A stretch of 64,000 bases of DNA from Sinomonas sp. ASV322 (GTDB lineage Bacteria > Actinomycetota > Actinomycetes > Actinomycetales > Micrococcaceae), in NCBI RefSeq assembly GCF_030908245.1, contig NZ_JAVFJJ010000012.1, positions 1-64,000 of the forward strand, read 5' to 3'. Both the position numbers and the translations under genes were made by a program. Under the pieces are notes generated by a model. The model saw nothing but the letters and a program-made list of their open reading frames with translations, was not told where the DNA came from and did not search any database. Shown in pieces: positions 1-64,000 of this stretch; the stretch's first letter is position 1; each line of letters starts with the position of its first letter.

Positions 1-10
1 GAGCGTTTGG

Positions 11-340
11 GGTCACTTCCCGTGGGTGGGGGAGCGTTTGGGGGTCACTTCCCGCGGGTGGCGGATCGTTTGGGGGTCACCTCCCGTGGGTGGGGGAGCG
101 TTTGGGGGTCACTTCCCGCGGGTGGCGGATCGTTTGGGGGTCACCTCCCGTGGGTGGGGGAGCGTTTGGGGGGGCCAACGGACGACGGCGGCGCCGCGGC
201 TTCGCTCCAAGGGTCACCTCCCGTGGGTGGGGGAGCGTTTGGGGGTCACCTCCCGTGGGTGGGGGAGCGTTTGGGGGGGCCAACGGACGACGGCGGCGCC
301 GCGGCTTCGCTCCAAGGGTCACACCCCCCCCGTGGGTCAG
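11..340 (+). repeat. 32-bp tandem repeat array A
   Basis: The core GGTCAC(T/C)TCCCG(T/C)GGGT recurs at 11, 43, 75, 107 and 139, an exact 32-bp period, and again at 212 and 244. The rest of each unit is close to GG(G/C)GGA(G/T)CGTTTGGG. Two copies of a roughly 41-bp GC-rich insert (about 171-211 and 276-316) interrupt the array, so a block of about 105 bp is itself duplicated. A degenerate last unit lies at 317-340. The array starts before the window. Because 32 is not a multiple of 3, open frames running through it are repeat artefacts. Nothing here looks like a gene. Confidence 0.9.
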
Positions 341-356
341 CACGCTGACGTGCGCC

Positions 357-548
357 CTGGATGGTTCGGGACCCGCGGGACGTGACCCCTGGATGGTGCG
401 GGACCCGCGGGACGTGACCCCTGGATGGTGCGGGACCCGCGGGACGTGACCCCTGGATGGTTCGGGACCCGCGGGACGTGCGCCCTGGATGGTTCGGGAC
501 CCGCGGGACGTGACCCCTGGATGGTTCGGGACCCGCGGGACGTGACCC
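357..548 (-). repeat. 32-bp tandem repeat array B, inverted relative to array A
   Basis: Six units begin at 357, 389, 421, 453, 485 and 517, each starting CTGGATGGT and containing ACCCGCGGGACGTG. The period is exactly 32 bp. The reverse complement of the unit contains GGGTCACGTCCCGCGGGT, the same core as array A, followed by a different 13-14 bp arm (CCCGAACCATCCAG). The two arrays therefore carry one core in opposite orientations with different flanks. The array ends about 18 bp after the stop codon of purU, so it lies in the intergenic DNA downstream of that gene. Each unit contains the perfect palindrome CCCGCGGG. Confidence 0.92.
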
Positions 549-565
549 TTGGAGGGAGAGGAGGG

Positions 566-1414
566 TCAGTCGAAGACGACCGTCCGCGTCCCGTCGAGCA
601 GCACGCGATGCTCGGCGTGCCACTGCACCGCGCGGCACAGCGTCCGGCCCTCGACGTCGCGTCCGAGCTGCACGAACTGCTCGGGCGTTTTGGCATGGTC
701 GACGCGGATGACCTCCTGCTCGATGATCGGCCCCTCGTCGAGCGCCGCGGTGACGTAATGCGCCGTCGCGCCGATGATCTTGACGCCGCGCGCGTGGGCC
801 TGGTGGTACGGCTTCGCGCCCTTGAACGAGGGCAGGAACGAGTGATGGATGTTGATCGCGCGGCCCTCGAGCGCGCGGCAGAGGTCGTCCGAGAGGATCT
901 GCATATACCTCGCCAGCACGACGAGCTCGATCCCGTGCTCCTCGACGAGGGCGAGCAGCTTCGCCTCGGCCTCCTCCTTGGTTGCGGACGTGACGGGAAG
1001 GTGCACGAAGGGAACGCCGTAGAACTCGGCCATGGGAGCGAGCTCGGTGTGGTTCGAGACGATCACGGGAACCTCGATCGGGAGCGTCCCCGTCCTCTGC
1101 TGGAAGAGGAGGTCGTTGAGCGTGCGGCCGTCCTTCGAGCACATGATGAGCGTGCGCACAGGCTCGCCGTCGGTGAACAGTCCGAGCTTCATGCCGAAGG
1201 CCTCGGCGACGGGCACGAGGGAGCCTTCGAGCTCGGCCTGCGAAGCGGCCGTCTCGACCGTGATGCGCATGAAGAACGTGCCGGTCTCGCGGCTCTCGTA
1301 CTGGCGCGATTCGACGATGTTGCAGCCCGCCTCGAGCAGGGCGCCGGAGACGGCGTGCACGATCCCGGGTCGGTCCGGGCAGGAGAGCGTCACGATGAAG
1401 GAGTTGCGTTCCAC
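566..1414 (-). CDS. purU: Formyltetrahydrofolate deformylase PurU
   Basis: Hydrolyses 10-formyl-THF to formate and THF, balancing the one-carbon pool and supplying formate. The product is 282 residues, the usual length. An N-terminal ACT domain (VTLSCPDRPGIVHAVSG, about residues 8-25) is followed by the formyltransferase domain with INIHHSFLPSFKGAKPYHQA (about 190-210) and LDEGPII, which hold the expected Asn-His and Asp. I chose GTG at 1414. An in-frame TTG at 1465 lies inside the neighbouring gene. GGAGG is only 1 nt from the GTG, too close to work, but TACCCT ends 7 nt before it, so a leaderless transcript is likely. The neighbouring glyA-folD unit serves the same folate pool. Confidence 0.93.
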   Translation of the reverse strand: MERNSFIVTLSCPDRPGIVHAVSGALLEAGCNIVESRQYESRETGTFFMRITVETAASQAELEGSLVPVAEAFGMKLGLFTDGEPVRTLIMCSKDGRTLNDLLFQQRTGTLPIEVPVIVSNHTELAPMAEFYGVPFVHLPVTSATKEEAEAKLLALVEEHGIELVVLARYMQILSDDLCRALEGRAINIHHSFLPSFKGAKPYHQAHARGVKIIGATAHYVTAALDEGPIIEQEVIRVDHAKTPEQFVQLGRDVEGRTLCRAVQWHAEHRVLLDGTRTVVFD

Positions 1415-1433
1415 GCCTCCTAGGGTATTAGGC

Positions 1434-2582
1434 CTAGACGGTCGCCGGCTCCCGGAGCCCTTCAAGCCGCTTGACCGCGGCGACGGCGGCCGCCCGCCCC
1501 GCGCGCGTGGCCCCTATGGTCGAGGCGGACGCGCCGTACCCCACGAGGAATAATCGCGGTTCGCGCACGACGCTCACGCCGTCGTCGCCCATGAGCACCC
1601 CGCCGCCCGGCTCGCGCAGCCGCAGCGGCGCGAGGTGCCCGAGTGACGCCCGAAAGCCCGTGGCCCACAGGATCGCGTCGAGTCGAGGCGCCGCGCCATC
1701 GGCGAGGACGGCGCCGTCGGGCGTGATGCGCTCGATCGGGCCGCGCGACACGAGGACCCCCGAGTCGATCCCGGCCCGGTACTGCGCACTGAGCGGCAGG
1801 CCGGTCGCCGCGACGACGCTGAGCGGCGGCAGCCCCGCGCGCGTGCGTTCGTTGACACGGCGTTCGACGTCGACGCCCCAGTTCGCGTCGAACGTCACCG
1901 CGCGGAAGTCGGGCGGGCGGCGGGTGGACCAGAACGTCGTGGCGCCGGCCGCGTCGAGCTGGAGCAGGAACTGCAGCGCGGACGTGCCACCTCCCACGAC
2001 GAGCACCCGCTGCCCGCGGAACTCGTCGGCGCTGCGGAAGTCGTGCGTGTGCAGCTGGCGGCCGCGGAACGTCTCCTGGCCCGGGTAGTGCGGCCAGTGC
2101 GGGCGGTCCCACGTCCCGGTGGCGCTGATGACTGTGTTGGCTACCCAAGACCTACTGTCGTCCGTACGCACGAGGAGAGGACTGGCTTCGGCGGTCGAAC
2201 CGGCCAGCCACTCGCGGCCGTCGTCCGCGCGCACGAGGAAGGCTTCGTCGTCGTTCGCGTGCGTCACCGAGGCGACGCGCGCCGGCCGCACGACGGGCAG
2301 CGCAAACTCGCGCTCGTACGCGCCGTAGTAGCGGCTGACGACGGCGGAGCTCGGCTCGTGCGGGTCGGGCGCCTCGAGGGGGAGCCCGGGCAGGGGATGC
2401 AGGCCATGTGCGGCGTCGAACGTGAGGGACGGCCAGCGGTGCCGCCATGCGCCGCCAGGACCCTCGTTCGCGTCGAGGACCACATAGTCCTCCCACGCGC
2501 GCAGGCCCTTGCGCTGAAGCCAATACGCGGCGCTGAGCCCGGCCTGCCCCGCGCCGATCACGACCGCCTTGAGCGCTTCCAT
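1434..2582 (-). CDS. FAD-dependent oxidoreductase, flavin-containing monooxygenase-like (CzcO family)
   Basis: 382 residues with two dinucleotide-binding motifs: VIGAGQAGLSAAYWLQ near residue 8 (FAD) and VLVVGGGTSALQFLL near residue 190 (NAD(P)H). GPGGAWRHRWPSL follows the first, a pattern typical of flavin monooxygenases and of actinobacterial CzcO-like proteins. ATG is preceded by AGGAAAGG at good spacing. The stop lies 19 bp before the purU start, same strand. Substrate unknown; a role in oxidising small organic molecules is only a family-level guess. No metal-efflux genes are nearby, so the CzcO name should not be read literally. An internal stretch at about residues 125-150 (two similar LVRADD/LVRTDD segments) looks like a small duplication. 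Confidence 0.8.
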   Translation of the reverse strand: MEALKAVVIGAGQAGLSAAYWLQRKGLRAWEDYVVLDANEGPGGAWRHRWPSLTFDAAHGLHPLPGLPLEAPDPHEPSSAVVSRYYGAYEREFALPVVRPARVASVTHANDDEAFLVRADDGREWLAGSTAEASPLLVRTDDSRSWVANTVISATGTWDRPHWPHYPGQETFRGRQLHTHDFRSADEFRGQRVLVVGGGTSALQFLLQLDAAGATTFWSTRRPPDFRAVTFDANWGVDVERRVNERTRAGLPPLSVVAATGLPLSAQYRAGIDSGVLVSRGPIERITPDGAVLADGAAPRLDAILWATGFRASLGHLAPLRLREPGGGVLMGDDGVSVVREPRLFLVGYGASASTIGATRAGRAAAVAAVKRLEGLREPATV

Positions 2583-2664
2583 CCCAACCTTTCCTGACGT
2601 GTCAACTAACCTTGTAACCGCGCGACTCGCTCGACTGTTCCCCGTTCGGCCACGCTAGACTTGG

Positions 2665-2785
2665 CCTGTCGCGACTGGCGTTGGGTGGGTCACCACCGGG
2701 GAGCGGCGCGCGCTGTGGCGTCGGGCGAGTCCGGCGGAAGCAGCGCACACGGGACACCGCGGGTCGTACGCCTGGGCCGGGGGTC
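2665..2785 (+). promoter_or_regulatory. ZTP (pfl) riboswitch in the glyA-folD leader
   Basis: The leader contains the conserved pieces of the pfl/ZTP aptamer in order: GCGACTGGCG (2671-2680), CACCACCGGGGAGC (2691-2704) and CGCCTGGGCC (2769-2778). The class senses ZMP/ZTP, which accumulate when 10-formyl-THF is short, and is known to switch on glyA, folD and related genes. The gene order downstream fits exactly. TAGACT at 2657-2662 just before the aptamer is a plausible -10. No U-tract terminator is visible between aptamer and start, so control of translation or a non-canonical terminator is more likely. The 302-bp gap between the two genes is otherwise accounted for by this leader. Confidence 0.9.
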
Positions 2786-2884
2786 GAGCACGCCGCGTCG
2801 TCATGCCCCGAACGCAAGTTCCAGCCGGGGTGGGGCGGCCGGTAGCCTGACCAGTAGCAGCCGAGCCCAATCCAGGAGATTCCC

Positions 2885-4192
2885 GTGACCACCACGAATC
2901 CCACCGTGTCCTCCGTCAGCAACCTCCCCCTCGCCGACGTCGATCCCGAGATCGCGGCCGTTCTCGAGCAGGAGCTGGGCCGCCAGCGCGGCACGCTCGA
3001 GATGATCGCCTCCGAGAACTTCGCGCCGCGCGCCGTCATGGAGGCGCAGGGCTCTGTTCTCACGAACAAGTACGCCGAGGGCTACCCGGGCCGGCGCTAC
3101 TACGGCGGGTGCGAGTACGTCGACGTGGCCGAGAACCTCGCGATCTCCCGCGTCAAGGAGCTCTTCGGGGCCGAGTTCGCGAACGTCCAGCCGCACTCGG
3201 GCGCGCAGGCCAACGCCGCCGCCCTCTCGGCCCTCATCAACCCGGGCGACAAGATCCTCGGCCTCTCGCTCGCGCACGGCGGCCACCTCACGCACGGCAT
3301 GAAGCTCAACTTCTCGGGCAAGCTTTACGAGGTCGCCGCGTACCAGGTCGAGCCCGACACGTTCCGCGTCGACATGGACAAGCTGCGCGAGCAGGCCCTT
3401 GCCGAGCGCCCGAACGTCATCATCGCCGGCTGGTCCGCGTACCCGCGCCACCTCGACTTCGCCGCGTTCCGCTCGATCGCGGACGAGGTCGGCGCCTACC
3501 TCTGGACCGACATGGCGCACTTCGCGGGCCTCGTCGCGGCGGGCCTCCACCCGAGCCCGGTCCCGGACTCGCACGTCGTGACCTCGACCGTGCACAAGAC
3601 CCTCGCGGGCCCGCGCTCCGGCGTGATCCTGGCGAAGGAGGAGTTCGGCAAGAAGCTCAATTCGAACGTCTTCCCGGGTCAGCAGGGCGGCCCGCTCATG
3701 CACGTCATCGCCGCCAAGGCCGTCGCGTTCAAGATTGCCGGTTCGGCGGAGTTCAAGGAGCGCCAAGAGCGCGTCCTCGAGGGTGCCCGCATCATCGCGG
3801 ACCGCCTCAACCAGAAGGACGTCGCAGACGCGGGCGTCTCGGTTCTCACGGGCGGCACGGACGTGCACCTCGTTCTCGTCGACCTGCGCAACTCGCAGCT
3901 CGACGGCCAGCAGGCCGAGGATCTCCTCCACGAGGTCGGCATCACGGTGAACCGCAACGCCGTCCCGTTCGACCCGCGCCCGCCGATGGTCACGTCCGGC
4001 CTGCGCATCGGCACGCCGGCCCTCGCGACGCGCGGCTTCGGCGCGACCGAGTTCACCGAGGTCGCGGACATCATCGCAACGGCCCTCAAGGGCGGTGCTG
4101 GCCTTGCCGAGAGCGCCCTTGCCGCCCTCCGAGCCCGCGTCGACAAGCTTGCCGCCGACTTCCCCCTCTACCCGGGCCACGAGGAGTGGTGA
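2885..4192 (+). CDS. glyA: Serine hydroxymethyltransferase
   Basis: Converts serine and THF to glycine and 5,10-methylene-THF, a PLP enzyme of the cytoplasm. 435 residues. The PLP-lysine motif [15 protein letters not shown] lies near residue 235, [16 protein letters not shown] near 60, and [13 protein letters not shown] near 100, all standard for GlyA. GTG at 2885 has GGAG (2875-2878) 6 nt upstream. The N-terminus has a short extra segment (about 15 residues) before the conserved [12 protein letters not shown]. It is followed by folD 8 bp downstream, forming a folate operon under the ZTP riboswitch. Confidence 0.97.
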
Positions 4193-4200
4193 GCGGCACG

Positions 4201-5106
4201 ATGACGTCGCATGTAGACGGAGCAGCCGTCGTTCTTGATGGCAAGGCCGCCTCGGCGGCCATCAAGGCCGAGCTTACGGAGCGGGTCGCGGCCCTCAAAG
4301 CCAAGGGCATCACTCCGGGCATCGCGACGGTGCTCGTAGGCGCCGACCCGGCCTCGCAGCTGTACGTGGGCATGAAGCACAAGCAGTCCCTCGCGATCGG
4401 GATGAACTCGATCCAGAAGGAACTGCCCGCGGACGCGACGCAGGAGCAAGTCGAGGCCCTCATCGACGAGCTCAACGCGGACCCCACGTGCCACGGCTAC
4501 ATCGTGCAGCTGCCGCTGCCGAAGCACCTTGACACCGACGCGATCCTCGAGCGCATCGACCCGGCCAAGGACGCCGACGGGCTCCACCCGACCAACCTCG
4601 GGCGGCTCGTGCTCAACGTCAACGGCAAGATCGAGACGCCGCTTCCGTGCACGCCGCGCGGGGTCATCGAGCTGCTGGTGCGCAACGGCTACGACCTCAA
4701 GGGCAAGCACGTGGTGGTCGTGGGGCGCGGTGTGACGATCGGCCGCTCGATCCCGCTCCTGCTCACGCGGCGTGAGATCAACGCGACGGTCACGCTCACG
4801 CACACCGGCACGCGCGACCTCTCGGAGCACCTGCGGAAGGCTGACGTCATCGTCGCGGCCGCGGGCGTCAAGCACATCGTCAAGCCCGAGGACGTCAAGC
4901 CTGGTGCGGCCGTGCTCGACGTCGGCGTGACCCGTGAGGACGACCCCGAGGGCGGCAGGCCGAAGGTCTACGGCGATGTCGATCCGCGCGTCGCCGACGT
5001 GGCCGGCTACCTGTCGCCGAACCCCGGGGGCGTGGGCCCCATGACGGTGGCCCTGCTGATGACCAATGTGGTCGAGGCCGCCGAGCGGGTCGCCGCCCGA
5101 GGCTGA
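4201..5106 (+). CDS. folD: Bifunctional methylene-THF dehydrogenase / methenyl-THF cyclohydrolase FolD
   Basis: Interconverts 5,10-methylene-THF, methenyl-THF and 10-formyl-THF with NADP. About 301 residues. Visible motifs: [14 protein letters not shown] with the catalytic Tyr and Lys, [23 protein letters not shown], the Rossmann segment [18 protein letters not shown], and the C-terminal [18 protein letters not shown] 4201 is used here. An in-frame GTG at 4189 overlaps the glyA stop but has GAGGAG only 2 nt away. The spacing to ATG 4201 is long, so the exact start is open. Translationally close to glyA and probably cotranscribed. Confidence 0.96.
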
Positions 5107-5127
5107 GGCGGCGTCTGTGTCTCGCGC

Positions 5128-5175
5128 TGCGCCGTCACCTCCGCAGGGTTAAGACCCGCGTGAGGTGGCGGCGCA
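5128..5175. terminator. Hairpin between convergent folD and CHRD genes
   Basis: TGCGCCGTCACCTC (5128-5141) pairs with GAGGTGGCGGCGCA (5162-5175) with one mismatch, and the loop holds a second stem GGGT/ACCC. It sits between two converging genes, so it can stop transcription from both sides. No clear T-run follows. Confidence 0.7.
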
Positions 5176-5186
5176 ACCGTTGAGGT

Positions 5187-5636
5187 CTACTTGAGCTGCC
5201 CCCGGATCTCGCCACCGGGCCACATGTGGGTGTGGACGTTGACGTAGTACGCGTCCGGATCCGCGGTGATGGCCGAAAGCAGGCTCGCGCTGACCGTCTT
5301 GCATGCGCTCGAAGTCCACGTCGTGCCGGCGCCGACGGTGAGCGGGATGACGATCGGGCCCGGGACGTTGCGCGGCGCCACATGGACGTGCGCTCCGAAG
5401 GCCGGCCCCGTGAGGTCGCGGACCTCAAGTGTGTAGCAGAACTGGGTTCCGTTGATCGTGAAACTGAAGAAGCCGGAGGCGTCGCTCGTCGAGCCCGTGG
5501 TCTCCTGTTCCGAGTTGAGCGGGATGGCCGGGACGCCGCCTGGGTTGGCGACCGCGGCCTGAACGCCCGTCAACGCGAGCAGGGCGACGGCGGCGGCGAC
5601 TGCGACGCTCTTCCGACGGGAAATTCGCGTGCTCAT
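5187..5636 (-). CDS. Secreted CHRD-domain protein
   Basis: 149 residues. A classical signal peptide (RRKSVAVAAAVALLALTG, cleavage about AVA-NPG near residue 31) is followed by one CHRD (chordin-like) domain with the typical endings FCYTLEVRDLTGPAFGAHVHVA and YYVNVHTHMWPGGEIRGQL. The function of bacterial CHRD proteins is not settled; several are exported beta-sandwich proteins. The histidine pattern HVHV and HTHMWPGGEIRG is the family signature. Two cysteines (about 91 and 121) could form a disulfide. A CRP/GlxR-like site lies at its promoter. Stand-alone gene. Confidence 0.88.
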   Translation of the reverse strand: MSTRISRRKSVAVAAAVALLALTGVQAAVANPGGVPAIPLNSEQETTGSTSDASGFFSFTINGTQFCYTLEVRDLTGPAFGAHVHVAPRNVPGPIVIPLTVGAGTTWTSSACKTVSASLLSAITADPDAYYVNVHTHMWPGGEIRGQLK

Positions 5637-5655
5637 GGGATCCTCCTTGCTGGGG

Positions 5656-5675
5656 TGTGACGCATTTCACGCTAC
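5656..5675 (-). promoter_or_regulatory. CRP/GlxR-like site overlapping the CHRD gene promoter
   Basis: TGTGACGCATTTCACG (5656-5671) fits the CRP-family pattern TGTGA-N6-TCACA with one end mismatch. Read on the minus strand it directly follows and overlaps TAGCGT (complement of 5670-5675), a candidate -10 for the CHRD gene. The site would cover the transcription start, which suggests repression. The promoter assignment is inference. Confidence 0.55.
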
Positions 5676-5860
5676 GCTCGGCCCCTGCGGGGCAACAACG
5701 CGTCGAGCAGTCGAATGGCCGGGCTCGGAGACGGTCGCGACAGGATCGTTATGAAAGAGCCGTTGCAGAAAATCCGCAAAATCCCTTCCCCGTGCCATGG
5801 CTGTCGACTAGTGTGCGATGAGTGTCACAACAAGCACCAGACAGCTCTGGGGGGATCGCA

Positions 5861-6805
5861 GTGGCCGGGGTGCGGGCGATGCGCCGTCGGGTGATCAGCG
5901 CACGCGATCTCGTCAAGACCTACGGCGATTTCAACGCCGTCGATGGGATCAGCTTCGACGTTCCCGCCGGCGAGTCATTCGGCCTGCTCGGCCCCAACGG
6001 CGCCGGAAAATCCACGACGATGCGGATGATCGGCGGCGTCACCCAGCGCACCTCAGGGCACCTCGACATCATGGGCCTCGACCCCGAGCACCAGGGTCCG
6101 GAAGTCCGTGCGCACCTCGGCGTCGTGCCGCAGCAGGACAACCTCGACGAGGAGCTGCGTGTCCGGGACAACCTCATTGTGTACGGCCGGTACTTCGGGC
6201 TCCCGCGGGCGTACCTCGAGCAGCGGGCCGACGAACTGCTCGAGTTCGCCCAGCTCGAGGACAAGGCCAAAGCTCGCGTCGACTCCCTTTCGGGCGGCAT
6301 GAAGCGACGGCTCACGATCGCGCGCTCGCTCATCAACGAGCCGAAGATCCTCCTCCTCGACGAGCCGACCACGGGCCTCGACCCCCAGGCGCGGCACGTC
6401 CTGTGGGACCGGCTGTTCCGGCTCAAGGAGCAGGGCGTCACGCTCGTCCTCACGACGCACTACATGGACGAGGCCGAGCAGCTGTGCGACCGGCTCATCG
6501 TCGTGGACAAAGGCAAGATCATGGCCGAGGGCTCGCCGACCGCGCTCATCCGCGAGCACTCGAGCCGGGAAGTGCTCGAGGTGCGCTTCGGCGCGGACCG
6601 CAATGCCGCCGTCGTCCCGCGCCTTGACGGGGTGGGGGAGCGGCTTGAGGCCCTTCCGGACCGGATTCTGGTCTACACGGACGACGGCGAGGGGTCCCTT
6701 GAGCAGATCCGGAACCGCGGGCTGCACCCCGTGACGTCCCTCGTCCGGCGCGCGTCGCTCGAGGACGTCTTCCTCAGGCTGACGGGACGGTCTCTCGTTG
6801 ACTGA
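5861..6805 (+). CDS. ABC-2 type exporter, ATP-binding subunit (NodI/DrrA-like)
   Basis: ATPase of a drug/lipooligosaccharide-type exporter. 314 residues. Walker A GLLGPNGAGKSTTMRM (near residue 40), Q-loop PQQDNLDEEL, signature LSGGMKRRLTIAR, Walker B ILLLDEPTTGLDP, and the switch His in TTHYMDEAEQL. The C-terminal part (from about 230) is the accessory domain seen in DrrA/NodI relatives. GTG 5861 is preceded by GGGGGGA at 5 nt; an upstream in-frame ATG at 5822 lies too near the probable -10 TAGTGT (5810-5815). Two permease genes follow with overlaps, so the three form one transporter. The substrate cannot be read from sequence. Confidence 0.9.
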   Translation: MAGVRAMRRRVISARDLVKTYGDFNAVDGISFDVPAGESFGLLGPNGAGKSTTMRMIGGVTQRTSGHLDIMGLDPEHQGPEVRAHLGVVPQQDNLDEELRVRDNLIVYGRYFGLPRAYLEQRADELLEFAQLEDKAKARVDSLSGGMKRRLTIARSLINEPKILLLDEPTTGLDPQARHVLWDRLFRLKEQGVTLVLTTHYMDEAEQLCDRLIVVDKGKIMAEGSPTALIREHSSREVLEVRFGADRNAAVVPRLDGVGERLEALPDRILVYTDDGEGSLEQIRNRGLHPVTSLVRRASLEDVFLRLTGRSLVD

Positions 6806-7640
6806 GGTCCGGTCCGAACGCCTCCACGCCCATGCGCCGGAAGTCTCGGCGGCGCGGGCGAGGCGCTGGGGCTCGTTCTACTTCATGGAGCACATGCTCC
6901 GCGGGATGCGCGCGTATCTCGTCACGATCGTGGTCACGAGCGTGGGCAATCCGCTCCTCTACCTGTTCTCGATGGGAGTCGGACTCGCGACCATCGTGGA
7001 TCGCAGCCAGTCGACGCACTTCGAGGGCATCGGCTACCTCGCGTTCGCGGCTCCGGCGCTGCTCGTCTCGAGTGCCGTCATGACGTGCGCGAACGAGATG
7101 ATGTTCCCCGTCATGGACGGCTTCAAATGGCGCCGCGTCTACTACGGGCCCCACGTGACGCCACTCGTTCCCGGCCAGCTCGCCCTCGGGCACGTCATGG
7201 CGGTCAGCGTGCGCCTCTTGGTCCAGTGCACGGTGTTCTTCCTCATCATGCTTGCGTTCGGCGCGGCCCTGAGCCCGATGGCCTGGCTGCTCGTTCCCGT
7301 GGGCGTCCTCGCGGGCATGGCGTTCGGGACGCCTCTCATGGCCTACGCAGCGAGCATCCAGAAGGAGAACTTCCAGTTCTCCATGATCCAGCGATTCGTC
7401 ATCATGCCGCTCTTCCTGTTCTCGGGGACGTTCTATCCGCTCGAGACCATGCCCGCCGCGATGCAGTGGATCGGGTGGATCTCGCCCCTGTGGCACGGCA
7501 ATCAGCTCGGGCGGCTCGTCTCGATCGGCGCGAGCGAGCCCGCGTGGCTCGTCGTCGTCCACATCGCGTATCTCGCGGTCCTCGTCGTCCTCGGGATCGT
7601 CTTGGCGCGCCGCAGCTACACGAAGCGAATGGACGCATGA
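6798..7640 (+). CDS. ABC-2 type transporter permease (first of two)
   Basis: 280 residues with about six hydrophobic segments. Typical NodJ-family segments are NPLLYLFSMGVGLAT near residue 51, FVIMPLFLFSGTFYPLETMP near 200 and ISPLWHGNQLGRL near 228. TTG 6798 overlaps the ATPase stop, which implies translational coupling. The start has weak support; ATG codons further in (for example MEHMLRG) would drop about 30 residues. The 3' end overlaps the next permease by ATGA. It should pair with the second permease to make the membrane pore. Confidence 0.87.
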   Translation: MTEVRSERLHAHAPEVSAARARRWGSFYFMEHMLRGMRAYLVTIVVTSVGNPLLYLFSMGVGLATIVDRSQSTHFEGIGYLAFAAPALLVSSAVMTCANEMMFPVMDGFKWRRVYYGPHVTPLVPGQLALGHVMAVSVRLLVQCTVFFLIMLAFGAALSPMAWLLVPVGVLAGMAFGTPLMAYAASIQKENFQFSMIQRFVIMPLFLFSGTFYPLETMPAAMQWIGWISPLWHGNQLGRLVSIGASEPAWLVVVHIAYLAVLVVLGIVLARRSYTKRMDA

Positions 7641-8467
7641 AGGCCCTGACCGACGACGACTACGTCCTGTCCGCCGACGAGCGGCCCCTCGGCGCGCTCT
7701 ATTCGCGCAATGCCCGTGCCGTGATCGAGCGTGGTGCCCGCGTGATCAGGAGCCAGAACTGGATCATCCTCGTCTCGGGCTTCTTCGAGCCCGTCTTCTA
7801 CCTGCTCTCGATGGGCGTGGGCCTCGGCAGGCTCGTGGGTGCCGTGGACGGGCCGGGCGGCGCGCCGATCAGCTACGCGGCGTACATCGCCCCGGCGCTG
7901 CTTGCGGTTTCGGCGATGAACGGGGCGATCTACGACTCGACGTGGAACATCTTCTTCAAGATGCACTTCGGAAAGCTCTACCAGAGCATGCTGTACACGT
8001 CGCTCGGTCCGTTCGACATCGCGGTGGGGGAGATCGCGCTGGCGCTCTTCCGGGGCTTCCTCTACGCGCTGGGGTTCACGGGGGTCATGGGCATCATGGG
8101 CCTCATCACGACGCCGTGGGCGCTGCTCCTCGTCCCGACGTCCGTCATGGTGGCGTTCGGCTTTGCAAGCTTCGGCATGGCGATCACGAGCTACATGAAG
8201 ACGTTCCAGCAGATGGACATCATCACGTTCGTCATGCTGCCGATGTTCCTTTTCTCGGCGACGTTCTATCCGCTCAGCGTCTATCCCGCACCCATCCAGT
8301 GGATCGTTGAGGCTTTCCCCCTCTGGCACGGGGTGGAGCTCATGCGGCAGATCAGCATCGGCGCGTTCAGCCCGGCCACGCTCGTGCACCTCGCGTACTA
8401 CCTCGTGATGATCGTCGTCGGCCTCGCGTTCACGACTCGCCGCCTGCGCGCCCTGTTCCTCCGCTGA
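7637..8467 (+). CDS. ABC-2 type transporter permease (second of two)
   Basis: 276 residues, homologous in layout to the preceding permease: FYLLSMGVGLGRLVG near residue 52, FVMLPMFLFSATFYPLSVYP near 200, AFPLWHGVELMRQISIG near 225, about six membrane segments. ATG 7637 overlaps the previous stop (ATGA). The two permeases clearly come from a gene duplication, since they share the SMGVGL, MFLFS-TFYPL and PLWHG blocks. Last gene of the exporter operon. Confidence 0.88.
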   Translation: MKALTDDDYVLSADERPLGALYSRNARAVIERGARVIRSQNWIILVSGFFEPVFYLLSMGVGLGRLVGAVDGPGGAPISYAAYIAPALLAVSAMNGAIYDSTWNIFFKMHFGKLYQSMLYTSLGPFDIAVGEIALALFRGFLYALGFTGVMGIMGLITTPWALLLVPTSVMVAFGFASFGMAITSYMKTFQQMDIITFVMLPMFLFSATFYPLSVYPAPIQWIVEAFPLWHGVELMRQISIGAFSPATLVHLAYYLVMIVVGLAFTTRRLRALFLR

Positions 8468-8520
8468 CCACGAGGGCGGCGCCGCGAAAGGGGCCCGGGA
8501 CGTCTGGGAGAATGGCTTCC

Positions 8521-9030
8521 ATGCAGTCCCTCGGCTCACAGAACCCCACCCCGACGCGCTCGGGGTTCCGCGTCGGCGCGCTCGGCCTGTCCGTGCTCGT
8601 TCTTGCCTTCCTCGTCGCCGTGATCTTCGCCGCGAACCGGAACGAGGTCATCGGCTGGATCGTGGCGGTCATCTCGCTCGGCTGGCTGCTGTTCGCGGTC
8701 TTCGTCTTCGCGACGGTGCGCGGAGCAGGGCGACGGGCCCAAGCCCGTTTCGAGGAGGCCGCGCGGCAGTTCGGCGGCCGAGCGCCGTCGATGGCGTCGG
8801 AAAGCGCGAGCGAGGCCCGGACGGTCGACGACGTCCGCGACCTCAAGCTCGACCACTCGTTCAAGATCATCCAGGTGCAGGAGCGCGTGGTCCGCGAGAA
8901 CCTCGGGACGGATCCCGAACGGGTCGCCCGCGCCCTCGAGACCATCCAGATCACCGCGGCCAACGCGCGTGACATGCTCCGCCCCGACGGCGGGGAGCCC
9001 GTCTCGGGGACGGTCGTCGACGAAGGGTAG
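8521..9030 (+). CDS. Two-TM membrane protein of unknown function
   Basis: About 169 residues. Two hydrophobic segments (GLSVLVLAFLVAVIFA and WIVAVISLGWLLFAVFVFA) within the first 75 residues are followed by a soluble, charged tail with short helical predicted stretches (LDHSFKIIQVQERVVRENLG and FALETIQITAANARDML-type pattern). An ATG 9 bp upstream (8512) is also possible, but GGGAG (8506-8510) spaces better with 8521. The stop TAG at 9028-9030 forms the first bases of the probable -10 of xthA. I do not recognise a named family; it resembles conserved small membrane proteins found beside xthA in Arthrobacter relatives. Confidence 0.7.
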   Translation: MQSLGSQNPTPTRSGFRVGALGLSVLVLAFLVAVIFAANRNEVIGWIVAVISLGWLLFAVFVFATVRGAGRRAQARFEEAARQFGGRAPSMASESASEARTVDDVRDLKLDHSFKIIQVQERVVRENLGTDPERVARALETIQITAANARDMLRPDGGEPVSGTVVDEG

Positions 9031-9039
9031 AGTGTCTAG

Positions 9040-9897
9040 GTGACCCTCGAAGCTGCCACCACAGCCGCCGCCACTGCCACAGCGTATGCGCCCAAGGACG
9101 GGGCGCTGCGCATCGCCACCGTCAACGTGAACGGGCTGCGCGCGGCGTGGCGCAAGGGGATGCCGGAATGGCTCGAGCCCCGCGACCTCGACATCCTGTG
9201 CCTTCAGGAGGTCCGTGCGCCGGACGACGTCGTCAACGAGATCTTCGAAGGCTGGTTCATCCTCCACGCCGAGGCCGAGGACAAGGGGCGTGCGGGCGTC
9301 GCGGTGGTTTCCCGGAAGGAGCCGACGGCGACCCGGGTGGGCATCGGCGACGACTACTTCGCGGCGGCGGGCCGCTGGGTCGAGGCAGATTTCGCGCTCG
9401 ACGGCGGAAAGCAGCTCACGGTCGTGAGCGCGTACGTGCATTCGGGTGAGGTGGATACGCCGAAGCAAGTCGACAAATACCGCTTCCTCGAAGTCATGAT
9501 CAAGCGCCTCCCCGAACTCGCACAGCTGAGCGACTACGCGCTCGTCGTGGGCGACCTCAACGTGGGGCACACGCCGTTCGACATCCGCAACTGGAAGGCG
9601 AACCAGAAGCGGGCGGGCTTCCTCCCCGAGGAGCGCGCGTACTTCGACCGCTTCTTCGGCGAGGAGATCGGGTGGAAGGACGTCCACCGTGACCTCTCCG
9701 GGCCGATGGACGGCCCCTACACGTGGTGGTCGCAGCGCGGCCGCGCGTTCGACAACGACGCCGGGTGGCGCATCGACTACCAGATGGCGACGCCGGCGCT
9801 TGCCGCGGCGGCGAAGATCGCCGTCGTCGACCGCGCCACCGCGTGGGACACGCGGTTCTCGGACCATGCCCCGCTCGTCATCGACTACAAGCTTTAG
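9040..9897 (+). CDS. xthA: Exodeoxyribonuclease III
   Basis: AP endonuclease/3' exonuclease of base-excision repair. 285 residues. Endonuclease-exonuclease-phosphatase fold motifs in order: TVNVNGLRAAWRKG (Asn), LCLQEVRA (metal-binding Glu, near 63), VSAYVHSG, VVGDLNVGHTPFD (Asp/Asn, near 170), WRIDYQMA and SDHAPLVIDY (catalytic Asp-His, C-terminus). An Ala/Thr-rich N-terminal tail of about 20 residues precedes the domain. GTG 9040 follows TAGAGT (9028-9033) by 6 nt, so a leaderless mRNA is likely and no Shine-Dalgarno is visible. Confidence 0.95.
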   Translation: MTLEAATTAAATATAYAPKDGALRIATVNVNGLRAAWRKGMPEWLEPRDLDILCLQEVRAPDDVVNEIFEGWFILHAEAEDKGRAGVAVVSRKEPTATRVGIGDDYFAAAGRWVEADFALDGGKQLTVVSAYVHSGEVDTPKQVDKYRFLEVMIKRLPELAQLSDYALVVGDLNVGHTPFDIRNWKANQKRAGFLPEERAYFDRFFGEEIGWKDVHRDLSGPMDGPYTWWSQRGRAFDNDAGWRIDYQMATPALAAAAKIAVVDRATAWDTRFSDHAPLVIDYKL

Positions 9898-10974
<1,077 letters not shown>

Positions 10975-10978
10975 GGCC

Positions 10979-11569
10979 ATGACCGAGGCCAGGTCTGAGG
11001 AGCTCGGGGCTCAGGACGGTCACCCGCCACTCGTCGGCGTCATCCTTGGATTCCCGGAGGACGTCGCCGAGGAGCTGCGCGGCTGGCGCGCGTCGTTCGG
11101 GGACCCCAAGGCGAAGCTGATCCCTGCCCACATCACGCTTGTGACGACGACGGCGACGGACGACTGGGACGCGGCCGCGGACCACGTGCGCGGCATCGCG
11201 TCCCGACAGGCCCCGTTCCGCGTGACGATCGCCGGGACTGGGTCGTTCCGTCCCGTCTCCGACGTGGTGTTCCTCAAGGTGGCCGAGGGCTTTGAGGAGT
11301 GCGTGCGCCTCCACGCCGAGCTCCAGCGGGGACCGCTCGAGAGGGAGCTTCCGTTCCCGTACCACCCGCACGTAACGGTGGCCCACGACGTCGAGGTGGA
11401 CCGCCTCGACGCGGCCGAGGAAGCCCTGAAAAACTACAGCACCACCTTCACCGTGGCTAGCATGGGCCTGTACGAGCACGATGCCGATGGCCTCTGGCAA
11501 TTACGGGAAGAGCTGGGTTTTGGCGGAATCGCGACGACGCAGGACGGGTCAGAACTCGACGGCGCCTGA
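10979..11569 (+). CDS. 2'-5' RNA ligase / 2H phosphoesterase family protein
   Basis: 196 residues. Two H-x-T/S-like motifs, AHITLVTT (near residue 45) and HPHVTVAHD (near 130), are the catalytic histidine pairs of the 2H phosphoesterase superfamily. The biological substrate in actinobacteria is not established. ATG 10979 is 4 bp after trpS. Its 3' end overlaps the long frame of the next gene by up to 89 bp. Confidence 0.85.
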   Translation: MTEARSEELGAQDGHPPLVGVILGFPEDVAEELRGWRASFGDPKAKLIPAHITLVTTTATDDWDAAADHVRGIASRQAPFRVTIAGTGSFRPVSDVVFLKVAEGFEECVRLHAELQRGPLERELPFPYHPHVTVAHDVEVDRLDAAEEALKNYSTTFTVASMGLYEHDADGLWQLREELGFGGIATTQDGSELDGA

Positions 11570-12857
11570 GCAGCCGCTGCCCACCGAGCTCGCCAAACTC
11601 AAGCTCAACGTGCTCCGCGAACGTCAGGCGTGGGGTCGAGCCCGCAGGTCCAGCGGAGGCCGGCTCAAGAGTCTCCTGGCCCTGGCGAAATGGCTCCTCG
11701 CACGACTCAATGCGTTCCGGCCAGTGCGCGTGTGGCAGCACTACACCCTCAGGCACGGCCCGCTCATGAGCGCGGGCATCGGCTTCAACATGTTCTTCTC
11801 GATCTTGGGCCTCCTCGCCACGGGCTTTTCGATCGCGGGTCTCGTTCTTGCGGAGCAACCCGAGCTCGTCGACCGGGTCGTGCACGGCGTCGCCCAGTCG
11901 GCGCCCGGTCTCCTCAAAGTCGACGGAAAGGACGGCCTCGCCGACCCCACCGCGCTCCTCAACCCTGCTGGACTGGGGCTCACGGCAGTCGTCGCCGCCG
12001 TTGTCACCGTCTTCACGTCGCTCGGCTGGATCACAAGCCTGCGCAGCGGCCTGCGTGGAATCCTGGGCCTTCCGCCCCTCAAGGTCAACGCGATCGCCCA
12101 GCGATTGAGAGACGTGGGCACGCTCGTCCTGCTGGGGGTCGCCCTTGTGCTGACGTCCGCGGTGAGCCTCGTGTTCACGGCGGCGCTCGGCTTCATCGCA
12201 GGCCTCCTGCACCTCGATCGGGCGATCGTCGAGCCGATCGGCTGGCTCATCGGCGTCGTCGTGCCGCTCCTGCTCAACTGGCTCACGGCCTTCATCATGT
12301 TCCGCCTCGCCGGCAGCCTCAGGCTCGGCCGACGGGCCATGGTCGAGGGAACGTTCATCGCGGGGCTCGGCACGTCGATCCTCCAGATCTTCAGCAGTCA
12401 GCTCCTCGCCCGGGCGGGCGCGAACCCTCTTCTCGCGCCTTTCGCGATCATCATTGGGCTGCTCATCTGGTTCAACCTCGTGAGCCAGGTCTATCTCGCG
12501 TCCGCGTCCTGGTCGGCGATCCGCGAGGCGGACGCGGCGGTGCCCGACCGGCGTCCCATGGCGGGCTTCCGGAATGCGCGACCCGGTCGGCGGCCTTCCC
12601 GCGCCCTGGCCGCCGCGCGTCCGGGTTCGGGGCTGGCCCCGAGCGCGCGCCCCGCACCCGTGGCGACGCCGGAGGACGACGGCGGTACCCGCCCGGCCGA
12701 CGACGCCCAGCCGCCCGCCGTCGTGCCGTCGCCGACCCCGGATGGCGAGACGGCGACGCCCGGCGGCGAGCTCAAGCGGCCGCGTCGCCGCCCGCGCCGA
12801 GAGCCGTGGCACCTCGAGATGCTCCGCGCGATCGGCGTGATCGGAGCGCGGGGCTAG
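11481..12857 (+). CDS. YihY/BrkB-family inner membrane protein
   Basis: Up to 458 residues, with about six membrane helices: RHGPLMSAGIGFNMFFSIL, AGLGLTAVVAAVVTVF, LVLLGVALVLTSAVSLVF, PIGWLIGVVVPLLLNWL, FIAGLGTSILQIFSSQLL and PFAIIIGLLIWFNLVSQVYL. This is the YihY (once called RNase BN) layout. The C-terminal 90 residues are Pro/Ala/Arg-rich and probably disordered. The start is uncertain: ATG 11481 has no Shine-Dalgarno and overlaps the previous gene; TTG 11520 has GGGAAGAG at 7 nt and is a good alternative. Family function is unknown. Confidence 0.85.
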   Translation: MPMASGNYGKSWVLAESRRRRTGQNSTAPEQPLPTELAKLKLNVLRERQAWGRARRSSGGRLKSLLALAKWLLARLNAFRPVRVWQHYTLRHGPLMSAGIGFNMFFSILGLLATGFSIAGLVLAEQPELVDRVVHGVAQSAPGLLKVDGKDGLADPTALLNPAGLGLTAVVAAVVTVFTSLGWITSLRSGLRGILGLPPLKVNAIAQRLRDVGTLVLLGVALVLTSAVSLVFTAALGFIAGLLHLDRAIVEPIGWLIGVVVPLLLNWLTAFIMFRLAGSLRLGRRAMVEGTFIAGLGTSILQIFSSQLLARAGANPLLAPFAIIIGLLIWFNLVSQVYLASASWSAIREADAAVPDRRPMAGFRNARPGRRPSRALAAARPGSGLAPSARPAPVATPEDDGGTRPADDAQPPAVVPSPTPDGETATPGGELKRPRRRPRREPWHLEMLRAIGVIGARG

Positions 12858-12868
12858 CGCCCACAACG

Positions 12869-12907
12869 CGAAGGGGCCCCGCTGCGTTTCGCAGCGGAGC
12901 CCCTTCG
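12869..12907. terminator. Strong bidirectional terminator
   Basis: CGAAGGGGCCCCGCTGCG (12869-12886) pairs with CGCAGCGGAGCCCCTTCG (12890-12907) across a TTT loop, with one mismatch in 18 bp. It separates the convergent YihY and sdhB genes. Confidence 0.9.
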
Positions 12908-12917
12908 GAGCGTCAGG

Positions 12918-13700
12918 CTAGAACTGGCGGGCGAGGATCGCCTGCTTGACCTCGGCGATCGCCTGCGTCACCTGGATGCCGCGGGGGCACGCCTCCGAGC
13001 AGTTGAAGGTCGTGCGGCACCGCCACACGCCCTCCTTGTCGTTGAGGATCTCAAGGCGGAGGTCCCCGGCGTCGTCGCGCGAATCGAAGATGAAGCGGTG
13101 CGCGTTGACGATCGCCGCCGGGCCGAAGTACTGGCCGTCAGTCCAGAAGACCGGGCAGGACGACGTGCACGCGGCGCACAGGATGCACTTCGTGGTGTCG
13201 TCGAAACGCTCGCGGTCCTCCGCGGACTGGAGGCGCTCCTTGGTCGGCTCGTGCCCCTTGGTAATGAGGAACGGCATGATCTCGCGGTAGGACTGGAAGA
13301 ACGGCTCCATGTCCACGATGAGGTCCTTCTCCACCGGCAGGCCCTTGATGGGCTCAACCGTGATGGGCTTGGACGTGTCGAGGTCCTTGAGGAGCGTCTT
13401 GCACGCGAGGCGGTTGCGGCCGTTGATGCGCATGGCATCGGACCCGCACACGCCGTGGGCGCACGAGCGGCGGAACGAGAGGGAGCCGTCGATGTCCCAC
13501 TTGGCCTTGTGGAGGGCGTCGAGGACGCGGTCCGTGCCGTACATCGTGAGCTTGAACTCGTCCCAGTGCGACTCGTCCGAGACCTCGGGGTTGTAGCGGC
13601 GAACCTTGAGGGTGATATCGAACGTGGGGATCTCGCCCCCGCCGCCCATGCTCGCGGGAAGCTCGACCTTCGATGCGGGCTCTGCGGTTGACGCGCTCAT
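12918..13700 (-). CDS. sdhB: Succinate dehydrogenase iron-sulfur subunit
   Basis: Carries electrons from SdhA to quinone. 260 residues. All three cluster motifs are present: SCAHGVCGSDAM (2Fe-2S, near residue 85; the first ligands come from RRSC and the later CKTLL), CILCAACTSSCPVFW (4Fe-4S, near 172) and CRTTFNCSEACPRGI (3Fe-4S, near 228). A longer than usual N-terminus (about 25 residues, Gly-rich MGGGGEIP) precedes the plant-ferredoxin fold. ATG overlaps the sdhA stop by one base. Last gene of sdhCDAB. Confidence 0.97.
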   Translation of the reverse strand: MSASTAEPASKVELPASMGGGGEIPTFDITLKVRRYNPEVSDESHWDEFKLTMYGTDRVLDALHKAKWDIDGSLSFRRSCAHGVCGSDAMRINGRNRLACKTLLKDLDTSKPITVEPIKGLPVEKDLIVDMEPFFQSYREIMPFLITKGHEPTKERLQSAEDRERFDDTTKCILCAACTSSCPVFWTDGQYFGPAAIVNAHRFIFDSRDDAGDLRLEILNDKEGVWRCRTTFNCSEACPRGIQVTQAIAEVKQAILARQF

Positions 13701-15487
13701 CAGTACTTACGCTCCATCGGCTCGTAACGGGTGAAGACGACCGGCTTCGTGCCGAAGCGGATGCCCTTGATGCCCTCGGTCTCCGCGTTCGCATCGCGGT
13801 AGAGCATCGAGTGCTTCATGAAGTTGACGTCGTCACGGTCCGGGAAGTCCTCACGGTAATGGCCTCCGCGTGATTCCTTGCGGTGGAGGGCCGCGACGGT
13901 CATAACCTCGGCGAGATCCAGGAGGAAGCCGAGCTCGACGGCCTCCAGGAGATCGAGGTTGAAGCGCTTGCCCTTGTCCTGGATGCTGATGTTCGTGTAC
14001 CGCTCGCGCAGCTTCTCGATGTCGGCGAGGGCCGTGGCGATCGAGTCAGCCGTGCGGAACACCTGCATGTTCGCGTCCATCGTCTCCTGAAGGTCCGCGC
14101 GGATCGAGGCGATCCGCTCGGTGCCCGAGGAATTGCGCACGGCGTCGAGGAGCGCGACCGTCTCCGCGGCCGGGTTCTCCGGGATCTCGACGAACTCCGC
14201 GGTCTTGGCGTACTCCGCCGCGGCGATGCCGGAGCGCTTGCCGAAGACGTTGATGTCGAGGAGAGAGTTCGTGCCGAGGCGGTTCGAGCCGTGCACGGAG
14301 ACGCACGCGACCTCGCCGGCGGCGAAGAGCCCGGGAACGACCGTGTCGTTGTCCTGAAGGACCTCGCCCTTGATGTTCGTCGGCACGCCGCCCATCGCGT
14401 AGTGGGCAGTCGGATACACCGGGACCGGCTCGGTGTACGGCTCGACGCCGAGGTAGGTGCGGGCGAACTCCGTGATGTCCGGGAGCTTCGCGTCGATGTG
14501 CGCGGGCTCGAGGTGGGTCAGATCGAGCAGCACGTAGTCCTTGTTGGGGCCCGCGCCGCGGCCCTCGCGGACTTCGTTGGCCATCGAACGGGCCACGATG
14601 TCGCGCGGTGCGAGGTCCTTGATCGTCGGCGCGTAGCGCTCCATGAAGCGCTCGCCCTCCGAGTTGCGCAGGATCGCGCCCTCACCGCGAGCGGCCTCCG
14701 AAAGGAGGATGCCGAGGCCCGCCAGACCGGTCGGGTGGAACTGGAAGAATTCCATGTCCTCGAGCGGGAGGCCGCGGCGGAAGGCGATGCCCATGCCGTC
14801 GCCCGTGAGGGTGTGGGCGTTCGACGTCGTCTTGAAGACCTTGCCGGCGCCGCCCGTGGCGAACACCACGGCCTTGGCCTGGAAGACGTGCAGTTCGCCG
14901 GAGGCAAGGTCGTAGCTCACGACGCCGGCCACGCGCTTCTGCTGGTACGGCGTCCCGTCCTCGCGGACTGCGTCCTCTTCGACGATGAGGAGGTCGAGGA
15001 CGTAGTACTCGTTGTAGAACTCGACGTTGTGCTTGACGCAGTTCTGGTAGAGCGTCTGGAGGATCATGTGCCCCGTGCGGTCCGCGGCGTAGCACGCGCG
15101 GCGCACGGGCGCCTTGCCATGGTCACGCGTGTGGCCGCCGAAGCGACGCTGGTCGATGCGGCCCTCGGGCGTGCGGTTGAACGGGAGGCCCATCTTCTCG
15201 AGGTCGAGGACCGCGTCGATGGCTTCCTTGGCCATGACCTCGGCCGCGTCCTGGTCGACGAGGTAGTCGCCGCCCTTGATCGTGTCGAAGGTGTGCCACT
15301 CCCAGTTGTCTTCCTCGACGTTCGCCAGAGCGGCACACATGCCGCCCTGGGCCGCGCCCGTGTGGGAACGCGTGGGGTAGAGCTTGGTCAGCACGGCAGT
15401 GCGAGCGCGCTGGCCGGACTCGATGGCCGCGCGCATGCCGGCGCCGCCGGCGCCGACGATCACCACGTCATACTTGTGGACCTGCAT
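13700..15487 (-). CDS. sdhA: Succinate dehydrogenase flavoprotein subunit
   Basis: Oxidises succinate to fumarate with covalently bound FAD. 595 residues. Motifs: DVVIVGAGGAGMRAAIES at the N-terminus (FAD), RSHTGAAQGGMCAAL with the FAD-linking His near residue 45, RRFGGHTRDHGKAPVRRACY near 125, VFATGGAGKVF near 220, HPTGLAGLGIL near 255, and the GSNRLGTNSLLD block near 405. ATG 15487 begins MQVHKYDVV, which fits family N-termini; a longer open frame to 15601 is rejected because it overlaps sdhD. Confidence 0.97.
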   Translation of the reverse strand: MQVHKYDVVIVGAGGAGMRAAIESGQRARTAVLTKLYPTRSHTGAAQGGMCAALANVEEDNWEWHTFDTIKGGDYLVDQDAAEVMAKEAIDAVLDLEKMGLPFNRTPEGRIDQRRFGGHTRDHGKAPVRRACYAADRTGHMILQTLYQNCVKHNVEFYNEYYVLDLLIVEEDAVREDGTPYQQKRVAGVVSYDLASGELHVFQAKAVVFATGGAGKVFKTTSNAHTLTGDGMGIAFRRGLPLEDMEFFQFHPTGLAGLGILLSEAARGEGAILRNSEGERFMERYAPTIKDLAPRDIVARSMANEVREGRGAGPNKDYVLLDLTHLEPAHIDAKLPDITEFARTYLGVEPYTEPVPVYPTAHYAMGGVPTNIKGEVLQDNDTVVPGLFAAGEVACVSVHGSNRLGTNSLLDINVFGKRSGIAAAEYAKTAEFVEIPENPAAETVALLDAVRNSSGTERIASIRADLQETMDANMQVFRTADSIATALADIEKLRERYTNISIQDKGKRFNLDLLEAVELGFLLDLAEVMTVAALHRKESRGGHYREDFPDRDDVNFMKHSMLYRDANAETEGIKGIRFGTKPVVFTRYEPMERKY

Positions 15488-15560
15488 ACTGGATGCTTCT
15501 CTCTCTCGAGCAAGTCTGCGGTGCCGTTCGTGAACGGACGGGCACCGTCCGGACTGCCTG

Positions 15561-16046
15561 CTACGGCTTGGGGCAGAAGTCGGCGCCGGTCGGGACGCCA
15601 TTGACGACGGGGCACGGATCGAACGTGAAGATCACGAGCGTGCCGAGGATGACGATCGCGGCAGCTGCCGCGTAGAGGACGACGAGGAGCCACAGCCGGA
15701 CGCCTGCGCGCTCCGCGTAGTCGTTGACGATCGTCCGCACGCCGTTGGTGCCGTGGAGCATGGCGAGCCACAGCATCGCGAGGTCCCACCACTGCCAGAA
15801 CGGGCTGGCCCACTTGCCGGCTACGAAGCCGAAGTCGATGGCGTGCACGCCGTCGCCGAGCATGAGGTTGACGAACAGGTGCCCGAAGATGAGCACGACG
15901 AGGACGATGCCCGAGAGGCGCATGAAGAGCCACGCCGCCATCTCGAACCCGCCCCGGGTGCCGCTGCCGTGTCGGATGTACTTCGGGGCAACCCGTCCGG
16001 TGGTGGATGCGCTGCGCGGGAAGCGGAGGTCAGAAGAGGTGCTCAT
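15561..16046 (-). CDS. sdhD: Succinate dehydrogenase membrane anchor subunit
   Basis: 161 residues with three membrane helices (FMRLSGIVLVVLIFGHLFVNL, WWDLAMLWLAMLHGTNG, LWLLVVLYAAAAAIVILGTL). The conserved His in the GHLFVN and MLHGTNGVR segments are the expected heme/quinone-site residues of SdhD. ATG 16046 has GGAGGC 8 nt upstream and lies 5 bp after sdhC. A short C-terminal extracytoplasmic tail with two Cys (DPCPVVNG, DFCPKP) follows the last helix, which is somewhat unusual. Confidence 0.92.
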   Translation of the reverse strand: MSTSSDLRFPRSASTTGRVAPKYIRHGSGTRGGFEMAAWLFMRLSGIVLVVLIFGHLFVNLMLGDGVHAIDFGFVAGKWASPFWQWWDLAMLWLAMLHGTNGVRTIVNDYAERAGVRLWLLVVLYAAAAAIVILGTLVIFTFDPCPVVNGVPTGADFCPKP

Positions 16047-16051
16047 CGCGG

Positions 16052-16429
16052 TCAGCCTCCGAACACGATCGAGAGATGGCGGATGGCGAAGCCCGCGAAG
16101 ACGACGACCCACACGCCGAGGACCGTCCAGAGCATCTGCCGCTGGTACTTCGGCCCGTTCTTCCAGAAGTCGACGGCGATGATGCGCAGGCCGTTGAAGG
16201 CGTGGAAGAGAATCGCCGCGACGAGGGCGGTCTCGCCGAGCCCCATGAGGGGGTTCTTGTATTCGCCGATCACGGCGTTGTAGGCGTCAGGGGACACACG
16301 CACCAATGAGGTGTCCAGCACATGCACCAACAAGAAGAAGAAGATCACGACACCGGTGATACGGTGCCCGACCCAGGACCACATGCCTTCACGGCCGCGG
16401 TACAGGGTGCCAGCTGGTTTTGTCGGCAC
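16052..16429 (-). CDS. sdhC: Succinate dehydrogenase cytochrome b556 subunit
   Basis: 125 residues with three membrane helices. GREGMWSWVGHRITGVVIFFFLLVHVLDTSL holds the conserved SWVGHRITG and HVLD positions; LFHAFNGLRIIAVDF is the second signature with the heme-ligand His. GTG 16429 is preceded by GGGAGG at good spacing. First gene of sdhCDAB, behind the promoter at 16540-16574 with a leader of about 110 nt. Confidence 0.94.
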   Translation of the reverse strand: MPTKPAGTLYRGREGMWSWVGHRITGVVIFFFLLVHVLDTSLVRVSPDAYNAVIGEYKNPLMGLGETALVAAILFHAFNGLRIIAVDFWKNGPKYQRQMLWTVLGVWVVVFAGFAIRHLSIVFGG

Positions 16430-16539
16430 TGATAAACCTCCCTGCGGGCACCGATGCGGGCACTCACCGACACGGTGGCGCGGGCACCGATGCAGAAGGC
16501 GCCCGTCTCTGCTGGCGGACGCGTACTCTGTCGAGCTCC

Positions 16540-16574
16540 AGCCTAAATCTAGGCTTCGCCCACAGCTTATTCAA
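16540..16574 (-). promoter_or_regulatory. sdhC promoter with palindrome over the -10
   Basis: On the minus strand TTGAAT (complement of 16569-16574), a 17-bp spacer and TAGATT (complement of 16546-16551) form a good sigma-70-type promoter. The inverted repeat AGCCTA-AATC-TAGGCT (16540-16555) covers the -10, so a regulator could block it. A second hairpin, GCCTGCCG/CGGCAGGC (16578-16598), lies just upstream. In the leader CGGGCACCGATGC occurs twice (about 16444 and 16478). The regulator is unknown. Confidence 0.6.
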
Positions 16575-16681
16575 TTTGCCTGCCGTTCCCCGGCAGGCGG
16601 AGTGGGGATTATCACACCCACCACGGAGGGGACCAATAAGTTCTCGCTCCGTAGTCGGCCCGCTCCATTACAGTAGGGGCG

Positions 16682-17836
16682 ATGAGCACTGAATCCCTGC
16701 CTGTTCCCGAGGCGCTCCGCGACGAGGCCCTCGACCGTTTTGTCGCGGTCATTCCCGCCGGGGGCGTGGGCACGAGGCTTTGGCCGCTCTCGCGCGCCGC
16801 GGCACCCAAGTTCCTCCATGATCTGACCGGCTCGGGCAGCACGCTCATCCGCGCGACCTACGATCGCCTCTCGCCGCTCGCGCGGCATCGGTTCCTGGTC
16901 GTGACAGGGCAAGCGCACCGCGCAGCCGTGTGCCACCAGATCCCGGAACTCGACGCCGCCGATCTCGTGCTCGAGAGCGAGCCAAAGGACTCCGCGGCGG
17001 CGATCGGCCTCGCCGCGGCCATCCTCTACCGACGCAATCCGGCCACGATCATGGGCTCGTTTGCGGCGGACCAGGTCATCAGCCCGGACGACGTCTTCCA
17101 GGCGGCCGTCCTCGAGGCCATCCACACGGCTGCCTCCGGCGCCCGCGGCAAGATCGTCACGATCGGGATCCAGCCCACGCACCCCTCGACGGGCTTCGGC
17201 TACATCCGCGGCGGCCAGGAGCTCGACGTCGACGGCGCGCCGAGCGCGCGGGAGGTCGTCGAGTTCGTCGAGAAGCCGAGCCTCGAGGTGGCCGAGAAGT
17301 ACCTCGCTTCGGGCGAATACCTGTGGAACGCGGGCATGTTCGTCGCGCCGGTCGCGCTCATGCTCGAACATCTCGCGGCGAACCAGCCCCAGCTCCACGC
17401 GGGCCTGACCGAGATCGCCGCGGCATGGGACACCCCGCAGCGTGACGACGTCACCGCCCGCGTGTGGCCGACCCTTCCCAAGATCGCGATCGATTACGCC
17501 GTCGCCGAGCCGGCCGCGGCGGCGGGGGACGTCGCCGTCGTGCCTGGAGCGTTCCGGTGGGACGACGTCGGTGACTTCGCCGCGATCGGCCGTCTCAACA
17601 GCGCGCGCGAGGGGGACGCTGTCACGGTCCTGGGCGAGGGCGCTCGCGTCTTCACGGAGGACGCGAGCGGCATTGTCGTCTCGGACACGAAGCGCGTCAT
17701 CGCGCTCATCGGGATCGAGGACGTCGTCATCGTCGACACTCCCGACGCGCTCCTCGTGACGACGAAGGAACACGCCCAGAAGGTCAAGGGCGCGGTCGAC
17801 GCACTCAAGGCGAGCGGCGACACCGACGTGCTCTAG
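16682..17836 (+). CDS. manC: Mannose-1-phosphate guanylyltransferase
   Basis: Makes GDP-mannose from GTP and mannose-1-phosphate for glycan synthesis. 384 residues. Nucleotidyltransferase signature VIPAGGVGTRLWPLSRAAAPKFL near residue 25 and family segments ESEPKDSAAAIGLAA near 100, MGSFAADQVI near 120, PSTGFGYIRGG near 165, FVEKPSLEVAEKYL and WNAGMFV near 215. The carboxy-terminal isomerase domain of the bifunctional enzymes is absent, as usual in actinobacteria. ATG 16682 lies 7 nt after TACAGT (16669-16674), so a leaderless transcript is likely. Diverges from sdhC. Confidence 0.92.
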   Translation: MSTESLPVPEALRDEALDRFVAVIPAGGVGTRLWPLSRAAAPKFLHDLTGSGSTLIRATYDRLSPLARHRFLVVTGQAHRAAVCHQIPELDAADLVLESEPKDSAAAIGLAAAILYRRNPATIMGSFAADQVISPDDVFQAAVLEAIHTAASGARGKIVTIGIQPTHPSTGFGYIRGGQELDVDGAPSAREVVEFVEKPSLEVAEKYLASGEYLWNAGMFVAPVALMLEHLAANQPQLHAGLTEIAAAWDTPQRDDVTARVWPTLPKIAIDYAVAEPAAAAGDVAVVPGAFRWDDVGDFAAIGRLNSAREGDAVTVLGEGARVFTEDASGIVVSDTKRVIALIGIEDVVIVDTPDALLVTTKEHAQKVKGAVDALKASGDTDVL

Positions 17837-17915
17837 CAGTGTCGCGGAGCGGGGTGTCCGTAACGCGACGGAACGGTGACCGTCTGGGCAAATCGCCTCG
17901 CGCTAGAGTGATCTG

Positions 17916-19115
17916 GTGCGCAATTACACGACCGAGGCGGACCCGACACCGCTTGTCGGGCCCCGACTCGACAGCCTTCTTCCGGAGCTCATCGCCTTCC
18001 GCCGGGACCTCCACGCGCACCCCGAGCTGAGCTTCCAGGAATTCCGTACGACGGACCGGATCGTCGAGCGGCTCGAGGCCGCCGGGCTCGCGCCCAAGCG
18101 GCTCGAGGGCACGGGCGTCGTGGTCGACATCGGCGAGGGCCCGATCGCGACGGCGCTGCGCGGCGACATCGACGCGCTGCCCATCATCGAGGAGTCGGGG
18201 CTCCCGTTCGCCTCCCTCAACCACGGCGTGACCCATGCATGCGGCCACGACGTCCACACCGCATGCGCCCTTGGTGCCGCGCTCGTGCTCGCCGAACAGC
18301 ACCGCGTGGAGCCGCTCGGGGCGACCGTGCGCGTCGTGTTCCAGCCGGCCGAGGAGACGATGCCGGGCGGCGCCCTCTCGTGCATCGATCAGGGGGTTCT
18401 CTCGGGCGTGCCACGCATCATGGCGCTCCATTGCGATCCGCGGATCGAGGTCGGCAAGATCGGCACGCGTATCGGCTCGATCACGTCCGCCTCCGACACG
18501 ATCCGGATCGAGCTGCAGGGCCGCGGCGGCCACACGTCGCGGCCACACCTCACGGAAGACCTCGTCTTCGCGCTCTCGCAGATCGCGATCAACGTCCCGG
18601 CCGTCCTCTCACGCCGCGTCGACGTCCGGAGCGGCGTCTCGATGGTGTGGGGTCACATCTCGGCGGGCGCGGCACCCAACGCAATTCCCGCCGTCGGCCA
18701 TCTCTCGGGGACCATGCGCTGCCTCGACCGGGAGGCTTGGCACAGTGCCGGCGAGCTGCTCGACGAGGTCGTCGAGCAGGTGGCGGCACCGTACGGAGTC
18801 GACGTGCGGCTCGAGCACACGCGCGGCGTTCCGCCGGTCGTGAACTCCGAGCACGAGACGGCGCTCATCGAGGCCGCCGCCCGCGCCGAGCTCGGCGAGG
18901 ACGCGGTTGTCCTCACGCCCCAGTCGATGGGGGGCGAAGACTTCGCGTGGTTCCTCGCGGAGGTCCCCGGGTCGATGTTCCGCCTTGGAACCCACGTGCC
19001 GGGGGAAGAGGAGTACGACCTGCATCGCGGCGATCTCGTGGTCGACGAAGGGGCGATCTCGTGCGGCGTGCGCGTCCTCGCGGCGGCGGCCCTCCGGAGC
19101 ATCCGCGATCTCTGA
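17916..19115 (+). CDS. M20-family amidohydrolase
   Basis: Zinc-type metallohydrolase of the N-acyl-amino acid/hippurate hydrolase group (AbgB/HipO-like). 399 residues. Family motifs: LHAHPELSFQEFRT near residue 30, ALRGDIDALPI near 85, THACGHDVHTA near 108 (Cys/His metal ligands), FQPAEETMPGG near 145 (catalytic Glu), LHCDPRIEVGKIG near 175, and MGGEDFAWFL near 335. GTG 17916 lies 6 nt after TAGAGT (17904-17909), so leaderless. Substrate not predictable. A GGCGGGTACCCGCC palindrome (19133-19146) follows the stop and may end transcription. Confidence 0.88.
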   Translation: MRNYTTEADPTPLVGPRLDSLLPELIAFRRDLHAHPELSFQEFRTTDRIVERLEAAGLAPKRLEGTGVVVDIGEGPIATALRGDIDALPIIEESGLPFASLNHGVTHACGHDVHTACALGAALVLAEQHRVEPLGATVRVVFQPAEETMPGGALSCIDQGVLSGVPRIMALHCDPRIEVGKIGTRIGSITSASDTIRIELQGRGGHTSRPHLTEDLVFALSQIAINVPAVLSRRVDVRSGVSMVWGHISAGAAPNAIPAVGHLSGTMRCLDREAWHSAGELLDEVVEQVAAPYGVDVRLEHTRGVPPVVNSEHETALIEAAARAELGEDAVVLTPQSMGGEDFAWFLAEVPGSMFRLGTHVPGEEEYDLHRGDLVVDEGAISCGVRVLAAAALRSIRDL

Positions 19116-19300
19116 CGCACCTGTCGCCGGCGGGCGGGTACCCGCCGGTAACGAATAGCGAACAATGCCCTCACGCGCGGGTCGCACCCTATCTGAAAGT
19201 GATGTTTCCCTCTATGGTTCTCCTGTACCGTGCGGCCTGCGGTACCGCCCGCGCCCTTTGATCCGGCCTGGGCGTCGTTCGCGCTTCTGTGGAGGAACAT

Positions 19301-20416
19301 GTGACCTCGCTTCGTGACCGGCTCGCTACTCGCAGCCTTGCCGGCGTTGCCGCGCTCGGTGCTTCGGCACTCATCCTGAGCGCCTGCGGCGCCCCACCGC
19401 CCTCTGGCGGATCCTCGGGCGGCACCTCGGCGACCACCTCGAACTACCTCGGCTGCATGGTCTCCGACTCGGGCGGCTTCGATGACAAGTCCTTCAACCA
19501 GTCCGGCTTCGAGGGCCTCCAGGCCGCTGTCAAGGACCTTGGGATCCAGGAGAAGCACGTCCAGTCCAAGGCGGACACCGACTACGACCCGAACCTCCGC
19601 TCGATGGTCTCGGCCGGCTGCAAGCTCACGGTGACGGTCGGCTTCCTGCTCGGCGACGCGACGAAGAGCATCGCGACGGCGAATCCCAACAGCCACTTCG
19701 CGATCATCGACTACAACGACCCGACCTTCCCGAAGAACGTCAAGCCGATCGTCTATGACACGGCTCAGGCGGCGTTCCTCGCCGGCTACCTCGCCGCGGG
19801 TGTCTCGAAGACCGGCAAGGTCGCGACGTTCGGCGGCATCAAGCTCCCGACCGTGACCATCTTCATGGACGGCTTCGCGGACGGCGTGAAGTACTACAAC
19901 CAGAAGAAGGGCAAGAGCGTTCAGGTCCTCGGCTGGGACAAGGACAAGCAGGACGGCGTGTTCGTCGGCGACTTCAAGTCGATCGACAAGGGCAAGGTCC
20001 TCACGCAGGGCTTCCTCCAGCAGGGCGCTGACATCGTGCTTCCCGTTGCCGGCCCCGTCGGGCAGGGCGCCGGCTCGGCGATCCTCGACGCCAACAAGAC
20101 GGGCGCGAGCGGCAAGCTCCTCTGGGTCGACTCGGACGGCTACCTCACCGCTCCCGACTACAAGTCGGTCATCCTGAGCTCGGTCCAGAAGACCATGACC
20201 AAGGCTGTCGAGGCGGTCCTCAAGGACGACAAGGACGGCAAGTTCGACTCGGCCCCGTACATCGGCACCCTCGAGAACGGCGGCGTCGCGCTCGCGCCGT
20301 TCCACGACCTTGACTCCGCGGTTCCGGCGGATCTCAAGGGCGAGCTCGACCAGCTCAAGAAGGACATCATCTCGGGCACCGTCCAGGTGACCTCTCAGTC
20401 GAGCCCGAAGAAGTAG
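19301..20416 (+). CDS. BMP-family nucleoside-binding lipoprotein
   Basis: Extracytoplasmic substrate-binding lipoprotein of a nucleoside ABC importer. About 371 residues. Signal peptide with lipobox LSAC near residue 30, then a Gly/Ser linker, then a PnrA/BMP periplasmic-binding domain (GCMVSDSGGFDDKSFNQSG, VTVGFLLGDATKSIA, FAIIDYNDP, AFLAGYLAAGVSKTGKVATFGG). GTG 19301 has GGAGG 5 nt upstream. It heads an operon with an ATPase, two permeases, cdd and deoA, which supports nucleosides as cargo. A hairpin follows the gene and may keep its expression above that of the membrane parts. Confidence 0.93.
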   Translation: MTSLRDRLATRSLAGVAALGASALILSACGAPPPSGGSSGGTSATTSNYLGCMVSDSGGFDDKSFNQSGFEGLQAAVKDLGIQEKHVQSKADTDYDPNLRSMVSAGCKLTVTVGFLLGDATKSIATANPNSHFAIIDYNDPTFPKNVKPIVYDTAQAAFLAGYLAAGVSKTGKVATFGGIKLPTVTIFMDGFADGVKYYNQKKGKSVQVLGWDKDKQDGVFVGDFKSIDKGKVLTQGFLQQGADIVLPVAGPVGQGAGSAILDANKTGASGKLLWVDSDGYLTAPDYKSVILSSVQKTMTKAVEAVLKDDKDGKFDSAPYIGTLENGGVALAPFHDLDSAVPADLKGELDQLKKDIISGTVQVTSQSSPKK

Positions 20417-20475
20417 CGTCCCAGACCCGATCCCTTCGCTGGACCGGTAGTCTGGCCCTCAGGGCACGCTGTGCA

Positions 20476-20506
20476 GCGCCGCCCGCCCGCCTCGGGCGGG
20501 CGGCGC
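20476..20506 (+). terminator. Perfect GC hairpin after the BMP gene
   Basis: GCGCCGCCCGCCCG pairs perfectly with CGGGCGGGCGGCGC across a 3-nt loop. No T-run follows. In this position it may be a partial terminator or a stabilising 3' end that gives more binding protein than transporter. Confidence 0.7.
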
Positions 20507-20556
20507 CGCATTGTGGACACCCGGCCCGACCCGGCGAAGCTGATCGGATCCCTCGA

Positions 20557-20577
20557 ATGAAACTCAGATTCCGATGA
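20557..20577 (+). other. Six-codon mini-ORF overlapping the ATPase start
   Basis: ATGAAACTC occurs at 20557 and again, 17 bp later, as the true start at 20574. The first copy opens a frame of six codons (MKLRFR) whose TGA (20575-20577) overlaps the real ATG as ATGA. It has no strong Shine-Dalgarno, so it may be chance, but the same arrangement recurs at the second permease. Confidence 0.4.
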
Positions 20578-22214
20578 AACTCGAACTGCGCGGCATCACC
20601 AAGCGCTTCGGTGCGCTCGTTGCCAACGACCACATCGACCTCGTCGTCGAAGACTCCCAGGTGCATTGCCTCCTGGGGGAGAACGGCGCCGGGAAGTCGA
20701 CCCTCATGAACGTCCTCTACGGCCTCTACGAGCCGAGCGAGGGCGAGATCCTCGTCGATGACAAGCCTGTTGCGTTCCGGGGTCCTTCGGACGCGATGGC
20801 GGCCGGCATCGGCATGGTCCACCAGCACTTCATGCTCGTCCCGGTCTTCACCGTCGCGGAGAACGTCGCGCTCGGCGCCGAGGCCACCAAGGCGGCGGGC
20901 TTCCTCGATCTCGATGCGACGCGCGCCAAGATCCGCGATATCTCGAAGCGCTACGGGTTCGACGTCGATCCTGACGCGCTCGTCGAGGATCTCCCCGTCG
21001 GCGTTCAGCAGCGCGTCGAGATCATCAAGGCGCTCGTCCGCGATGCGCGCATCCTCATCCTCGACGAGCCCACTGCGGTCCTCACGCCGCAGGAGACCGA
21101 CGAGCTCCTGGAGATCATCGGCGAGCTCAAGGCCTCGGGGAAGTCGATCATCTTCATCTCCCACAAGCTCCGCGAGGTCAAGGCCGTCGCCGACGTCATC
21201 ACGGTGATCCGGCGCGGCAAGGTCGTCGGCGACGCCCCGCCGTCGGCCGCTCCCGCCGACCTCGCGTCGATGATGGTGGGACGGCCCGTGAGCCTGACCC
21301 TCAACAAGGCGCCCGCGGAGCCGAAGGACACGACGTTTGCGGTGCGCGACCTCACGGTCGCCGCGCCCAACGGCCAGCGCGTCGTCGACGGCGTGACGTT
21401 CGATATCGCGCAGGGCGAGATCCTCGCCGTCGCCGGCGTTCAGGGCAACGGACAGACGGAGCTCACCGAGGCGATCCTCGGCCTCTATAAGCACGCGAGC
21501 GGGTCGGTGACCCTCGACGGCAACGAACTGCTCGGCCGGTCGGTCAAGGACGTGCTCGGCGCGGGCGTCGGCTTCGTGCCCGAGGACCGCTCGCACGATG
21601 GCCTCGTGGGCGCGTTCACCGTCGCGGAGAACCTCGTGCTCGACCTCTACGACCGCGCGCCGTTCGCGCGGGGGCTCGGGATGCGCCCGTCGCGCGTCGC
21701 GACCCAGGCGGCCGAGAAGATCGCCGAGTTCGACATCCGCACACCCTCGGCCGACGTCCCGGCGTCGACCCTCTCCGGCGGCAACCAGCAGAAGGTCGTC
21801 ATGGCCCGAGAGCTTTCGCGTCCGCTTCGGCTCTTCATCGCCTCGCAGCCGACGCGAGGCGTCGACGTCGGGTCGATCGAGTTCCTCCACCGCCGCATCA
21901 TCGCCGAGCGCGACAACGGGACGCCCGTCATGATCGTCTCGACCGAGCTCGACGAGATCATGGAACTCGCCGATCGCATCGCGGTCCTCTACCGCGGCCG
22001 GCTCATGGGCATCGTCCCGGGAGGCACACCGCGGGACATGCTCGGTCTCATGATGGCCGGGATGACCGCCGAGGAGGCGGCGGCGCACGAGGCGCCGGTG
22101 GCAGCTGGCACCGGGGCAGCCGGAGCGGACGACGACGGGGCTCACCGCGCGGCGAGCAGCTTCGGCATCGACGTGGTCACCGATGACAGCGATTCAGGAG
22201 ACACCCATGGCTGA
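20574..22214 (+). CDS. Nucleoside ABC importer, double ATP-binding protein
   Basis: 546 residues with two ABC domains, as in ribose/nucleoside importers. First domain: Walker A CLLGENGAGKSTLMNV near residue 35, PVGVQQRVEIIKAL in place of a classical signature, Walker B ILILDEPTAVLTP. Second domain from about 255: degenerate Walker A VAGVQGNGQTELTEA, signature STLSGGNQQKVVMAREL, LFIASQPTRGVDVG. This asymmetric pair of domains is normal for the family. The tail beyond about 500 is Ala-rich. It works with the two downstream permeases; its 3' end overlaps the first. Confidence 0.93.
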   Translation: MKLELRGITKRFGALVANDHIDLVVEDSQVHCLLGENGAGKSTLMNVLYGLYEPSEGEILVDDKPVAFRGPSDAMAAGIGMVHQHFMLVPVFTVAENVALGAEATKAAGFLDLDATRAKIRDISKRYGFDVDPDALVEDLPVGVQQRVEIIKALVRDARILILDEPTAVLTPQETDELLEIIGELKASGKSIIFISHKLREVKAVADVITVIRRGKVVGDAPPSAAPADLASMMVGRPVSLTLNKAPAEPKDTTFAVRDLTVAAPNGQRVVDGVTFDIAQGEILAVAGVQGNGQTELTEAILGLYKHASGSVTLDGNELLGRSVKDVLGAGVGFVPEDRSHDGLVGAFTVAENLVLDLYDRAPFARGLGMRPSRVATQAAEKIAEFDIRTPSADVPASTLSGGNQQKVVMARELSRPLRLFIASQPTRGVDVGSIEFLHRRIIAERDNGTPVMIVSTELDEIMELADRIAVLYRGRLMGIVPGGTPRDMLGLMMAGMTAEEAAAHEAPVAAGTGAAGADDDGAHRAASSFGIDVVTDDSDSGDTHG

Positions 22215-23484
22215 GGCCCAGCAGGTACCCGAAACGGCCCAAGCTCCGCTGCCGACCGGGCCGTCGCAGCCCACGCCGAGCGCCCCGGCGGGCGCGACGC
22301 TCTTGCGGCGCATCGTGACGGGCACTCCCATGGTCTCGCTCCTCTCGGTCGTGCTCGCGATCGTGATCGGCGGCATCCTCATGGCGGTCACCAACCCCAA
22401 GGTCGCAACGGCAGCCGGCTACTTCTTCGGCCGGCCCGGAGACACGATCGCCGAGATCTTCCGTCCGTACGCCGCGCTCGTCCAAGGCTCGATCTTCAAC
22501 TGGGAGGGCGCCGACTTCACGGCCCAGATCTATCCGCTCGTGGAGACGTTCACAGTCTCGACGCCGCTGATCTTCGCGGGCCTCGGCGTCGCGCTGGCGT
22601 TCCGCGCGGGCCTGTTCAACATCGGTGCCCAGGGGCAGCTCATCTTCGGCGCGCTCCTCGGGGCGTATGTCGGCTTCACGTGGCACCTGCCGCCGGGACT
22701 CCACCTGCTCGTCGTGATCCTCGCCGGCATTGTCGGAGGCGGGCTCTGGGGCGGCCTCGTCGGTTTCCTCAAGGCCCGCACGGGCGCCCACGAGGTCATC
22801 GTGACGATCATGTTCAACTACGTCGCGAGCTTCCTCCTGCTCTTCCTCCTCACGACGCCCGCGTTCCAGCGCAAGGGCTCGACCAATCCCATCTCGCCGT
22901 TCCTCGACGAGGATGCGCTCTTCCCCGCGCTGCTCGGCCCCCAATTCCGCATCCACGCCGGCTTCATCCTCGCGATCCTCGTCACGTGGGGCGTGTGGTG
23001 GATCCTCAACCGCTCGACGATCGGCTTCGAGTTCCGGGCCGTCGGCGCCAACCCGAACGCCGCGCGCACGGCGGGCGTCAACGTGGGCCGCGCGACGGTT
23101 CTTGTCATGGCCCTCGCGGGAGCGCTCGCCGGGCTGTCCGGCATCGCTCAGGTGGCGGGCACCGAGAAGTACCTTTCCGGCGGCGTGGCCGCATCGATCG
23201 GCTTCGATGCGATTACTGTCGCGCTGCTCGGGCGCTCGACGCCGTGGGGCACGCTCTTTGCGGGCCTGCTCTTCGGTGCGTTCCGCGCGGGCGGCGTCTC
23301 GATGCAGGCCGTGACCCAGACTCCGATCGACATCGTCCTGGTCATCCAGTCGCTCATCGTCCTGTTCATCGCGGCGCCGCCGCTCGTCCGGGCCGTGTTC
23401 GGCCTCAATCCCAGACGGCCCAAGAAGGCCAAAGAGCCTCCAAGAGCGAAAGCACCCATGAGTACTAGCGGAGCGGCGTCATGA
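22207..23484 (+). CDS. Nucleoside ABC importer permease (first)
   Basis: 425 residues, about ten membrane segments. Family signatures: FAGLGVALAFRAGLFNIGAQGQLIFGA near residue 118, GAHEVIVTIMFNYVA near 195, EFRAVGANPNAARTAGVNV near 275. CAGGAG 6 nt before ATG 22207 decides the start over an upstream ATG at 22183. A Pro/Ala-rich tail of about 35 residues precedes the first helix. The last eight residues (MSTSGAAS) are encoded by a 23-bp block duplicated from the start region of the next permease gene. Confidence 0.92.
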   Translation: MAEAQQVPETAQAPLPTGPSQPTPSAPAGATLLRRIVTGTPMVSLLSVVLAIVIGGILMAVTNPKVATAAGYFFGRPGDTIAEIFRPYAALVQGSIFNWEGADFTAQIYPLVETFTVSTPLIFAGLGVALAFRAGLFNIGAQGQLIFGALLGAYVGFTWHLPPGLHLLVVILAGIVGGGLWGGLVGFLKARTGAHEVIVTIMFNYVASFLLLFLLTTPAFQRKGSTNPISPFLDEDALFPALLGPQFRIHAGFILAILVTWGVWWILNRSTIGFEFRAVGANPNAARTAGVNVGRATVLVMALAGALAGLSGIAQVAGTEKYLSGGVAASIGFDAITVALLGRSTPWGTLFAGLLFGAFRAGGVSMQAVTQTPIDIVLVIQSLIVLFIAAPPLVRAVFGLNPRRPKKAKEPPRAKAPMSTSGAAS

Positions 23485-23503
23485 GCACGAGCGGAGCAGG
23501 ATC
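23458..23503 (+). repeat. Tandem 23-bp duplication of a start-codon region
   Basis: Two adjacent 23-bp units (23458-23480 and 23481-23503) begin ATGAG(T/C)AC(T/G)AGCGGAGC and are followed by the real start ATGAGCACGGCG at 23504. The first unit encodes the end of the upstream permease. The second forms an eight-codon mini-ORF (23481-23507). Each junction is ATGA, so stop and start overlap twice in a row. Confidence 0.75.
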
Positions 23504-24976
23504 ATGAGCACGGCGACGACGGCGACGACGCGCCCGGACGAGGCGCCCGAGGAAGTCCTTGCGCCCCTCGTGAGCTGGAAAGCACCGATCGGCCTCGGGA
23601 TTCTCGCGGTCGTCGGGACCGTCATGTTCGGCGTGTTCTCGGGCGGGAAGAGCGCGGCGTTCGGGCTTGTCGACACGGGGCGAGGGGCCTCCGCCGTTGC
23701 GGCGTGGCTCGCGCTCGCCGTCGCGATCCTGGCCGCCGCATGGCTCAGCTACGCGTGGTTCCGGGCCCGCCGGGCGGGCCACGGCCCCGCCGGGTGGATC
23801 CCGCCCGCTCTCGCTGCCGCCGTCGTCGTCTTCGTGCTCGCGGTCCTCGGCGTCGCGGGAGTCACCGTCATCACGCTCGGCGCCCGGCTCATCGGCTGGC
23901 TCTCCGCCGTCGTGATGCTCGCCCTCGCCGGCTGGTCGGCGTGGCTCGCGCCGCGCGGCCACAAGCTCCCGCGCTGGGGCGTCGCCGCGTTCGCGATCGC
24001 GTTCCTCGTCGGCTTTCTCGTGTGGATCGTCGCGGGCGGCCGCGACGCGACGCCGTACATCTCCCTCGCGGGGCTTCTGGCCGGCGCGGTGACGCTCGCG
24101 GTTCCCCTTGTCTTCGGCTCGCTCTCGGGCGTGCTGTGCGAGCGCTCGGGCATCGTGAACATCGCGATCGAGGGCCAGCTCCTCATGGGCGCGTTCAGCG
24201 CGGCCGTCGGCGCGACCGTGACGGGAAGCGTGTACGCGGGGCTAATCGCGGCCGCCGTCGCCGGCGCACTGGTGTCCCTCGTCCTCGCGGTCGTGAGCAT
24301 CAAGTACCTCGTGAACCAGATCATCGTCGGCGTCGTGCTCAACGTCCTCGTCGTCGGGCTCACGAACTTCCTCTTCTCGACGCTGCTCACGGCGAATCCC
24401 GAGGGCCTCAACAAGCCGCCCCACCTCGGCAGCATCGAGATCCCCGTGCTCGCCGACGTTCCGCTCATCGGCCCGATCCTGTTCCGTCAGTCGCTCGTGG
24501 GCTACCTCATGTACATCGCCGTGATCGTCGTGTACGTGGGCCTGTTCCACACCAAGTGGGGCCTGCGGGTGCGCGCGGTCGGCGAGCATCCGCAGGCGGC
24601 GGACACGCTCGGCGTCAACGTCAACCGGACCCGGTTCTGGAACACGATCCTCGGCGGCGCCATCGCCGGGATCGGGGGCTCGTTCTTCACGCTCGTCGCG
24701 GTGGACGCGTTCAGCAAGGAGATGTCCGCCGGCCGTGGCTACATCGCGCTCGCGGCGCTCATCTTCGGGCGCTGGAATCCGATCGGGGCGTTCCTCGCGT
24801 CGCTTCTGTTCGGCTTCGCCGACAACCTCCAGAGCGTCATCACGATCATCGGCTCGCCCCTGCCGAGCCAGTTCATGGCCATGCTTCCGTACGTCGTGAC
24901 CGTGTTCGCGGTCGCGGGCCTCGTCGGCCGATCGCGCCCGCCGGCCATGGAGGGCATCCCGTATGTCAAGGGCTGA
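23504..24976 (+). CDS. Nucleoside ABC importer permease (second)
   Basis: 490 residues. The N-terminal third carries several extra helices (residues 30-190), then the conserved permease core with SGVLCERSGIVNIAIEGQLLMGAF near 210, IKYLVNQIIVGVVLNVL near 270, LRVRAVGEHPQAADTLGVNV near 350 and FGRWNPIGAFLASLLFG near 420. GGAG sits 7 nt before ATG 23504. Upstream it is linked through a mini-ORF (23481-23507) to the previous permease. Its stop overlaps the cdd start by 14 bp. Confidence 0.92.
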   Translation: MSTATTATTRPDEAPEEVLAPLVSWKAPIGLGILAVVGTVMFGVFSGGKSAAFGLVDTGRGASAVAAWLALAVAILAAAWLSYAWFRARRAGHGPAGWIPPALAAAVVVFVLAVLGVAGVTVITLGARLIGWLSAVVMLALAGWSAWLAPRGHKLPRWGVAAFAIAFLVGFLVWIVAGGRDATPYISLAGLLAGAVTLAVPLVFGSLSGVLCERSGIVNIAIEGQLLMGAFSAAVGATVTGSVYAGLIAAAVAGALVSLVLAVVSIKYLVNQIIVGVVLNVLVVGLTNFLFSTLLTANPEGLNKPPHLGSIEIPVLADVPLIGPILFRQSLVGYLMYIAVIVVYVGLFHTKWGLRVRAVGEHPQAADTLGVNVNRTRFWNTILGGAIAGIGGSFFTLVAVDAFSKEMSAGRGYIALAALIFGRWNPIGAFLASLLFGFADNLQSVITIIGSPLPSQFMAMLPYVVTVFAVAGLVGRSRPPAMEGIPYVKG

Positions 24977-25385
24977 CGCGCCGGTGTCGGGGGAGACCGT
25001 CGACTGGGACGCGCTCGCGGCGCTCGCGCGCGAGGCGATGCTGCGGGCCTATGCGCCGTACTCGCGTTTCCCCGTCGGGGCGGCCGCGCTCCTCGAGGAC
25101 GGGCGGACCGTGTCCGGGTGCAACGTCGAGAACGCCTCGTACGGCCTCACGCTGTGCGCCGAGTGCACGCTCGTGGGCCAGATCCAGCTCACGGGCGGCG
25201 GCCGCATCCGGGCGTTCGCGTGCGTCGACGGCAACGGCGATGCGCTCATGCCGTGCGGACGCTGCCGCCAGCTCCTCTATGAATTCCGCGCGCCCGGGAT
25301 GCAGCTCATGACGACGCGCGGCGTGCGGACGATGGACGAGGTGCTTCCCGACGCCTTCGGCCCCGAGAATCTCGAAACCGACTGA
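24963..25385 (+). CDS. cdd: Cytidine deaminase
   Basis: Deaminates (deoxy)cytidine to (deoxy)uridine. 140 residues. Zinc site: GCNVENASYGLTLCAECTLV (Cys and catalytic Glu, near residue 65) and MPCGRCRQLLYEF (two Cys, near 97). The usual CAE motif is present as LCAECT. ATG 24963 lies inside the end of the permease gene, so translation is probably coupled. Feeds imported cytidine into the deoA reaction. Confidence 0.96.
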   Translation: MSRADAPVSGETVDWDALAALAREAMLRAYAPYSRFPVGAAALLEDGRTVSGCNVENASYGLTLCAECTLVGQIQLTGGGRIRAFACVDGNGDALMPCGRCRQLLYEFRAPGMQLMTTRGVRTMDEVLPDAFGPENLETD

Positions 25386-25414
25386 ACCCGCGACATCCAT
25401 CGGAGGGAAACACC

Positions 25415-26719
25415 GTGGCTGAGGAATTCGATGCCGTCGACGTCATCCGCGCCAAGCGGGACCGGCGCGAGCTCGCCGACGCCCAGATCGATTGGGTCAT
25501 CGACGCGTACACCCGCGGCGCCGTCGCGGACGAGCAGATGGCCGCGCTCGCCATGGCGATCCTGCTCAACGGCATGACGCACCGCGAGACCGCGCGCTGG
25601 ACCTCCGCGATGATCGCGTCCGGGGAGCGGCTCGACTTCGCCGGCCTCCGAGGGCGCGACGGGCGCGCGCGGCCGACGGCGGACAAGCATTCGACGGGAG
25701 GCGTCGGGGACAAGATCACGCTTCCGCTCGCGCCGCTCGTCGCCGTCTTCGGCGTGGCGGTCCCGCAGCTCTCGGGCCGCGGGCTCGGCCACACGGGCGG
25801 CACGCTCGACAAGCTCGAGTCGATCCCCGGCTGGCGCGCGTCGATCACGAACGTGGAGATGATGGCCCAGCTGGCCGACGTGGGCGCCGTCATCTGCGCC
25901 GCAGGGAGCGGCCTCGCGCCCGCGGACAAGAAGCTCTACGCCCTGCGCGACGTCACGGGCACGGTCGAGGCCATTCCGCTCATCGCGTCCTCGATCATGA
26001 GCAAGAAGATCGCCGAGGGCACGGACTCGCTCGTGCTCGACGTCAAGGTCGGCTCGGGCGCATTCATGAAGGACGCCGCGCAGGCTCGAGAGCTCGCCGA
26101 GACGATGGTCGCGCTCGGCAAGGATGCCGGCGTCACGACCGTTGCGCTCTTGACGAACATGGCGACCCCGCTCGGCCTCACCGCCGGCAACGCGATCGAG
26201 GTCGAGGAGTCGGTCGAGGTGCTCGCGGGCGGCGGCCCCGAGGACGTCGTCGAGCTCACGGTGCGCCTCGCCGAGGAGATGCTCGGGTGCGCGGGAGTGC
26301 ACGACGCCGATCCGCGCCAAGCGCTCCAAGACGGCCGCGCGATGGACGTCTGGAGGCGCATGATCGCGGCTCAGGGCGGGGACCCCGACGCCCCGCTTCC
26401 CGTCGCGAAGGAGTCCGAGATGGTCTACGCCCCCGCGGATGGCGTCCTCGTCGAGCTCGACGCCCTCAAGGTGGGCGTCGCAGCGTGGCGCCTCGGTGCC
26501 GGGCGCGCCCGCAAGGAGGACCCTGTCCAGGCCGCCGCGGGCGTGCGCCTGCATGCCAAGCCGGGCGCTGTCGTCCGGGCGGGTGAGCCGCTCATGACGC
26601 TCCTGACCGATACCCCCGAGCGCTTCGATCGCGCCAAGGAGGCGCTCGAGGGCGCCGCGATGATCGCCCCGGCGGGCTCCCGTCCGGCGCAGCAGCTCGT
26701 GATCGATCGGATCGCCTAG
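25415..26719 (+). CDS. deoA: Thymidine phosphorylase
   Basis: Phosphorolyses thymidine/deoxyuridine to the base and deoxyribose-1-phosphate. 434 residues. Phosphate-binding signature ADKHSTGGVGDKITLPLAPL near residue 90, SGRGLGHTGGTLDKLESIPG near 120, and DVKVGSGAFMKD near 210 are all conserved. GTG 25415 has GGAGGG at good spacing. Last gene of the nucleoside uptake and salvage operon; no clear terminator follows. Confidence 0.96.
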   Translation: MAEEFDAVDVIRAKRDRRELADAQIDWVIDAYTRGAVADEQMAALAMAILLNGMTHRETARWTSAMIASGERLDFAGLRGRDGRARPTADKHSTGGVGDKITLPLAPLVAVFGVAVPQLSGRGLGHTGGTLDKLESIPGWRASITNVEMMAQLADVGAVICAAGSGLAPADKKLYALRDVTGTVEAIPLIASSIMSKKIAEGTDSLVLDVKVGSGAFMKDAAQARELAETMVALGKDAGVTTVALLTNMATPLGLTAGNAIEVEESVEVLAGGGPEDVVELTVRLAEEMLGCAGVHDADPRQALQDGRAMDVWRRMIAAQGGDPDAPLPVAKESEMVYAPADGVLVELDALKVGVAAWRLGAGRARKEDPVQAAAGVRLHAKPGAVVRAGEPLMTLLTDTPERFDRAKEALEGAAMIAPAGSRPAQQLVIDRIA

Positions 26720-26888
26720 ATCTCGGCGCACCACTGAGGCTAGAGAGCGCGGTGCCACGTAGTTCTCAGGGCTGATACCCAGATGTCGTTCTGCGTCTGC
26801 GGGCGGATGGCCCCGCGTCTAGCGGCGTGCGACACTGGATAAGGCCCACTCTTCCGGGGAGCCACCTCTTTCAAGGAGCACCGTCCGC

Positions 26889-27662
26889 ATGCTGGAAGTC
26901 ATCGACCACTGGATTCTGCATGCCGCCGGGCAGTGGTGGATCTACCCGATTCTTCTCGGGTTCTTCTTCGTCGATGGCTTCGCGATGCTCGTCCCGAGCG
27001 AGACGCTCATCGTTGCGCTCGCGGCCTACTGGCGCCACACCGGCCAGCCGAACCTCTGGATCCTCGGGCTCACGGCTCTCGCGGGCGCGATGGCGGGGGA
27101 CAACATGGCGTACCTCTTGGGGCGCCGGATCGGCACGGACCGCTGGAAGTGGATGCGCCGGCCCAGGGTGCAGAAGGTCTTCGGCTGGGCGCGCCACGAG
27201 CTCGACAAGCGCGGCGCCGTCCTCATCTTCACGGCGCGCTACATCCCGTGGGGCCGCGTCGCCGTCAACTACGTCGCGGGTTCGACTCGGTTCCGCCACC
27301 GCACGTTCTTCTGGCTCGACGCGTTCGCGTGTGTCGCGTGGGTCGGGTACTCCCTCGGAGTGGGGCTGCTCGCGAGCTCCTTCCCGTGGCTGCACAAGAA
27401 CCCGCTCCTGAGCGTCGTCGTCGCCGTCGCCTTCGCGCTCGTCCTCGGCGTGGTCCTCGACCACTCGATCACGGTGTTCCACCGCTGGCGCGACGCGAAG
27501 GATGCCGAGCGGGCGGCCGTGCGCGCTGCGGTGGCCCACCGGGCGCATCTCAGCCAGCACCCGGAAGAGGTCGAGGCAGACGACTACGCCCCGCATCCGC
27601 GCCACGAGGAGAGCTCGGCTGGTGTGCACCGTGGCCCTTCTCTAGAGTTGGACCGTGACTGA
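26889..27662 (+). CDS. DedA-family membrane protein
   Basis: 257 residues. VTT/SNARE-associated domain: FVDGFAMLVPSETLIVALAAY near residue 30, GAMAGDNMAYLLGRRIG near 75, TARYIPWGRVAVNYVAGSTRF near 120 (the conserved R-x-x-P-G region). Several membrane helices. DedA proteins are membrane lipid transporters/flippases that support envelope homeostasis. AAGGAG lies 9-10 nt before ATG 26889. The charged, His-rich C-terminal tail (about 60 residues) is not conserved in the family. Its end overlaps the add start by 8 bp. Confidence 0.9.
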   Translation: MLEVIDHWILHAAGQWWIYPILLGFFFVDGFAMLVPSETLIVALAAYWRHTGQPNLWILGLTALAGAMAGDNMAYLLGRRIGTDRWKWMRRPRVQKVFGWARHELDKRGAVLIFTARYIPWGRVAVNYVAGSTRFRHRTFFWLDAFACVAWVGYSLGVGLLASSFPWLHKNPLLSVVVAVAFALVLGVVLDHSITVFHRWRDAKDAERAAVRAAVAHRAHLSQHPEEVEADDYAPHPRHEESSAGVHRGPSLELDRD

Positions 27663-28797
27663 GCCGTTCGTCGATGACGCACCCGATCTGACCTTCGACC
27701 TCCGGGCCCTGCCCAAGGTCTCCCTCCATGACCACCTCGATGGCGGGCTGCGCCCCGCCACGATCATCGAGCTCGCGGCCGAAATCGGCCACGAGCTCCC
27801 CTCGACCGACCCAGTGGCGCTCGGAGAATGGTTCCGCGAGTCCGCGGACTCCGGTTCGCTTCCGCGCTACCTCGAGACGTTCGACCACACGATCGCGGTC
27901 ATGCAGACCGAGCCCGCGCTGCGCCGGATCGCGCGCGAATTCGTCGAGGACCTCGCGGACGACGGCGTCGTCTACGGCGAGGTGCGATGGGCGCCCGAGC
28001 AGCACCTCACGAAGGGCCTCTCTCTCGATCAGGCCGTCGAGGCCGTGCAGGCGGGCCTCGAAGAGGGCATCGCGAAGGTCGAGGAGTCCGGCCGCGTCAT
28101 CGCCGTCGGGCAGCTCATCACGGCGATGCGCCATGCCGACCGTGCCCAGGAGATCGCCGAGCTCGCCGTCCGCCACCGCGGTCGCGGGGCAGTGGGCTTC
28201 GACATCGCGGGCGCCGAGGACGGCTTCCCGGCGTCGCGCTTCGCGGACGCCTTCACGTATCTGGCCCGCAACAACTTCCCGGCGACCGTCCACGCGGGCG
28301 AGGCCGCGGGCCTTGAGAGCATCCAGTCCGCCCTCGTCGACGGCCGCGCCCTGCGCCTCGGACACGGCGTCCGGATCGCGGAGGACATCGAGGTCGAGGA
28401 GTCCGGAGAGGTGGACGAGGACGGCGTGCCGATCCTCGACGTGACGCTCGGCGAGCTCGCCGCGTGGGTCCGCGACCGCGGCATCGCCCTCGAGATCTGC
28501 CCGTCGTCGAACCTCCAGACCGGCGCGATCTCCCAGTGGGGCGAGGACATCCTCGACCATCCGATCGACATGCTCAACGAGCTCGGCTTCAACGTCACGG
28601 TCAACACGGACAACCGGCTCATGAGCGGCGTGACGCTCACGGACGAGTTCGAGCTGCTCGTCGAGGCCTTCGACTACGACCTCGACGACCTCCTCGACCT
28701 CACCCTCAACGCGGCCGAGGCGGCGTTCTTGCCCCTCGAGGACCGCGAGGACCTGGTCGAGTACATCAACGAGGCCTACGCGAACCTCGGCGAGTAG
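27655..28797 (+). CDS. add: Adenosine deaminase
   Basis: Converts (deoxy)adenosine to (deoxy)inosine. 380 residues. Metal and catalytic motifs: SLHDHLDGGLRP (HxH, near residue 25), VHAGEAAG (near 220), LRLGHGVRI near 240, CPSSNLQTG near 282, and NTDNRLMSGVTLTDEF near 320. The usual Asp pair appears as TDN rather than TDDP; DN is seen in part of the actinobacterial family. GTG 27655 lies 6 nt after TAGAGT (27643-27648), so it probably has its own leaderless promoter inside the DedA gene end. Confidence 0.93.
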   Translation: MTEPFVDDAPDLTFDLRALPKVSLHDHLDGGLRPATIIELAAEIGHELPSTDPVALGEWFRESADSGSLPRYLETFDHTIAVMQTEPALRRIAREFVEDLADDGVVYGEVRWAPEQHLTKGLSLDQAVEAVQAGLEEGIAKVEESGRVIAVGQLITAMRHADRAQEIAELAVRHRGRGAVGFDIAGAEDGFPASRFADAFTYLARNNFPATVHAGEAAGLESIQSALVDGRALRLGHGVRIAEDIEVEESGEVDEDGVPILDVTLGELAAWVRDRGIALEICPSSNLQTGAISQWGEDILDHPIDMLNELGFNVTVNTDNRLMSGVTLTDEFELLVEAFDYDLDDLLDLTLNAAEAAFLPLEDREDLVEYINEAYANLGE

Positions 28798-28823
28798 CGG
28801 CAGCGCCAGGGAAGCGAACCAAG

Positions 28824-29570
28824 GTGAGCGCCGCGGTCGACCGCCTCGTCGAGGTTGTCCGCCTTCTGCGGGAGCACTGCCTGTGGACGGCGGCGCTCAC
28901 CCACGCCTCGCTCGTCGAGTACCTCGTCGAGGAGTCCTACGAGCTCGTCGAGGCCATCGAGGACGAGCAGCCCGAGGGCGAGCTGAAGGGCGAGCTCGCG
29001 GACGTGCTCCTCCAAGTCGTGCTTCACTCCGAGATCGCGCGTGAGCGGGGCGCGTTCGACTTCGACGCCGTCGCCGAAGCGCTCACCGCGAAGATGGTCC
29101 GGCGCAACCGGCACGTCTTCACGGCCGACGGCGGCCTGCAGCTGAGCTTCCCCGCGACCGTCGAGGAGATCATCGCCTCGTGGGACGCCGCGAAACGCGA
29201 GGAGAAGGAGGCACTCGCGGCGAGTGCGGCGCGGGACGACGTGCTGCCCTCGCACCTGGCCCCGGCCGGAGGGGAAGCATCGGACGCCGTCGAGGGCCTG
29301 CCGCGCCACCTCCCGGCGCTTGCGCTCGCGGACAAGGCACTTGGGCGCGCCGAGCGCCGTCGTGCGCTCGATGGCCCGACGTCGGCGTCACTGGGCCCGA
29401 CCTCGGCGTCACTGGGCCCGACCTCGGCGTCACTGGGCCCGATCTCGGCGGAGTTCGCGACGGAGGACGACCTCGGGGAGCTGCTGCTCGCCGTCGTCCG
29501 CGTCGCGCGCTCGAAGGGCCTCGACGCCGAGCGGGCCCTCCGGTCGGCCGTGCGCCGCCTCCCCGCGTAG
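28824..29570 (+). CDS. MazG-family nucleotide pyrophosphohydrolase with repeat linker
   Basis: 248 residues. The MazG domain covers about residues 5-115: LVEYLVEESYELVEAIED and GELADVLLQVVLHSEIA give the EExxE-EExxD-type metal ligands. The cys-Pro-Trp start motif of E. coli MazG is HCLWTAALTH here. A second partial region at the C-terminus (EDDLGELLLAVVRVARSKGLD) resembles the end of the second MazG repeat. Between them, residues about 185-210 are four copies of GP(T/I)SASL, coded by 21-bp tandem repeats. GTG 28824 was chosen as the first start after add. Hydrolyses non-canonical or stress nucleotides in relatives. Confidence 0.85.
   Translation: MSAAVDRLVEVVRLLREHCLWTAALTHASLVEYLVEESYELVEAIEDEQPEGELKGELADVLLQVVLHSEIARERGAFDFDAVAEALTAKMVRRNRHVFTADGGLQLSFPATVEEIIASWDAAKREEKEALAASAARDDVLPSHLAPAGGEASDAVEGLPRHLPALALADKALGRAERRRALDGPTSASLGPTSASLGPTSASLGPISAEFATEDDLGELLLAVVRVARSKGLDAERALRSAVRRLPA
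29373..29456 (+). repeat. In-frame 21-bp tandem repeat in the mazG linker
   Basis: Four 21-bp units starting at 29373, 29394, 29415 and 29436 (GGCCCGAC(G/C)TCGGCGTCACTG); the second and third are identical and the last has diverged at its end. Being a multiple of 3, gain or loss of units keeps the frame. Confidence 0.9.
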
Positions 29571-29610
29571 CGATAGTCACAGTGTCGCGCCGCCCCCTCG
29601 CGCCCACTAG

Positions 29611-30966
<1,356 letters not shown>

Positions 30967-30974
30967 CACCCGTC

Positions 30975-31090
30975 CAGGGGTCACGTCCCGCGGGTGCGCG
31001 TCCGTTCAGGGGTCACGTCCCGCGGGTTTCACCAGCGGGGCACGTGACCCTTGGAGCGCGATGCACCGACGGGATGTGACCCTTGAACGG
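30975..31090. repeat. 32-bp repeat family, second locus, two units in each orientation
   Basis: GGTCACGTCCCGCGGGT occurs at 30979 and 31011 (32 bp apart). The inverted core GTGACCC occurs at 31044 and 31076 (again 32 bp apart). The plus-strand units have the same 21-bp core as array B at the window start (CAGGGGTCACGTCCCGCGG and the following GT). The inverted pair is more diverged. Lies directly after the eno stop. Confidence 0.88.
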
Positions 31091-31116
31091 CAGGTGCCTC
31101 GCGGGGATTCACCTCA

Positions 31117-31152
31117 GTGGCGGCTATGGTTGAACGAGACCATAGCCGCCAC
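31117..31152. terminator. Perfect 14-bp inverted repeat between eno and ftsB
   Basis: GTGGCGGCTATGGT (31117-31130) pairs perfectly with ACCATAGCCGCCAC (31139-31152) across an 8-nt loop. No T-run follows. Could end eno transcription or be an operator for ftsB, which starts 36 bp later. Confidence 0.65.
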
Positions 31153-31187
31153 AGGCTTATGCCCTGCCCTCGGGCGAAAGGATTCCC

Positions 31188-31808
31188 ATGGCCACGCGAC
31201 GCCCCCAGGTACCCCGGGCCTCCCGGGGCACGGGCACGCCCGCGCGGCCGCATCCGGCACCCGAGGCGAGGCAGGCCGTTGCGGCGGTCCCGAAGCCGGC
31301 TCTCGAACCGAAGCACGCGGCCAAGCCGACCCTGAGCGGCGTGGCGAGATCCGCGCCGTCGCCCGCGACGACGGCGAAGGCCGGAGCGGCAGCGCGCGAT
31401 CACGCCGACGCCGCGCCCGTCCCGGCGCGGGCCTTCTCGGGGCGGATCGTTGCACTCGTCCTCGTCCTCGTCGCGGTGACCGTCATGCTCGCGCCGACCG
31501 TGCGCGTCTTCCTGAGCCAGCGTTCGGAGATCCAGACCATCCAGGCCGATATCGCGGCGAAGCAGAGCGATCAGGCGAACCTCAAGTCGCTCATCTCCCG
31601 GTGGCAGGATCCGGCGTTCATCCAGCAGCAGGCGAGGGACCGCATTAACATGGTGATGCCGGGTGAGACCTCGTATTGGGTCTTCGGCGACTCCGCGTCG
31701 TCGTCCGCCTCGAGCGGTGCGACCGGCACCTCGCCGGGCAAGGCGTCGTCGAGCGTCCCGTGGACGCAGTCCCTGTGGGACTCGGTGCGCCGCGCTGCGA
31801 CGGACTAG
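31188..31808 (+). CDS. ftsB: Septum formation initiator (FtsB/DivIC) family protein
   Basis: Bitopic divisome protein. 206 residues: a long Ala/Pro-rich cytoplasmic tail (residues 1-83), one membrane helix (IVALVLVLVAVTVMLAPTV), then an extracytoplasmic coiled coil (SQRSEIQTIQADIAAKQSDQANL) and the conserved WQDPAFIQQQARDRINMVMPGE segment. C-terminal Ser/Ala-rich tail. Its position after eno is the standard actinobacterial location. ATG 31188 has AAAGGA about 6 nt upstream. Confidence 0.92.
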   Translation: MATRRPQVPRASRGTGTPARPHPAPEARQAVAAVPKPALEPKHAAKPTLSGVARSAPSPATTAKAGAAARDHADAAPVPARAFSGRIVALVLVLVAVTVMLAPTVRVFLSQRSEIQTIQADIAAKQSDQANLKSLISRWQDPAFIQQQARDRINMVMPGETSYWVFGDSASSSASSGATGTSPGKASSSVPWTQSLWDSVRRAATD

Positions 31809-31838
31809 GCGACCCGGCGTCGCGTGAGAAAGGACATC

Positions 31839-32552
31839 GTGACCGACCCCAGCCACGGCCCGAACCCCGCCGCGGGCGAGCCGGCCAGCAGCGCGCCCAC
31901 GCCCGCCGACCTCGAGGTCATCAGCCGCCAGCTCGGCCGGCCGGTGCGGGACGTCGTCGAGATCTCCGCGCGTTGTGTGTGCGGCAATCCGCTCGTCGCG
32001 GCGACGGCACCCCGGCTCTCGAACGGCACGCCGTTCCCGACGACGTTCTATCTCACGCACCCCGTCATCACGTCCGCGGTCTCGCGGCTCGAGGCGGGGG
32101 GCACGATGAACGAGATGAACGCGCGCCTCGCCGAGGATCCGGAGCTGGCCAAGGCATATCGGTCCGCGCACGAGGCGTATCTCTCGGAGCGCGCACGCAT
32201 CGGCGAGCGAGCCGGGACGGGTCCGGTGCCCGAGATCGACGGCGTCTCGGCGGGCGGCATGCCGGAGCGGGTCAAATGCCTCCACGTCCTCGTCGGCCAG
32301 TCCCTCGCGATGGGTCCCGGCGTCAACCCGCTCGGCGACGAGGCCATCGAGCTCATCTCCGCATGGTGGACCCGTGGCCGCTGCATGTGCACGGGCGCGT
32401 GGGACACCGAGTCGCCGACGCCGAGCCGTGAGCTGAGCCGACACGGCCCGCAGGGGCTCCCTGCGATGACGGGCCGGCCCGCACCGGTCCGGAAGGGGGC
32501 TGGCGCGGCTGGCGGGGACGAGGGGGAGTACACCAAGGGGGAGGACGTATGA
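31839..32552 (+). CDS. DUF501 domain-containing protein
   Basis: About 237 residues. DUF501 core with RPVRDVVEISARCVCGNPLVAAT near residue 35, PFPTTFYLTHP near 62, VKCLHVLVGQSLAMGPGVNPLGDEAI near 145 and a C-terminal GRCMCTG. The conserved Cys suggest metal binding, unproved. The function of the family is unknown; it always travels with eno/ftsB/ppx in actinobacteria. GTG 31839 (AAAGGA 4 nt upstream) is preferred to GTG 31824. The last 60 residues are low-complexity. Confidence 0.88.
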   Translation: MTDPSHGPNPAAGEPASSAPTPADLEVISRQLGRPVRDVVEISARCVCGNPLVAATAPRLSNGTPFPTTFYLTHPVITSAVSRLEAGGTMNEMNARLAEDPELAKAYRSAHEAYLSERARIGERAGTGPVPEIDGVSAGGMPERVKCLHVLVGQSLAMGPGVNPLGDEAIELISAWWTRGRCMCTGAWDTESPTPSRELSRHGPQGLPAMTGRPAPVRKGAGAAGGDEGEYTKGEDV

Positions 32553-33520
32553 GGGTTGCTGGGATCGACTGCGGAACGAATTCGATCCGTCTGCTCGTGG
32601 CCGATGCGGCGGGCGTGGATGAGGCCGGGGCGGGCCACGCGCGCCTGACCGACGTGCACCGCGAGATGCGGATCGTCCGTCTGGGCCAAGGCGTGGACGC
32701 GACCGGGATGCTGGCCCCCGAGGCGCTTGAACGGACGTTCGCCGCGGTCGAAGACTATGCGGCGATCATCCGCGAGCTCGGTGCCGAACGGGTGCGCTTC
32801 GTCGCGACGAGCGCGACGCGCGATGCGAAGAACCGCAGCGAGTTCGTCGACGGGATCAGGGCCCGCCTCGGCGTCGAGCCAGAGGTCGTGGCGGGCGTCG
32901 AGGAGGCGGCGCTGAGCTTTGCCGGCGCCGCGAGCGTCCTTCCGCTCGAAGCGGGACGGCCCGTCGTCGTCGTCGACCTCGGGGGAGGGAGCACCGAGTT
33001 CGTTCTGGGCGACGCCGACGGGGTCATCGCCGCGCGCTCGATCGACATGGGAGCCGTGCGCCTCACCGAGCGGCACCTGCTCAGCGATCCGCCGACGGCG
33101 GCCGAAATCGCCGAGGCGCAGGACGACGTCGACCGCGGCTTCGAGGAAGCTCTCGCCGAGGTGCCGCTCGACCAGGCGACGGCGGTCATCGGCGTCGCCG
33201 GCTCGATTACGACGATCACGGCGCACGCCCTCGCCCTGCCCGCCTACGAGCCGGACCGGATCCACGGCGCCGAGCTGTCGCTCGCGAAGATCGAGGCGGC
33301 GTGCTGGTCGCTCATCGGACTGAGCCGCAGCGAGCGGGCCGCGCTCCCGTACATGCATCCCGGCCGGGCCGACGTCATCGGGGCGGGCGCGCTCGTGTGG
33401 CGACGCATCCTCGAACGGATGGCAGAGATCACGGGCGGCCGGGTTGCCATGGCGACCACGAGCGAGCACGACATCCTCGACGGCATCGCGCTGAGTACGC
33501 TCGGCCACGCCGCGGGCTGA
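32549..33520 (+). CDS. Ppx/GppA-family exopolyphosphatase
   Basis: 323 residues. ASKHA-fold motifs: GIDCGTNSIRLLVAD at the N-terminus, VATSATRDAKNRSEF near 95 (conserved SATRDA), EAALSFAGA near 125, VVDLGGGSTEFVLG near 150 and SIDMGAVRLTERHL near 170. Degrades polyphosphate or pppGpp in relatives; the short length matches the actinobacterial two-domain form. ATG overlaps the DUF501 stop (ATGA), so coupling is likely. Confidence 0.92.
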   Translation: MRVAGIDCGTNSIRLLVADAAGVDEAGAGHARLTDVHREMRIVRLGQGVDATGMLAPEALERTFAAVEDYAAIIRELGAERVRFVATSATRDAKNRSEFVDGIRARLGVEPEVVAGVEEAALSFAGAASVLPLEAGRPVVVVDLGGGSTEFVLGDADGVIAARSIDMGAVRLTERHLLSDPPTAAEIAEAQDDVDRGFEEALAEVPLDQATAVIGVAGSITTITAHALALPAYEPDRIHGAELSLAKIEAACWSLIGLSRSERAALPYMHPGRADVIGAGALVWRRILERMAEITGGRVAMATTSEHDILDGIALSTLGHAAG

Positions 33521-33523
33521 GGC

Positions 33524-34906
33524 ATGCCGGTCAGGGAACGCGTGCTCCGTCGCGCCACAAAGCTCCTTGTTGTCGTCGTCGCGGCCTTCGGGTGCCTGGG
33601 CCTCGTCGGCCTGACGCTCCTGGTGCCCAGTGCGCCGGCGCACGCCGACAGCATCCGCGACGGCGAGTACTGGCTCTCGGAGTACGGGATCCAGAAGGCC
33701 TGGGACGTCTCGAAGGGGGCCGGCGTCACGGTCGCCGTCATCGACAGCGGCGTGAACGGGAGCATCGCGGACCTCAAGGGCACAATAGCGGGCGGATCGG
33801 ACGTCTCGGGCGCGGGGCAGGCGGACGGCCAGAGACCGCTCGGCTCCGAGCCCGTCCACGGGACGCTCGTCGCGACGGTCCTGGCCGGGCGGGGGCACAA
33901 TCCCGACGGGTCCCCGGTCGCGAGCGGGTCAGCCGGCTCGGACGGGATCGTGGGCGTCGCGCCGCAGGCTCAGCTCCTGACGGTCTCGACGTGGCTCGGC
34001 TCGCCGAATCCGGCCGGCCGCCCGGACTCGGACCAGATTCCCGCCGCGGTGCGCTGGGCCGTGGACCACGGCGCAAAGGTCATCAACATGTCCCTCGGGA
34101 GCTCGTCCCCGGACTGGCCCACGAGCTGGGACGACGCGTTCCTGTACGCCGAACAGAAGGACGTCGTCATCGTCGCGGCCGCGGGCAATCGCGCCGCTGG
34201 GAACGTCCAGGTCGGGGCGCCCGCCACCATTCCGGGCGTGCTCACTGTGGCGGGGCTTGACAGGCACGAGCACGCGAGCGTCGACGCGTCCTCGCAGGGA
34301 GTGAGCATCGGGGTCTCGGCCCCCGCGGAGCAGCTCCTCGGCGGTCTCCCGGATGGAAGCTACGCCCAGTGGGAGGGATCGTCGGGGGCCACGCCGATCG
34401 TGGCCGGCGTCGCGGCCCTCATCCGCGCGAAGTGGCCGCAGATGAGCGCGAAGCAGGTCATCAACCGGATCATCTCGACGGCCAAGGACGCCGGGGCGCA
34501 CGGGCACGATCCGATCTACGGCTACGGGATCCTCGACGCCGGCGCCGCCCTCACGGCCAACGTGCCCGAGGCGACGGCGAACCCCTTGGGCTCGATCGCG
34601 GACTGGATCCGCGTGCACCGCCGCTCGGCCCCGGCAACCGCGGCCCCGAGCCCGACAGGCCCCGCCAAGGCCCCGGCCGAGGACGCTCCCCTTCCCGAAG
34701 CCACGGCCCCGGCGCCGGTGGCGTCGGCCGACGCGAACCCGTGGCCCGCCGTCGTCGTGCTCGGGTTCGGCGCGCTCATCCTCGCGATCCTCGGGGGAGG
34801 GACATGGCACGTCCTCAGGCTTCGAAGGGCGGCGGTACCGGAGGCCGACGACGGCGGCGAGACCAAGTCCGACGTCATGGAGGAATCGAGTCCCGAAGAG
34901 AGCTAG
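33524..34906 (+). CDS. Mycosin-like subtilase (S8) with C-terminal membrane anchor
   Basis: 460 residues. Signal peptide (residues 5-44, cleavage near AHA-DS), catalytic triad Asp in VAVIDSGVNGS (about 73), His in EPVHGTLVATVLAG (about 112) and Ser in GSSGATPIVAGVAAL (about 286), with the oxyanion Asn in AAAGNRAAGN. An Ala/Pro-rich stalk (about 365-405) leads to a C-terminal helix (WPAVVVLGFGALILAILGGG) and a short cytoplasmic tail. This layout matches type VII secretion mycosins, but no ESX genes are nearby. ATG 33524 is 3 bp after ppx/gppA. Its stop TAG starts the Rex-like site. Confidence 0.9.
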   Translation: MPVRERVLRRATKLLVVVVAAFGCLGLVGLTLLVPSAPAHADSIRDGEYWLSEYGIQKAWDVSKGAGVTVAVIDSGVNGSIADLKGTIAGGSDVSGAGQADGQRPLGSEPVHGTLVATVLAGRGHNPDGSPVASGSAGSDGIVGVAPQAQLLTVSTWLGSPNPAGRPDSDQIPAAVRWAVDHGAKVINMSLGSSSPDWPTSWDDAFLYAEQKDVVIVAAAGNRAAGNVQVGAPATIPGVLTVAGLDRHEHASVDASSQGVSIGVSAPAEQLLGGLPDGSYAQWEGSSGATPIVAGVAALIRAKWPQMSAKQVINRIISTAKDAGAHGHDPIYGYGILDAGAALTANVPEATANPLGSIADWIRVHRRSAPATAAPSPTGPAKAPAEDAPLPEATAPAPVASADANPWPAVVVLGFGALILAILGGGTWHVLRLRRAAVPEADDGGETKSDVMEESSPEES

Positions 34907-34921
34907 TGAAAGTTTTCACAA
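34904..34921 (+). promoter_or_regulatory. Rex-like operator upstream of ndh
   Basis: TAGTGAA-AGTT-TTCACAA matches the Rex consensus TTGTGAA-N4-TTCACAA at 13 of 14 defined bases. It ends 5 bp before TACAGT (34927-34932), the probable -10 of ndh. Rex is the NADH/NAD+-sensing repressor of respiratory genes, and ndh is a known target type. Confidence 0.75.
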
Positions 34922-34938
34922 GTTGCTACAGTAGGAAT

Positions 34939-36357
34939 ATGCCTTCCTCCATTGAGCTTGTCGACCGCCCGCGCGTTCTCGTCGCCGGCGGCGGTTACGT
35001 TGGTCTCTACGTGGCTCTCGGGCTGCAGAAGAAGATCGCCCAGGCCGGCGGTATCGTCACCGTCGTCGACCCGATGCCGTACATGACCTACCAGCCGTTC
35101 CTCCCCGAGGTGGCCGGCGGCAACATCGAGGCCCGCCACGTCGTCGTTCCCCTGCGCCGGACCCTGCCCCAGGCCGAGGTCATCCAGGGTTCGATCGTCG
35201 CCGTCGACCACGCCAACCGCTCCGCCACGGTCCAGCTACCGGGCAACGAGGGCACCGTCGAAATCCCGTACGTCGACATCGTCGTGGCGGCGGGCGCGAT
35301 CACGCGCACCTTCCCGATCCCTGGCCTCGCCGAGAAGGGCATCGGCAACAAGACGATCGAGGAGGCCATCGCCCTCCGCAACCAGGTGCTCGAGCGCATC
35401 GAGTTCGCCTCGACGGCCGCCGATCCGGCCGAGCGCGAGGCCGCCCTCACGTTCGTCGTCGTCGGCGGGGGCTTCGCGGGCATCGAGACGATCACGGAGC
35501 TCGAGGACCTCGCGCGCTCGACGGTTGCGAAGAACGACCGCGTCAAGCAGGAAGACGTCCGCTTCGTCCTCGTCGAGGCCATGGGCCGCATCATGCCCGA
35601 GGTCACGCCCGAGCAGGCTGAGTGGGTCGTCGAGCACCTCCAGAGCCGTGGGATCGAGGTTCTCCTCAACACGTCGCTCGCGAACGCGGAGGGCACGCTC
35701 AAGCTCATCAACATGCCGGACAAGTCCCCGGCCCAGGAGTTCGCCGCGGACACCCTCATCTGGTGCGCGGGCGTCCAGGCCAACCCGCTCGTCCGGTCGA
35801 CCGATTTCCCGCTCGAGCCTCGCGGCCGCGTCCGCGTGCTCCCGGACCTCCGCGTCGCCGGCGACGAGGGCATCGTCGAGAACGCGTGGGCCGCCGGTGA
35901 CGTCGCGGCTGTCCCGGACCTCACGGGCAAGGGCCTCCCGGACGGAACGTGCGTCCCGAACGCCCAGCACGCTCTGCGCCAGGCCAAGGTCCTCGCGAAG
36001 AACCTCTGGGCCTCCCGCTGGGACCGCCCCCTCGAGGACTACCGGCACAAGAACCTCGGCGCCGTCGCGGGCTTCGGCCCGTGGAAGGGTGTCGCGAACA
36101 TCAACATCGTGGGCCACATCGGCCTTCGCGGCCCGCTCGCGTGGGTTGCTCACCGCGGCTACCACGGCCTCGCGATCCCGACCGTCGAGCGCAAGTTCCG
36201 CGTGGGCCTCGATTGGCTCTCGGCCCTGTTCGCCGGCCGCGACAACACGCCGCTCGAGAACCTCGACAACCCGCGTGCCGCGTTCATTGCCGCCGCGAGC
36301 CCGAAGCCGCAGACCCCGGCGCCGCCGGTCGAGCCGGCCAAGGTCCCGGCTCAGTAG
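34939..36357 (+). CDS. ndh: Type II NADH dehydrogenase
   Basis: Non-proton-pumping NADH:quinone oxidoreductase. 472 residues. FAD motif VLVAGGGYVGLYVAL near residue 13, the conserved YQPFLPEVAGG near 50, AAGAITRTFPIPGL near 115, NAD motif FVVVGGGFAGIETITEL near 175, and the second FAD segment AAGDVAAVPDL near 320. The C-terminal region (GHIGLRGPLAWVAHRGYH, amphipathic) binds the membrane. ATG 34939 lies 6 nt after TACAGT, so the mRNA is probably leaderless, with the Rex-like operator just upstream. Followed by a terminator. Confidence 0.94.
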   Translation: MPSSIELVDRPRVLVAGGGYVGLYVALGLQKKIAQAGGIVTVVDPMPYMTYQPFLPEVAGGNIEARHVVVPLRRTLPQAEVIQGSIVAVDHANRSATVQLPGNEGTVEIPYVDIVVAAGAITRTFPIPGLAEKGIGNKTIEEAIALRNQVLERIEFASTAADPAEREAALTFVVVGGGFAGIETITELEDLARSTVAKNDRVKQEDVRFVLVEAMGRIMPEVTPEQAEWVVEHLQSRGIEVLLNTSLANAEGTLKLINMPDKSPAQEFAADTLIWCAGVQANPLVRSTDFPLEPRGRVRVLPDLRVAGDEGIVENAWAAGDVAAVPDLTGKGLPDGTCVPNAQHALRQAKVLAKNLWASRWDRPLEDYRHKNLGAVAGFGPWKGVANINIVGHIGLRGPLAWVAHRGYHGLAIPTVERKFRVGLDWLSALFAGRDNTPLENLDNPRAAFIAAASPKPQTPAPPVEPAKVPAQ

Positions 36358-36379
36358 TCCTACCGGACCACAGCGCAAC

Positions 36380-36409
36380 GGCGGTCGCCTCCTCCGGGAG
36401 GCGGCCGCC
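36380..36409 (+). terminator. Hairpin after ndh
   Basis: GGCGGTCGCCTCC pairs with GGAGGCGGCCGCC with one G-T pair and a short loop. It separates ndh from the convergent lipoprotein gene. Confidence 0.8.
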
Positions 36410-36471
36410 GTCGCTCGTTCATCGATCTGCGGGACCCGAACCCTGTCGAGCAGCCCGCCCGCACTAAGAGG

Positions 36472-37827
36472 TCAGCGGCCGTTGAGATCGTAGCCGTCTA
36501 CGGCCGCGTCGACGACCGTGATGTAGCCGCCGCCCGTGAGCTTGGTCGGGTAGTCGATGGTCCTCCGCTCGCGTGAGCTGGCAGTGTCAACTTGCGTCAC
36601 CTTCCCTTCTCCGCCGCGTGTGACGAACACCGACAAGCCGTCATCCGTCGCCGCAACGAATCGAGCCTCCGCCTTCTTGGCGTCTTGTCCCACGACCGGT
36701 CCGGCCGCGAGCGGAGTCAACTTGATCTTGGACACCCGGCCGTCGAAGAAGCCCGTCTTCTCGTTTCGTGCCACCAGTACCAGACTGTCCCCGCTGCTTT
36801 CCGCCATCGACGTTGCGGCAAAGTGGCTGCTGACGGATGCTCGCGCAAAGATCCCTTCGCCGAGTGCAACCGTTGCGGCAGGTCCGCCAGCCATCGATCC
36901 TGACAGCAGGTACGCAGGCGTGCGGTCCCAGCTGGTCTCCTTGGGGACGACTCCCGCCTGGGTGCCCAGATAGGTTGTTCCGTCTGGCGCGATGCGGGGC
37001 CGATAGTTCTGAGCGTGCCCCGCCGGATAGTCGGTCGTCGATGATTCCCCGAATCCGTCCGACGTCAGGGCAACACTCGCGATTCCCGTGCGCAGAGTCG
37101 AGGCGATCCGGTCGCCCTTGGCAGTTGCGAGAGGCCCGTGCGGGTATGCGCCAAGTGCGGTGGAGCCGTAGGGGACCGGCGCGGGGTTCCCGCTCGTGAT
37201 GTCCGAGACGAGGTATGCGTCGAGTCGTCCGCCGGACGTGACAACGAGCCGGAGTGGGTCGCCGGCGAGGAACGTGTGCATTTCCTCGGTTCCGGTCTTC
37301 CCGGTGGTGGCCAGGGTCACTTCGTTGATGTGCAGCGGGACGGTCCAGTGGGCGTTGCGAGTCAGGTCGACGAGCGTCACCTGCTGAGTGGTCGAGCCAT
37401 CGAAGTCGGAGCCGACGGCGATGTAATGCTTGGTCGGATCCGTCGCGATCCAGCCGGCGCGCTCCCACTTCTCGTTCCCGGGCGGGATGACGTAGCTGTG
37501 CTCGATCTTGGGCGTTCCGCCGTCGTCGATCGCCAAGATGTCGAGGCAGGGCACCGACTCGTCGACGAACGCGAGTCGTCCGCCGCCTAGTTGGATCGCG
37601 CCGGCGTGAGCGCCGAGTCGGACGTTGTCGAGCACGCCCGTACGCTTTCCGTCGGCCACACTGTTGACATAGAGAGCCTTTTCGGAGGTGTCGGCGGTCA
37701 GAAGCCATTGCCGACTGTTGGTCACGGACGTGGATTCCGCCGAAGCCCGGTTGCTCGCGCAGCCGCCGAGCAGAAGAGCGATGGGAAGCGTCGCGGCGAC
37801 GGCGATGCTGGAAGGAGAGAAACGCAT
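36472..37827 (-). CDS. Putative lipoprotein, beta-propeller-like, possibly metal-regulated
   Basis: 451 residues. Signal peptide with lipobox LLGGC (Cys near residue 23). The mature part has repeated short strands such as LALVDESVP, IAVGSDFDGSTTQQVTLVDL, TYLGTQAGV and GLSVFVTRGGEGKVTQVDTASS, which suggest a WD40/YVTN-like propeller. No named family recognised. GC content is visibly lower than in flanking genes. A 19-bp Zur/Fur-like box lies 41 bp before the ATG. Size, lipoprotein nature and box recall zinc metallochaperone-type proteins such as AztD, but no aztABC genes are here and no His cluster is seen, so this is only a hint. Confidence 0.75.
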   Translation of the reverse strand: MRFSPSSIAVAATLPIALLLGGCASNRASAESTSVTNSRQWLLTADTSEKALYVNSVADGKRTGVLDNVRLGAHAGAIQLGGGRLAFVDESVPCLDILAIDDGGTPKIEHSYVIPPGNEKWERAGWIATDPTKHYIAVGSDFDGSTTQQVTLVDLTRNAHWTVPLHINEVTLATTGKTGTEEMHTFLAGDPLRLVVTSGGRLDAYLVSDITSGNPAPVPYGSTALGAYPHGPLATAKGDRIASTLRTGIASVALTSDGFGESSTTDYPAGHAQNYRPRIAPDGTTYLGTQAGVVPKETSWDRTPAYLLSGSMAGGPAATVALGEGIFARASVSSHFAATSMAESSGDSLVLVARNEKTGFFDGRVSKIKLTPLAAGPVVGQDAKKAEARFVAATDDGLSVFVTRGGEGKVTQVDTASSRERRTIDYPTKLTGGGYITVVDAAVDGYDLNGR

Positions 37828-37867
37828 GAGTCTCCATCGGAGTTGTGGGTGCGGACCCCGACAGCAT

Positions 37868-37886
37868 AACGAGAATGATTCCTATT
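37868..37886 (-). promoter_or_regulatory. Zur/Fur-like box upstream of the lipoprotein gene
   Basis: Read on the minus strand the 19 bases form AATAGGAAT-C-ATTCTCGTT, an imperfect 9-1-9 inverted repeat (6 of 9 pairs) close to actinobacterial Zur boxes of the AATGAAAATCATTTTCATT type. It is about 41 bp upstream of the start codon, where a repressor would act. Assignment to Zur rather than Fur is inference. Confidence 0.5.
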
Positions 37887-37964
37887 AAGCGAACTCCCTA
37901 TCGCGTGTGCTGTAGCCGGACCTGTGGTCCCGGGACGGCTCGGCTGGAGATAGGCTGACCGGGC

Positions 37965-38038
37965 GCCCCAGTAGCCCAATCGGCAGAGGCAGCGGACTTA
38001 AAATCCGCCAAGTCAGGGTTCGAGTCCCTGCTGGGGCA
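37965..38038 (+). tRNA. tRNA-Leu (anticodon UAA), class I shape
   Basis: 74 nt that fold as a full cloverleaf: acceptor GCCCCAG/CTGGGGC, D-stem GCC/GGC, anticodon stem GCGGA/TCCGC with loop CTTAAAA (anticodon TAA), a 5-nt variable loop CAAGT, T-stem CAGGG/CCCTG with loop TTCGAGT, discriminator A. CCA is not encoded. Bacterial leucine tRNAs normally have a long variable arm; here it is absent. The UAA anticodon and A73 still point to leucine. Confidence 0.92.
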
Positions 38039-38079
38039 CAGTGCACGGATGGCCCAGATCCTCGAACGCATCGGGAGGT

Positions 38080-38337
38080 TCAGCGATAGATTTCGCGGCG
38101 ATGGCCGGCGTCGACGACGACCACGAGGAGAAAGTCGTCCTGGATGCGGTAGAGGATGCGGCAGTCGCCGGTGCGGATGCGCCATTCAGGGCGCCCGGTG
38201 AGCTTCTTCGCCGCGGGCGGGCGCGGGTCCTCAGCGAGGAGCTCGACGGCGGCCTGGATCCGGCGCTTGGCCTCTGGCGGGAGCTTTCGTATCGAGCGGA
38301 CGGCGGCGGGGAGGACCTCGACCCGGTAGGGGCTCAC
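38080..38337 (-). CDS. RelE/ParE-family toxin
   Basis: 85 residues. PYRVEVLPAAVRSIRKLPPEAKRR at the N-terminus, KKLTGRPEWRIRTGDCRILYRI near residue 45-65 and the C-terminal VVVVDAGHRREIY are the RelE fold pattern, with the expected conserved Arg and His/Tyr at the end. GTG 38337 overlaps the antitoxin stop (GTGA), so it is translated after the antitoxin. In relatives the toxin cuts mRNA at the ribosome or poisons gyrase. Lies 41 bp downstream of the tRNA, opposite strand. Confidence 0.9.
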   Translation of the reverse strand: MSPYRVEVLPAAVRSIRKLPPEAKRRIQAAVELLAEDPRPPAAKKLTGRPEWRIRTGDCRILYRIQDDFLLVVVVDAGHRREIYR

Positions 38338-38600
38338 TCGAGGCCGAGGTCCCGCTTGACGTCCTCCCATGGGACCGGGGTCTCGCTGAGGCGCTCGGTC
38401 TCTTCCCAGGCCGCGTCGACGGCGCGGATGTCCGCGAGTTCTTCGGCGTCCTCTAGGAGCTGGCGCAGCTGGTCGGCGTCGACGATCGCTGCGACGGCGT
38501 GGTCCCGGCGCGTCAGGTACACAGGCTCGTGGGCCCGGTGCGCCTCGTCCACCAGTGAGGAGAGCCGCCCACGGGCATCGGTGATCGTCACTTCGCTCAT
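38334..38600 (-). CDS. Phd/YefM-family antitoxin
   Basis: 88 residues. MSEVTITDARGRLSSLVDEA and the EPVYLTRRDHAVAAIVDADQL segment are typical of Phd/YefM antitoxins, which fold on DNA and neutralise the partner toxin through the C-terminal half. ATG 38600 is set by the promoter: TAGCAT ends 7 nt before it. An upstream in-frame start (38636) would be inside the -35, so it is rejected. Likely autoregulated by the antitoxin-toxin complex. Confidence 0.9.
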   Translation of the reverse strand: MSEVTITDARGRLSSLVDEAHRAHEPVYLTRRDHAVAAIVDADQLRQLLEDAEELADIRAVDAAWEETERLSETPVPWEDVKRDLGLE

Positions 38601-38636
38601 GTACGGCATGCTAACCATGATGTACATAATTGGCAA
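38601..38636 (-). promoter_or_regulatory. Leaderless promoter of the toxin-antitoxin operon
   Basis: On the minus strand TTGCCA (complement of 38631-38636), a 17-bp spacer and TAGCAT (complement of 38608-38613) are followed after 7 nt by the antitoxin ATG. No Shine-Dalgarno exists. Confidence 0.75.
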
Positions 38637-38740
38637 GATCGGTACTTCCGTACGTTTTCGTCGATAATCGAACGTTCAGAGCAAAAACTGATTGTCCACC
38701 ATCAGCGCCAAGGCACTGCGAGATGCTGCGGGACTTCCTC

Positions 38741-38767
38741 GGCCTGGGATGACTCCATACCCAGGCC
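38741..38767 (-). terminator. Hairpin downstream of the DUF3892 gene
   Basis: GGCCTGGG (38741-38748) pairs with CCCAGGCC (38760-38767). It lies 29 bp after the stop of the minus-strand DUF3892 gene. The 195-bp gap from 38601 to 38795 otherwise holds the toxin-antitoxin promoter and nothing else clear. Confidence 0.6.
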
Positions 38768-38795
38768 GCCCGCGCGTCGTTCGCGGGCTCTCCGC

Positions 38796-39074
38796 TCAGA
38801 ACCGAGGCAGGGCGAGCAGGTTGTCCGACCAGTCGCCGTCGGCCTGCGTGCGCAGGAAGGGCTGAACCCCTTCGGGCCGCACCACATGGATGATCGCGGC
38901 CGTCTGCCCGTCGCTCACATATGCAGTATTCCCCTGCGCGATCCACTCGATCATTTCTGCTTTCGTGGCTGTCCCGGTTTTCCCGGTGCCGTCTTCCACC
39001 CAGTACAGGCCAGAGACGTACTCGTGGGCCGGAATGGGCCCTTCCACGCGGATATGGGTGATTTGCACGGGCAT
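38796..39074 (-). CDS. DUF3892 domain-containing protein
   Basis: 92 residues. Conserved pieces: VQITHIRVEG at the start, HEYVSGLYWVEDGTGK near 25, and WSDNLLALPRF at the end, which match the small DUF3892 family. Its function is unknown. ATG 39074 has GAAGGAAGG upstream. A longer frame to 39149 lacks a start signal and is rejected. Single gene on the minus strand, diverging from livJ. Confidence 0.82.
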   Translation of the reverse strand: MPVQITHIRVEGPIPAHEYVSGLYWVEDGTGKTGTATKAEMIEWIAQGNTAYVSDGQTAAIIHVVRPEGVQPFLRTQADGDWSDNLLALPRF

Positions 39075-39216
39075 GGGGTGGCCTTCCTTCGCCGTTGAGC
39101 GCTTCGGTCGAGACGAGCCTAGGCGCGGGGCGATCGGAAGGAAAGCCACGACAAAGTGTCACAAAGCCGTTACAAGGCTGTGACCTCTACCACTTCTGTG
39201 ACATTAAACGTTCGAT

Positions 39217-39243
39217 TAGCCTGACGTTGTGATCAGGATCACC
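39217..39243 (+). promoter_or_regulatory. CRP/GlxR-like site at the livJ transcription start
   Basis: TGTGATCAGGATCACC (39228-39243) fits TGTGA-N6-TCACA with one end mismatch and follows TAGCCT (39217-39222), a candidate -10, so it would cover the start of transcription. A second element upstream, GTCAC...AGCC...GGCT...GTGAC (about 39157-39183), is a larger imperfect inverted repeat. Confidence 0.55.
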
Positions 39244-39292
39244 TGATCCATCGCATCTGGGGCGGCCCGCCCTTCGATGGAGGAGATATCGA

Positions 39293-40657
39293 ATGATTCG
39301 ACGTCATGATGCAATTCCCCGCGTCGCCAAGCTCACAGTCCTTGGCGTCGGGGTGGCCTTGCTCGCAACAGCGTGTGGGGGCACGTCGGGGACACCGTCG
39401 GGCAGCAGTTCGAGCCCGGCACCGGGTGCCATCGCGTGCCCGTCGCCGAGTGCAGGTGCCGGCGCTGGCGCATCCCCGGTAGGGACGACCGTCGCCCCGG
39501 GCGATGTTCCCAAGGCCACGACCGTCTCGCCAACGCCGCTCAAGCTCGGCTCGCTCTTGCCGCAGACCGGTGCTCTCGCGTTCCTTGGCCCGCCCGAAAT
39601 CGCGGGTGTGAACCTCGCCGTCAAGCAGGTCAACGACGCCGGCGGTGTTTTGGGCCATCCGATCGAGGTGATCCACCGCGACTCGGGTGACACGACAACG
39701 GATATCGCGACCCAGTCGGTCACGAACCTCCTCGGCCAGGGAGTCAGCGCGATTGTCGGCGCGGCCTCCTCGGGCGTGTCCAAGACCGTCATCAACCAGA
39801 TCACGGGTGCGGGCGTTGTCCAGTTCTCTCCCGCGAACACCTCGCCCGATTTCAGCACGTGGCCGTCAAAGGGCCTGTACTGGCGCACGGCACCGTCCGA
39901 CGTCCTGCAGGGCCGAGTCCTCGGCAACTACATGGCTTCGTGTGGCGCCCAGACGCTCGGCATGGTCGTGCTCAATGACGCCTACGGCACGGGCCTTCGC
40001 GACAACGTCAAGAAGGCTTTCGAATCGGCCGGCGGCAAGGTTGTGGACGAGGAGCTCTTCAACGAGGGCGATTCGCAGTTCAGCAGCCAGGTCGACAAGG
40101 TCGTCGCGGCCAAGCCCGATGCGATCGCCGTCATCTCGTTCGACCAGGCGAAGCAGATCATCCCGCTGCTCGCGGCGAAGGGAGTCAAGCCGACGCAGAT
40201 GTTCTTCGTGGACGGCAACACGTCCGACTACAGCAAGGACCTCAACCCCGGAACGCTCACGGGCGCTCGGGGCACGATCCCGGGCACATTCGCCAAGGAC
40301 GCGTTCAAGGCCCAGTTGAAGACGATTGATCCGAGCCTCAAGGACTACAGCTACGCTGGCGAGTCGTGGGACGCGGTCAACCTCATCGCGCTCGCTGCCG
40401 AAAAGGCCAAGAGCACGAAGGGAACCGACATTGCTGCGCAGTTCGTGGCGATCACGCACGGCAGCGAGAAGTGCTCCGACTTCGCGAGCTGCGTGACGCT
40501 CATCCGGCAGGGTAAGGACATCCACTACTTCGGCAAGTCCGGCCCGGTCTCGTTCGCCAAGAACGGTGACCCGCAGGAGGCGTACATCGGCATCTACAAG
40601 TTCGACGACAAGAATGTCCCGCAGCCGGTGAGCGAGGAATACGGCAAGCTCTCGTGA
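39293..40657 (+). CDS. Branched-chain amino acid ABC transporter substrate-binding lipoprotein
   Basis: 454 residues. Signal peptide with lipobox LLATAC (Cys near residue 28), a Ser/Pro/Ala-rich linker to about 80, then a LivJ-type periplasmic binding fold: LKLGSLLPQTGALAFLGPPE, VNDAGGVLGHPIEVIHRDSGD, VSAIVGAASSGVSKTVINQ, and the later MVVLNDAYGTGLRDNVKKAF. The permeases and ATPases livHMGF are 2 kb further on, on the other strand, and share a CRP-like site at the promoter, so they likely work together. Confidence 0.92.
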   Translation: MIRRHDAIPRVAKLTVLGVGVALLATACGGTSGTPSGSSSSPAPGAIACPSPSAGAGAGASPVGTTVAPGDVPKATTVSPTPLKLGSLLPQTGALAFLGPPEIAGVNLAVKQVNDAGGVLGHPIEVIHRDSGDTTTDIATQSVTNLLGQGVSAIVGAASSGVSKTVINQITGAGVVQFSPANTSPDFSTWPSKGLYWRTAPSDVLQGRVLGNYMASCGAQTLGMVVLNDAYGTGLRDNVKKAFESAGGKVVDEELFNEGDSQFSSQVDKVVAAKPDAIAVISFDQAKQIIPLLAAKGVKPTQMFFVDGNTSDYSKDLNPGTLTGARGTIPGTFAKDAFKAQLKTIDPSLKDYSYAGESWDAVNLIALAAEKAKSTKGTDIAAQFVAITHGSEKCSDFASCVTLIRQGKDIHYFGKSGPVSFAKNGDPQEAYIGIYKFDDKNVPQPVSEEYGKLS

Positions 40658-40687
40658 GCCTGCCACCCTCGCCCTGACCGCCAAGGA

Positions 40688-40724
40688 GAAGCCCCGGTCC
40701 CCTCGAGAGGGGGCCGGGGCTTCT
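40688..40724 (+). terminator. Strong terminator after livJ
   Basis: GAAGCCCCGGTCCCCTC pairs with GAGGGGGCCGGGGCTTC with one mismatch, followed by a short T-rich tract. The 170 bp after it, up to 40894, shows no gene or element I recognise. Confidence 0.9.
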
Positions 40725-40894
40725 TGCCTGTCGAGCCAAGGCCGACGACGGCGGAGCTCACCGTGTGGTGGAGCGGCGGACGCCGGCGGCCAGGAGGTCT
40801 GCCCGCTGCCGGTCGGTGGACTGCTGCCGGGTCGAAACGCGTGCGTAGCCGATCAGCTTCGCCACGGACTGCGCCGATCTCTTGTGATTTGCTC

Positions 40895-41413
40895 TCAGGC
40901 GTGTGGGCTGCCAGAGCCGATCTGCGCATACGCGGCGATCAGCTCCTGGAACGCGTCATTGTCCCAGCCGACCGGGCTCCCGGCGAGGGCGGGCACGAGG
41001 CGGTCGAGCGAGTAGTGCAGGCCGACGAGGTCGCCACGCTCGATCGCCATGTCGATGTCGGGCACGGAATATGTTGCAAGCAGCCGCGTGCCCCCGTCCA
41101 TGGCCTCCAATTCCCAGCGCATCCACGAGCCGGGGCTCGTGTGGGTGTGCTCGAGCAGCGTCGGCGGATCGAGGCGCATGATCGTGAATTCCATGGTCGG
41201 GAAGTCTGTGTCGGGCCAGCCGAAGACGATCCTGCCGCCCTCGCGGAGGTCGACTGTGATCTGAGCGGCCATCGGCGGCCACCAATCGCCCAGTCGCTCG
41301 GGCTCGGTGATCGCCGCCCACACCTCGTCGATCGGGAAGGCGAGGGAGCGTTCGAAACGAACTTGACCGCCCTCAGGGGTGCGTTCGATAGTTCCGGTGG
41401 GGCTGGGGCTCAT
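40895..41413 (-). CDS. SRPBCC (AHSA1-type) domain protein
   Basis: 172 residues. START-like fold typical of AHSA1/CalC: VRFERSLAFPIDEVWAAITEPERLGDWWPP near residue 20, GGRIVFGWPDT near 65, TLLEHTHTSPGSWMRWEL near 95. The final 45 residues (GWDNDAFQELIAAYA) are typical too. Function in bacteria is ligand binding, unspecified. ATG overlaps the upstream ArsR stop (ATGA). The ArsR-AHSA1 pair is common in actinobacteria. Confidence 0.88.
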   Translation of the reverse strand: MSPSPTGTIERTPEGGQVRFERSLAFPIDEVWAAITEPERLGDWWPPMAAQITVDLREGGRIVFGWPDTDFPTMEFTIMRLDPPTLLEHTHTSPGSWMRWELEAMDGGTRLLATYSVPDIDMAIERGDLVGLHYSLDRLVPALAGSPVGWDNDAFQELIAAYAQIGSGSPHA

Positions 41414-41760
41414 GACCTCTCCTCTGCTGGGCGGGTGCCCGTGATCGGTGTGGCAGTGCGTTCGAGATGGCGCTCCAGGGCGTCGAGTCGGTTGGACCAC
41501 TCCAGCCGGTAAGGCTCCAGCCACTCGTCCAGCTCCATGAGGGGCCCTGGACGAAGTCGGTAGAGCCGCCGTTGCGCCTCGCGTCGGACGTCGACGAGTC
41601 CGGCGTCGCGCAGCACCTTGAGGTGCCGAGAGACGCCGGGCTGGTGCATTCCGACGATCTCGACGAGATCTCCGACCGAGCGCTCGCCGACGCGCACGGC
41701 GTCAAGGATTCGTCGCCGAGTCGGCTCGGCGATGGCTTCCAGGACAGTGGTCGATGTCAC
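41410..41760 (-). CDS. ArsR-family transcriptional regulator
   Basis: 116 residues. Winged helix: VLEAIAEPTRRRILDAV, VGDLVEIVGMHQPGVSRHLKVLRDAGLV and RREAQRRLYRLRPGPL are the classic helix-turn-helix and wing. No metal-binding Cys are seen, so it is probably not a metal sensor. GTG 41760 is chosen because TACATT sits 6 nt before it; an ATG at 41778 lies inside the promoter spacer. Probably represses itself and the SRPBCC gene. Confidence 0.9.
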   Translation of the reverse strand: MTSTTVLEAIAEPTRRRILDAVRVGERSVGDLVEIVGMHQPGVSRHLKVLRDAGLVDVRREAQRRLYRLRPGPLMELDEWLEPYRLEWSNRLDALERHLERTATPITGTRPAEERS

Positions 41761-41795
41761 GCCACTAATGTATGTCATCGCTTATATATGCTCAA
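41761..41795 (-). promoter_or_regulatory. Leaderless promoter of the ArsR gene
   Basis: TTGAGC (complement of 41790-41795), 17-bp spacer, TACATT (complement of 41767-41772), then 6 nt to the GTG. The spacer holds the AT-rich sequence ATATATAAGCG, a possible ArsR operator. Confidence 0.7.
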
Positions 41796-41890
41796 GCAGA
41801 TGGAAGCTGTTTCGAGGCCGAACTGAACGGAACGCGCACCGTCATCTAGCCTCCGCCCGAGCGCCCAGACTGGCCCCTCCCCATGAGCGG

Positions 41891-42640
41891 TCAGGCGGGC
41901 GGAGCGCTCAGATTCCGCGTCGGCCGTGCGATCAGAATGATCGCCGCGGTCAGGATCCACAGGTCCTGCAGGCCGGCGAGTCCGGCCGCGAAGGCCTGCG
42001 CCAGAGGGAGGAATACCTCGAGGAGGCCGACGAGGAGGAATGCCGCGCCGAGAGCCAGCGCCATCCAACCCAGCCACGTCGGCAGGATGCGCCTTCGCAG
42101 CAGGATCACGCCCAGCGGCAGATAGACCGCGGGCGCCGGTACCAGCGGGAAGACCTGGATGAATCGCGACATCAGATCGTATCCGGCCCGAGCGCTCTCC
42201 ACGACGCCGGCCTCGGAGGAGATCACCCAGGTGAGGGTGAACACGCCCTCCATCAGTACCAGGGCGACCAGCAGGGCCGAGCCGAGAAGAACCATGTACG
42301 CGGGGAGGGTGCCGGTCGATGCGGAGACGAAGAGCAACCCGATGAAGAAGATGACACACAGCGTGGCGCCGGTGGCCTGTAGCCAGGTGCCGAATACGAC
42401 CAGCTGCTCATACTGGGCCCCGACCGCCAGGACCTCGCTGGTAACCGGCCGGGACGAGTACACGAGCGCCTCCATGCGGGGGAAGAGCGCAGGAACGCCG
42501 AAGTAGAACCCGAAGAGCAGGGCACCGACGAGTCCGACGAAGCCCACCAGCCGCGGTCTAACCGCCAGTTGACCGGCATCCGGTCCCGTTCTACTCACCT
42601 GACCTCCCGCGCTCCCTGTCGCATCCGCCGCCGGGTTCAC
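41891..42640 (-). CDS. Multi-pass membrane protein of unknown function
   Basis: 249 residues with about seven hydrophobic segments (LVGFVGLVGALLFGFYFGVPAL, GATLCVIFFIGLLFVS, MVLLGSALLVALVLMEGVF, VFPLVPAPAVYLPLGVILL, LGWMALALGAAFLLVGLLEVF and so on). No catalytic motif seen; similar proteins are annotated as hypothetical or DUF4386-like, which I cannot confirm. GTG 42640 is the only reasonable long start. The neighbouring gene 131 bp downstream is ArsR on the same strand. The 119 bp between it and livF hold no clear element. Confidence 0.7.
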   Translation of the reverse strand: MNPAADATGSAGGQVSRTGPDAGQLAVRPRLVGFVGLVGALLFGFYFGVPALFPRMEALVYSSRPVTSEVLAVGAQYEQLVVFGTWLQATGATLCVIFFIGLLFVSASTGTLPAYMVLLGSALLVALVLMEGVFTLTWVISSEAGVVESARAGYDLMSRFIQVFPLVPAPAVYLPLGVILLRRRILPTWLGWMALALGAAFLLVGLLEVFLPLAQAFAAGLAGLQDLWILTAAIILIARPTRNLSAPPA

Positions 42641-42759
42641 GAGGTCCCCGTCGTTGTGGCAAAAGATGCCCCACGAGCACTGCGTGCCGGTCGAACCGCT
42701 ATTTAGCGACCACAGAACACCGCCACAAAGCGATCAAATCCACAGCTCACCGCGCACGG

Positions 42760-43548
42760 TCAGCGCCCCGCGTCGTCGTTGCTTTCGGCGAGCGTGCCGA
42801 GGTAGAGCTGGATGACCTTCGGGTCGTGGAGCAGTTCCCGTCCCGTGCCGTGGTACGCGTCACGCCCCTGGTCGAGGACGTAGCCCCGGTCGCAGATCTG
42901 GAGGCAGCGGCGTGCGTTCTGCTCGACCATGATGACCGAGACCCCGGCGCGATTGATCTCGTGCACGCGCAGGAAGGTCTCGTCCTGCTTGACGGGGGAG
43001 AGGCCCGCGGAGGGCTCGTCGAGGAGGAGGACCGCGGGGTCCATCATGAGGGCCCGGCCCATCGCGACCATCTGCCGCTCGCCGCCCGAGAGCGAGCCCG
43101 CACGCTGTGCGCGGCGCTTGCCCAGTTCGGGGAAGAGCTCCGTGACGAACGCCCACCGCTCCTTGTACACCTTGGGCTGCTGGAACAGCCCCATCTGCAT
43201 GTTCTCCTCGATCGTCAGCGTCGTGAACACGTTGTTCGTCTGCGGGACGAAACCGATTCCGCGGCTCACGAGCTTGTTCGCCTTGAGGCCCGTGAGGTCT
43301 TGGCCATGGACGACGACGGAACCAGAGTGGACCTTGACGAGCCCGAACATCGCTTTCAGGAGCGTCGACTTTCCGGCGCCATTGGGGCCGATGATGCCGA
43401 TGAGCTCGCCCTTTAGGGCCTCGATGCTGCACCCGTTGAGGATGTTCACCCCCGGCAGGTAGCCCGCCACGAGCTTCGTGACGGTCACGACGGCCTCGCC
43501 GTCCGCCGGCGCCTTCGCGGCCTCAGGGGACGCTGTCTGCTCGCTCAT
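42760..43548 (-). CDS. livF: Branched-chain amino acid ABC transporter ATPase LivF
   Basis: 262 residues. Walker A GIIGPNGAGKSTLLKA near residue 52, GIGFVPQTNNVFTTLTIEENMQMG near 95, signature LSGGERQMVAMGRAL near 153, Walker B VLLLDEPSAGLSP. The ENMQMG and GRELLHDPKV...LG segments are typical of LivF. ATG 43548 is 4 bp after livG. Last gene of livHMGF, no clear terminator downstream. Confidence 0.95.
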   Translation of the reverse strand: MSEQTASPEAAKAPADGEAVVTVTKLVAGYLPGVNILNGCSIEALKGELIGIIGPNGAGKSTLLKAMFGLVKVHSGSVVVHGQDLTGLKANKLVSRGIGFVPQTNNVFTTLTIEENMQMGLFQQPKVYKERWAFVTELFPELGKRRAQRAGSLSGGERQMVAMGRALMMDPAVLLLDEPSAGLSPVKQDETFLRVHEINRAGVSVIMVEQNARRCLQICDRGYVLDQGRDAYHGTGRELLHDPKVIQLYLGTLAESNDDAGR

Positions 43549-43551
43549 GCC

Positions 43552-44670
43552 TCAATCCTCCCGTGAGTCGTGGCTCGTGCCGGGCACGACGTCCGGCGGC
43601 GAATCGGCGGCCCGGCGGCCCGTGCGCCGCTCCCGTGTGCCGTCGCCGTCGTCGTCCTCGTCGTCGGGCGGCCGGACGGCGAGGATCTCGCTGTCCTCCG
43701 AGAGGACGGATTCTTCGGAAAGTATTCCGGCGTCCTCCGTGCCGACCACGGATTCCTCGTCCGCCGCGAGCACTTCCTCGAGCTCCTGCACGCCGCCTGC
43801 AGCGCCAAGGTCGACGTCGTGGTGCGCACCCAGGTAGGCGTCGATGACCGCCTGGTCGCGCATGACCTCGGCGGGCGGCCCCTCGGCGACAACCTTCCCT
43901 TCGGCCATGACGACGACCCAGTCGGCGATGTGCCGCACCATCTGCATGTCGTGCTCGACGAACAGGACGGTCATGCCCTCGGCCTTGAGATTCTTGATGT
44001 GGTCGAGGAGGCTCTGCGTGAGGGCGGGGTTGACGCCGGCCATGGGCTCGTCGAGCATGACGAGCTTGGGGTTGACCATGAGCGCGCGGGCCATCTCGAG
44101 CAGCTTGCGCTGGCCGCCGGAGAGCGACGCCGCGTAGTCGCCGCGCTTCGTGTCGAGCTTGAACTTCGCGAGGAGCACGTCGGCCTGGGCCGTGATGTCC
44201 TTCTCGCGCTTGCCCCAGATGCCCTGGAAGAGCGCGTTGCGGAGCTTCTCGCCCGGCTGCGCCGAGGCGCCGAGGCGCATGTTCTCGAGGACCGTGAGCT
44301 TGCCCATGACCTTCGTGAGCTGGAACGTGCGGACCATGCCGAGGCGCGCCACCTTGTAGGAGGACATCCCCTCGAGGTTGGTGCCCTCGAACTGCCACGT
44401 CCCGGAATTCGGGGTATCGAAGCCGGTCAGGAGATTGAAGAGGGTCGTCTTGCCGGCCCCGTTGGGGCCGATGAGGGCCGTGATCTTGTGGCGGGGGATC
44501 TCGAGATGTTCGACGTCGACGGCGGTGATGCCGCCGAAGCGGCGGCTCACGTCGTCCGCGACGACGATCGGATCCCGCTTCGCGCAGCCGGGCCCGGCCG
44601 GGCCCTCGGCGATCGGTCGGGTGTCGGTCATGTAGTCGACGGCGTCGGCCGTCAGCTGGGGTTCGCTCAT
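43552..44670 (-). CDS. livG: Branched-chain amino acid ABC transporter ATPase LivG with acidic tail
   Basis: 372 residues, much longer than the usual 255-300. ABC domain: Walker A ALIGPNGAGKTTLFNLLTG near residue 70, LGMVRTFQLTKVMGKLTVLENM near 110, signature ASLSGGQRKLLEMARALM, Walker B LVMLDEPMAGVNP, and AEVMRDQAVIDAYLGAHH at the LivG C-terminus (about 285). After that come 80 residues rich in Glu, Asp and Ser, then Arg, apparently disordered. ATG overlaps the livM stop. An N-terminal extension of about 35 residues precedes the domain. Confidence 0.94.
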   Translation of the reverse strand: MSEPQLTADAVDYMTDTRPIAEGPAGPGCAKRDPIVVADDVSRRFGGITAVDVEHLEIPRHKITALIGPNGAGKTTLFNLLTGFDTPNSGTWQFEGTNLEGMSSYKVARLGMVRTFQLTKVMGKLTVLENMRLGASAQPGEKLRNALFQGIWGKREKDITAQADVLLAKFKLDTKRGDYAASLSGGQRKLLEMARALMVNPKLVMLDEPMAGVNPALTQSLLDHIKNLKAEGMTVLFVEHDMQMVRHIADWVVVMAEGKVVAEGPPAEVMRDQAVIDAYLGAHHDVDLGAAGGVQELEEVLAADEESVVGTEDAGILSEESVLSEDSEILAVRPPDDEDDDGDGTRERRTGRRAADSPPDVVPGTSHDSRED

Positions 44671-45635
44671 GAGAACGCGAGCTCCTTCTTGTTGCCGAAG
44701 ACTCCCTGTGGCCTGAAGATCATGAGCAGCATGAGGGCGACTCCCACGAGGATGTAGCGGAGCTGCCCGGCCTGGGATGGGTTGAGCCACGGGAGCGCGC
44801 CGACGCCGATGAGTCCGAAGAGGATGTTCTGGGTGAGGGAGAGGACGACCCAGAACAGCATCGCGCCGATCACGGGGCCCAATACCGTGGACATGCCGCC
44901 GAGGAGGAGGCACGTCCAGAGGAAGAACGTGAGCTCCGTGCCATAGTTCGCGGGCTGCACGACGTCGCGGGGAAGCGTGAACACCAGGCCCGCAAGGGCG
45001 CCGAACCCGCCGCCGATCACGAGCGACTGCATCTTGTACGCGTAGACGTTCTTGCCGAGCGAGCGGACCGCGAGCTCGTCCTCTCGGATCCCCTTGAGCA
45101 CGCGGCCCCACGGGCTGCGCATGAGGAGCCACACCCCGAGGCCGAAGATGATGACGAGGCCCCAGCCGAAGAAGCGGTAGAAGAAGTCGGGGCTGCTGTA
45201 GCCGAGGTAGTTCCCGGGCGGGAACGGGTTGAGCCTGAGGAAGTCTTGGCGGAAGCCCGCGAGGCCGTTCGCCGAGCCCGTCACCTTCGTGAGGCTGTTC
45301 GTCGTGACGACGTAGCGGATGATCTCCGCCGCCGCGATCGTGACGATGGCGAGGTAGTCCGCGCGCAGCCGGAGCGTCGGGATGCCGAGGAGGAGCGCGA
45401 AGGCCGACGCCGCGACGATGGCAATGAGGAGCCCGATCCACCACGGCGCACCGAGGAGAATCGTGGACATCGCGAACGCGTAGGAGCCGACGGCCATGAA
45501 GCCCGCCTGGCCGAAGTTGAGGAGGCCTGAGTAGCCGAAGTGCACGGCGAGGCCGAGTGCGGCCAGCGCGTAGGCCGCCGTCGTCGGACTCACCATTTCG
45601 CCGATGGCCTCGTTGAAGATCTCTCCGAAATCCAT
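44667..45635 (-). CDS. livM: Branched-chain amino acid ABC transporter permease LivM
   Basis: 322 residues, about nine membrane segments. LivM signatures: HFGYSGLLNFGQAGFMAVGSYAFA near residue 32, LRLRADYLAIVTIAAAEIIRYV near 87, GRVLKGIREDELAVRSLGKNVYAYK near 176 and a terminal FRPQGVFG. ATG 45635 has GGAGGC upstream. Pairs with LivH to make the pore. Confidence 0.95.
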   Translation of the reverse strand: MDFGEIFNEAIGEMVSPTTAAYALAALGLAVHFGYSGLLNFGQAGFMAVGSYAFAMSTILLGAPWWIGLLIAIVAASAFALLLGIPTLRLRADYLAIVTIAAAEIIRYVVTTNSLTKVTGSANGLAGFRQDFLRLNPFPPGNYLGYSSPDFFYRFFGWGLVIIFGLGVWLLMRSPWGRVLKGIREDELAVRSLGKNVYAYKMQSLVIGGGFGALAGLVFTLPRDVVQPANYGTELTFFLWTCLLLGGMSTVLGPVIGAMLFWVVLSLTQNILFGLIGVGALPWLNPSQAGQLRYILVGVALMLLMIFRPQGVFGNKKELAFS

Positions 45636-45644
45636 GGGTGCCTC

Positions 45645-46988
45645 CTAGCCCACTCGCTCGCGGCGGCCCAGGATGCCCTGCGGCCGGAAGAGGAGCACGA
45701 GGATCATGATGACCAGCGCCCCGACGTACTTGAGATCGGAGGTCAGGCCGAACACGGTCGTGAGCTCCACGAAAATCCCGACGACGACCGATCCGACGAG
45801 CGCGCCGAATACGGTGCCGAGGCCGCCGAGCGTGACGCCGGCGAAGATCATGAGCAGGATCTGCTGACCCATGTTGAACGTCACCCCTGGGCGGTAGTAG
45901 GCCCACAGGATCCCGCCGAGGGCGGCGAGCAGGCCACCCGTGACCCAGACGATCCGGATGACCCGGTCGACGTCGATCCCGCTCGCCGCCGCGAGGGCGG
46001 GGTTGTCGGCGACCGCCCGAGTGGCCTTGCCGAGCCGCGTCCTGAGGAGCAGGATCCCGATGAGCGCGATGACGACCGCCGAGATGAGCAGCGACATGAG
46101 GTTGTTGGGCGAGACGGAGACGACGCCGAGGTCGATGTCCTCGGTCTGCGCGCCCGGAAGCTGCTGCGTCGCCCCGCCGAAGAAGAACAGGATGACGTAT
46201 CGGGCGGCGAGGGCCAGGCCGATGCTCACGATCATCATCGGGACGAGGCCCGTTCCCCGGCGCCGCAGCGGCTTCCAGAGGAAGGCGTCCTGCACGAATC
46301 CGAAGACAGCGCCCGAGAGGAGCCCCGCGATGATCGCCAGCCAGAACGGCAGCCCGATCGCGCTCAGGGTGTAGACGATGACGGCACCGAGCGTCACCAT
46401 CTCGCCGTGCGCGAAGTTGGTGAGGCCCGTTGTGCCGAAGATGAGGGAGAGGCCGACGGCGGAAAGCGCGAGCAGGAGCCCGAAGCTGAGCCCCGCGACG
46501 AGTCGGTTGAGGAGGCTCTCGAGGAAGCTTGGTTGATGGACGACGATCCCGGCGCCGAACGCGAAGATCGTGCTGAGGTTCGAAGTCCCGGCGAACACGA
46601 CGGTGCGGGGGTTCTTCTCCCCCTCGGCGAGCTTGACGCCCGAAGGGAGCGTCGACTCGTCGAGCGTGACCTGATAGCTGCCCTGGGTCGGGACGGAGAT
46701 GCTCCACGCGCCGGTCGGCGACGATGTGGCGCTTCCCTCGAACCCATTGCCCTTCGCGGTGATCTTGACGCCTGAGAGCGGCTGGCCCGCGTTGCGCAGA
46801 ATGCCCGAGATGGAGTTCGGGAACTCCTGCTGGGAGCTGCCGCTTGGCGCGGGCGACGGCGACGTCGTCGCCTCCGCTGCGGGGGCGAGCGCAAGGAACA
46901 GGGCCAGGACGACGCCGATGAGCGCGCCTGCCGCTGAAAGCGCCCGCACGAGCCGCTGGGGGTGTGCGGCTGGAGCTGGTCTATTCAC
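45645..46988 (-). CDS. livH: Branched-chain amino acid ABC transporter permease LivH with secreted N-terminal domain
   Basis: 447 residues; the usual LivH is about 290-310. Residues 1-40 are a signal-type segment (ALSAAGALIGVVLALFLALAPA), 40-125 an extracytoplasmic Ser/Pro-rich and carboxypeptidase-regulatory-like (Ig-fold) domain with ISGILRNAGQPLSGVKITAKG and WSISVPTQGSYQVTLDES, then the permease with LALSAVGLSLIFGTTGLTNFAHGEM near 175 and the terminal LLFRPQGILG. GTG 46988 has GGAGG 8 nt upstream. First gene of the operon. Confidence 0.92.
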   Translation of the reverse strand: MNRPAPAAHPQRLVRALSAAGALIGVVLALFLALAPAAEATTSPSPAPSGSSQQEFPNSISGILRNAGQPLSGVKITAKGNGFEGSATSSPTGAWSISVPTQGSYQVTLDESTLPSGVKLAEGEKNPRTVVFAGTSNLSTIFAFGAGIVVHQPSFLESLLNRLVAGLSFGLLLALSAVGLSLIFGTTGLTNFAHGEMVTLGAVIVYTLSAIGLPFWLAIIAGLLSGAVFGFVQDAFLWKPLRRRGTGLVPMMIVSIGLALAARYVILFFFGGATQQLPGAQTEDIDLGVVSVSPNNLMSLLISAVVIALIGILLLRTRLGKATRAVADNPALAAASGIDVDRVIRIVWVTGGLLAALGGILWAYYRPGVTFNMGQQILLMIFAGVTLGGLGTVFGALVGSVVVGIFVELTTVFGLTSDLKYVGALVIMILVLLFRPQGILGRRERVG

Positions 46989-47071
46989 GATGTGGACCTC
47001 CGTGGATCCGGGGGTTTGCTGGCCGAGGCCAGCGATGCGGTCTGGACCGCAGGCAGGGCGTCCCGTGCGAA

Positions 47072-47105
47072 TGTGACGCATCTCACCTGCTGGAACGCCA
47101 TGTTA
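47072..47105 (-). promoter_or_regulatory. livHMGF promoter with CRP/GlxR-like site at the start
   Basis: TGTGACGCATCTCACC (47072-47087) fits TGTGA-N6-TCACA with one end mismatch. Upstream on the minus strand is TAACAT (complement of 47100-47105), a candidate -10, with TTGTGA about 15 bp before it. The site would sit at about +5 to +20, a repression position. The rest of the 251-bp gap up to 47239 shows no further clear element. Confidence 0.55.
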
Positions 47106-47239
47106 CTCGGCGGAAGCCCGTCACAAGATGGATAGTGCGACTGTCGAGGTTGTGATCGTGTAACGACTCGCTCACGGACGCCGCAGGTGCGCCGTCACGG
47201 GACGTGGCCCAGAACCGGGCGGGGCCTTGAGGCCGGGGC

Positions 47240-47614
47240 TCAGAGGTAGAGGCCGAGCTCGCTGTCGCGGCCCTCGGGCTCGGCCACCGCGTGGACATCG
47301 CGCTCGCGGAGCAGGATGTAGTCCTTCGACGAGACCTCGACTTCCGCACGGTCCTCGGGGTCGAAGAGGACCCGGTCTCCCACCGAGAGCTGGCGCACGT
47401 TCGGCCCGGCCGCGACGACCCTGGCCCACGAGAGACGCCGGCCCAGCGTCGCGGTCGCCGGAATCACGATCCCAGACGCCGAACGGCGCTCGCTCGCGTC
47501 TTTGTCGAGCTCGACGAGGATCCGGTCGTGCAGCATGCGCAGGGGAAGACGGGCGGGGGCCGAGCTTGCCGGCGGCATGGACGTGTCCTGGTCGGGGGAG
47601 TCGGGGTGGGGCAC
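47240..47614 (-). CDS. GroES-like co-chaperone family protein
   Basis: 124 residues. Cpn10 fold: PLRMLHDRILVELDKDASERRSASGIVIP is the GroES start, followed by GRVVAAGPN-type WARVVAAGPNVRQLSVGDRVLFDPEDRAEV and YILLRERDVHAV at the end. It is longer than normal GroES (about 97) by an N-terminal Pro/Ser tail, and no groEL follows, so it may be a paralogue. GTG 47614 lies 6 nt after TAGACT, a probable leaderless promoter. Function beyond family membership is unknown. Confidence 0.8.
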   Translation of the reverse strand: MPHPDSPDQDTSMPPASSAPARLPLRMLHDRILVELDKDASERRSASGIVIPATATLGRRLSWARVVAAGPNVRQLSVGDRVLFDPEDRAEVEVSSKDYILLRERDVHAVAEPEGRDSELGLYL

Positions 47615-47695
47615 GAACTCAGTCTAGTGGCCGCGATGGCGCCCTCGACGGGAACTCCCGGCCCACCGCCGTCGTGCTCTTGGTAGCGTTTCCCT

Positions 47696-47725
47696 CAGCA
47701 CCAGCACCAGCACTAGCACCAGCAC
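47696..47725 (+). repeat. 6-bp tandem repeat before the Bax-inhibitor gene
   Basis: Five 6-bp units of CAGCAC (47696-47725), the fourth changed to TAGCAC. It lies between a possible -10 (TAGCGT, 47683-47688) and the start codon, in the 5' leader, where copy number could change the leader length. Confidence 0.85.
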
Positions 47726-47749
47726 CCAATGAGTACAGGAGTCATCCGC

Positions 47750-48649
47750 ATGGCTTTCGGTGGCAACCCCGTCTTCCGGGGCAAGAACTTCAAGAGCGCC
47801 GTCGCGACGGTGCCGCCCATTCCGCAATCGCCGTACGGCACGACACAGTACGGCACCGCGCCGTACGGCACGGCACAGTATAGGGCGCAGTACGGCCAAC
47901 CGGCCATGACGCCGGAGCAGCTCGACGAGCTGTACCGCTCCCCGGCGGCCGGCCCCGCCCAGACCGGGCGCGTGACGTACGACGACGTCATCGTCAAGAC
48001 GCTCGCCTGCCTCGGCTTCGTCGTCGTGGGCGCGGCGGTGACGCTCGCGCTCCCGCTCGGCGCCGCCCTCGGGCTCACAGCGCTCGGCGCGATCGGCGGC
48101 TTCGTCCTCGCGCTCGTCAACACGTTCAAGCGCGAGCCGGTCCCCGCGCTCATCCTCGCCTACGCCGCGCTCGAGGGCCTCTTCCTCGGCGGGCTCACGC
48201 GTCTCCTCGACGCGTTCTCGCCCGGCATCGGCTTCCAGGCCGTGCTCGGGACATTCGCGGTTGCGGGCGTCACGCTGCTCCTCTACAAGAGCGGCCGCGT
48301 CCGCGCGACGCCCGGGCTCATGAGGTTCTTCCTCATCGCGGTCCTCGGGTACCTCGCGTTCAGCGTGGTCAACCTCTTCGTCATGCTCTTCAACCCCGGG
48401 CTCGGCGCGTGGGGCCTCCGGAGCAGCGTGCACCTCTTCGGGATCCCGCTCGGGGTCGTCGTGGGGCTCGTCGCCGTCGTGCTCGCGGCGATCTCGCTCG
48501 TGTTCGACTTCGACAGCATCGAGAAGGCCGTCCGTGCGGGGGCTCCGCGCCGCGTCGCGTGGACCGCCGCCTTCGGCCTCACGGTGACCCTCGTGTGGCT
48601 CTACACCGAGATCCTGCGGATCCTCGCGATCTTCAACAGCAACGACTAG
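47750..48649 (+). CDS. Bax inhibitor-1/YccA family membrane protein
   Basis: 299 residues. N-terminal soluble tail (1-75) with tandem YGT(T/A)(Q/P) repeats, then seven membrane segments with the family's ALILAYAALEGLFLGGLTRLLD near residue 140, KSGRVRATPGLMRFFLIAVLGYLAF near 182 and the final WTAAFGLTVTLVWLYTEILRIL. Ion or pH-linked channel activity is described for relatives. CAGGAG lies 9 nt before ATG 47750; ATG 47729 is less likely. Confidence 0.92.
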   Translation: MAFGGNPVFRGKNFKSAVATVPPIPQSPYGTTQYGTAPYGTAQYRAQYGQPAMTPEQLDELYRSPAAGPAQTGRVTYDDVIVKTLACLGFVVVGAAVTLALPLGAALGLTALGAIGGFVLALVNTFKREPVPALILAYAALEGLFLGGLTRLLDAFSPGIGFQAVLGTFAVAGVTLLLYKSGRVRATPGLMRFFLIAVLGYLAFSVVNLFVMLFNPGLGAWGLRSSVHLFGIPLGVVVGLVAVVLAAISLVFDFDSIEKAVRAGAPRRVAWTAAFGLTVTLVWLYTEILRILAIFNSND

Positions 48650-48670
48650 CCCTGCGGCGCGATGTCGTGA

Positions 48671-48704
48671 AGCGGCCCGGGCAGGGAATCCTGCCCGGGC
48701 CGCT
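48671..48704. terminator. Perfect bidirectional terminator
   Basis: AGCGGCCCGGGCAGG pairs perfectly with CCTGCCCGGGCCGCT across a GAAT loop, between the convergent Bax-inhibitor gene and galK. Confidence 0.9.
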
Positions 48705-48718
48705 CGCGTAGGCAGACG

Positions 48719-49876
48719 TTACGCGAGCCGCCGCGCGCCGTCGGCCGGGGACACCGTGAAAAGGCGGGGTTCGCGGAAGCCGCGCCCCGCGAACGCGTCG
48801 AGAACGGCATCGCGCACCCGGGCCTCGTCGTCGGCCGGGACGACCGCAATCGCGGAGCCGCCGAAGCCGCCCCCCGTCATGCGGGCCCCGATCGCGCCCG
48901 CCGCCTGCGCCGCCTCGACGGCCGTGTCGAGCTCGGGGCACGAGATTTCGAAATCGTCGCGCATGGAGGCGTGGCTCGCGTCGAGGAGCGGTCCGATGGC
49001 GGCCGGGCCCGACGCACGGAGGGCCGCCACGGTGTCGAGGACCCGCTCGTCCTCCGTGACGATGTGGCGGACGCGTCGGAACGTCACGTCGTCCATGAGC
49101 CCGCGTGCCTCCTCGAGGTCCTCGACCGAGACGTCGCGCAGGGCTTTTACTCCGAGGATCTCCGCGCCGAGCTCGCAGGCCGCGCGTCGGCTCGCGTAGC
49201 CGCCGTCCGCGTGGGAATGGGCGACCCGGGTGTCGACGACGAGCGTGACGAGTCCGGCCGCGGGAGCGTCGAACGGAACGAGCTCGGCGCTCTGGTCGCG
49301 GCAGTCGAGGAAGATCGCGTGGCCTGCCTTGCCGCGCAGGGACGCGGACTGGTCCAGGATCCCGGTCGGCGCGCCGACGAACGCGTTCTCCGCCCGCTGG
49401 GTCGCGAGCACGAGGTCGGACGTCGAGAGGCCGGCTCCCGTGAGCTCGTTGAGCGCCGTCGCGACCGCGCACTCGATCGCGTGCGAGGACGAGAGTCCCG
49501 AACCGAGCGGCACGGTCGAGTCGAGTGCCAGGTCGAAGCCCGGCACCTCGATCCCGCGCTCCTGGAAGGCCCACACGACGCCCGCCGGGTACACGCTCCA
49601 GCCCGCGGCGCTCTCGCGGTCGAGCCCGTGGACGGCGAGCTCCGTGACGCTCGCCGTCCCCGCCGTCGAGAACAGCCGGATGACGCCGTCGGCGCGGATA
49701 CGCAGCGCGACGGCAGCGGCGAGGTCGATCGCGAAGGGCAGGACGAAGCCCTCGTTGTAGTCCGTGTGCTCGCCGATGAGGTTGACTCGCCCCGGCCCCG
49801 CCCACACGCCGTCGGGTTCGCCGCCGAACGTCTCCCGGAACGCGGCCAGCGCGCGGTTCGTGAGCCCCGCGCTCAT
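48719..49876 (-). CDS. galK: Galactokinase
   Basis: Phosphorylates galactose to galactose-1-phosphate. 385 residues. GHMP-kinase signatures: APGRVNLIGEHTDYNEGFVLPFAID near residue 25, LDSTVPLGSGLSSSHAIECA near 120 (ATP loop), MTGGGFGGSAIAVVPAD near 335. ATG overlaps the galT stop (ATGA). Third gene of the deoR-galT-galK operon. Confidence 0.96.
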   Translation of the reverse strand: MSAGLTNRALAAFRETFGGEPDGVWAGPGRVNLIGEHTDYNEGFVLPFAIDLAAAVALRIRADGVIRLFSTAGTASVTELAVHGLDRESAAGWSVYPAGVVWAFQERGIEVPGFDLALDSTVPLGSGLSSSHAIECAVATALNELTGAGLSTSDLVLATQRAENAFVGAPTGILDQSASLRGKAGHAIFLDCRDQSAELVPFDAPAAGLVTLVVDTRVAHSHADGGYASRRAACELGAEILGVKALRDVSVEDLEEARGLMDDVTFRRVRHIVTEDERVLDTVAALRASGPAAIGPLLDASHASMRDDFEISCPELDTAVEAAQAAGAIGARMTGGGFGGSAIAVVPADDEARVRDAVLDAFAGRGFREPRLFTVSPADGARRLA

Positions 49877-51006
49877 CGCGCGGCCCCGGACGCAGATGCG
49901 ACGACCTCGCGCAGGCGGGCAGCGACGTCCTCCGCTCGAGTGTCGTTGATGAAGGCGCCCATGGCGGCCTCCGAACCGGCGAGGAACTTGAGCTTGTCCG
50001 CGGCGCGGCGCGGCGACGTGAGCTGGAGGTGGAAGCGGGACGCGGGCCTCAGCGCGGGGTCGAGCGGCGCCTGATTCCACGCGGCGATATACGGCGTCGG
50101 GGTGTCGTAGAGCGTGTCGACGCCCGCGAGCAGCCGGAGGTACACATCGGCGAGCTCGTCCTTCTCCTCGCCGGTCAGCCCCGCGAAGTCCGGCACGTCC
50201 CGATGCGGGACGAGGTGCACCTCGACAGGCCATCGGGCCGCGAATGGCACGAAGGCGGTGAAGTGCCGCCCCTCGAGCACGATCCGGCTCCCGTCCGAGC
50301 GCTCGCGGTCGAGGAGGGAGCCGAGAAGGGTCTGCGTGCCGTCGGTCGCCTCGAAATGGCGCTGCGCGGCCGCCGCGAGCTGGGCGCCGCGCGGCGTGAG
50401 GTACGGGTACGCGTAGATCTGGCCGTGAGGGTGGTGCAGCGTCACGCCGATCTGGGCGCCGCGGTTCTCGAACGGGAACACCTGCCGGATTCCCTTGAGC
50501 GCACTGAGCTCGGCCGTGCGGTGCGCCCACGCCTCGACGACCGTGCGGGCGCGCACATAGGGCAGCCCGCCGAAGGACCCCGTGTGCTCGGATGTGAACG
50601 AGACGACCTCGCAGCGGCCCGCCGCGGGCACGCCTTCGCCCCACGCGAGCGAGCCCGGAAGTTCGGCCAGGACCGGCCCGAGGGAGGGGAAGCGGTTCTC
50701 GAAGACGACCACGTCGTAGTTCGAGTCCGGGATCTCGGAGGCGTTCGACGGCGTCGTGGGGCACAGCGGGCACGCGTCCGCGGGCGGGAGGTGGGTACGC
50801 GCCTGGCGGTGTGCGGCGACGGCGACCCAGTCGCCGCTCAGCGCGTCGAAGCGGAGCTCGCCGGGCTCGGCACGCTCCGGCAGCTCACGGCCGTCGCGCG
50901 CGGGGATGCGCGGCTCGGCGCCGGGATCGTCGAAGTAGACGAGGTCGCGGCCGTCCGCGAGCGTGCTTCGCGTGATGGTGGGGGAGAAGTCGGCGAGGGC
51001 TGTCAT
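49873..51006 (-). CDS. galT: Galactose-1-phosphate uridylyltransferase
   Basis: 377 residues. Zinc-site pattern CPLCPTTP near residue 80, ENRFPSLGP near 100, and the catalytic HHPHGQIYAYPYL near 200, with VHLVPHRDVPDFAGL near 265. Converts galactose-1-phosphate and UDP-glucose to UDP-galactose and glucose-1-phosphate. ATG overlaps the deoR stop (ATGA). Confidence 0.96.
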   Translation of the reverse strand: MTALADFSPTITRSTLADGRDLVYFDDPGAEPRIPARDGRELPERAEPGELRFDALSGDWVAVAAHRQARTHLPPADACPLCPTTPSNASEIPDSNYDVVVFENRFPSLGPVLAELPGSLAWGEGVPAAGRCEVVSFTSEHTGSFGGLPYVRARTVVEAWAHRTAELSALKGIRQVFPFENRGAQIGVTLHHPHGQIYAYPYLTPRGAQLAAAAQRHFEATDGTQTLLGSLLDRERSDGSRIVLEGRHFTAFVPFAARWPVEVHLVPHRDVPDFAGLTGEEKDELADVYLRLLAGVDTLYDTPTPYIAAWNQAPLDPALRPASRFHLQLTSPRRAADKLKFLAGSEAAMGAFINDTRAEDVAARLREVVASASGAAR

Positions 51007-51785
51007 TCGGGGCTCCCGGTGGTGGAGAGGTCGGCAAGGATGACGTGGGGGATGCGGTCGTCGAGCTCGCGTCTCGCGGAAGACGAGAGGCCTGTGTCGG
51101 AGATGAGGGTGTCGGCGCGCTCGATCGGGGCGATCTGCGCGAGGCTCAGGAGTCCGTACTTCGAGCTGTCGGCGAGGACCACGAGCCGAGCCGCGGACTC
51201 GGCGGCGGCGCGGTTGGTCTCCGCCTCGAGCAGGTTCGGGGTCGTGTAGCCACCGCGGGGGTGCAGCCCGTGGACGCCCATGAAGCACAGCTCGACGTGC
51301 AGCTGGGCGAGGGATGCCGTCGCAAGCGGGCCCACGAGCGCCTCCGACGGCGTCCGCTCGCCGCCCGTGAGGATCGTGCGGACGGAGTGGCCGAGGGCTT
51401 CGGCGACCTTGATGGAGTTCGTGGCCACCGTGAGGTCCGGGACGGTCGGAAGGAGCTTCGCGAGGGCGAACGTCGTCGTGCCGGCCGTGACAAAGAGCGT
51501 GGACCCGGGGCGGACGAGCTTGACGGCCTCGCGGGCGATCGCCGATTTGGCGTCCGTGTGGTGCCCGAACTTGACCTCGAATCCCGGCTCGGCGAACGCG
51601 AAGTCCACGACGCGTGCCGCTCCGCCGTGGACCCGCCTCGCGAGACCTTGGTGCTCGAGCTGTTCGATGTCTCGTCGGATCGTCATCTCGGACACCGCGA
51701 GGGACGTTGCAAGCTCCGCGACCCGCACGGCCTCCCTCTTGTCGAGCTCCGCCAAGATGCGCGCGTGGCGCTCGGCAGCAAGCAC
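51003..51785 (-). CDS. DeoR/GlpR-family sugar-phosphate repressor
   Basis: 260 residues. N-terminal winged helix (RHARILAELDKREAVRVAELATSLAVSEMTIRRDIEQLEHQGLARRVHGGA) and the sugar-phosphate sensing domain with VTAGTTTFALAKLLP, TNSIKVAEAL and FMGVHGLHPRGG. GTG 51785 has GGGGGAAGGG upstream. Very likely represses its own galactose operon and the divergent galM. Confidence 0.93.
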   Translation of the reverse strand: MLAAERHARILAELDKREAVRVAELATSLAVSEMTIRRDIEQLEHQGLARRVHGGAARVVDFAFAEPGFEVKFGHHTDAKSAIAREAVKLVRPGSTLFVTAGTTTFALAKLLPTVPDLTVATNSIKVAEALGHSVRTILTGGERTPSEALVGPLATASLAQLHVELCFMGVHGLHPRGGYTTPNLLEAETNRAAAESAARLVVLADSSKYGLLSLAQIAPIERADTLISDTGLSSSARRELDDRIPHVILADLSTTGSPE

Positions 51786-51820
51786 GGCCCTTCCCCCTGT
51801 TCTCGAGAGTCACATCACAT

Positions 51821-51843
51821 CAACAAAACTTTTCTAACAAAAC
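51821..51843. promoter_or_regulatory. Candidate DeoR-type operator between deoR and galM
   Basis: AACAAAAC occurs twice in direct repeat, 14 bp apart (51822-51829 and 51836-51843), in an AT-rich island (51811-51855) inside otherwise GC-rich DNA. Between divergent deoR-galTK and galM. The pairing with this regulator is inference. Confidence 0.5.
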
Positions 51844-51922
51844 ATAACATTTCTGGTGTCCGCAGGGAAGGGGTCGGGAGGGGCTTTCGCGTGCGGTCGC
51901 GGCGAGGCTAACGTGGGGCTCC

Positions 51923-52876
51923 ATGAGCGCTCCGAGCCCTGCCGTCACGCCCCGTTCCGCCGCAACCGGCCGTCAGTTCCGCATAGCGCGGGGCGGCAGC
52001 ACCGCCGTCGTCACGGAGCTCGCCGCGGCGCTCCGCTCGTTCGAGGCCGACAGCGTCCTGCTCACCGAGACGTTCGGCGACGGCGATATCCCGCCCGGCG
52101 CGACAGGCATCACGCTCGCCCCGTGGGCGAACCGCGTCGAGGACGGCAGGTGGACCCTCGACGGCAAGGTGCAGCAGCTCGACATCACGGAGCCTTCGCG
52201 CGGCAACGCGAGCCACGGCCTCCTGCGCAACACCGGATACGCGGTGCTCGACGCGGCCGAGGATCGCGTCTCCCTCGAGGCCGTCGTCTTCCCGCAGCAC
52301 GGCTACCCGTTCCTCGTGCGGCACCGCGTCGACTACGCGATCGACGACGACGGCGGCCTCCGCGTGCGCCAGACCCTCGCCAACGACTCCTCCCGCCCCG
52401 CGCCGTTCGTCCTCGGGGCCCACCCCTATCTGCGCCTCGGCGACGTGCCGACGGGCGAGCTCACGCTCGCCGTGCGCGCCTCGACGCGGCTCGTCGCCGA
52501 CGAACGGCTCATCCCGCGCGAGACGGCGCCGGCGGTGGGCGAGTGGGATCTTTCGTCCGGCCGCCGGGTCGGAGACCTCGACCTCGATGCCGCGTACACG
52601 GACCTCGCGTTCGGCGACGCCAGCCCGTCCGGCGGCGCTGCGCACGCCAGGGCGACGCTCACGGCGCCCGACGGCCGATCGGTGTGGCTCTGGCAGGACG
52701 AGCGCTGCCCCTACACCCACGTCTTCGTCACGCGGACTTTCCCGGGCCGCGACGTCGCCGTCGCCCTCGAGCCTCAGACCGGGCCGGCCAACGCCTTCAA
52801 CAGCGGCAACGATCTTGGCTGGATCGAGCCCCGCGAGGAGGCCTCGATGGAATGGGGGATCGGCGCGTCCCTCTGA
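51923..52876 (+). CDS. galM: Aldose 1-epimerase family protein
   Basis: 317 residues. ITLAPWANRVEDGRWTLDGKV near residue 52, ASHGLLRNTGYAV near 94 (catalytic His region), GAHPYLRLGDVPTG near 162 and the C-terminal EPQTGPANAFNSGNDL. Interconverts anomers of galactose/glucose. ATG 51923 lies 8 nt after TAACGT. Diverges from the deoR-galT-galK operon. Confidence 0.93.
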   Translation: MSAPSPAVTPRSAATGRQFRIARGGSTAVVTELAAALRSFEADSVLLTETFGDGDIPPGATGITLAPWANRVEDGRWTLDGKVQQLDITEPSRGNASHGLLRNTGYAVLDAAEDRVSLEAVVFPQHGYPFLVRHRVDYAIDDDGGLRVRQTLANDSSRPAPFVLGAHPYLRLGDVPTGELTLAVRASTRLVADERLIPRETAPAVGEWDLSSGRRVGDLDLDAAYTDLAFGDASPSGGAAHARATLTAPDGRSVWLWQDERCPYTHVFVTRTFPGRDVAVALEPQTGPANAFNSGNDLGWIEPREEASMEWGIGASL

Positions 52877-53024
52877 TCCGTCTGCCGACGCCGTCGTGAA
52901 GTCGGCGATGCGCCACTTCCCGCTCGGGCGTGGGAGACTGATAGTGCGCCCGTGGCTCCCGCCGAGACTCCTCCAGCGGGCACGGGCGCAGCAGAATCCT
53001 CCGAGCCCCCTAGGAGCGCGACCC

Positions 53025-54278
53025 GTGAATGCCCTCTCGACCCTCGCTGTAACGCTGGACGATGTCCTTGCCGCACAGGAGCTGCTCGAGGGCATTATTG
53101 CCAAGACGCCGATCGAGACGTCGAGGGCTCTCGGGCAGATGGTCGGCGGCGAGGTCTTCTTCAAGTGCGAGAACCTCCAACGGGCCGGCTCGTTCAAGGT
53201 GCGGGGCGCGTACGTGCGCATGGCGCGCCTGAGCCGCGAGGAGCAGGCCCTCGGCGTCGTCGCCGCATCGGCCGGCAACCACGCACAGGGCGTGGCCGTC
53301 GCGGCCAAGCGCCTCGGCATCCGCGCGCGCATCTACATGCCGCTCGGCGTCGCCCTCCCCAAGCTCCAGGCCACGCGCAGCCACGGCGCCGAAGTGGTCC
53401 TCCACGGTCACAACGTCGACGAGGCGCTCGCCGAGGCGAAGCGCTACGCCGAGGAGACCGGCGCGGTGTTCGTGCATCCGTTCGACAACGTCGACGTCGT
53501 GGCGGGGCAGGGCACCATCGGCCTCGAGATCCTCGAGCAGGTCCCGGACGTCGACACGATCCTCATGGGCGTCGGCGGCGGCGGGCTCCTCGCGGGCGTC
53601 GCCGTCGCCGTCAAGGCCAAGGCCGCGGAGCTTGGACGCGAGATCCGAGTCATCGGCGTGCAGGCCGAGAATGCCGCCGCCTACCCGCCGTCGCTCGCCG
53701 CGGACGCTCTCGTGCCGCTGCAGAAGGTCGCGACGATGGCAGACGGCATCGCCGTCGGGCTTCCCGGCCAGCTTCCGTTCAGCATCATCCGCGAGCTCGT
53801 CGACGACGTCGTGACCGTGAGCGAGGATTCGCTCGCCCGCGCGCTCATCTTCCTGCTCGAGCGGGCCAAGCTCGTCGTCGAGCCGGCGGGCGCCGTCGGC
53901 GTCGCGGCCCTCCTGGACGGCAAGCTCGCCCAGCTGGGGATCCACCCGAAGAAGACCGCGGTGATCCTCTCGGGCGGCAATATCGACCCGATGCTCATGC
54001 TCAAGGTCATCCAGCGAGGCCTTTCCGCCGCGGGCCGCTTCTTCACCGTGCGCATGATGCTCGACGACCGCCCCGGCTCGCTCGCGACCATCTCCCGCAT
54101 CATCGCGGAGAACGACGCCAACGTCACGGGCGTCGACCACACGCGCGTCGGCGGCTCGATCGCGATGGGGGATGTCGCGATCACGATCGACATGGAGACG
54201 AAGGGCCACGAGCACTGCGAGCAGGTCCTCCGCGCGCTCCGGGCCGAGGGCTTCCAGCCGATCGTCATGCACCTCTAG
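53025..54278 (+). CDS. ilvA: Threonine dehydratase, biosynthetic, with ACT domain
   Basis: Deaminates threonine to 2-oxobutanoate for isoleucine synthesis. 417 residues. PLP lysine in NLQRAGSFKVRGAYVRM near residue 53, serine/glycine loop VGGGGLLAGVAVAVKAKA near 185, SGGNID near 315, and a C-terminal ACT domain (RPGSLATISRIIAENDANVTGVDHTRV). The shorter ACT form resembles catabolic enzymes too, so biosynthetic use is inference. AGGAG lies 8 nt before GTG 53025. Confidence 0.92.
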   Translation: MNALSTLAVTLDDVLAAQELLEGIIAKTPIETSRALGQMVGGEVFFKCENLQRAGSFKVRGAYVRMARLSREEQALGVVAASAGNHAQGVAVAAKRLGIRARIYMPLGVALPKLQATRSHGAEVVLHGHNVDEALAEAKRYAEETGAVFVHPFDNVDVVAGQGTIGLEILEQVPDVDTILMGVGGGGLLAGVAVAVKAKAAELGREIRVIGVQAENAAAYPPSLAADALVPLQKVATMADGIAVGLPGQLPFSIIRELVDDVVTVSEDSLARALIFLLERAKLVVEPAGAVGVAALLDGKLAQLGIHPKKTAVILSGGNIDPMLMLKVIQRGLSAAGRFFTVRMMLDDRPGSLATISRIIAENDANVTGVDHTRVGGSIAMGDVAITIDMETKGHEHCEQVLRALRAEGFQPIVMHL

Positions 54279-54282
54279 GCAC

Positions 54283-54879
54283 ATGGGCGTTCGCGAGAGT
54301 CTCGCCGGCCGGGCACGCGCCGGCCTCGCGACGATGGCCGTTGTCACGGCTGTCCTCTACATCATCGAGGCCGTCAATATCGCGACCGCGGGGCTGCTCA
54401 CCCTCGAGTTCGGCATCCGGCCTCGCGACCCCGCGAGCCTTCCGGACATCCTCACGGCGCCCCTTGTCCACGACGCGTCGAGCTGGAGCCACCTCCTGGC
54501 GAACACGCTCCCGCTCGTTGTCTTCGGATACCTCGCGTTTCTCGCGGGGGCACGCCAGTTCCTCACGGCCGTCGTGTTCTCGTGGCTTGCCTCCGGGTTT
54601 GGCGTGTGGCTGTTCGGCGGCTCGCTCTTCGGGGCTCCAACGGTAACGGTCGGGGCCTCGGGCGTGATCTTCGGGCTGTTCGGATTCCTCCTCGTGCGCG
54701 GGTTCTTCAATCGGAGCTGGGGGCAGGTGATCCTCGCCGTGGCACTGTTCCTCGTGTACGGGTCCGTGCTGCTCGGGGCGCTGCCGTCGGTCGGCCGGGG
54801 GATCTCGTGGCAAGCGCACCTGTTCGGGCTCGTCGGCGGGGTGCTGGCCGCCGTCGTCCTCCGTCGCCGGGGACGCTGA
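54283..54879 (+). CDS. Rhomboid-family intramembrane serine protease
   Basis: 198 residues, about six membrane helices. The catalytic Ser is in VGASGVIFGLFGF (near 127, GxSG motif) and the His in SWQAHLFGLVGG (near 178). A conserved WSHLLANTLPL is near 63, the rhomboid loop with an HxxxN-like position (HLLAN). Substrate unknown. ATG 54283 is 4 bp after ilvA, so probably cotranscribed. Confidence 0.92.
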   Translation: MGVRESLAGRARAGLATMAVVTAVLYIIEAVNIATAGLLTLEFGIRPRDPASLPDILTAPLVHDASSWSHLLANTLPLVVFGYLAFLAGARQFLTAVVFSWLASGFGVWLFGGSLFGAPTVTVGASGVIFGLFGFLLVRGFFNRSWGQVILAVALFLVYGSVLLGALPSVGRGISWQAHLFGLVGGVLAAVVLRRRGR

Positions 54880-54897
54880 CTGCCGGTTGCGCGAGAG

Positions 54898-54942
54898 GTG
54901 AGCTCTCGTCGCAAAGAAGCCCCCAATCCGTCGAGAGCTCAC
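54898..54942. repeat. 11-bp perfect inverted repeat after the rhomboid gene
   Basis: GTGAGCTCTCG (54898-54908) and CGAGAGCTCAC (54932-54942) are perfect inverses separated by 23 bp. The first half is also part of a local hairpin (TTGCG-CGAGAG...GCTCTCG-CGCAA type). It precedes the terminator and resembles a REP-like element. Confidence 0.7.
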
Positions 54943-54974
54943 GTTTCGATCGTGAAGCGTCGCGAACTGGACGA

Positions 54975-55020
54975 ACGACGACGGCGCCGCCCCCCGCGTG
55001 GGGAGCGGCGCCGTCGTCGT
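54975..55020. terminator. Bidirectional terminator between rhomboid and greA
   Basis: ACGACGACGGCGCCGC pairs perfectly with GCGGCGCCGTCGTCGT, enclosing a C-run and a G-run. It serves both convergent genes. Confidence 0.9.
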
Positions 55021-55042
55021 CAGGTACGGGCCCGCGAGCTGG

Positions 55043-55534
55043 TCAGCCCGCGTAGGGGGTCGCCGAGATGATCTCGACCGGGATCTCCTTGCCGTTGGGC
55101 GCGGTGTAGGACAGCTTGTCCCCCTGCTTATGCCCGATGATCGCGGCGCCGAGCGGCGACTTCTCGCTGAACACGTCGAGGTCCGAATCGCCCGCGATCT
55201 CGCGCGAGCCGAGAAGGAAGCGCTCTTCGTCGCCCGCGATCTTGGCCACGACCAGCATGCCAGGCTCGACAACGCCGTCATCGGCGGGCTTCTCGCCCAC
55301 GTGGGCGTTGCGCAGGAGCTCGGTGAGCTGGCGGATGCGGGCTTCGATCTTGCCCTGCTCCTCCTTGGCGGCGTGGTAGCCGCCGTTCTCCTTGAGGTCG
55401 CCCTCCTGGCGCGCGGCCTCGATCTTCTCGACGATCTCGTGACGGCCGGCACCGGAAAGGTGGTCCAGCTCCGCCTTCAGGCGGTCGTACGCCTCCTGCG
55501 TGAGCCAGGCGCCGCCATGGTGGGTGGTGGTCAT
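55043..55534 (-). CDS. greA: Transcription elongation factor GreA
   Basis: Rescues backtracked RNA polymerase. 163 residues: N-terminal coiled coil LTQEAYDRLKAELDHLSGAGRHEIVEKIEAARQEGDLKENGGYHAAKEEQGKIEARI, with the acidic tip DLKEN, and the C-terminal FKBP-like domain ending SYTAPNGKEIPVEI. The tip Asp and Glu needed for cleavage are present. ATG 55534 has GGAGAC upstream. A structured leader of about 120 nt follows its promoter. Confidence 0.96.
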   Translation of the reverse strand: MTTTHHGGAWLTQEAYDRLKAELDHLSGAGRHEIVEKIEAARQEGDLKENGGYHAAKEEQGKIEARIRQLTELLRNAHVGEKPADDGVVEPGMLVVAKIAGDEERFLLGSREIAGDSDLDVFSEKSPLGAAIIGHKQGDKLSYTAPNGKEIPVEIISATPYAG

Positions 55535-55662
55535 CTCGTCTCCTCAGTAATTCCGTGCCCGGATTCGGCACGGCCTTCAAGCAAAGACCCCGCCGGGGTG
55601 CTGCGATCCGGGTGCCGACCCGGTCCGCCTGCTGCCACCGACGGGGCATTGGGTATTAGTCC

Positions 55663-55691
55663 ATTGTAGTGACCATGACAGGCGAACCCAA
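55663..55691 (-). promoter_or_regulatory. greA promoter
   Basis: TTGGGT (complement of 55686-55691), a 17-bp spacer and TACAAT (complement of 55663-55668). The leader then has a hairpin (GTGCC/GGGCAC type, about 55554-55572), which could act in regulation. Confidence 0.65.
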
Positions 55692-55744
55692 GTCGTGTGA
55701 GGCCCGTGTCACATTGACAGTCCCCGGAAGGGTGCTTGAGGGCG

Positions 55745-56194
55745 TCAGGTCCCGGCAATCCAGCACGTATCGACGCTCACGGACACCGCTAGGCTCTCGG
55801 TGCGAAGCGCGACGTGCGCATTCGTCGTCGTCATGCCCGAACCGCTCGTCGGGCCGAATTCGAGCTGCTTCCAGCCCACGACGCCGAAGGCGCTGTTGAG
55901 TGCCTTGACCGCGCAGTACGCGGTCTGCGAAGCCTCCTTCGTGACCTGGAAATCCTCGGTCGCGTGCCACGCATCCGGGGTCGTGAAGCCAACATCCTTG
56001 AACGTTGCGGTCTTGACGTTTCCGCTCCACGCGAACACCGCGACCCCGGCGACGACGACGGCGAGCACGGCGGCGACGAGGATCGCCGCGGCGCGTCGGC
56101 CGAGCCGCCGGCGCGGGGCGCCGTACCGCCCGGCGTAGCGCCCTGCGTTGGGCTGCGCGCCGTGCGCGGGGGCTGCTCCGGGGTTCTGAGTCAC
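55745..56194 (-). CDS. DUF4307 domain-containing membrane protein
   Basis: 149 residues. A single membrane helix (AAAILVAAVLAVVVAGVAVFAW near residue 35) follows a Gly/Arg-rich N-terminus with the repeat AGRYAGRYGAPRRR. The extracytoplasmic part (FKDVGFTTPDAWHATEDFQVTKE...TAYCAVKALN) is DUF4307, an actinobacterial family of unknown function. Two Cys (TAYC, VDTC) may form a disulfide. GTG 56194 lies 6 nt after TAGAAT, leaderless. Confidence 0.87.
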   Translation of the reverse strand: MTQNPGAAPAHGAQPNAGRYAGRYGAPRRRLGRRAAAILVAAVLAVVVAGVAVFAWSGNVKTATFKDVGFTTPDAWHATEDFQVTKEASQTAYCAVKALNSAFGVVGWKQLEFGPTSGSGMTTTNAHVALRTESLAVSVSVDTCWIAGT

Positions 56195-56199
56195 CCGTC

Positions 56200-56206
56200 T
56201 ATTCTA
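56200..56206. promoter_or_regulatory. Shared -10 element for divergent mca and DUF4307
   Basis: The 7 bases TATTCTA give TATTCT on the plus strand (7 nt before the mca GTG) and TAGAAT on the minus strand (6 nt before the DUF4307 GTG). Both genes would start without a leader from one 18-bp gap. Confidence 0.65.
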
Positions 56207-56212
56207 GGAGTC

Positions 56213-57112
56213 GTGTCCGAGAACGCGCTGCGCCTCCTGGCGGTCCACGCCCACCCCGACGACGAATCGAGCAAGGGCGCGCCCATGATGGCCAAATACC
56301 TTGCCGAGGGCCACGAAGTCATGGTCGTGAGCTGCACCGACGGATCGCGCGGCGACGTCCAGAATCCCGCCCTCCTCGGCGACCCGCACGCGTCGCGGGA
56401 CATGGCCGGTGCCCGGCGGCTCGAGATGGCCGAAGCCCAGCGGGTCATCGGGATGCAGCACCGCTGGCTCGGCTTCACCGATTCGGGGCTTCCCGAGGGC
56501 GATCCGCTGCCGCCGCTGCCGTGGGGCGCCTTCGCTACCCTTCCGCTGGACCGCGCCGCCGCGCCGCTCGTGCGGCTTGTCCGCGAATTCCGGCCGCATG
56601 TCGTGGTCGCCTATGACGAGAACGGCGGCTATCCGCATCCCGACCACATCATGGCGCATCGCGTCGCAGTGGAGGCCTTCCGGGCCGCGCCCCTCGCGGA
56701 CGAGTACCCCGATGCCGGAGAGCCGTGGGCCCCGGCCAAGCTCTATTACGACGTCCCGTTCAACGTGGGCAAATACGAGGCCTTCCACCGCGCGCTCCTC
56801 GAGGCGGGGCTCGAATCGCCGTACGCGAGCTGGGTTGCCTCGACGACGGAGGACGACAGCGAGGGCCACCACCCCTGGGCCGCGCGTCACCCGGTGACGA
56901 CCCAGGTCCACTGTGCCGAGTATTTCGACATCCGCGACCGCGCCCTCGCCGCGCACGCATCCCAGGTCGACCCGAAGGGCTCGTTCTTCGCGGTGTCGCT
57001 GGGCATGCGCCAACGGCTGTGGCCGTGGGAGGACTACTCGCTCATCTCGTCGAGCGTGGGCTTCCCGGCGCCGGGCGAGATCGAGCCGGACCTCTTCGCC
57101 GGCTTGCGGTAG
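56213..57112 (+). CDS. mca: Mycothiol S-conjugate amidase Mca
   Basis: Cleaves mycothiol conjugates in detoxification. 299 residues. LmbE-like zinc deacetylase: AVHAHPDDESSKGAP near residue 10 (HPDDE), SCTDGSRGDVQNP near 42, VVAYDENGGYPHPDHIMAHR near 128 (HPDH). The length and ending WPWEDYSL fit Mca rather than MshB. GTG 56213 is too close to its GGAG, which favours a leaderless start. Mycothiol use supports an actinobacterial host. Confidence 0.95.
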   Translation: MSENALRLLAVHAHPDDESSKGAPMMAKYLAEGHEVMVVSCTDGSRGDVQNPALLGDPHASRDMAGARRLEMAEAQRVIGMQHRWLGFTDSGLPEGDPLPPLPWGAFATLPLDRAAAPLVRLVREFRPHVVVAYDENGGYPHPDHIMAHRVAVEAFRAAPLADEYPDAGEPWAPAKLYYDVPFNVGKYEAFHRALLEAGLESPYASWVASTTEDDSEGHHPWAARHPVTTQVHCAEYFDIRDRALAAHASQVDPKGSFFAVSLGMRQRLWPWEDYSLISSSVGFPAPGEIEPDLFAGLR

Positions 57113-57148
57113 GCCGGGCGGCGATGGCCCGCGGGCTAGGATAGATGG

Positions 57149-57535
57149 GTGCATTCCCTCCTCCTCGCCGTCATGGCGTCCGGCGCCGTGACACCCGATC
57201 CGACCCCTGCTGGCACCCTCAAGCCCGGCCTCACGGAGGATCAGGTCTCCCCAGGACTCTGGGGCTTCCTCGCGACGGCTTTCGTGGTTCTCCTGAGCGT
57301 CTTCATCATCGTCGACATGGTTCGGCGCCTTCGCCGTGTCCGCTACCGCTCGCAGGTCGAGGAGGAGCGCGAGCGGCGCGAAGCAGAAGCGCTCGGCGAG
57401 GGGGAGGCCGAGGAGTCGGGCGAGGGCGACGGCGGCGAGCACCCCAGTGAAGGGCACGACGGCGGGGATACGCCCCCGGCGGGCGGCCGGGAGGGCCACG
57501 CCGCGAACGGCGCGGGCAACGGCGCCACCCCCTGA
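57149..57535 (+). CDS. Small single-TM protein with charged tail
   Basis: 128 residues. One clear membrane helix (GLWGFLATAFVVLLSVFIIVDMV near residue 40) followed by a long Arg/Glu-rich region (RRVRYRSQVEEERERREAEAL) and a Gly-rich end. Function unknown; the family is seen near mca in actinobacteria. GTG 57149 is 6 nt after TAGGAT (57137-57142), leaderless. Confidence 0.78.
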   Translation: MHSLLLAVMASGAVTPDPTPAGTLKPGLTEDQVSPGLWGFLATAFVVLLSVFIIVDMVRRLRRVRYRSQVEEERERREAEALGEGEAEESGEGDGGEHPSEGHDGGDTPPAGGREGHAANGAGNGATP

Positions 57536-57541
57536 CAGAGG

Positions 57542-59710
57542 TCAGGCCGGGCTCTCGGGCGCGGGCGGCACGCGGAGGCTCCCGTACCGCTCCATGCGGT
57601 GCCAGCGGAGATGGACGCCCGCGAGCGCCGTCACGACCGACTGGATCACGACGAGGTACATGAGCTGCCGGTAGACGAACTGCTGGAGCGGAAGGGTCCA
57701 CAGGGGCCGTAACGGCTCGCGGTCGAGGCGGAACGCGTAGCCAGCCATGAGCAGCTGCACGGCGAGGAACGCGAGCCACAGGGCGGCGATGCGGATCGGG
57801 TCGAGGAAGATGAGGCCATACACCGCGAAGACGTCGACGACTGGGGCGAAGAGCGGCAGCAACACCTGGAGGACGAGGAGATAGCCGAGTCCGCGGCGGC
57901 CGAGCTTGCCGGCCTGCCCGCCCTGGACGACGGCGCCGCGGTGCTTCCACATGGCCTGGAGAGTCCCGTAGCACCACCGGTAGCGCTGCTTCCAGAGTGC
58001 CCCGAGCGTTGCCGGCGCTTCGGTCCAGGCCCGCGCGTCGTCCTTGTAGACGACGCGCCAGCCGTCCCGGCACAGCGCCATCGTGAGGTCGGTGTCCTCC
58101 GCGAGCGTGTCGTCGCTCACGCCGCCGACGCGCACGAGCGCATCGCGTCGGAACGCCCCGATGGCGCCGGGAACCGTCGGCATGCACTCGGCGACGTCGA
58201 ACAGGCGGCGGTCGAGGTTGAAGCCCACGACGTACTCGATGTGCTGCCACGCTCCGAGGATGCCGCCGCGGTTCGCGACCTTCGTGTTGCCCGAGACCGC
58301 TCCGACGTGGGGATCCGCGAAAGGCTCGATGAGCGCCCGGACCGTGTCCGGCTCGAAGACGGTATCGCCGTCGACCATCACGACGATGTCGTGGGAAGCC
58401 GCCCGCAGCCCCTCGTTGAGCGCCGACGGCTTGCCGCCGTTCTGCTTCCGGATGAGCTTCACCGCGGGAAGGTCCAGGGAAGCGACGATGTCTGCGGTCG
58501 CGTCCGTCGAGCCGTCGTCGACGACGATGATCTCGACGGGGTGCGTCGACGCGGCGATCGAGCGGACGGCGGCTTCGATGCCCGCCGCCTCGTTGTAGGC
58601 GGGGACGATGACGCTCACGGGCTCGACGACGCCGTGGCGCAGCGGCGCGTTGATCCGCCGTCGTCCGCGTACCGCTCCCAACGCGCGCCGCGCCGCTCGG
58701 CGGTGACGCGCCGCGAAGCCCACGACGAGCACGGCGCGGACGAAGGTGACGACGCCGCTCGCGAGGAGTGTCCACGAAACCGCTGTGATCACGGCGTCGC
58801 TCAGCTGAATGCCCCACACGAAGGCCGTCCCGCTCACCCGCTCGGCCGGGCTCGCCGCGCGCATGGACGAAATGCCGACGGCGTCGCCGACGGTTGTCAC
58901 GTGGTAGCCCTGGCCGGGGAGGGTGCCCAGGAGCGAGTCGAGCGCGGCGACCGTCTGAGCGCGGTCGCCGCCGCCGTCGTGCAGGAGCAGCACTTGGCCC
59001 TGCGCGTTCGACGGCGTGAGGTTGCGTTCGATGGCCGACTGGCCGGGGCGCTGCCAGTCCTCGCCGTCGAGGGTGGTCAGGACGGTGAGGTAGCCCTGTT
59101 GGGCCGCGGTCTGCATCGCGGCCCACGTCCCATCCGTGACGGCGTCGTTCTCCGAGCTGTAGGGCGGGCGGAGAAGCGTGGCCGCCCGCCCGGTGATGCC
59201 GGCGATGGCCTCTTGGGCCCCCGCGATCTCGAGCTGGCGGCGCCACGCAGGCGCCGTGCCGAGGTCGACGTGGGTGAGGGTGTGGACGCCGAGCTCATGG
59301 CCCTCCGCGACCATTCGCTGCACGAGGCCGGGGTTCTCGATGGCCGCCGCCCCGACGACGAAGAAGGTCGCGTGCACGTGGTGCCTGGCGAGCACGTCGA
59401 GGATCTGGGGCGTCCAGGTCGGGTCGGGGCCGTCGTCGAACGTGAGCGCGAGCGTGCGCTCGGGCGGCCGCACGGCCCGCACGGTGCCGCCCCGGGCATC
59501 GACGATGGGCCCGCCCTGGGAGACGGCCTGCGGGACGCTTCCGGCTTGGCCGCTCGAGGGCACCGAGTCGTCTCCGATCCCGGCGAGGTGGCGCATGTAG
59601 CCCTGGATCGTGAGCGCGAGGGCGAGGCCCACGAGCACCGCGGCGAGCGCGATCCAATGGGCTCTGACGCGGCGAGGTTTCCTCGTCGTGGGCTGGCCCG
59701 CCGGGCTCAC
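57542..59710 (-). CDS. Bifunctional polysaccharide deacetylase / family 2 glycosyltransferase
   Basis: 722 residues. One N-terminal helix (IALAAVLVGLALALTIQGYM), then a NodB domain: LALTFDDGPDPTWTPQILDV near 85 (metal-binding DD) and GHELGVHTLTHVDLG near 130 (HxxxH). After a helix near 315 comes a GT2 domain: VSVIVPAYNEAAGIEAAV near 360, VVMVDGDTVFEPD near 450 (DxD), TLAEDTDLTMAL near 530 and KQRYRWCYG near 570 (QxxRW). C-terminal helices finish it. The pattern matches PgaC-type poly-N-acetylglucosamine synthesis with an attached deacetylase. GTG 59710 overlaps the upstream small gene (GTGA). Confidence 0.9.
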   Translation of the reverse strand: MSPAGQPTTRKPRRVRAHWIALAAVLVGLALALTIQGYMRHLAGIGDDSVPSSGQAGSVPQAVSQGGPIVDARGGTVRAVRPPERTLALTFDDGPDPTWTPQILDVLARHHVHATFFVVGAAAIENPGLVQRMVAEGHELGVHTLTHVDLGTAPAWRRQLEIAGAQEAIAGITGRAATLLRPPYSSENDAVTDGTWAAMQTAAQQGYLTVLTTLDGEDWQRPGQSAIERNLTPSNAQGQVLLLHDGGGDRAQTVAALDSLLGTLPGQGYHVTTVGDAVGISSMRAASPAERVSGTAFVWGIQLSDAVITAVSWTLLASGVVTFVRAVLVVGFAARHRRAARRALGAVRGRRRINAPLRHGVVEPVSVIVPAYNEAAGIEAAVRSIAASTHPVEIIVVDDGSTDATADIVASLDLPAVKLIRKQNGGKPSALNEGLRAASHDIVVMVDGDTVFEPDTVRALIEPFADPHVGAVSGNTKVANRGGILGAWQHIEYVVGFNLDRRLFDVAECMPTVPGAIGAFRRDALVRVGGVSDDTLAEDTDLTMALCRDGWRVVYKDDARAWTEAPATLGALWKQRYRWCYGTLQAMWKHRGAVVQGGQAGKLGRRGLGYLLVLQVLLPLFAPVVDVFAVYGLIFLDPIRIAALWLAFLAVQLLMAGYAFRLDREPLRPLWTLPLQQFVYRQLMYLVVIQSVVTALAGVHLRWHRMERYGSLRVPPAPESPA

Positions 59711-60171
59711 GGGTGCGGGTGCGGCCGGTCGGACTGGCCGGGCGCGGTCCCGCTCTTGCCGGGCGACGTCGGCGACGGCGACGGGGCGACGGGCCGGGCG
59801 GGGGCGGCTGGCGCCTGGACGGCGCCGCTTCCGGCAGGTGCGGCCGCTGTGTGCGCGGCGAGGACCGCGGAGAGCCCGGTGCCTTCGTTTCCCGCGGCGG
59901 GTGCCGCGGAGGGTCCCGTCCACGGAGGTGCGGCGGGACCCTGGTCCGCGGTCGCCGTCGTCTGCGCGGGCAGGGGCAGATAGGGGGCCGCGATATTGGG
60001 GCCGCCGAGGAGGGCCACGGCGAGGAGCGCCACGTAGCCGACCACAAGCACCAAGAAGATGCCGCCCGCGATCCGGACCCTGCGGAGCCTGCGCCCCGAG
60101 GCGTCGACGAAGATCGGCCCATGGGCGGGGGCCGTTTGAGGACGCGGGGATTCGTGGCGGAGCTCTGTCAT
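59707..60171 (-). CDS. Small single-TM Pro/Ala-rich protein upstream of the glycan synthase
   Basis: 154 residues. Cytoplasmic N-terminus, one membrane helix (GGIFLVLVVGYVALLAVALLG near residue 38), then a long extracytoplasmic Pro/Ala/Ser-rich tail. No domain recognised. Its stop overlaps the next start (GTGA), so it is very likely part of the same glycan system, perhaps an anchor or partner. ATG 60171 is 9 nt after TACAAT; a GTG 9 nt earlier is also possible. Confidence 0.7.
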   Translation of the reverse strand: MTELRHESPRPQTAPAHGPIFVDASGRRLRRVRIAGGIFLVLVVGYVALLAVALLGGPNIAAPYLPLPAQTTATADQGPAAPPWTGPSAAPAAGNEGTGLSAVLAAHTAAAPAGSGAVQAPAAPARPVAPSPSPTSPGKSGTAPGQSDRPHPHP

Positions 60172-60314
60172 CGAGCACACATTGTAGCCGGGGCACCTTG
60201 AGGGAACCTTGGGCCCCTGCGATGGTTGCTCCGGGAAACCGAGTTTGGCGCTGCGACGCGCAGCAGAAGTAGATCCGCCACTGCTGGAGCGGGTGAGGAT
60301 AGCGCGCTACTGGA

Positions 60315-60776
60315 TCAGGGCCGGGCAGAGTCGCTTGAGCCGGACTTGATCGGCTGCCCGAGCACCACGGTCCACTTTCCCTCGTCGTACAGCCACCCGA
60401 TATGGACCTTCTTCTTTGCTCCGCTTGCCCGCGTTAGTTCGAGGATTGCGGCTTCCGGGAAGCTGTAGGCAGAGGGAATATCGAGGGTGTCCGCCTTGGT
60501 GTCCCATCCCTTGGCGAACGAAGCGAATGCTTCGGCATCAGGCCGGATGCCCGTATGGCGCGGGGTCGCCAATTTCACCAGTTGGTCGACATCGCCCGAG
60601 GCCGCCACCTCGACGACATGCTCCGCGAACGCCTTCTGGCTGCCTGAGGGCGGCGGCGTGCCCGGAGGGCCGGGAGCGCCGCAGGCGGTCATCACGAAGA
60701 GCAGGAACCCCAAGACCCACACGACGGCATCAGGTCCTGAGCGCCCACCAGACCGCGCTGGGTTTGTGTTGGTCAT
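60315..60776 (-). CDS. Hypothetical lipoprotein
   Basis: 153 residues. Signal peptide with lipobox FVMTAC (Cys near residue 32), a Pro-rich spacer (GAPGPPGTPPPSG) and a soluble alpha/beta region with QKAFAEHVVEVAASGDVDQLV, in the style of small DUF4878-like lipoproteins, which I cannot confirm. Lower GC than the flanks. ATG 60776 lacks a clear Shine-Dalgarno. Confidence 0.65.
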   Translation of the reverse strand: MTNTNPARSGGRSGPDAVVWVLGFLLFVMTACGAPGPPGTPPPSGSQKAFAEHVVEVAASGDVDQLVKLATPRHTGIRPDAEAFASFAKGWDTKADTLDIPSAYSFPEAAILELTRASGAKKKVHIGWLYDEGKWTVVLGQPIKSGSSDSARP

Positions 60777-60958
60777 AAAGGTCCCATATCAGTTGGTTGA
60801 GGGTGTTTGCACTGTGGTAGGTAAGCTCGCAGACCTCGATTCGCATGGCGCGGTCCCTTGATGGACCTCTAGGCCGAGCTGATCACCTTGCCTATTGCAT
60901 CACCGCCGCGCATCACAAGGGCCCTATGATGCAGCTATCACAGGATCGGAGTGACACT

Positions 60959-63064
60959 GTGGCAAACCGCCTGGCCAGCGCCTACAGCCGCTATCTCCTG
61001 CAGCACAAGGACAATCCCGTGGACTGGTATCCCTGGGGAGACGAGGCCTTCGCGGAGGCGGCCCAGCGAGACGTTCCGCTGTTCATCTCGATCGGGTACG
61101 CCGCGTGCCACTGGTGCCACGTCATGGCGCACGAATCCTTCGAGAATCCGGCCATCGCGGAGGCCCTTAACGCGCGCTTCGTGAGCGTCAAGGTGGACCG
61201 CGAGGAGCTGCCAGACGTCGATTCCGTCTACATGGCCGCGTGCCAGGCCATGACCGGCCAGGGCGGCTGGCCGCTCAGCATCTTCGCGCTCCCGGATGGC
61301 CGAGCCTTCTACGCGGGGACGTATTTTCCGCCTGCCGGCCAGCCCGGCAGACCGAGCTTCCGGCAGATCCTCGACGCCGTGTGGGAGGCCTGGACCGAGC
61401 GCCGCGACGGCGTCGAGCGGCAGGCGGCGGCGCTGGCCGAGGGGCTCGGCGGCGTCTTCTCGTCGCAGCTCCTTGACGTCGGGGCGCCCGCTGCTCCCGT
61501 CGACGCAGGCCTGCTGTCGGCTGCCGTGACGGAGCTCGCCCGCTCGGAGGACCGCGAGCATGGGGGCTTCGGTCGCGCCCCCAAGTTCCCGCCGTCGCCC
61601 GTCCTCGAATTCCTTGTCCGGCACGCGGCGGCGGCCGGGGAGACCTCCGCCGTCGCGCGCGGTCTCGCGGGCCGCACGCTCGCCGCGATGTGCCGCTCAG
61701 CGCTCTTCGACGCCCTCGGCGGCGGCTTCGCGCGCTACTCGGTGACCGCCGACTGGTCGCTCCCGCACTACGAGAAGATGCTCTACGACAACGCCCAGCT
61801 GCTCCGCGTCCTCGCCCACTGGGTGCGCCTCGGCGGCTCGGCTGACTTCCCGGCCGACGAGGCCCGCACGGCCGCGGGCCTGACCGCCGAGTGGCTCGTG
61901 CGCGAGCTTGGGCTTCCCGAGGGCGGCTTCGCGTCCTCGCTCGACGCCGACTCTGAGCGGGACGGCCGCAGCCTCGAGGGCGGCTTCTACGTGTGGACGC
62001 GCGCCGAATTGACTACCGCCGTCGGCGGCGTCGGCGCGGCCGGCAGGGACAGCGAGGACGACGGCGCGCGGCTTGCGGGAATTTTCGGCCTCCCCAGCGC
62101 GGGGCACGCAGCGCCGCTACACGCGGGGCGCGCCCTCGAGCCGGACGAGCGAGACCTGTGGGAACGGCTCCGTCCGTCCCTGCTTTCCGAGCGCTCCCGC
62201 CGCATGCCGCCCGCGCGGGACGACAAGGTCGTGGCGGGCTGGAACGGTCTGGCCGTCGCGGCGCTCGCGGACGCGGCCTGGGCCCTCGGCCGGCCGGAGC
62301 TCCTCGACGACGCGCGCCGCGCGGCCGAGCTCCTCCGAACGGTCCATTGGGACGGCGGGCGGCTCCTGCGGGTTTCGCACGAGGGCGCGGCAGCCGGGGT
62401 CGAGGGGCTCCTCGCCGACTACGCGGGCTGCGCCGAAGGGGCCTTGGCGCTGTACGCGGCGACGGGGGAGGAACGCTGGTACGTGTGGGCGGAGGAGCTG
62501 CTCGGGGTCGCGACACAGCGCTTCGTGGAGGGCGGCCTGCTCTCGGACGCTCCCGCCGGGGGCGGTACGGCCGGCCCGGGCGTGCGCTCGGCCCTCGCGG
62601 GGGCGCGCTCCCTCGAACCACACGACGCCGAGGCGCCGAGCGGCGCGTCCCTCCTCGCGGGGTCGCTCCTGGCCCACGCGGCCTACAGCGGCTCGAGCGA
62701 GCATCGCGTCCTCGCGGGTTCGATCCTGGCCGGGCTCCCGCACCTCGCGGCCCAGGGCCCGCGCGTCGTCGGCTGGCTTCTCGCCGTCGCGCAGGCCGCG
62801 CTCGTGGGCCCGCTCGAGGTCGCCGTCGTCGGCGCCCCGGGGGAGGACCGCCGTCGTCTGCACGGCGAGGCGCTCGCCTCGGCGAGCCCGGGCGCTGTCA
62901 TCGCAGTCGGCGAGGCGGCGGAGGGCGAGGCTCGTGTGCCGCTGCTCGCCTTCCGAGCCGCGGCGGACGACGGCGCGCCCCTCGCCTACGTGTGTCGGGA
63001 CTTTGCCTGCCGGCTCCCTGTCAGCTCGCCCGAGGAACTGCGCGACGTGCTCGCGCACGGGTGA
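60959..63064 (+). CDS. Thioredoxin-domain protein, DUF255/YyaL family
   Basis: 701 residues. N-terminal thioredoxin-like domain with [24 protein letters not shown] and [18 protein letters not shown] (CxxC as CHWC near residue 52), then an (alpha/alpha)6 glucosidase-type domain with [30 protein letters not shown] and a C-terminal KKC-like part with [11 protein letters not shown]. Human SPATA20 and B. subtilis YyaL belong here; function uncertain. GGAG is 7 nt before GTG 60959; a longer frame to 60845 is rejected. Confidence 0.88.
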
Positions 63065-63066
63065 CC

Positions 63067-63738
63067 TCAGGCGGGCGTCGCGAGCACGGCGAACATGATC
63101 GCGATGTAGTGCGCCGTGAAGCCGCCGACCGTGAACGCGTGGAAGAACTCGTGGAAGCCGAAGTGGCGCCAGCTGAAGTTCGGTCGGCGGATCCCGTAGA
63201 ACACCGCGCCCGCGATGTAGAGGGCGCCGCCCGCGCAGATGAGGATCGCGGCGGGGATGCTCGCGGCGAAGAACTTGGGCAGGAACAGGAATGCCGCGCA
63301 CCCGAGGGCGACGTAGATGGGCACGTAGAGCCAGCGCGGAGCCCGGACCCACAGGACGCGGAACAGGATGCCGAGCACGGCACCTGACCAGACGAGGGCT
63401 AGCAGGAGGATGCCACTGTCGCGGGGGAGGAGCACCCACGAGAGCGGGGTGTACGTGCCCGCGATGACGAGCATGATGTTCGCGTGGTCGATGCGCTTGA
63501 GCACCGCCTTGACGCGAGGCGACCAGTTGCCCCGGTGGTAGACGGCGGACACCGAGAAGAGTGTGAGCCCCGTGAGCGCGTAGATTGCGCAGGCGACCTT
63601 GCGGTCCGCGCCCGGCGCGAGGGCGATGAGGACGATGCCCGCCGCGAGGGCGATCGGCGTCGAGGCGGCGTGGATCCAGCCCCGCCATGACGGTTTGAGG
63701 GCCAGGAGCTCGGTGCGCGAGAGCACGTTCTGCTGCAT
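63067..63738 (-). CDS. Hemolysin III family (PAQR-type) membrane protein
   Basis: 223 residues, about seven membrane segments. HlyIII signatures: TLFSVSAVYHRGNWSP near residue 63 (His), KRIDHANIMLVIAGTYTPL near 81 and FGFHEFFHAFTVGGFTAHY near 195 (three His). These His bind zinc in PAQR relatives. ATG 63738 lies 6 nt after TAGACT, leaderless. A TetR-type palindrome overlaps the promoter. Confidence 0.9.
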   Translation of the reverse strand: MQQNVLSRTELLALKPSWRGWIHAASTPIALAAGIVLIALAPGADRKVACAIYALTGLTLFSVSAVYHRGNWSPRVKAVLKRIDHANIMLVIAGTYTPLSWVLLPRDSGILLLALVWSGAVLGILFRVLWVRAPRWLYVPIYVALGCAAFLFLPKFFAASIPAAILICAGGALYIAGAVFYGIRRPNFSWRHFGFHEFFHAFTVGGFTAHYIAIMFAVLATPA

Positions 63739-63748
63739 TCGCCCAGTC

Positions 63749-63770
63749 TAACTTACGGTTTGGTAAGTTA
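63749..63770 (-). promoter_or_regulatory. TetR-type palindromic operator
   Basis: TAACTTAC and GTAAGTTA, perfect 8-bp inverse arms separated by 6 bp (63749-63756 and 63763-63770). Its inner end overlaps the -10 (complement of 63745-63750) of the hemolysin III gene. No TetR gene is within the window. Confidence 0.7.
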
Positions 63771-63786
63771 CCTGAGGGTAGGTTGG

Positions 63787-64000
63787 CTAGATCGGCCCGT
63801 CGGGGTAGATGCTGCGGGTCTCGCGGCGCGTGTACCGACGGCGTCGGGGCAGGCGGGGCCGCGGGAGGATCTTGGCTACGGCGAGTGTCCCGTACAGGAG
63901 CGTGTTGATGGCCACGAACGTTGCGAGGACGTTGAACGCCTCGCTCTGCAGGAGTTCCTGGGGGAAGAGGATCCCCTGGTCCGCGATCCCGTGGAGCGGG
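63787..64000 (-). CDS. Partial membrane protein, cut by the window end
   Basis: The last 70 codons of a minus-strand gene ending in TAG (63787-63789). The visible part has a hydrophobic stretch (FNVLATFVAINTLLYGTLAVA) followed by an Arg-rich tail (RPRLPRRRRYTRRETRS) and the end IYPDGPI. The start is outside the window. Not recognised. It is on the same strand as the hemolysin III gene and lies upstream of it. Confidence 0.6.
   Translation of the reverse strand, partial: PLHGIADQGILFPQELLQSEAFNVLATFVAINTLLYGTLAVAKILPRPRLPRRRRYTRRETRSIYPDGPI

Follow-up and report, generated by a model that had tools for sequence, protein, structure and literature searches.

What kind of element do the two opposed tandem arrays at the start of this contig represent, and do they serve the genes that they adjoin? 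The window, i.e., the whole stretch of 64,000 nucleotides of Sinomonas sp. ASV322 that was analyzed, runs from the first base of its contig (C4), and its position 1 is a contig end lying within the first array. TRF placed array A at 1–277 on the plus strand (period 32, 8.4 copies, 77% matches) and array B at 347–553 on the minus strand (period 32, 6.5 copies, 94% matches), and together with the core positions this confirmed the original prediction of two opposed 32-bp-period arrays that share a core and have different flanks. Array A, whose left side is cut by the contig end, contains seven inward-pointing units with a lead such as CGTTTGG, followed by GGGTCACYTCCCGYGGGT and a 7-nt spacer; the cores start at 10, 42, 74, 106, 138, 211 and 243 on the plus strand, with 0 mismatches each. 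The six inward-pointing units of array B consist of a lead, mostly CATCCAG, then GGGTCACGTCCCGCGGGT and a CCCGNAC spacer, with cores starting on the minus strand at 371, 403, 435, 467 (2 mismatches), 499 and 531. The step had been described as exactly 32 bp in both arrays, which holds for all core-to-core steps except one of 73 bp (32 + 41) in array A. A larger duplication with a 41-bp insert, also claimed for array A, is present as two 105-bp copies at 106–210 and 211–315, which are 96% identical; the insert contains GACGACGGCGGCGC and lies on the plus strand at 170–210 in the first copy and at about 275–315 in the second, with approximate bounds. By reading, a dyad centre and degenerate innermost units occupy 316–370 where the arms meet; no core was scored there, and the step from plus to minus core is 128. 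The predicted RNA fold of window positions 1–570 reached -378.6 kcal/mol on the plus strand and -288.4 kcal/mol on the minus strand. When Rfam models were compared with the window, only a tRNA reached the gathering score, leaving the element itself with no Rfam family match.

The missing side of array A appears to be located on a second contig. The start of contig C10, once reversed, overlaps the start of the window by 29 identical nt of the same array, and this half contains eight units, one of them within the overlap, which adds seven further units. On the window side, the gene at 566–1414 (minus strand) encodes a protein that we take, from its sequence, to be a formyltetrahydrofolate deformylase (purU-like), with 10 nt between its stop codon and the margin of array B and 17 nt between the stop codon and the core. 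The first gene of C10 points toward the array and encodes a 175-aa protein that is, judging from the sequence, presumably gamma-carbonic-anhydrase-like. These two gene types, compared by eye, are convergent in several congeners and co-directional in G007 and G009. Since the same two types face each other in several congeners, the join of C4 and C10 is likely, and the locus in the window is probably situated between the convergent purU and gamma-carbonic-anhydrase-like genes, with an uncertain exact copy number at the contig end. Window positions 1–555 and C10 positions 1–242 were counted as two halves of one locus. The purU-like protein was matched in all 15 Sinomonas genomes; arrays were seen by eye at purU in 6 of 14 readable genomes of the genus, its own genome counted, and the element is missing there, by eye, in several Sinomonas species. 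At purU ends in other genera, a tandem repeat was seen by eye in 1 of 27 genomes.

The original prediction had proposed a genome search for the core and its spacing, and this search bore the periodicity out. At up to 2 mismatches, the core has 290 matches (134 + 156) in the 4.34-Mb genome, compared with 2 for a reversed-pattern control. Our catalogue comprises 51 clusters (50 distinct loci), drawn from part of these 290 matches and from the 40 that were scored among 261 candidates, with 277 units that have full flanks at up to 3 mismatches, and the family is at least this large. The unit consensus is roughly C-R-T-Y-Y-R-R, followed by GGGTCACSTYCSGYGGGT and 7 variable nucleotides. Same-strand steps measure 32 bp in 169 of 187 cases, and 32 is the modal step in 63 of 68 arms, though the 7-nt spacers are unrelated between arms; a constant step despite diverged spacers fits a constraint on spacing. 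None of the 51 clusters has a minus unit ahead of a plus unit, so that all 39 two-arm clusters have facing arms; in the remaining 12, one of which is the C10 portion of the locus in the window, a single arm is recognized at up to 3 mismatches. The prediction that the arrays are non-coding also stood: according to gene calls made with a self-trained codon script, 50 of 51 clusters are not overlapped by a called gene by more than 30 nt, with one cluster overlapping a called ORF, and a coding repeat was rejected on these grounds. A CRISPR array was rejected as well, given spacers of 7 nt whose identity between neighbouring units of an arm is 91%.

The contig break within the array at the window start and an N within the array on C14 might suggest an assembly artefact, or else a chance repeat, an explanation that retains practically no probability. 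As far as the existence of the element is concerned it is refuted by the 290 matches versus 2 in the control and by the relatives: a public scan for core doublets at 32 bp returned only Sinomonas humi, with 4 stretches, and arrays of like kind with other periods occur in the single-contig genomes G002–G004.

When both neighbours were known, 28 clusters were located between convergent genes, 19 between co-directional genes and none between divergent genes; three others are at contig ends. In a 464-kb sample of this genome, with element loci left in, the intergenic regions of 40 nt or more were convergent in 45, co-directional in 137 and divergent in 57 cases, and comparison of the clusters with this sample gave a Fisher p of 4.5e-8 for the convergent excess and of 1.3e-5 for the divergent deficit. 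The distance from the edge of the element to the stop codon has a median of 7 nt on 77 3' sides (39 within 7 nt and 54 within 20 nt), and the distance to the gene start has a median of 104 nt on 20 5' sides; in L049 and L054 the stop codon lies inside the outermost unit. The second copy of the element in the window, composed of two plus units and one minus unit at 30971–31089, lies between co-directional genes, with its first core 11 nt after the stop of the plus-strand gene. It is possible, though we consider it unlikely, that the element is mainly selfish or mutational, i.e., that a MITE/REP-like palindrome with no job has spread and is tolerated only after stop codons, where no promoter is broken, and that its arms have grown by replication slippage. 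Such an origin would agree with the 19 co-directional clusters, where units are about as many on 3'-facing as on 5'-facing sides (50 versus 46), but the median of 7 nt from the stop codon is tighter than tolerance alone predicts.

The main symmetry of the element is the inverted pair of arms, which form a long hairpin right after stop codons, and not the palindrome CCCGCGGG that had been read within the core. The middle base of CCCGCGGG is C in 52% and T in 47% of the 277 units, so the palindrome is not conserved and was rejected as a binding site. The minimal form is clearest at locus L074, where a single plus unit and a single minus unit make a perfect 25-bp stem with a 4-nt loop; the step from plus to minus core is 21–23 in 25 of 39 two-arm clusters. 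For a comparison of the two arms, 38 hairpins were collected by a pattern in which seven positions of the stem may vary (26 from this genome, where those on C1, C12, C23, C28, C31, C32 and C33 do not all belong to the 51 clusters, and 12 from 7 congeners; reversed control 0). Complementary bases were found in 202 of 266 free cells, a value reached in 0 of 5000 trials with re-dealt arms, for which the mean was 167 (sd 6), with the cells being partly non-independent as a result of near-identical copies in G003 and G014 and of three tandem hairpins on C12. For this genome alone, 139 of 182 free cells matched versus 114 (0 of 5000). The arms covary, and shared descent of sub-families can mimic compensation in producing such a signal. 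The number of units in one arm is only weakly related to that in the other (r = 0.27; equal in 11 of 39), and pairing of all units is therefore not required. The three hairpins on C12 of the window's genome (G000; 363449–363612) stand in tandem at 63-bp steps, where the entire hairpin and not an arm alone has been multiplied. On C28 of the same genome, convergent regions at 81442, 152161 and 154855 contain unrelated short tandem repeats with no inverted partner detected.

Based on position, dyad, arm covariation, hairpin retention at one gene end and the group-specific motifs and steps, we read the arrays in the window as one locus of a dispersed, REP/BIME-like family of 3'-end stem-loops with a putative role in termination or in protection of mRNA 3' ends and with arms that would expand by slippage, and we give this reading a probability of roughly 0.48. 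A transcript from either gene would pass the stop codon, then copies of the ~25-nt unit and then their reverse complements, and would fold into a long hairpin, which in the minimal form has the perfect 25-bp stem closed by a 4-nt loop and in arrays a multi-segment stem. This hairpin may mark or protect the mRNA 3' end, through U-less or factor-assisted termination or as a barrier to 3' exonucleases, and at convergent genes it would act in both directions. Slippage or unequal exchange would add units to the arms at a step specific to each group (32 bp in this genome), and the units would be homogenized within an arm and not between arms. Rho, exonuclease protection and roadblocks are general background ideas, and U-less intrinsic terminators have been discussed for mycobacteria. 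Similar to intrinsic terminators, the Sinomonas element is a GC-rich hairpin after a stop codon; it differs in its long perfect stem, the near absence of a U-tract, a stem sequence shared across the genome, and iterated arms. A canonical intrinsic terminator was rejected, since at least three T in the first 5 nt were found after only 1 of 89 element tails, at the L074 hairpin, which is followed by TTTAA. Among gene ends whose element is at most 30 nt away from the stop codon, 6 of 54 have a predicted U-tailed terminator, several of these lying in the element itself; the figure is 7 of 24 where the element is more distant, compared with 23 of 70 convergent and 21 of 116 co-directional element-free ends, a depletion that may partly arise from arrays filling the 160 nt examined. 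The small number of predicted U-tailed terminators at element ends and the lack of a U-tract in the elements fit a U-less 3' end or a factor-assisted stem-loop, a role comparable to proposals in a paper on REPs (PMC3733652).

The spacers indicate how the arms have grown. Spacer identity is 91% between neighbouring units of the same arm (innermost units dropped), 40% between arms in general and 33% when the two arms at a single locus are compared, and therefore each arm is homogenized alone, which the selfish explanation also predicts. The two arms of one locus differ in G/T-type versus A/C-type letters (r = -0.66 over 39 clusters; 0 of 20000 permutations), with opposite signs in 21 clusters, the same sign in 7 and zero in the rest. 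Clusters on the same contig mostly share one sign (a consistency matched by 0 of 20000 sign flips; exceptions on C2, C4, C11, C23 and C29), and the sign correlates with the local third-position T-A skew (r = 0.57, 47 clusters) and agrees with transcription in 7 of 15 co-directional clusters; by eye, the asymmetry is present in single-arm arrays too. Although it makes the RNA of one strand fold better (r = -0.87, 39 clusters), selection for RNA wobble pairs was rejected as its cause, given the contig-constant sign, the transcription agreement of 7 in 15 and its presence in single-arm arrays. We read the asymmetry as replication-linked for the same reasons, and a contig-constant, transcription-independent asymmetry is likewise expected if the element is selfish. 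In three sampled stretches the G/T-rich strand is the strand with more coding codons and therefore probably the leading strand, and we infer repeated single-stranded exposure and slippage during replication. The GC skew of arrays reaches ~0.39, versus at most ~0.06 in element-free intergenic DNA of three sampled stretches; in the latter the skew is weak and mixed, which leaves the strength of the array skew unexplained.

The element was also compared across relatives. At up to 1 mismatch the core has 236 matches here, 0–21 in 14 congeners, where other forms take its place, and 0–2 in 43 genomes of other genera, and G006 was the one among 14 same-genus genomes searched that has same-type doublets at 32 bp. 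Doublets of GTCACNTYCTG, a 14-bp form, occur in G013 (87), G005 (53), G004 (39), G002 (21), G003 (5), G014 (3) and G008 (3), with none in the other eight Sinomonas genomes, this one included, and none in the control. The motif GTTGCGCCGTCACNT, in places at 32-bp steps, was found in G010 (47), G000 (26), G009 (23), G006 (2) and G001 (1) and in none of the other ten Sinomonas genomes, with control counts of 1 in G010 and 1 in G006. Forms of 21–22 bp exist in G001, G003 and G004 and, by eye, in others, and GTCAC recurs within the units of the 14-, 21–22- and 32-bp forms. An unrooted tree of three proteins places G000, G001, G006, G007, G009 and G010 on one side of a split with support of 1.00, and all seven 14-bp species on the opposite side, together with G011 and G012, which have neither form.

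Many orthologous gene ends lack the element. At the L074 gene end, a hairpin of 15–35 pairs that exceeds all 30 shuffles is present in 13 of 14 genomes, this one counted, and its stems fall by eye into about six types; G001 has no such hairpin within 150 nt, and G006 has no match. Functionless sequence should decay, and the retention of a hairpin in 13 of 14 genomes despite differing stems therefore speaks against a mainly selfish element, as does the lack of a transposase of the RAYT/Y1 type (PF01797) in all 15 Sinomonas genomes, the same search being positive in 5 of 14 control genomes. At the L047 gene end, where genomes were aligned by this gene alone, the shuffle test is passed by 12 of 16 rows and failed by 4, two rows being second copies. 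At the L066 gene end, the best palindrome exceeded its shuffles in 6 of 15 cases, and in 5 of these it was an unrelated operator-like site; the element of this genome scores 9 versus a shuffle maximum of 10, although visual inspection shows tandem GTCAC arrays at this end in several species. These scores, and the about equal numbers of units on the two sides of co-directional clusters, weigh against the 3'-end stem-loop and for the selfish explanation, which is also favoured by the variation of element presence between species. Elements in the same place with another copy number or step are found at L060 in S. humi, L066 in G013 and L074 in G004, and for the copy at window position 30978 and for L044 no element exists at the orthologous ends in the relatives compared. 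In many congeners the palindromic operator-like site, ACTGGATCGTATACGATGATCGTATACGATCCAGT, is situated past the end of the L066 gene and upstream of the gene that follows (L303–L316).

The arrays had been proposed to bind a protein, with all cores on one side of the helix. A nucleoid protein, gyrase or a polar roadblock on each oriented unit, for which the fixed step would mean one DNA face, seems to us quite unlikely as the main explanation. Of the original proposal, the periodic genome-wide element with its fixed step stood, and a modal step kept although spacers diverged, arms that always face each other in two-arm clusters and the GTCAC common to all three forms are what such a protein would predict; the main symmetry is instead a hairpin, and arms that covary are unneeded for single-site binding. 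Moreover, congeners iterate their units at 14 bp, which is not a whole number of turns, and same-face helical phasing is thus not a general need; most of the unit also differs between species groups. Support for a protein comes from another genus, as three convergent regions of G059 (L263–L272; sample positions 31198, 40640 and 114117) contain tandem arrays with a 32-bp period and an unrelated motif, GACGCTGTCGCACCAATGGCTGGTTTC, with opposed arms in one. The 32-bp step may recur across genera, which hints that spacing itself may carry meaning. A test for inverted partners, run on genome samples and insensitive in that it flagged 3 of 12 convergent arrays in G000 and passed over known two-arm elements, found tandem arrays with such a partner in G002 (4), G003 (3), G004 (8), G000 (3) and G059 (2); for G033, the nearest other genus sampled, this insensitive test returned no paired array in 113 regions.

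REPs (repetitive extragenic palindromes) are among the closest known systems. They are short, palindromic, many-copy sequences located between convergent or co-directional genes, often as opposed pairs, for which a role in RNA has been proposed; between convergent genes they lie mostly less than 20 bp from 3' ends, and they include the GTAG and CGTC super-families, of which CGTC REPs have no dedicated transposase (main text of PMC3733652, in which the word Actinobacteria is absent). The Sinomonas element shares with REP/BIME its short palindromic form, many copies, opposed pairs and location at convergent or co-directional gene ends. As a dispersed palindrome that is rare in divergent regions and near stop codons, it is REP-like in the wide sense. 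The unpaired tetranucleotide tag at one end of the REP hairpin has no counterpart here, as the Sinomonas palindrome consists of two facing units with their 5' ends inside the stem, and the C-R-T-Y unit start is paired in the minimal stem (CGTTCAG...CTGAACG); also unlike in REPs, both halves are repeated in tandem with a constant step. Because RAYT is absent from all 15 genomes and the tag is paired, the element is not a REP of the defined GTAG/CGTC super-families.

DNA uptake sequences of Neisseriaceae, which have group-specific dialects, offer another parallel. Their inverted pairs form hairpins that act as terminators (PMC2267715). Group-specific dialects and inverted pairs at gene ends are seen in Sinomonas too, and an uptake-like element would mark self-DNA for natural transformation and double as a terminator when paired, as in Neisseria. 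We regard this as very improbable, since there are only ~290 copies, fewer than the copy numbers of Neisseria, and those fetched are mostly in arrays between genes, at gene ends. Mycobacterial MIRU/VNTR loci are actinobacterial intergenic tandem repeats of variable copy number, which describes the Sinomonas arrays as well; the latter differ in being inverted pairs of arrays that follow stop codons, have a short unit and share one motif among their dispersed copies. In the open PMC literature, we found no description of the Sinomonas element.

An old question about REPs is how one 3'-end hairpin sequence comes to be common genome-wide and whether it is functional or merely tolerated. Sinomonas provides a natural experiment that separates structure from sequence, as at the same gene end stems vary by species and the step by species group. 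A more far-reaching idea, which we regard as a long shot, is that many Sinomonas gene ends carry a group-specific hairpin 'dialect' and that a factor for termination or 3' ends, sequence-specific and coevolving with the stems, reads it. A change of this reader would lead to stems being rewritten genome-wide while hairpins stay in place, and arm iteration at 14, 21–22 or 32 bp might tune the strength.

Several repeat families coexist within one genome. A 31-bp family, CGTTTCGGGTACGCCAAGTTCGC, and its variants also follow stop codons, at sample positions 13846, 35982 and 171523 of G004 (L186–L205), where opposed copies occur, and at 367724 of G002 (L146–L165). In random samples, k-mer enrichment in the 70-nt 3' flanks was weak. 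The window contains a further tandem repeat at 29373–29450 (21 bp, 3.7 copies, 96% matches), with a period divisible by three. Finally, 12-mers of the GACGACGGCG/CGCCGTCGT type are located at window positions 181–194 and 286–299, one being carried by the 41-bp insert of array A. All six sampled genomes (G000, G002, G003, G004, G033 and G059) have them among their most frequent repeats, CGCCGTCGTGCG has 69 copies on both strands in 400 kb of G002, and 12-mers of this type also form the stems of some ordinary terminators.
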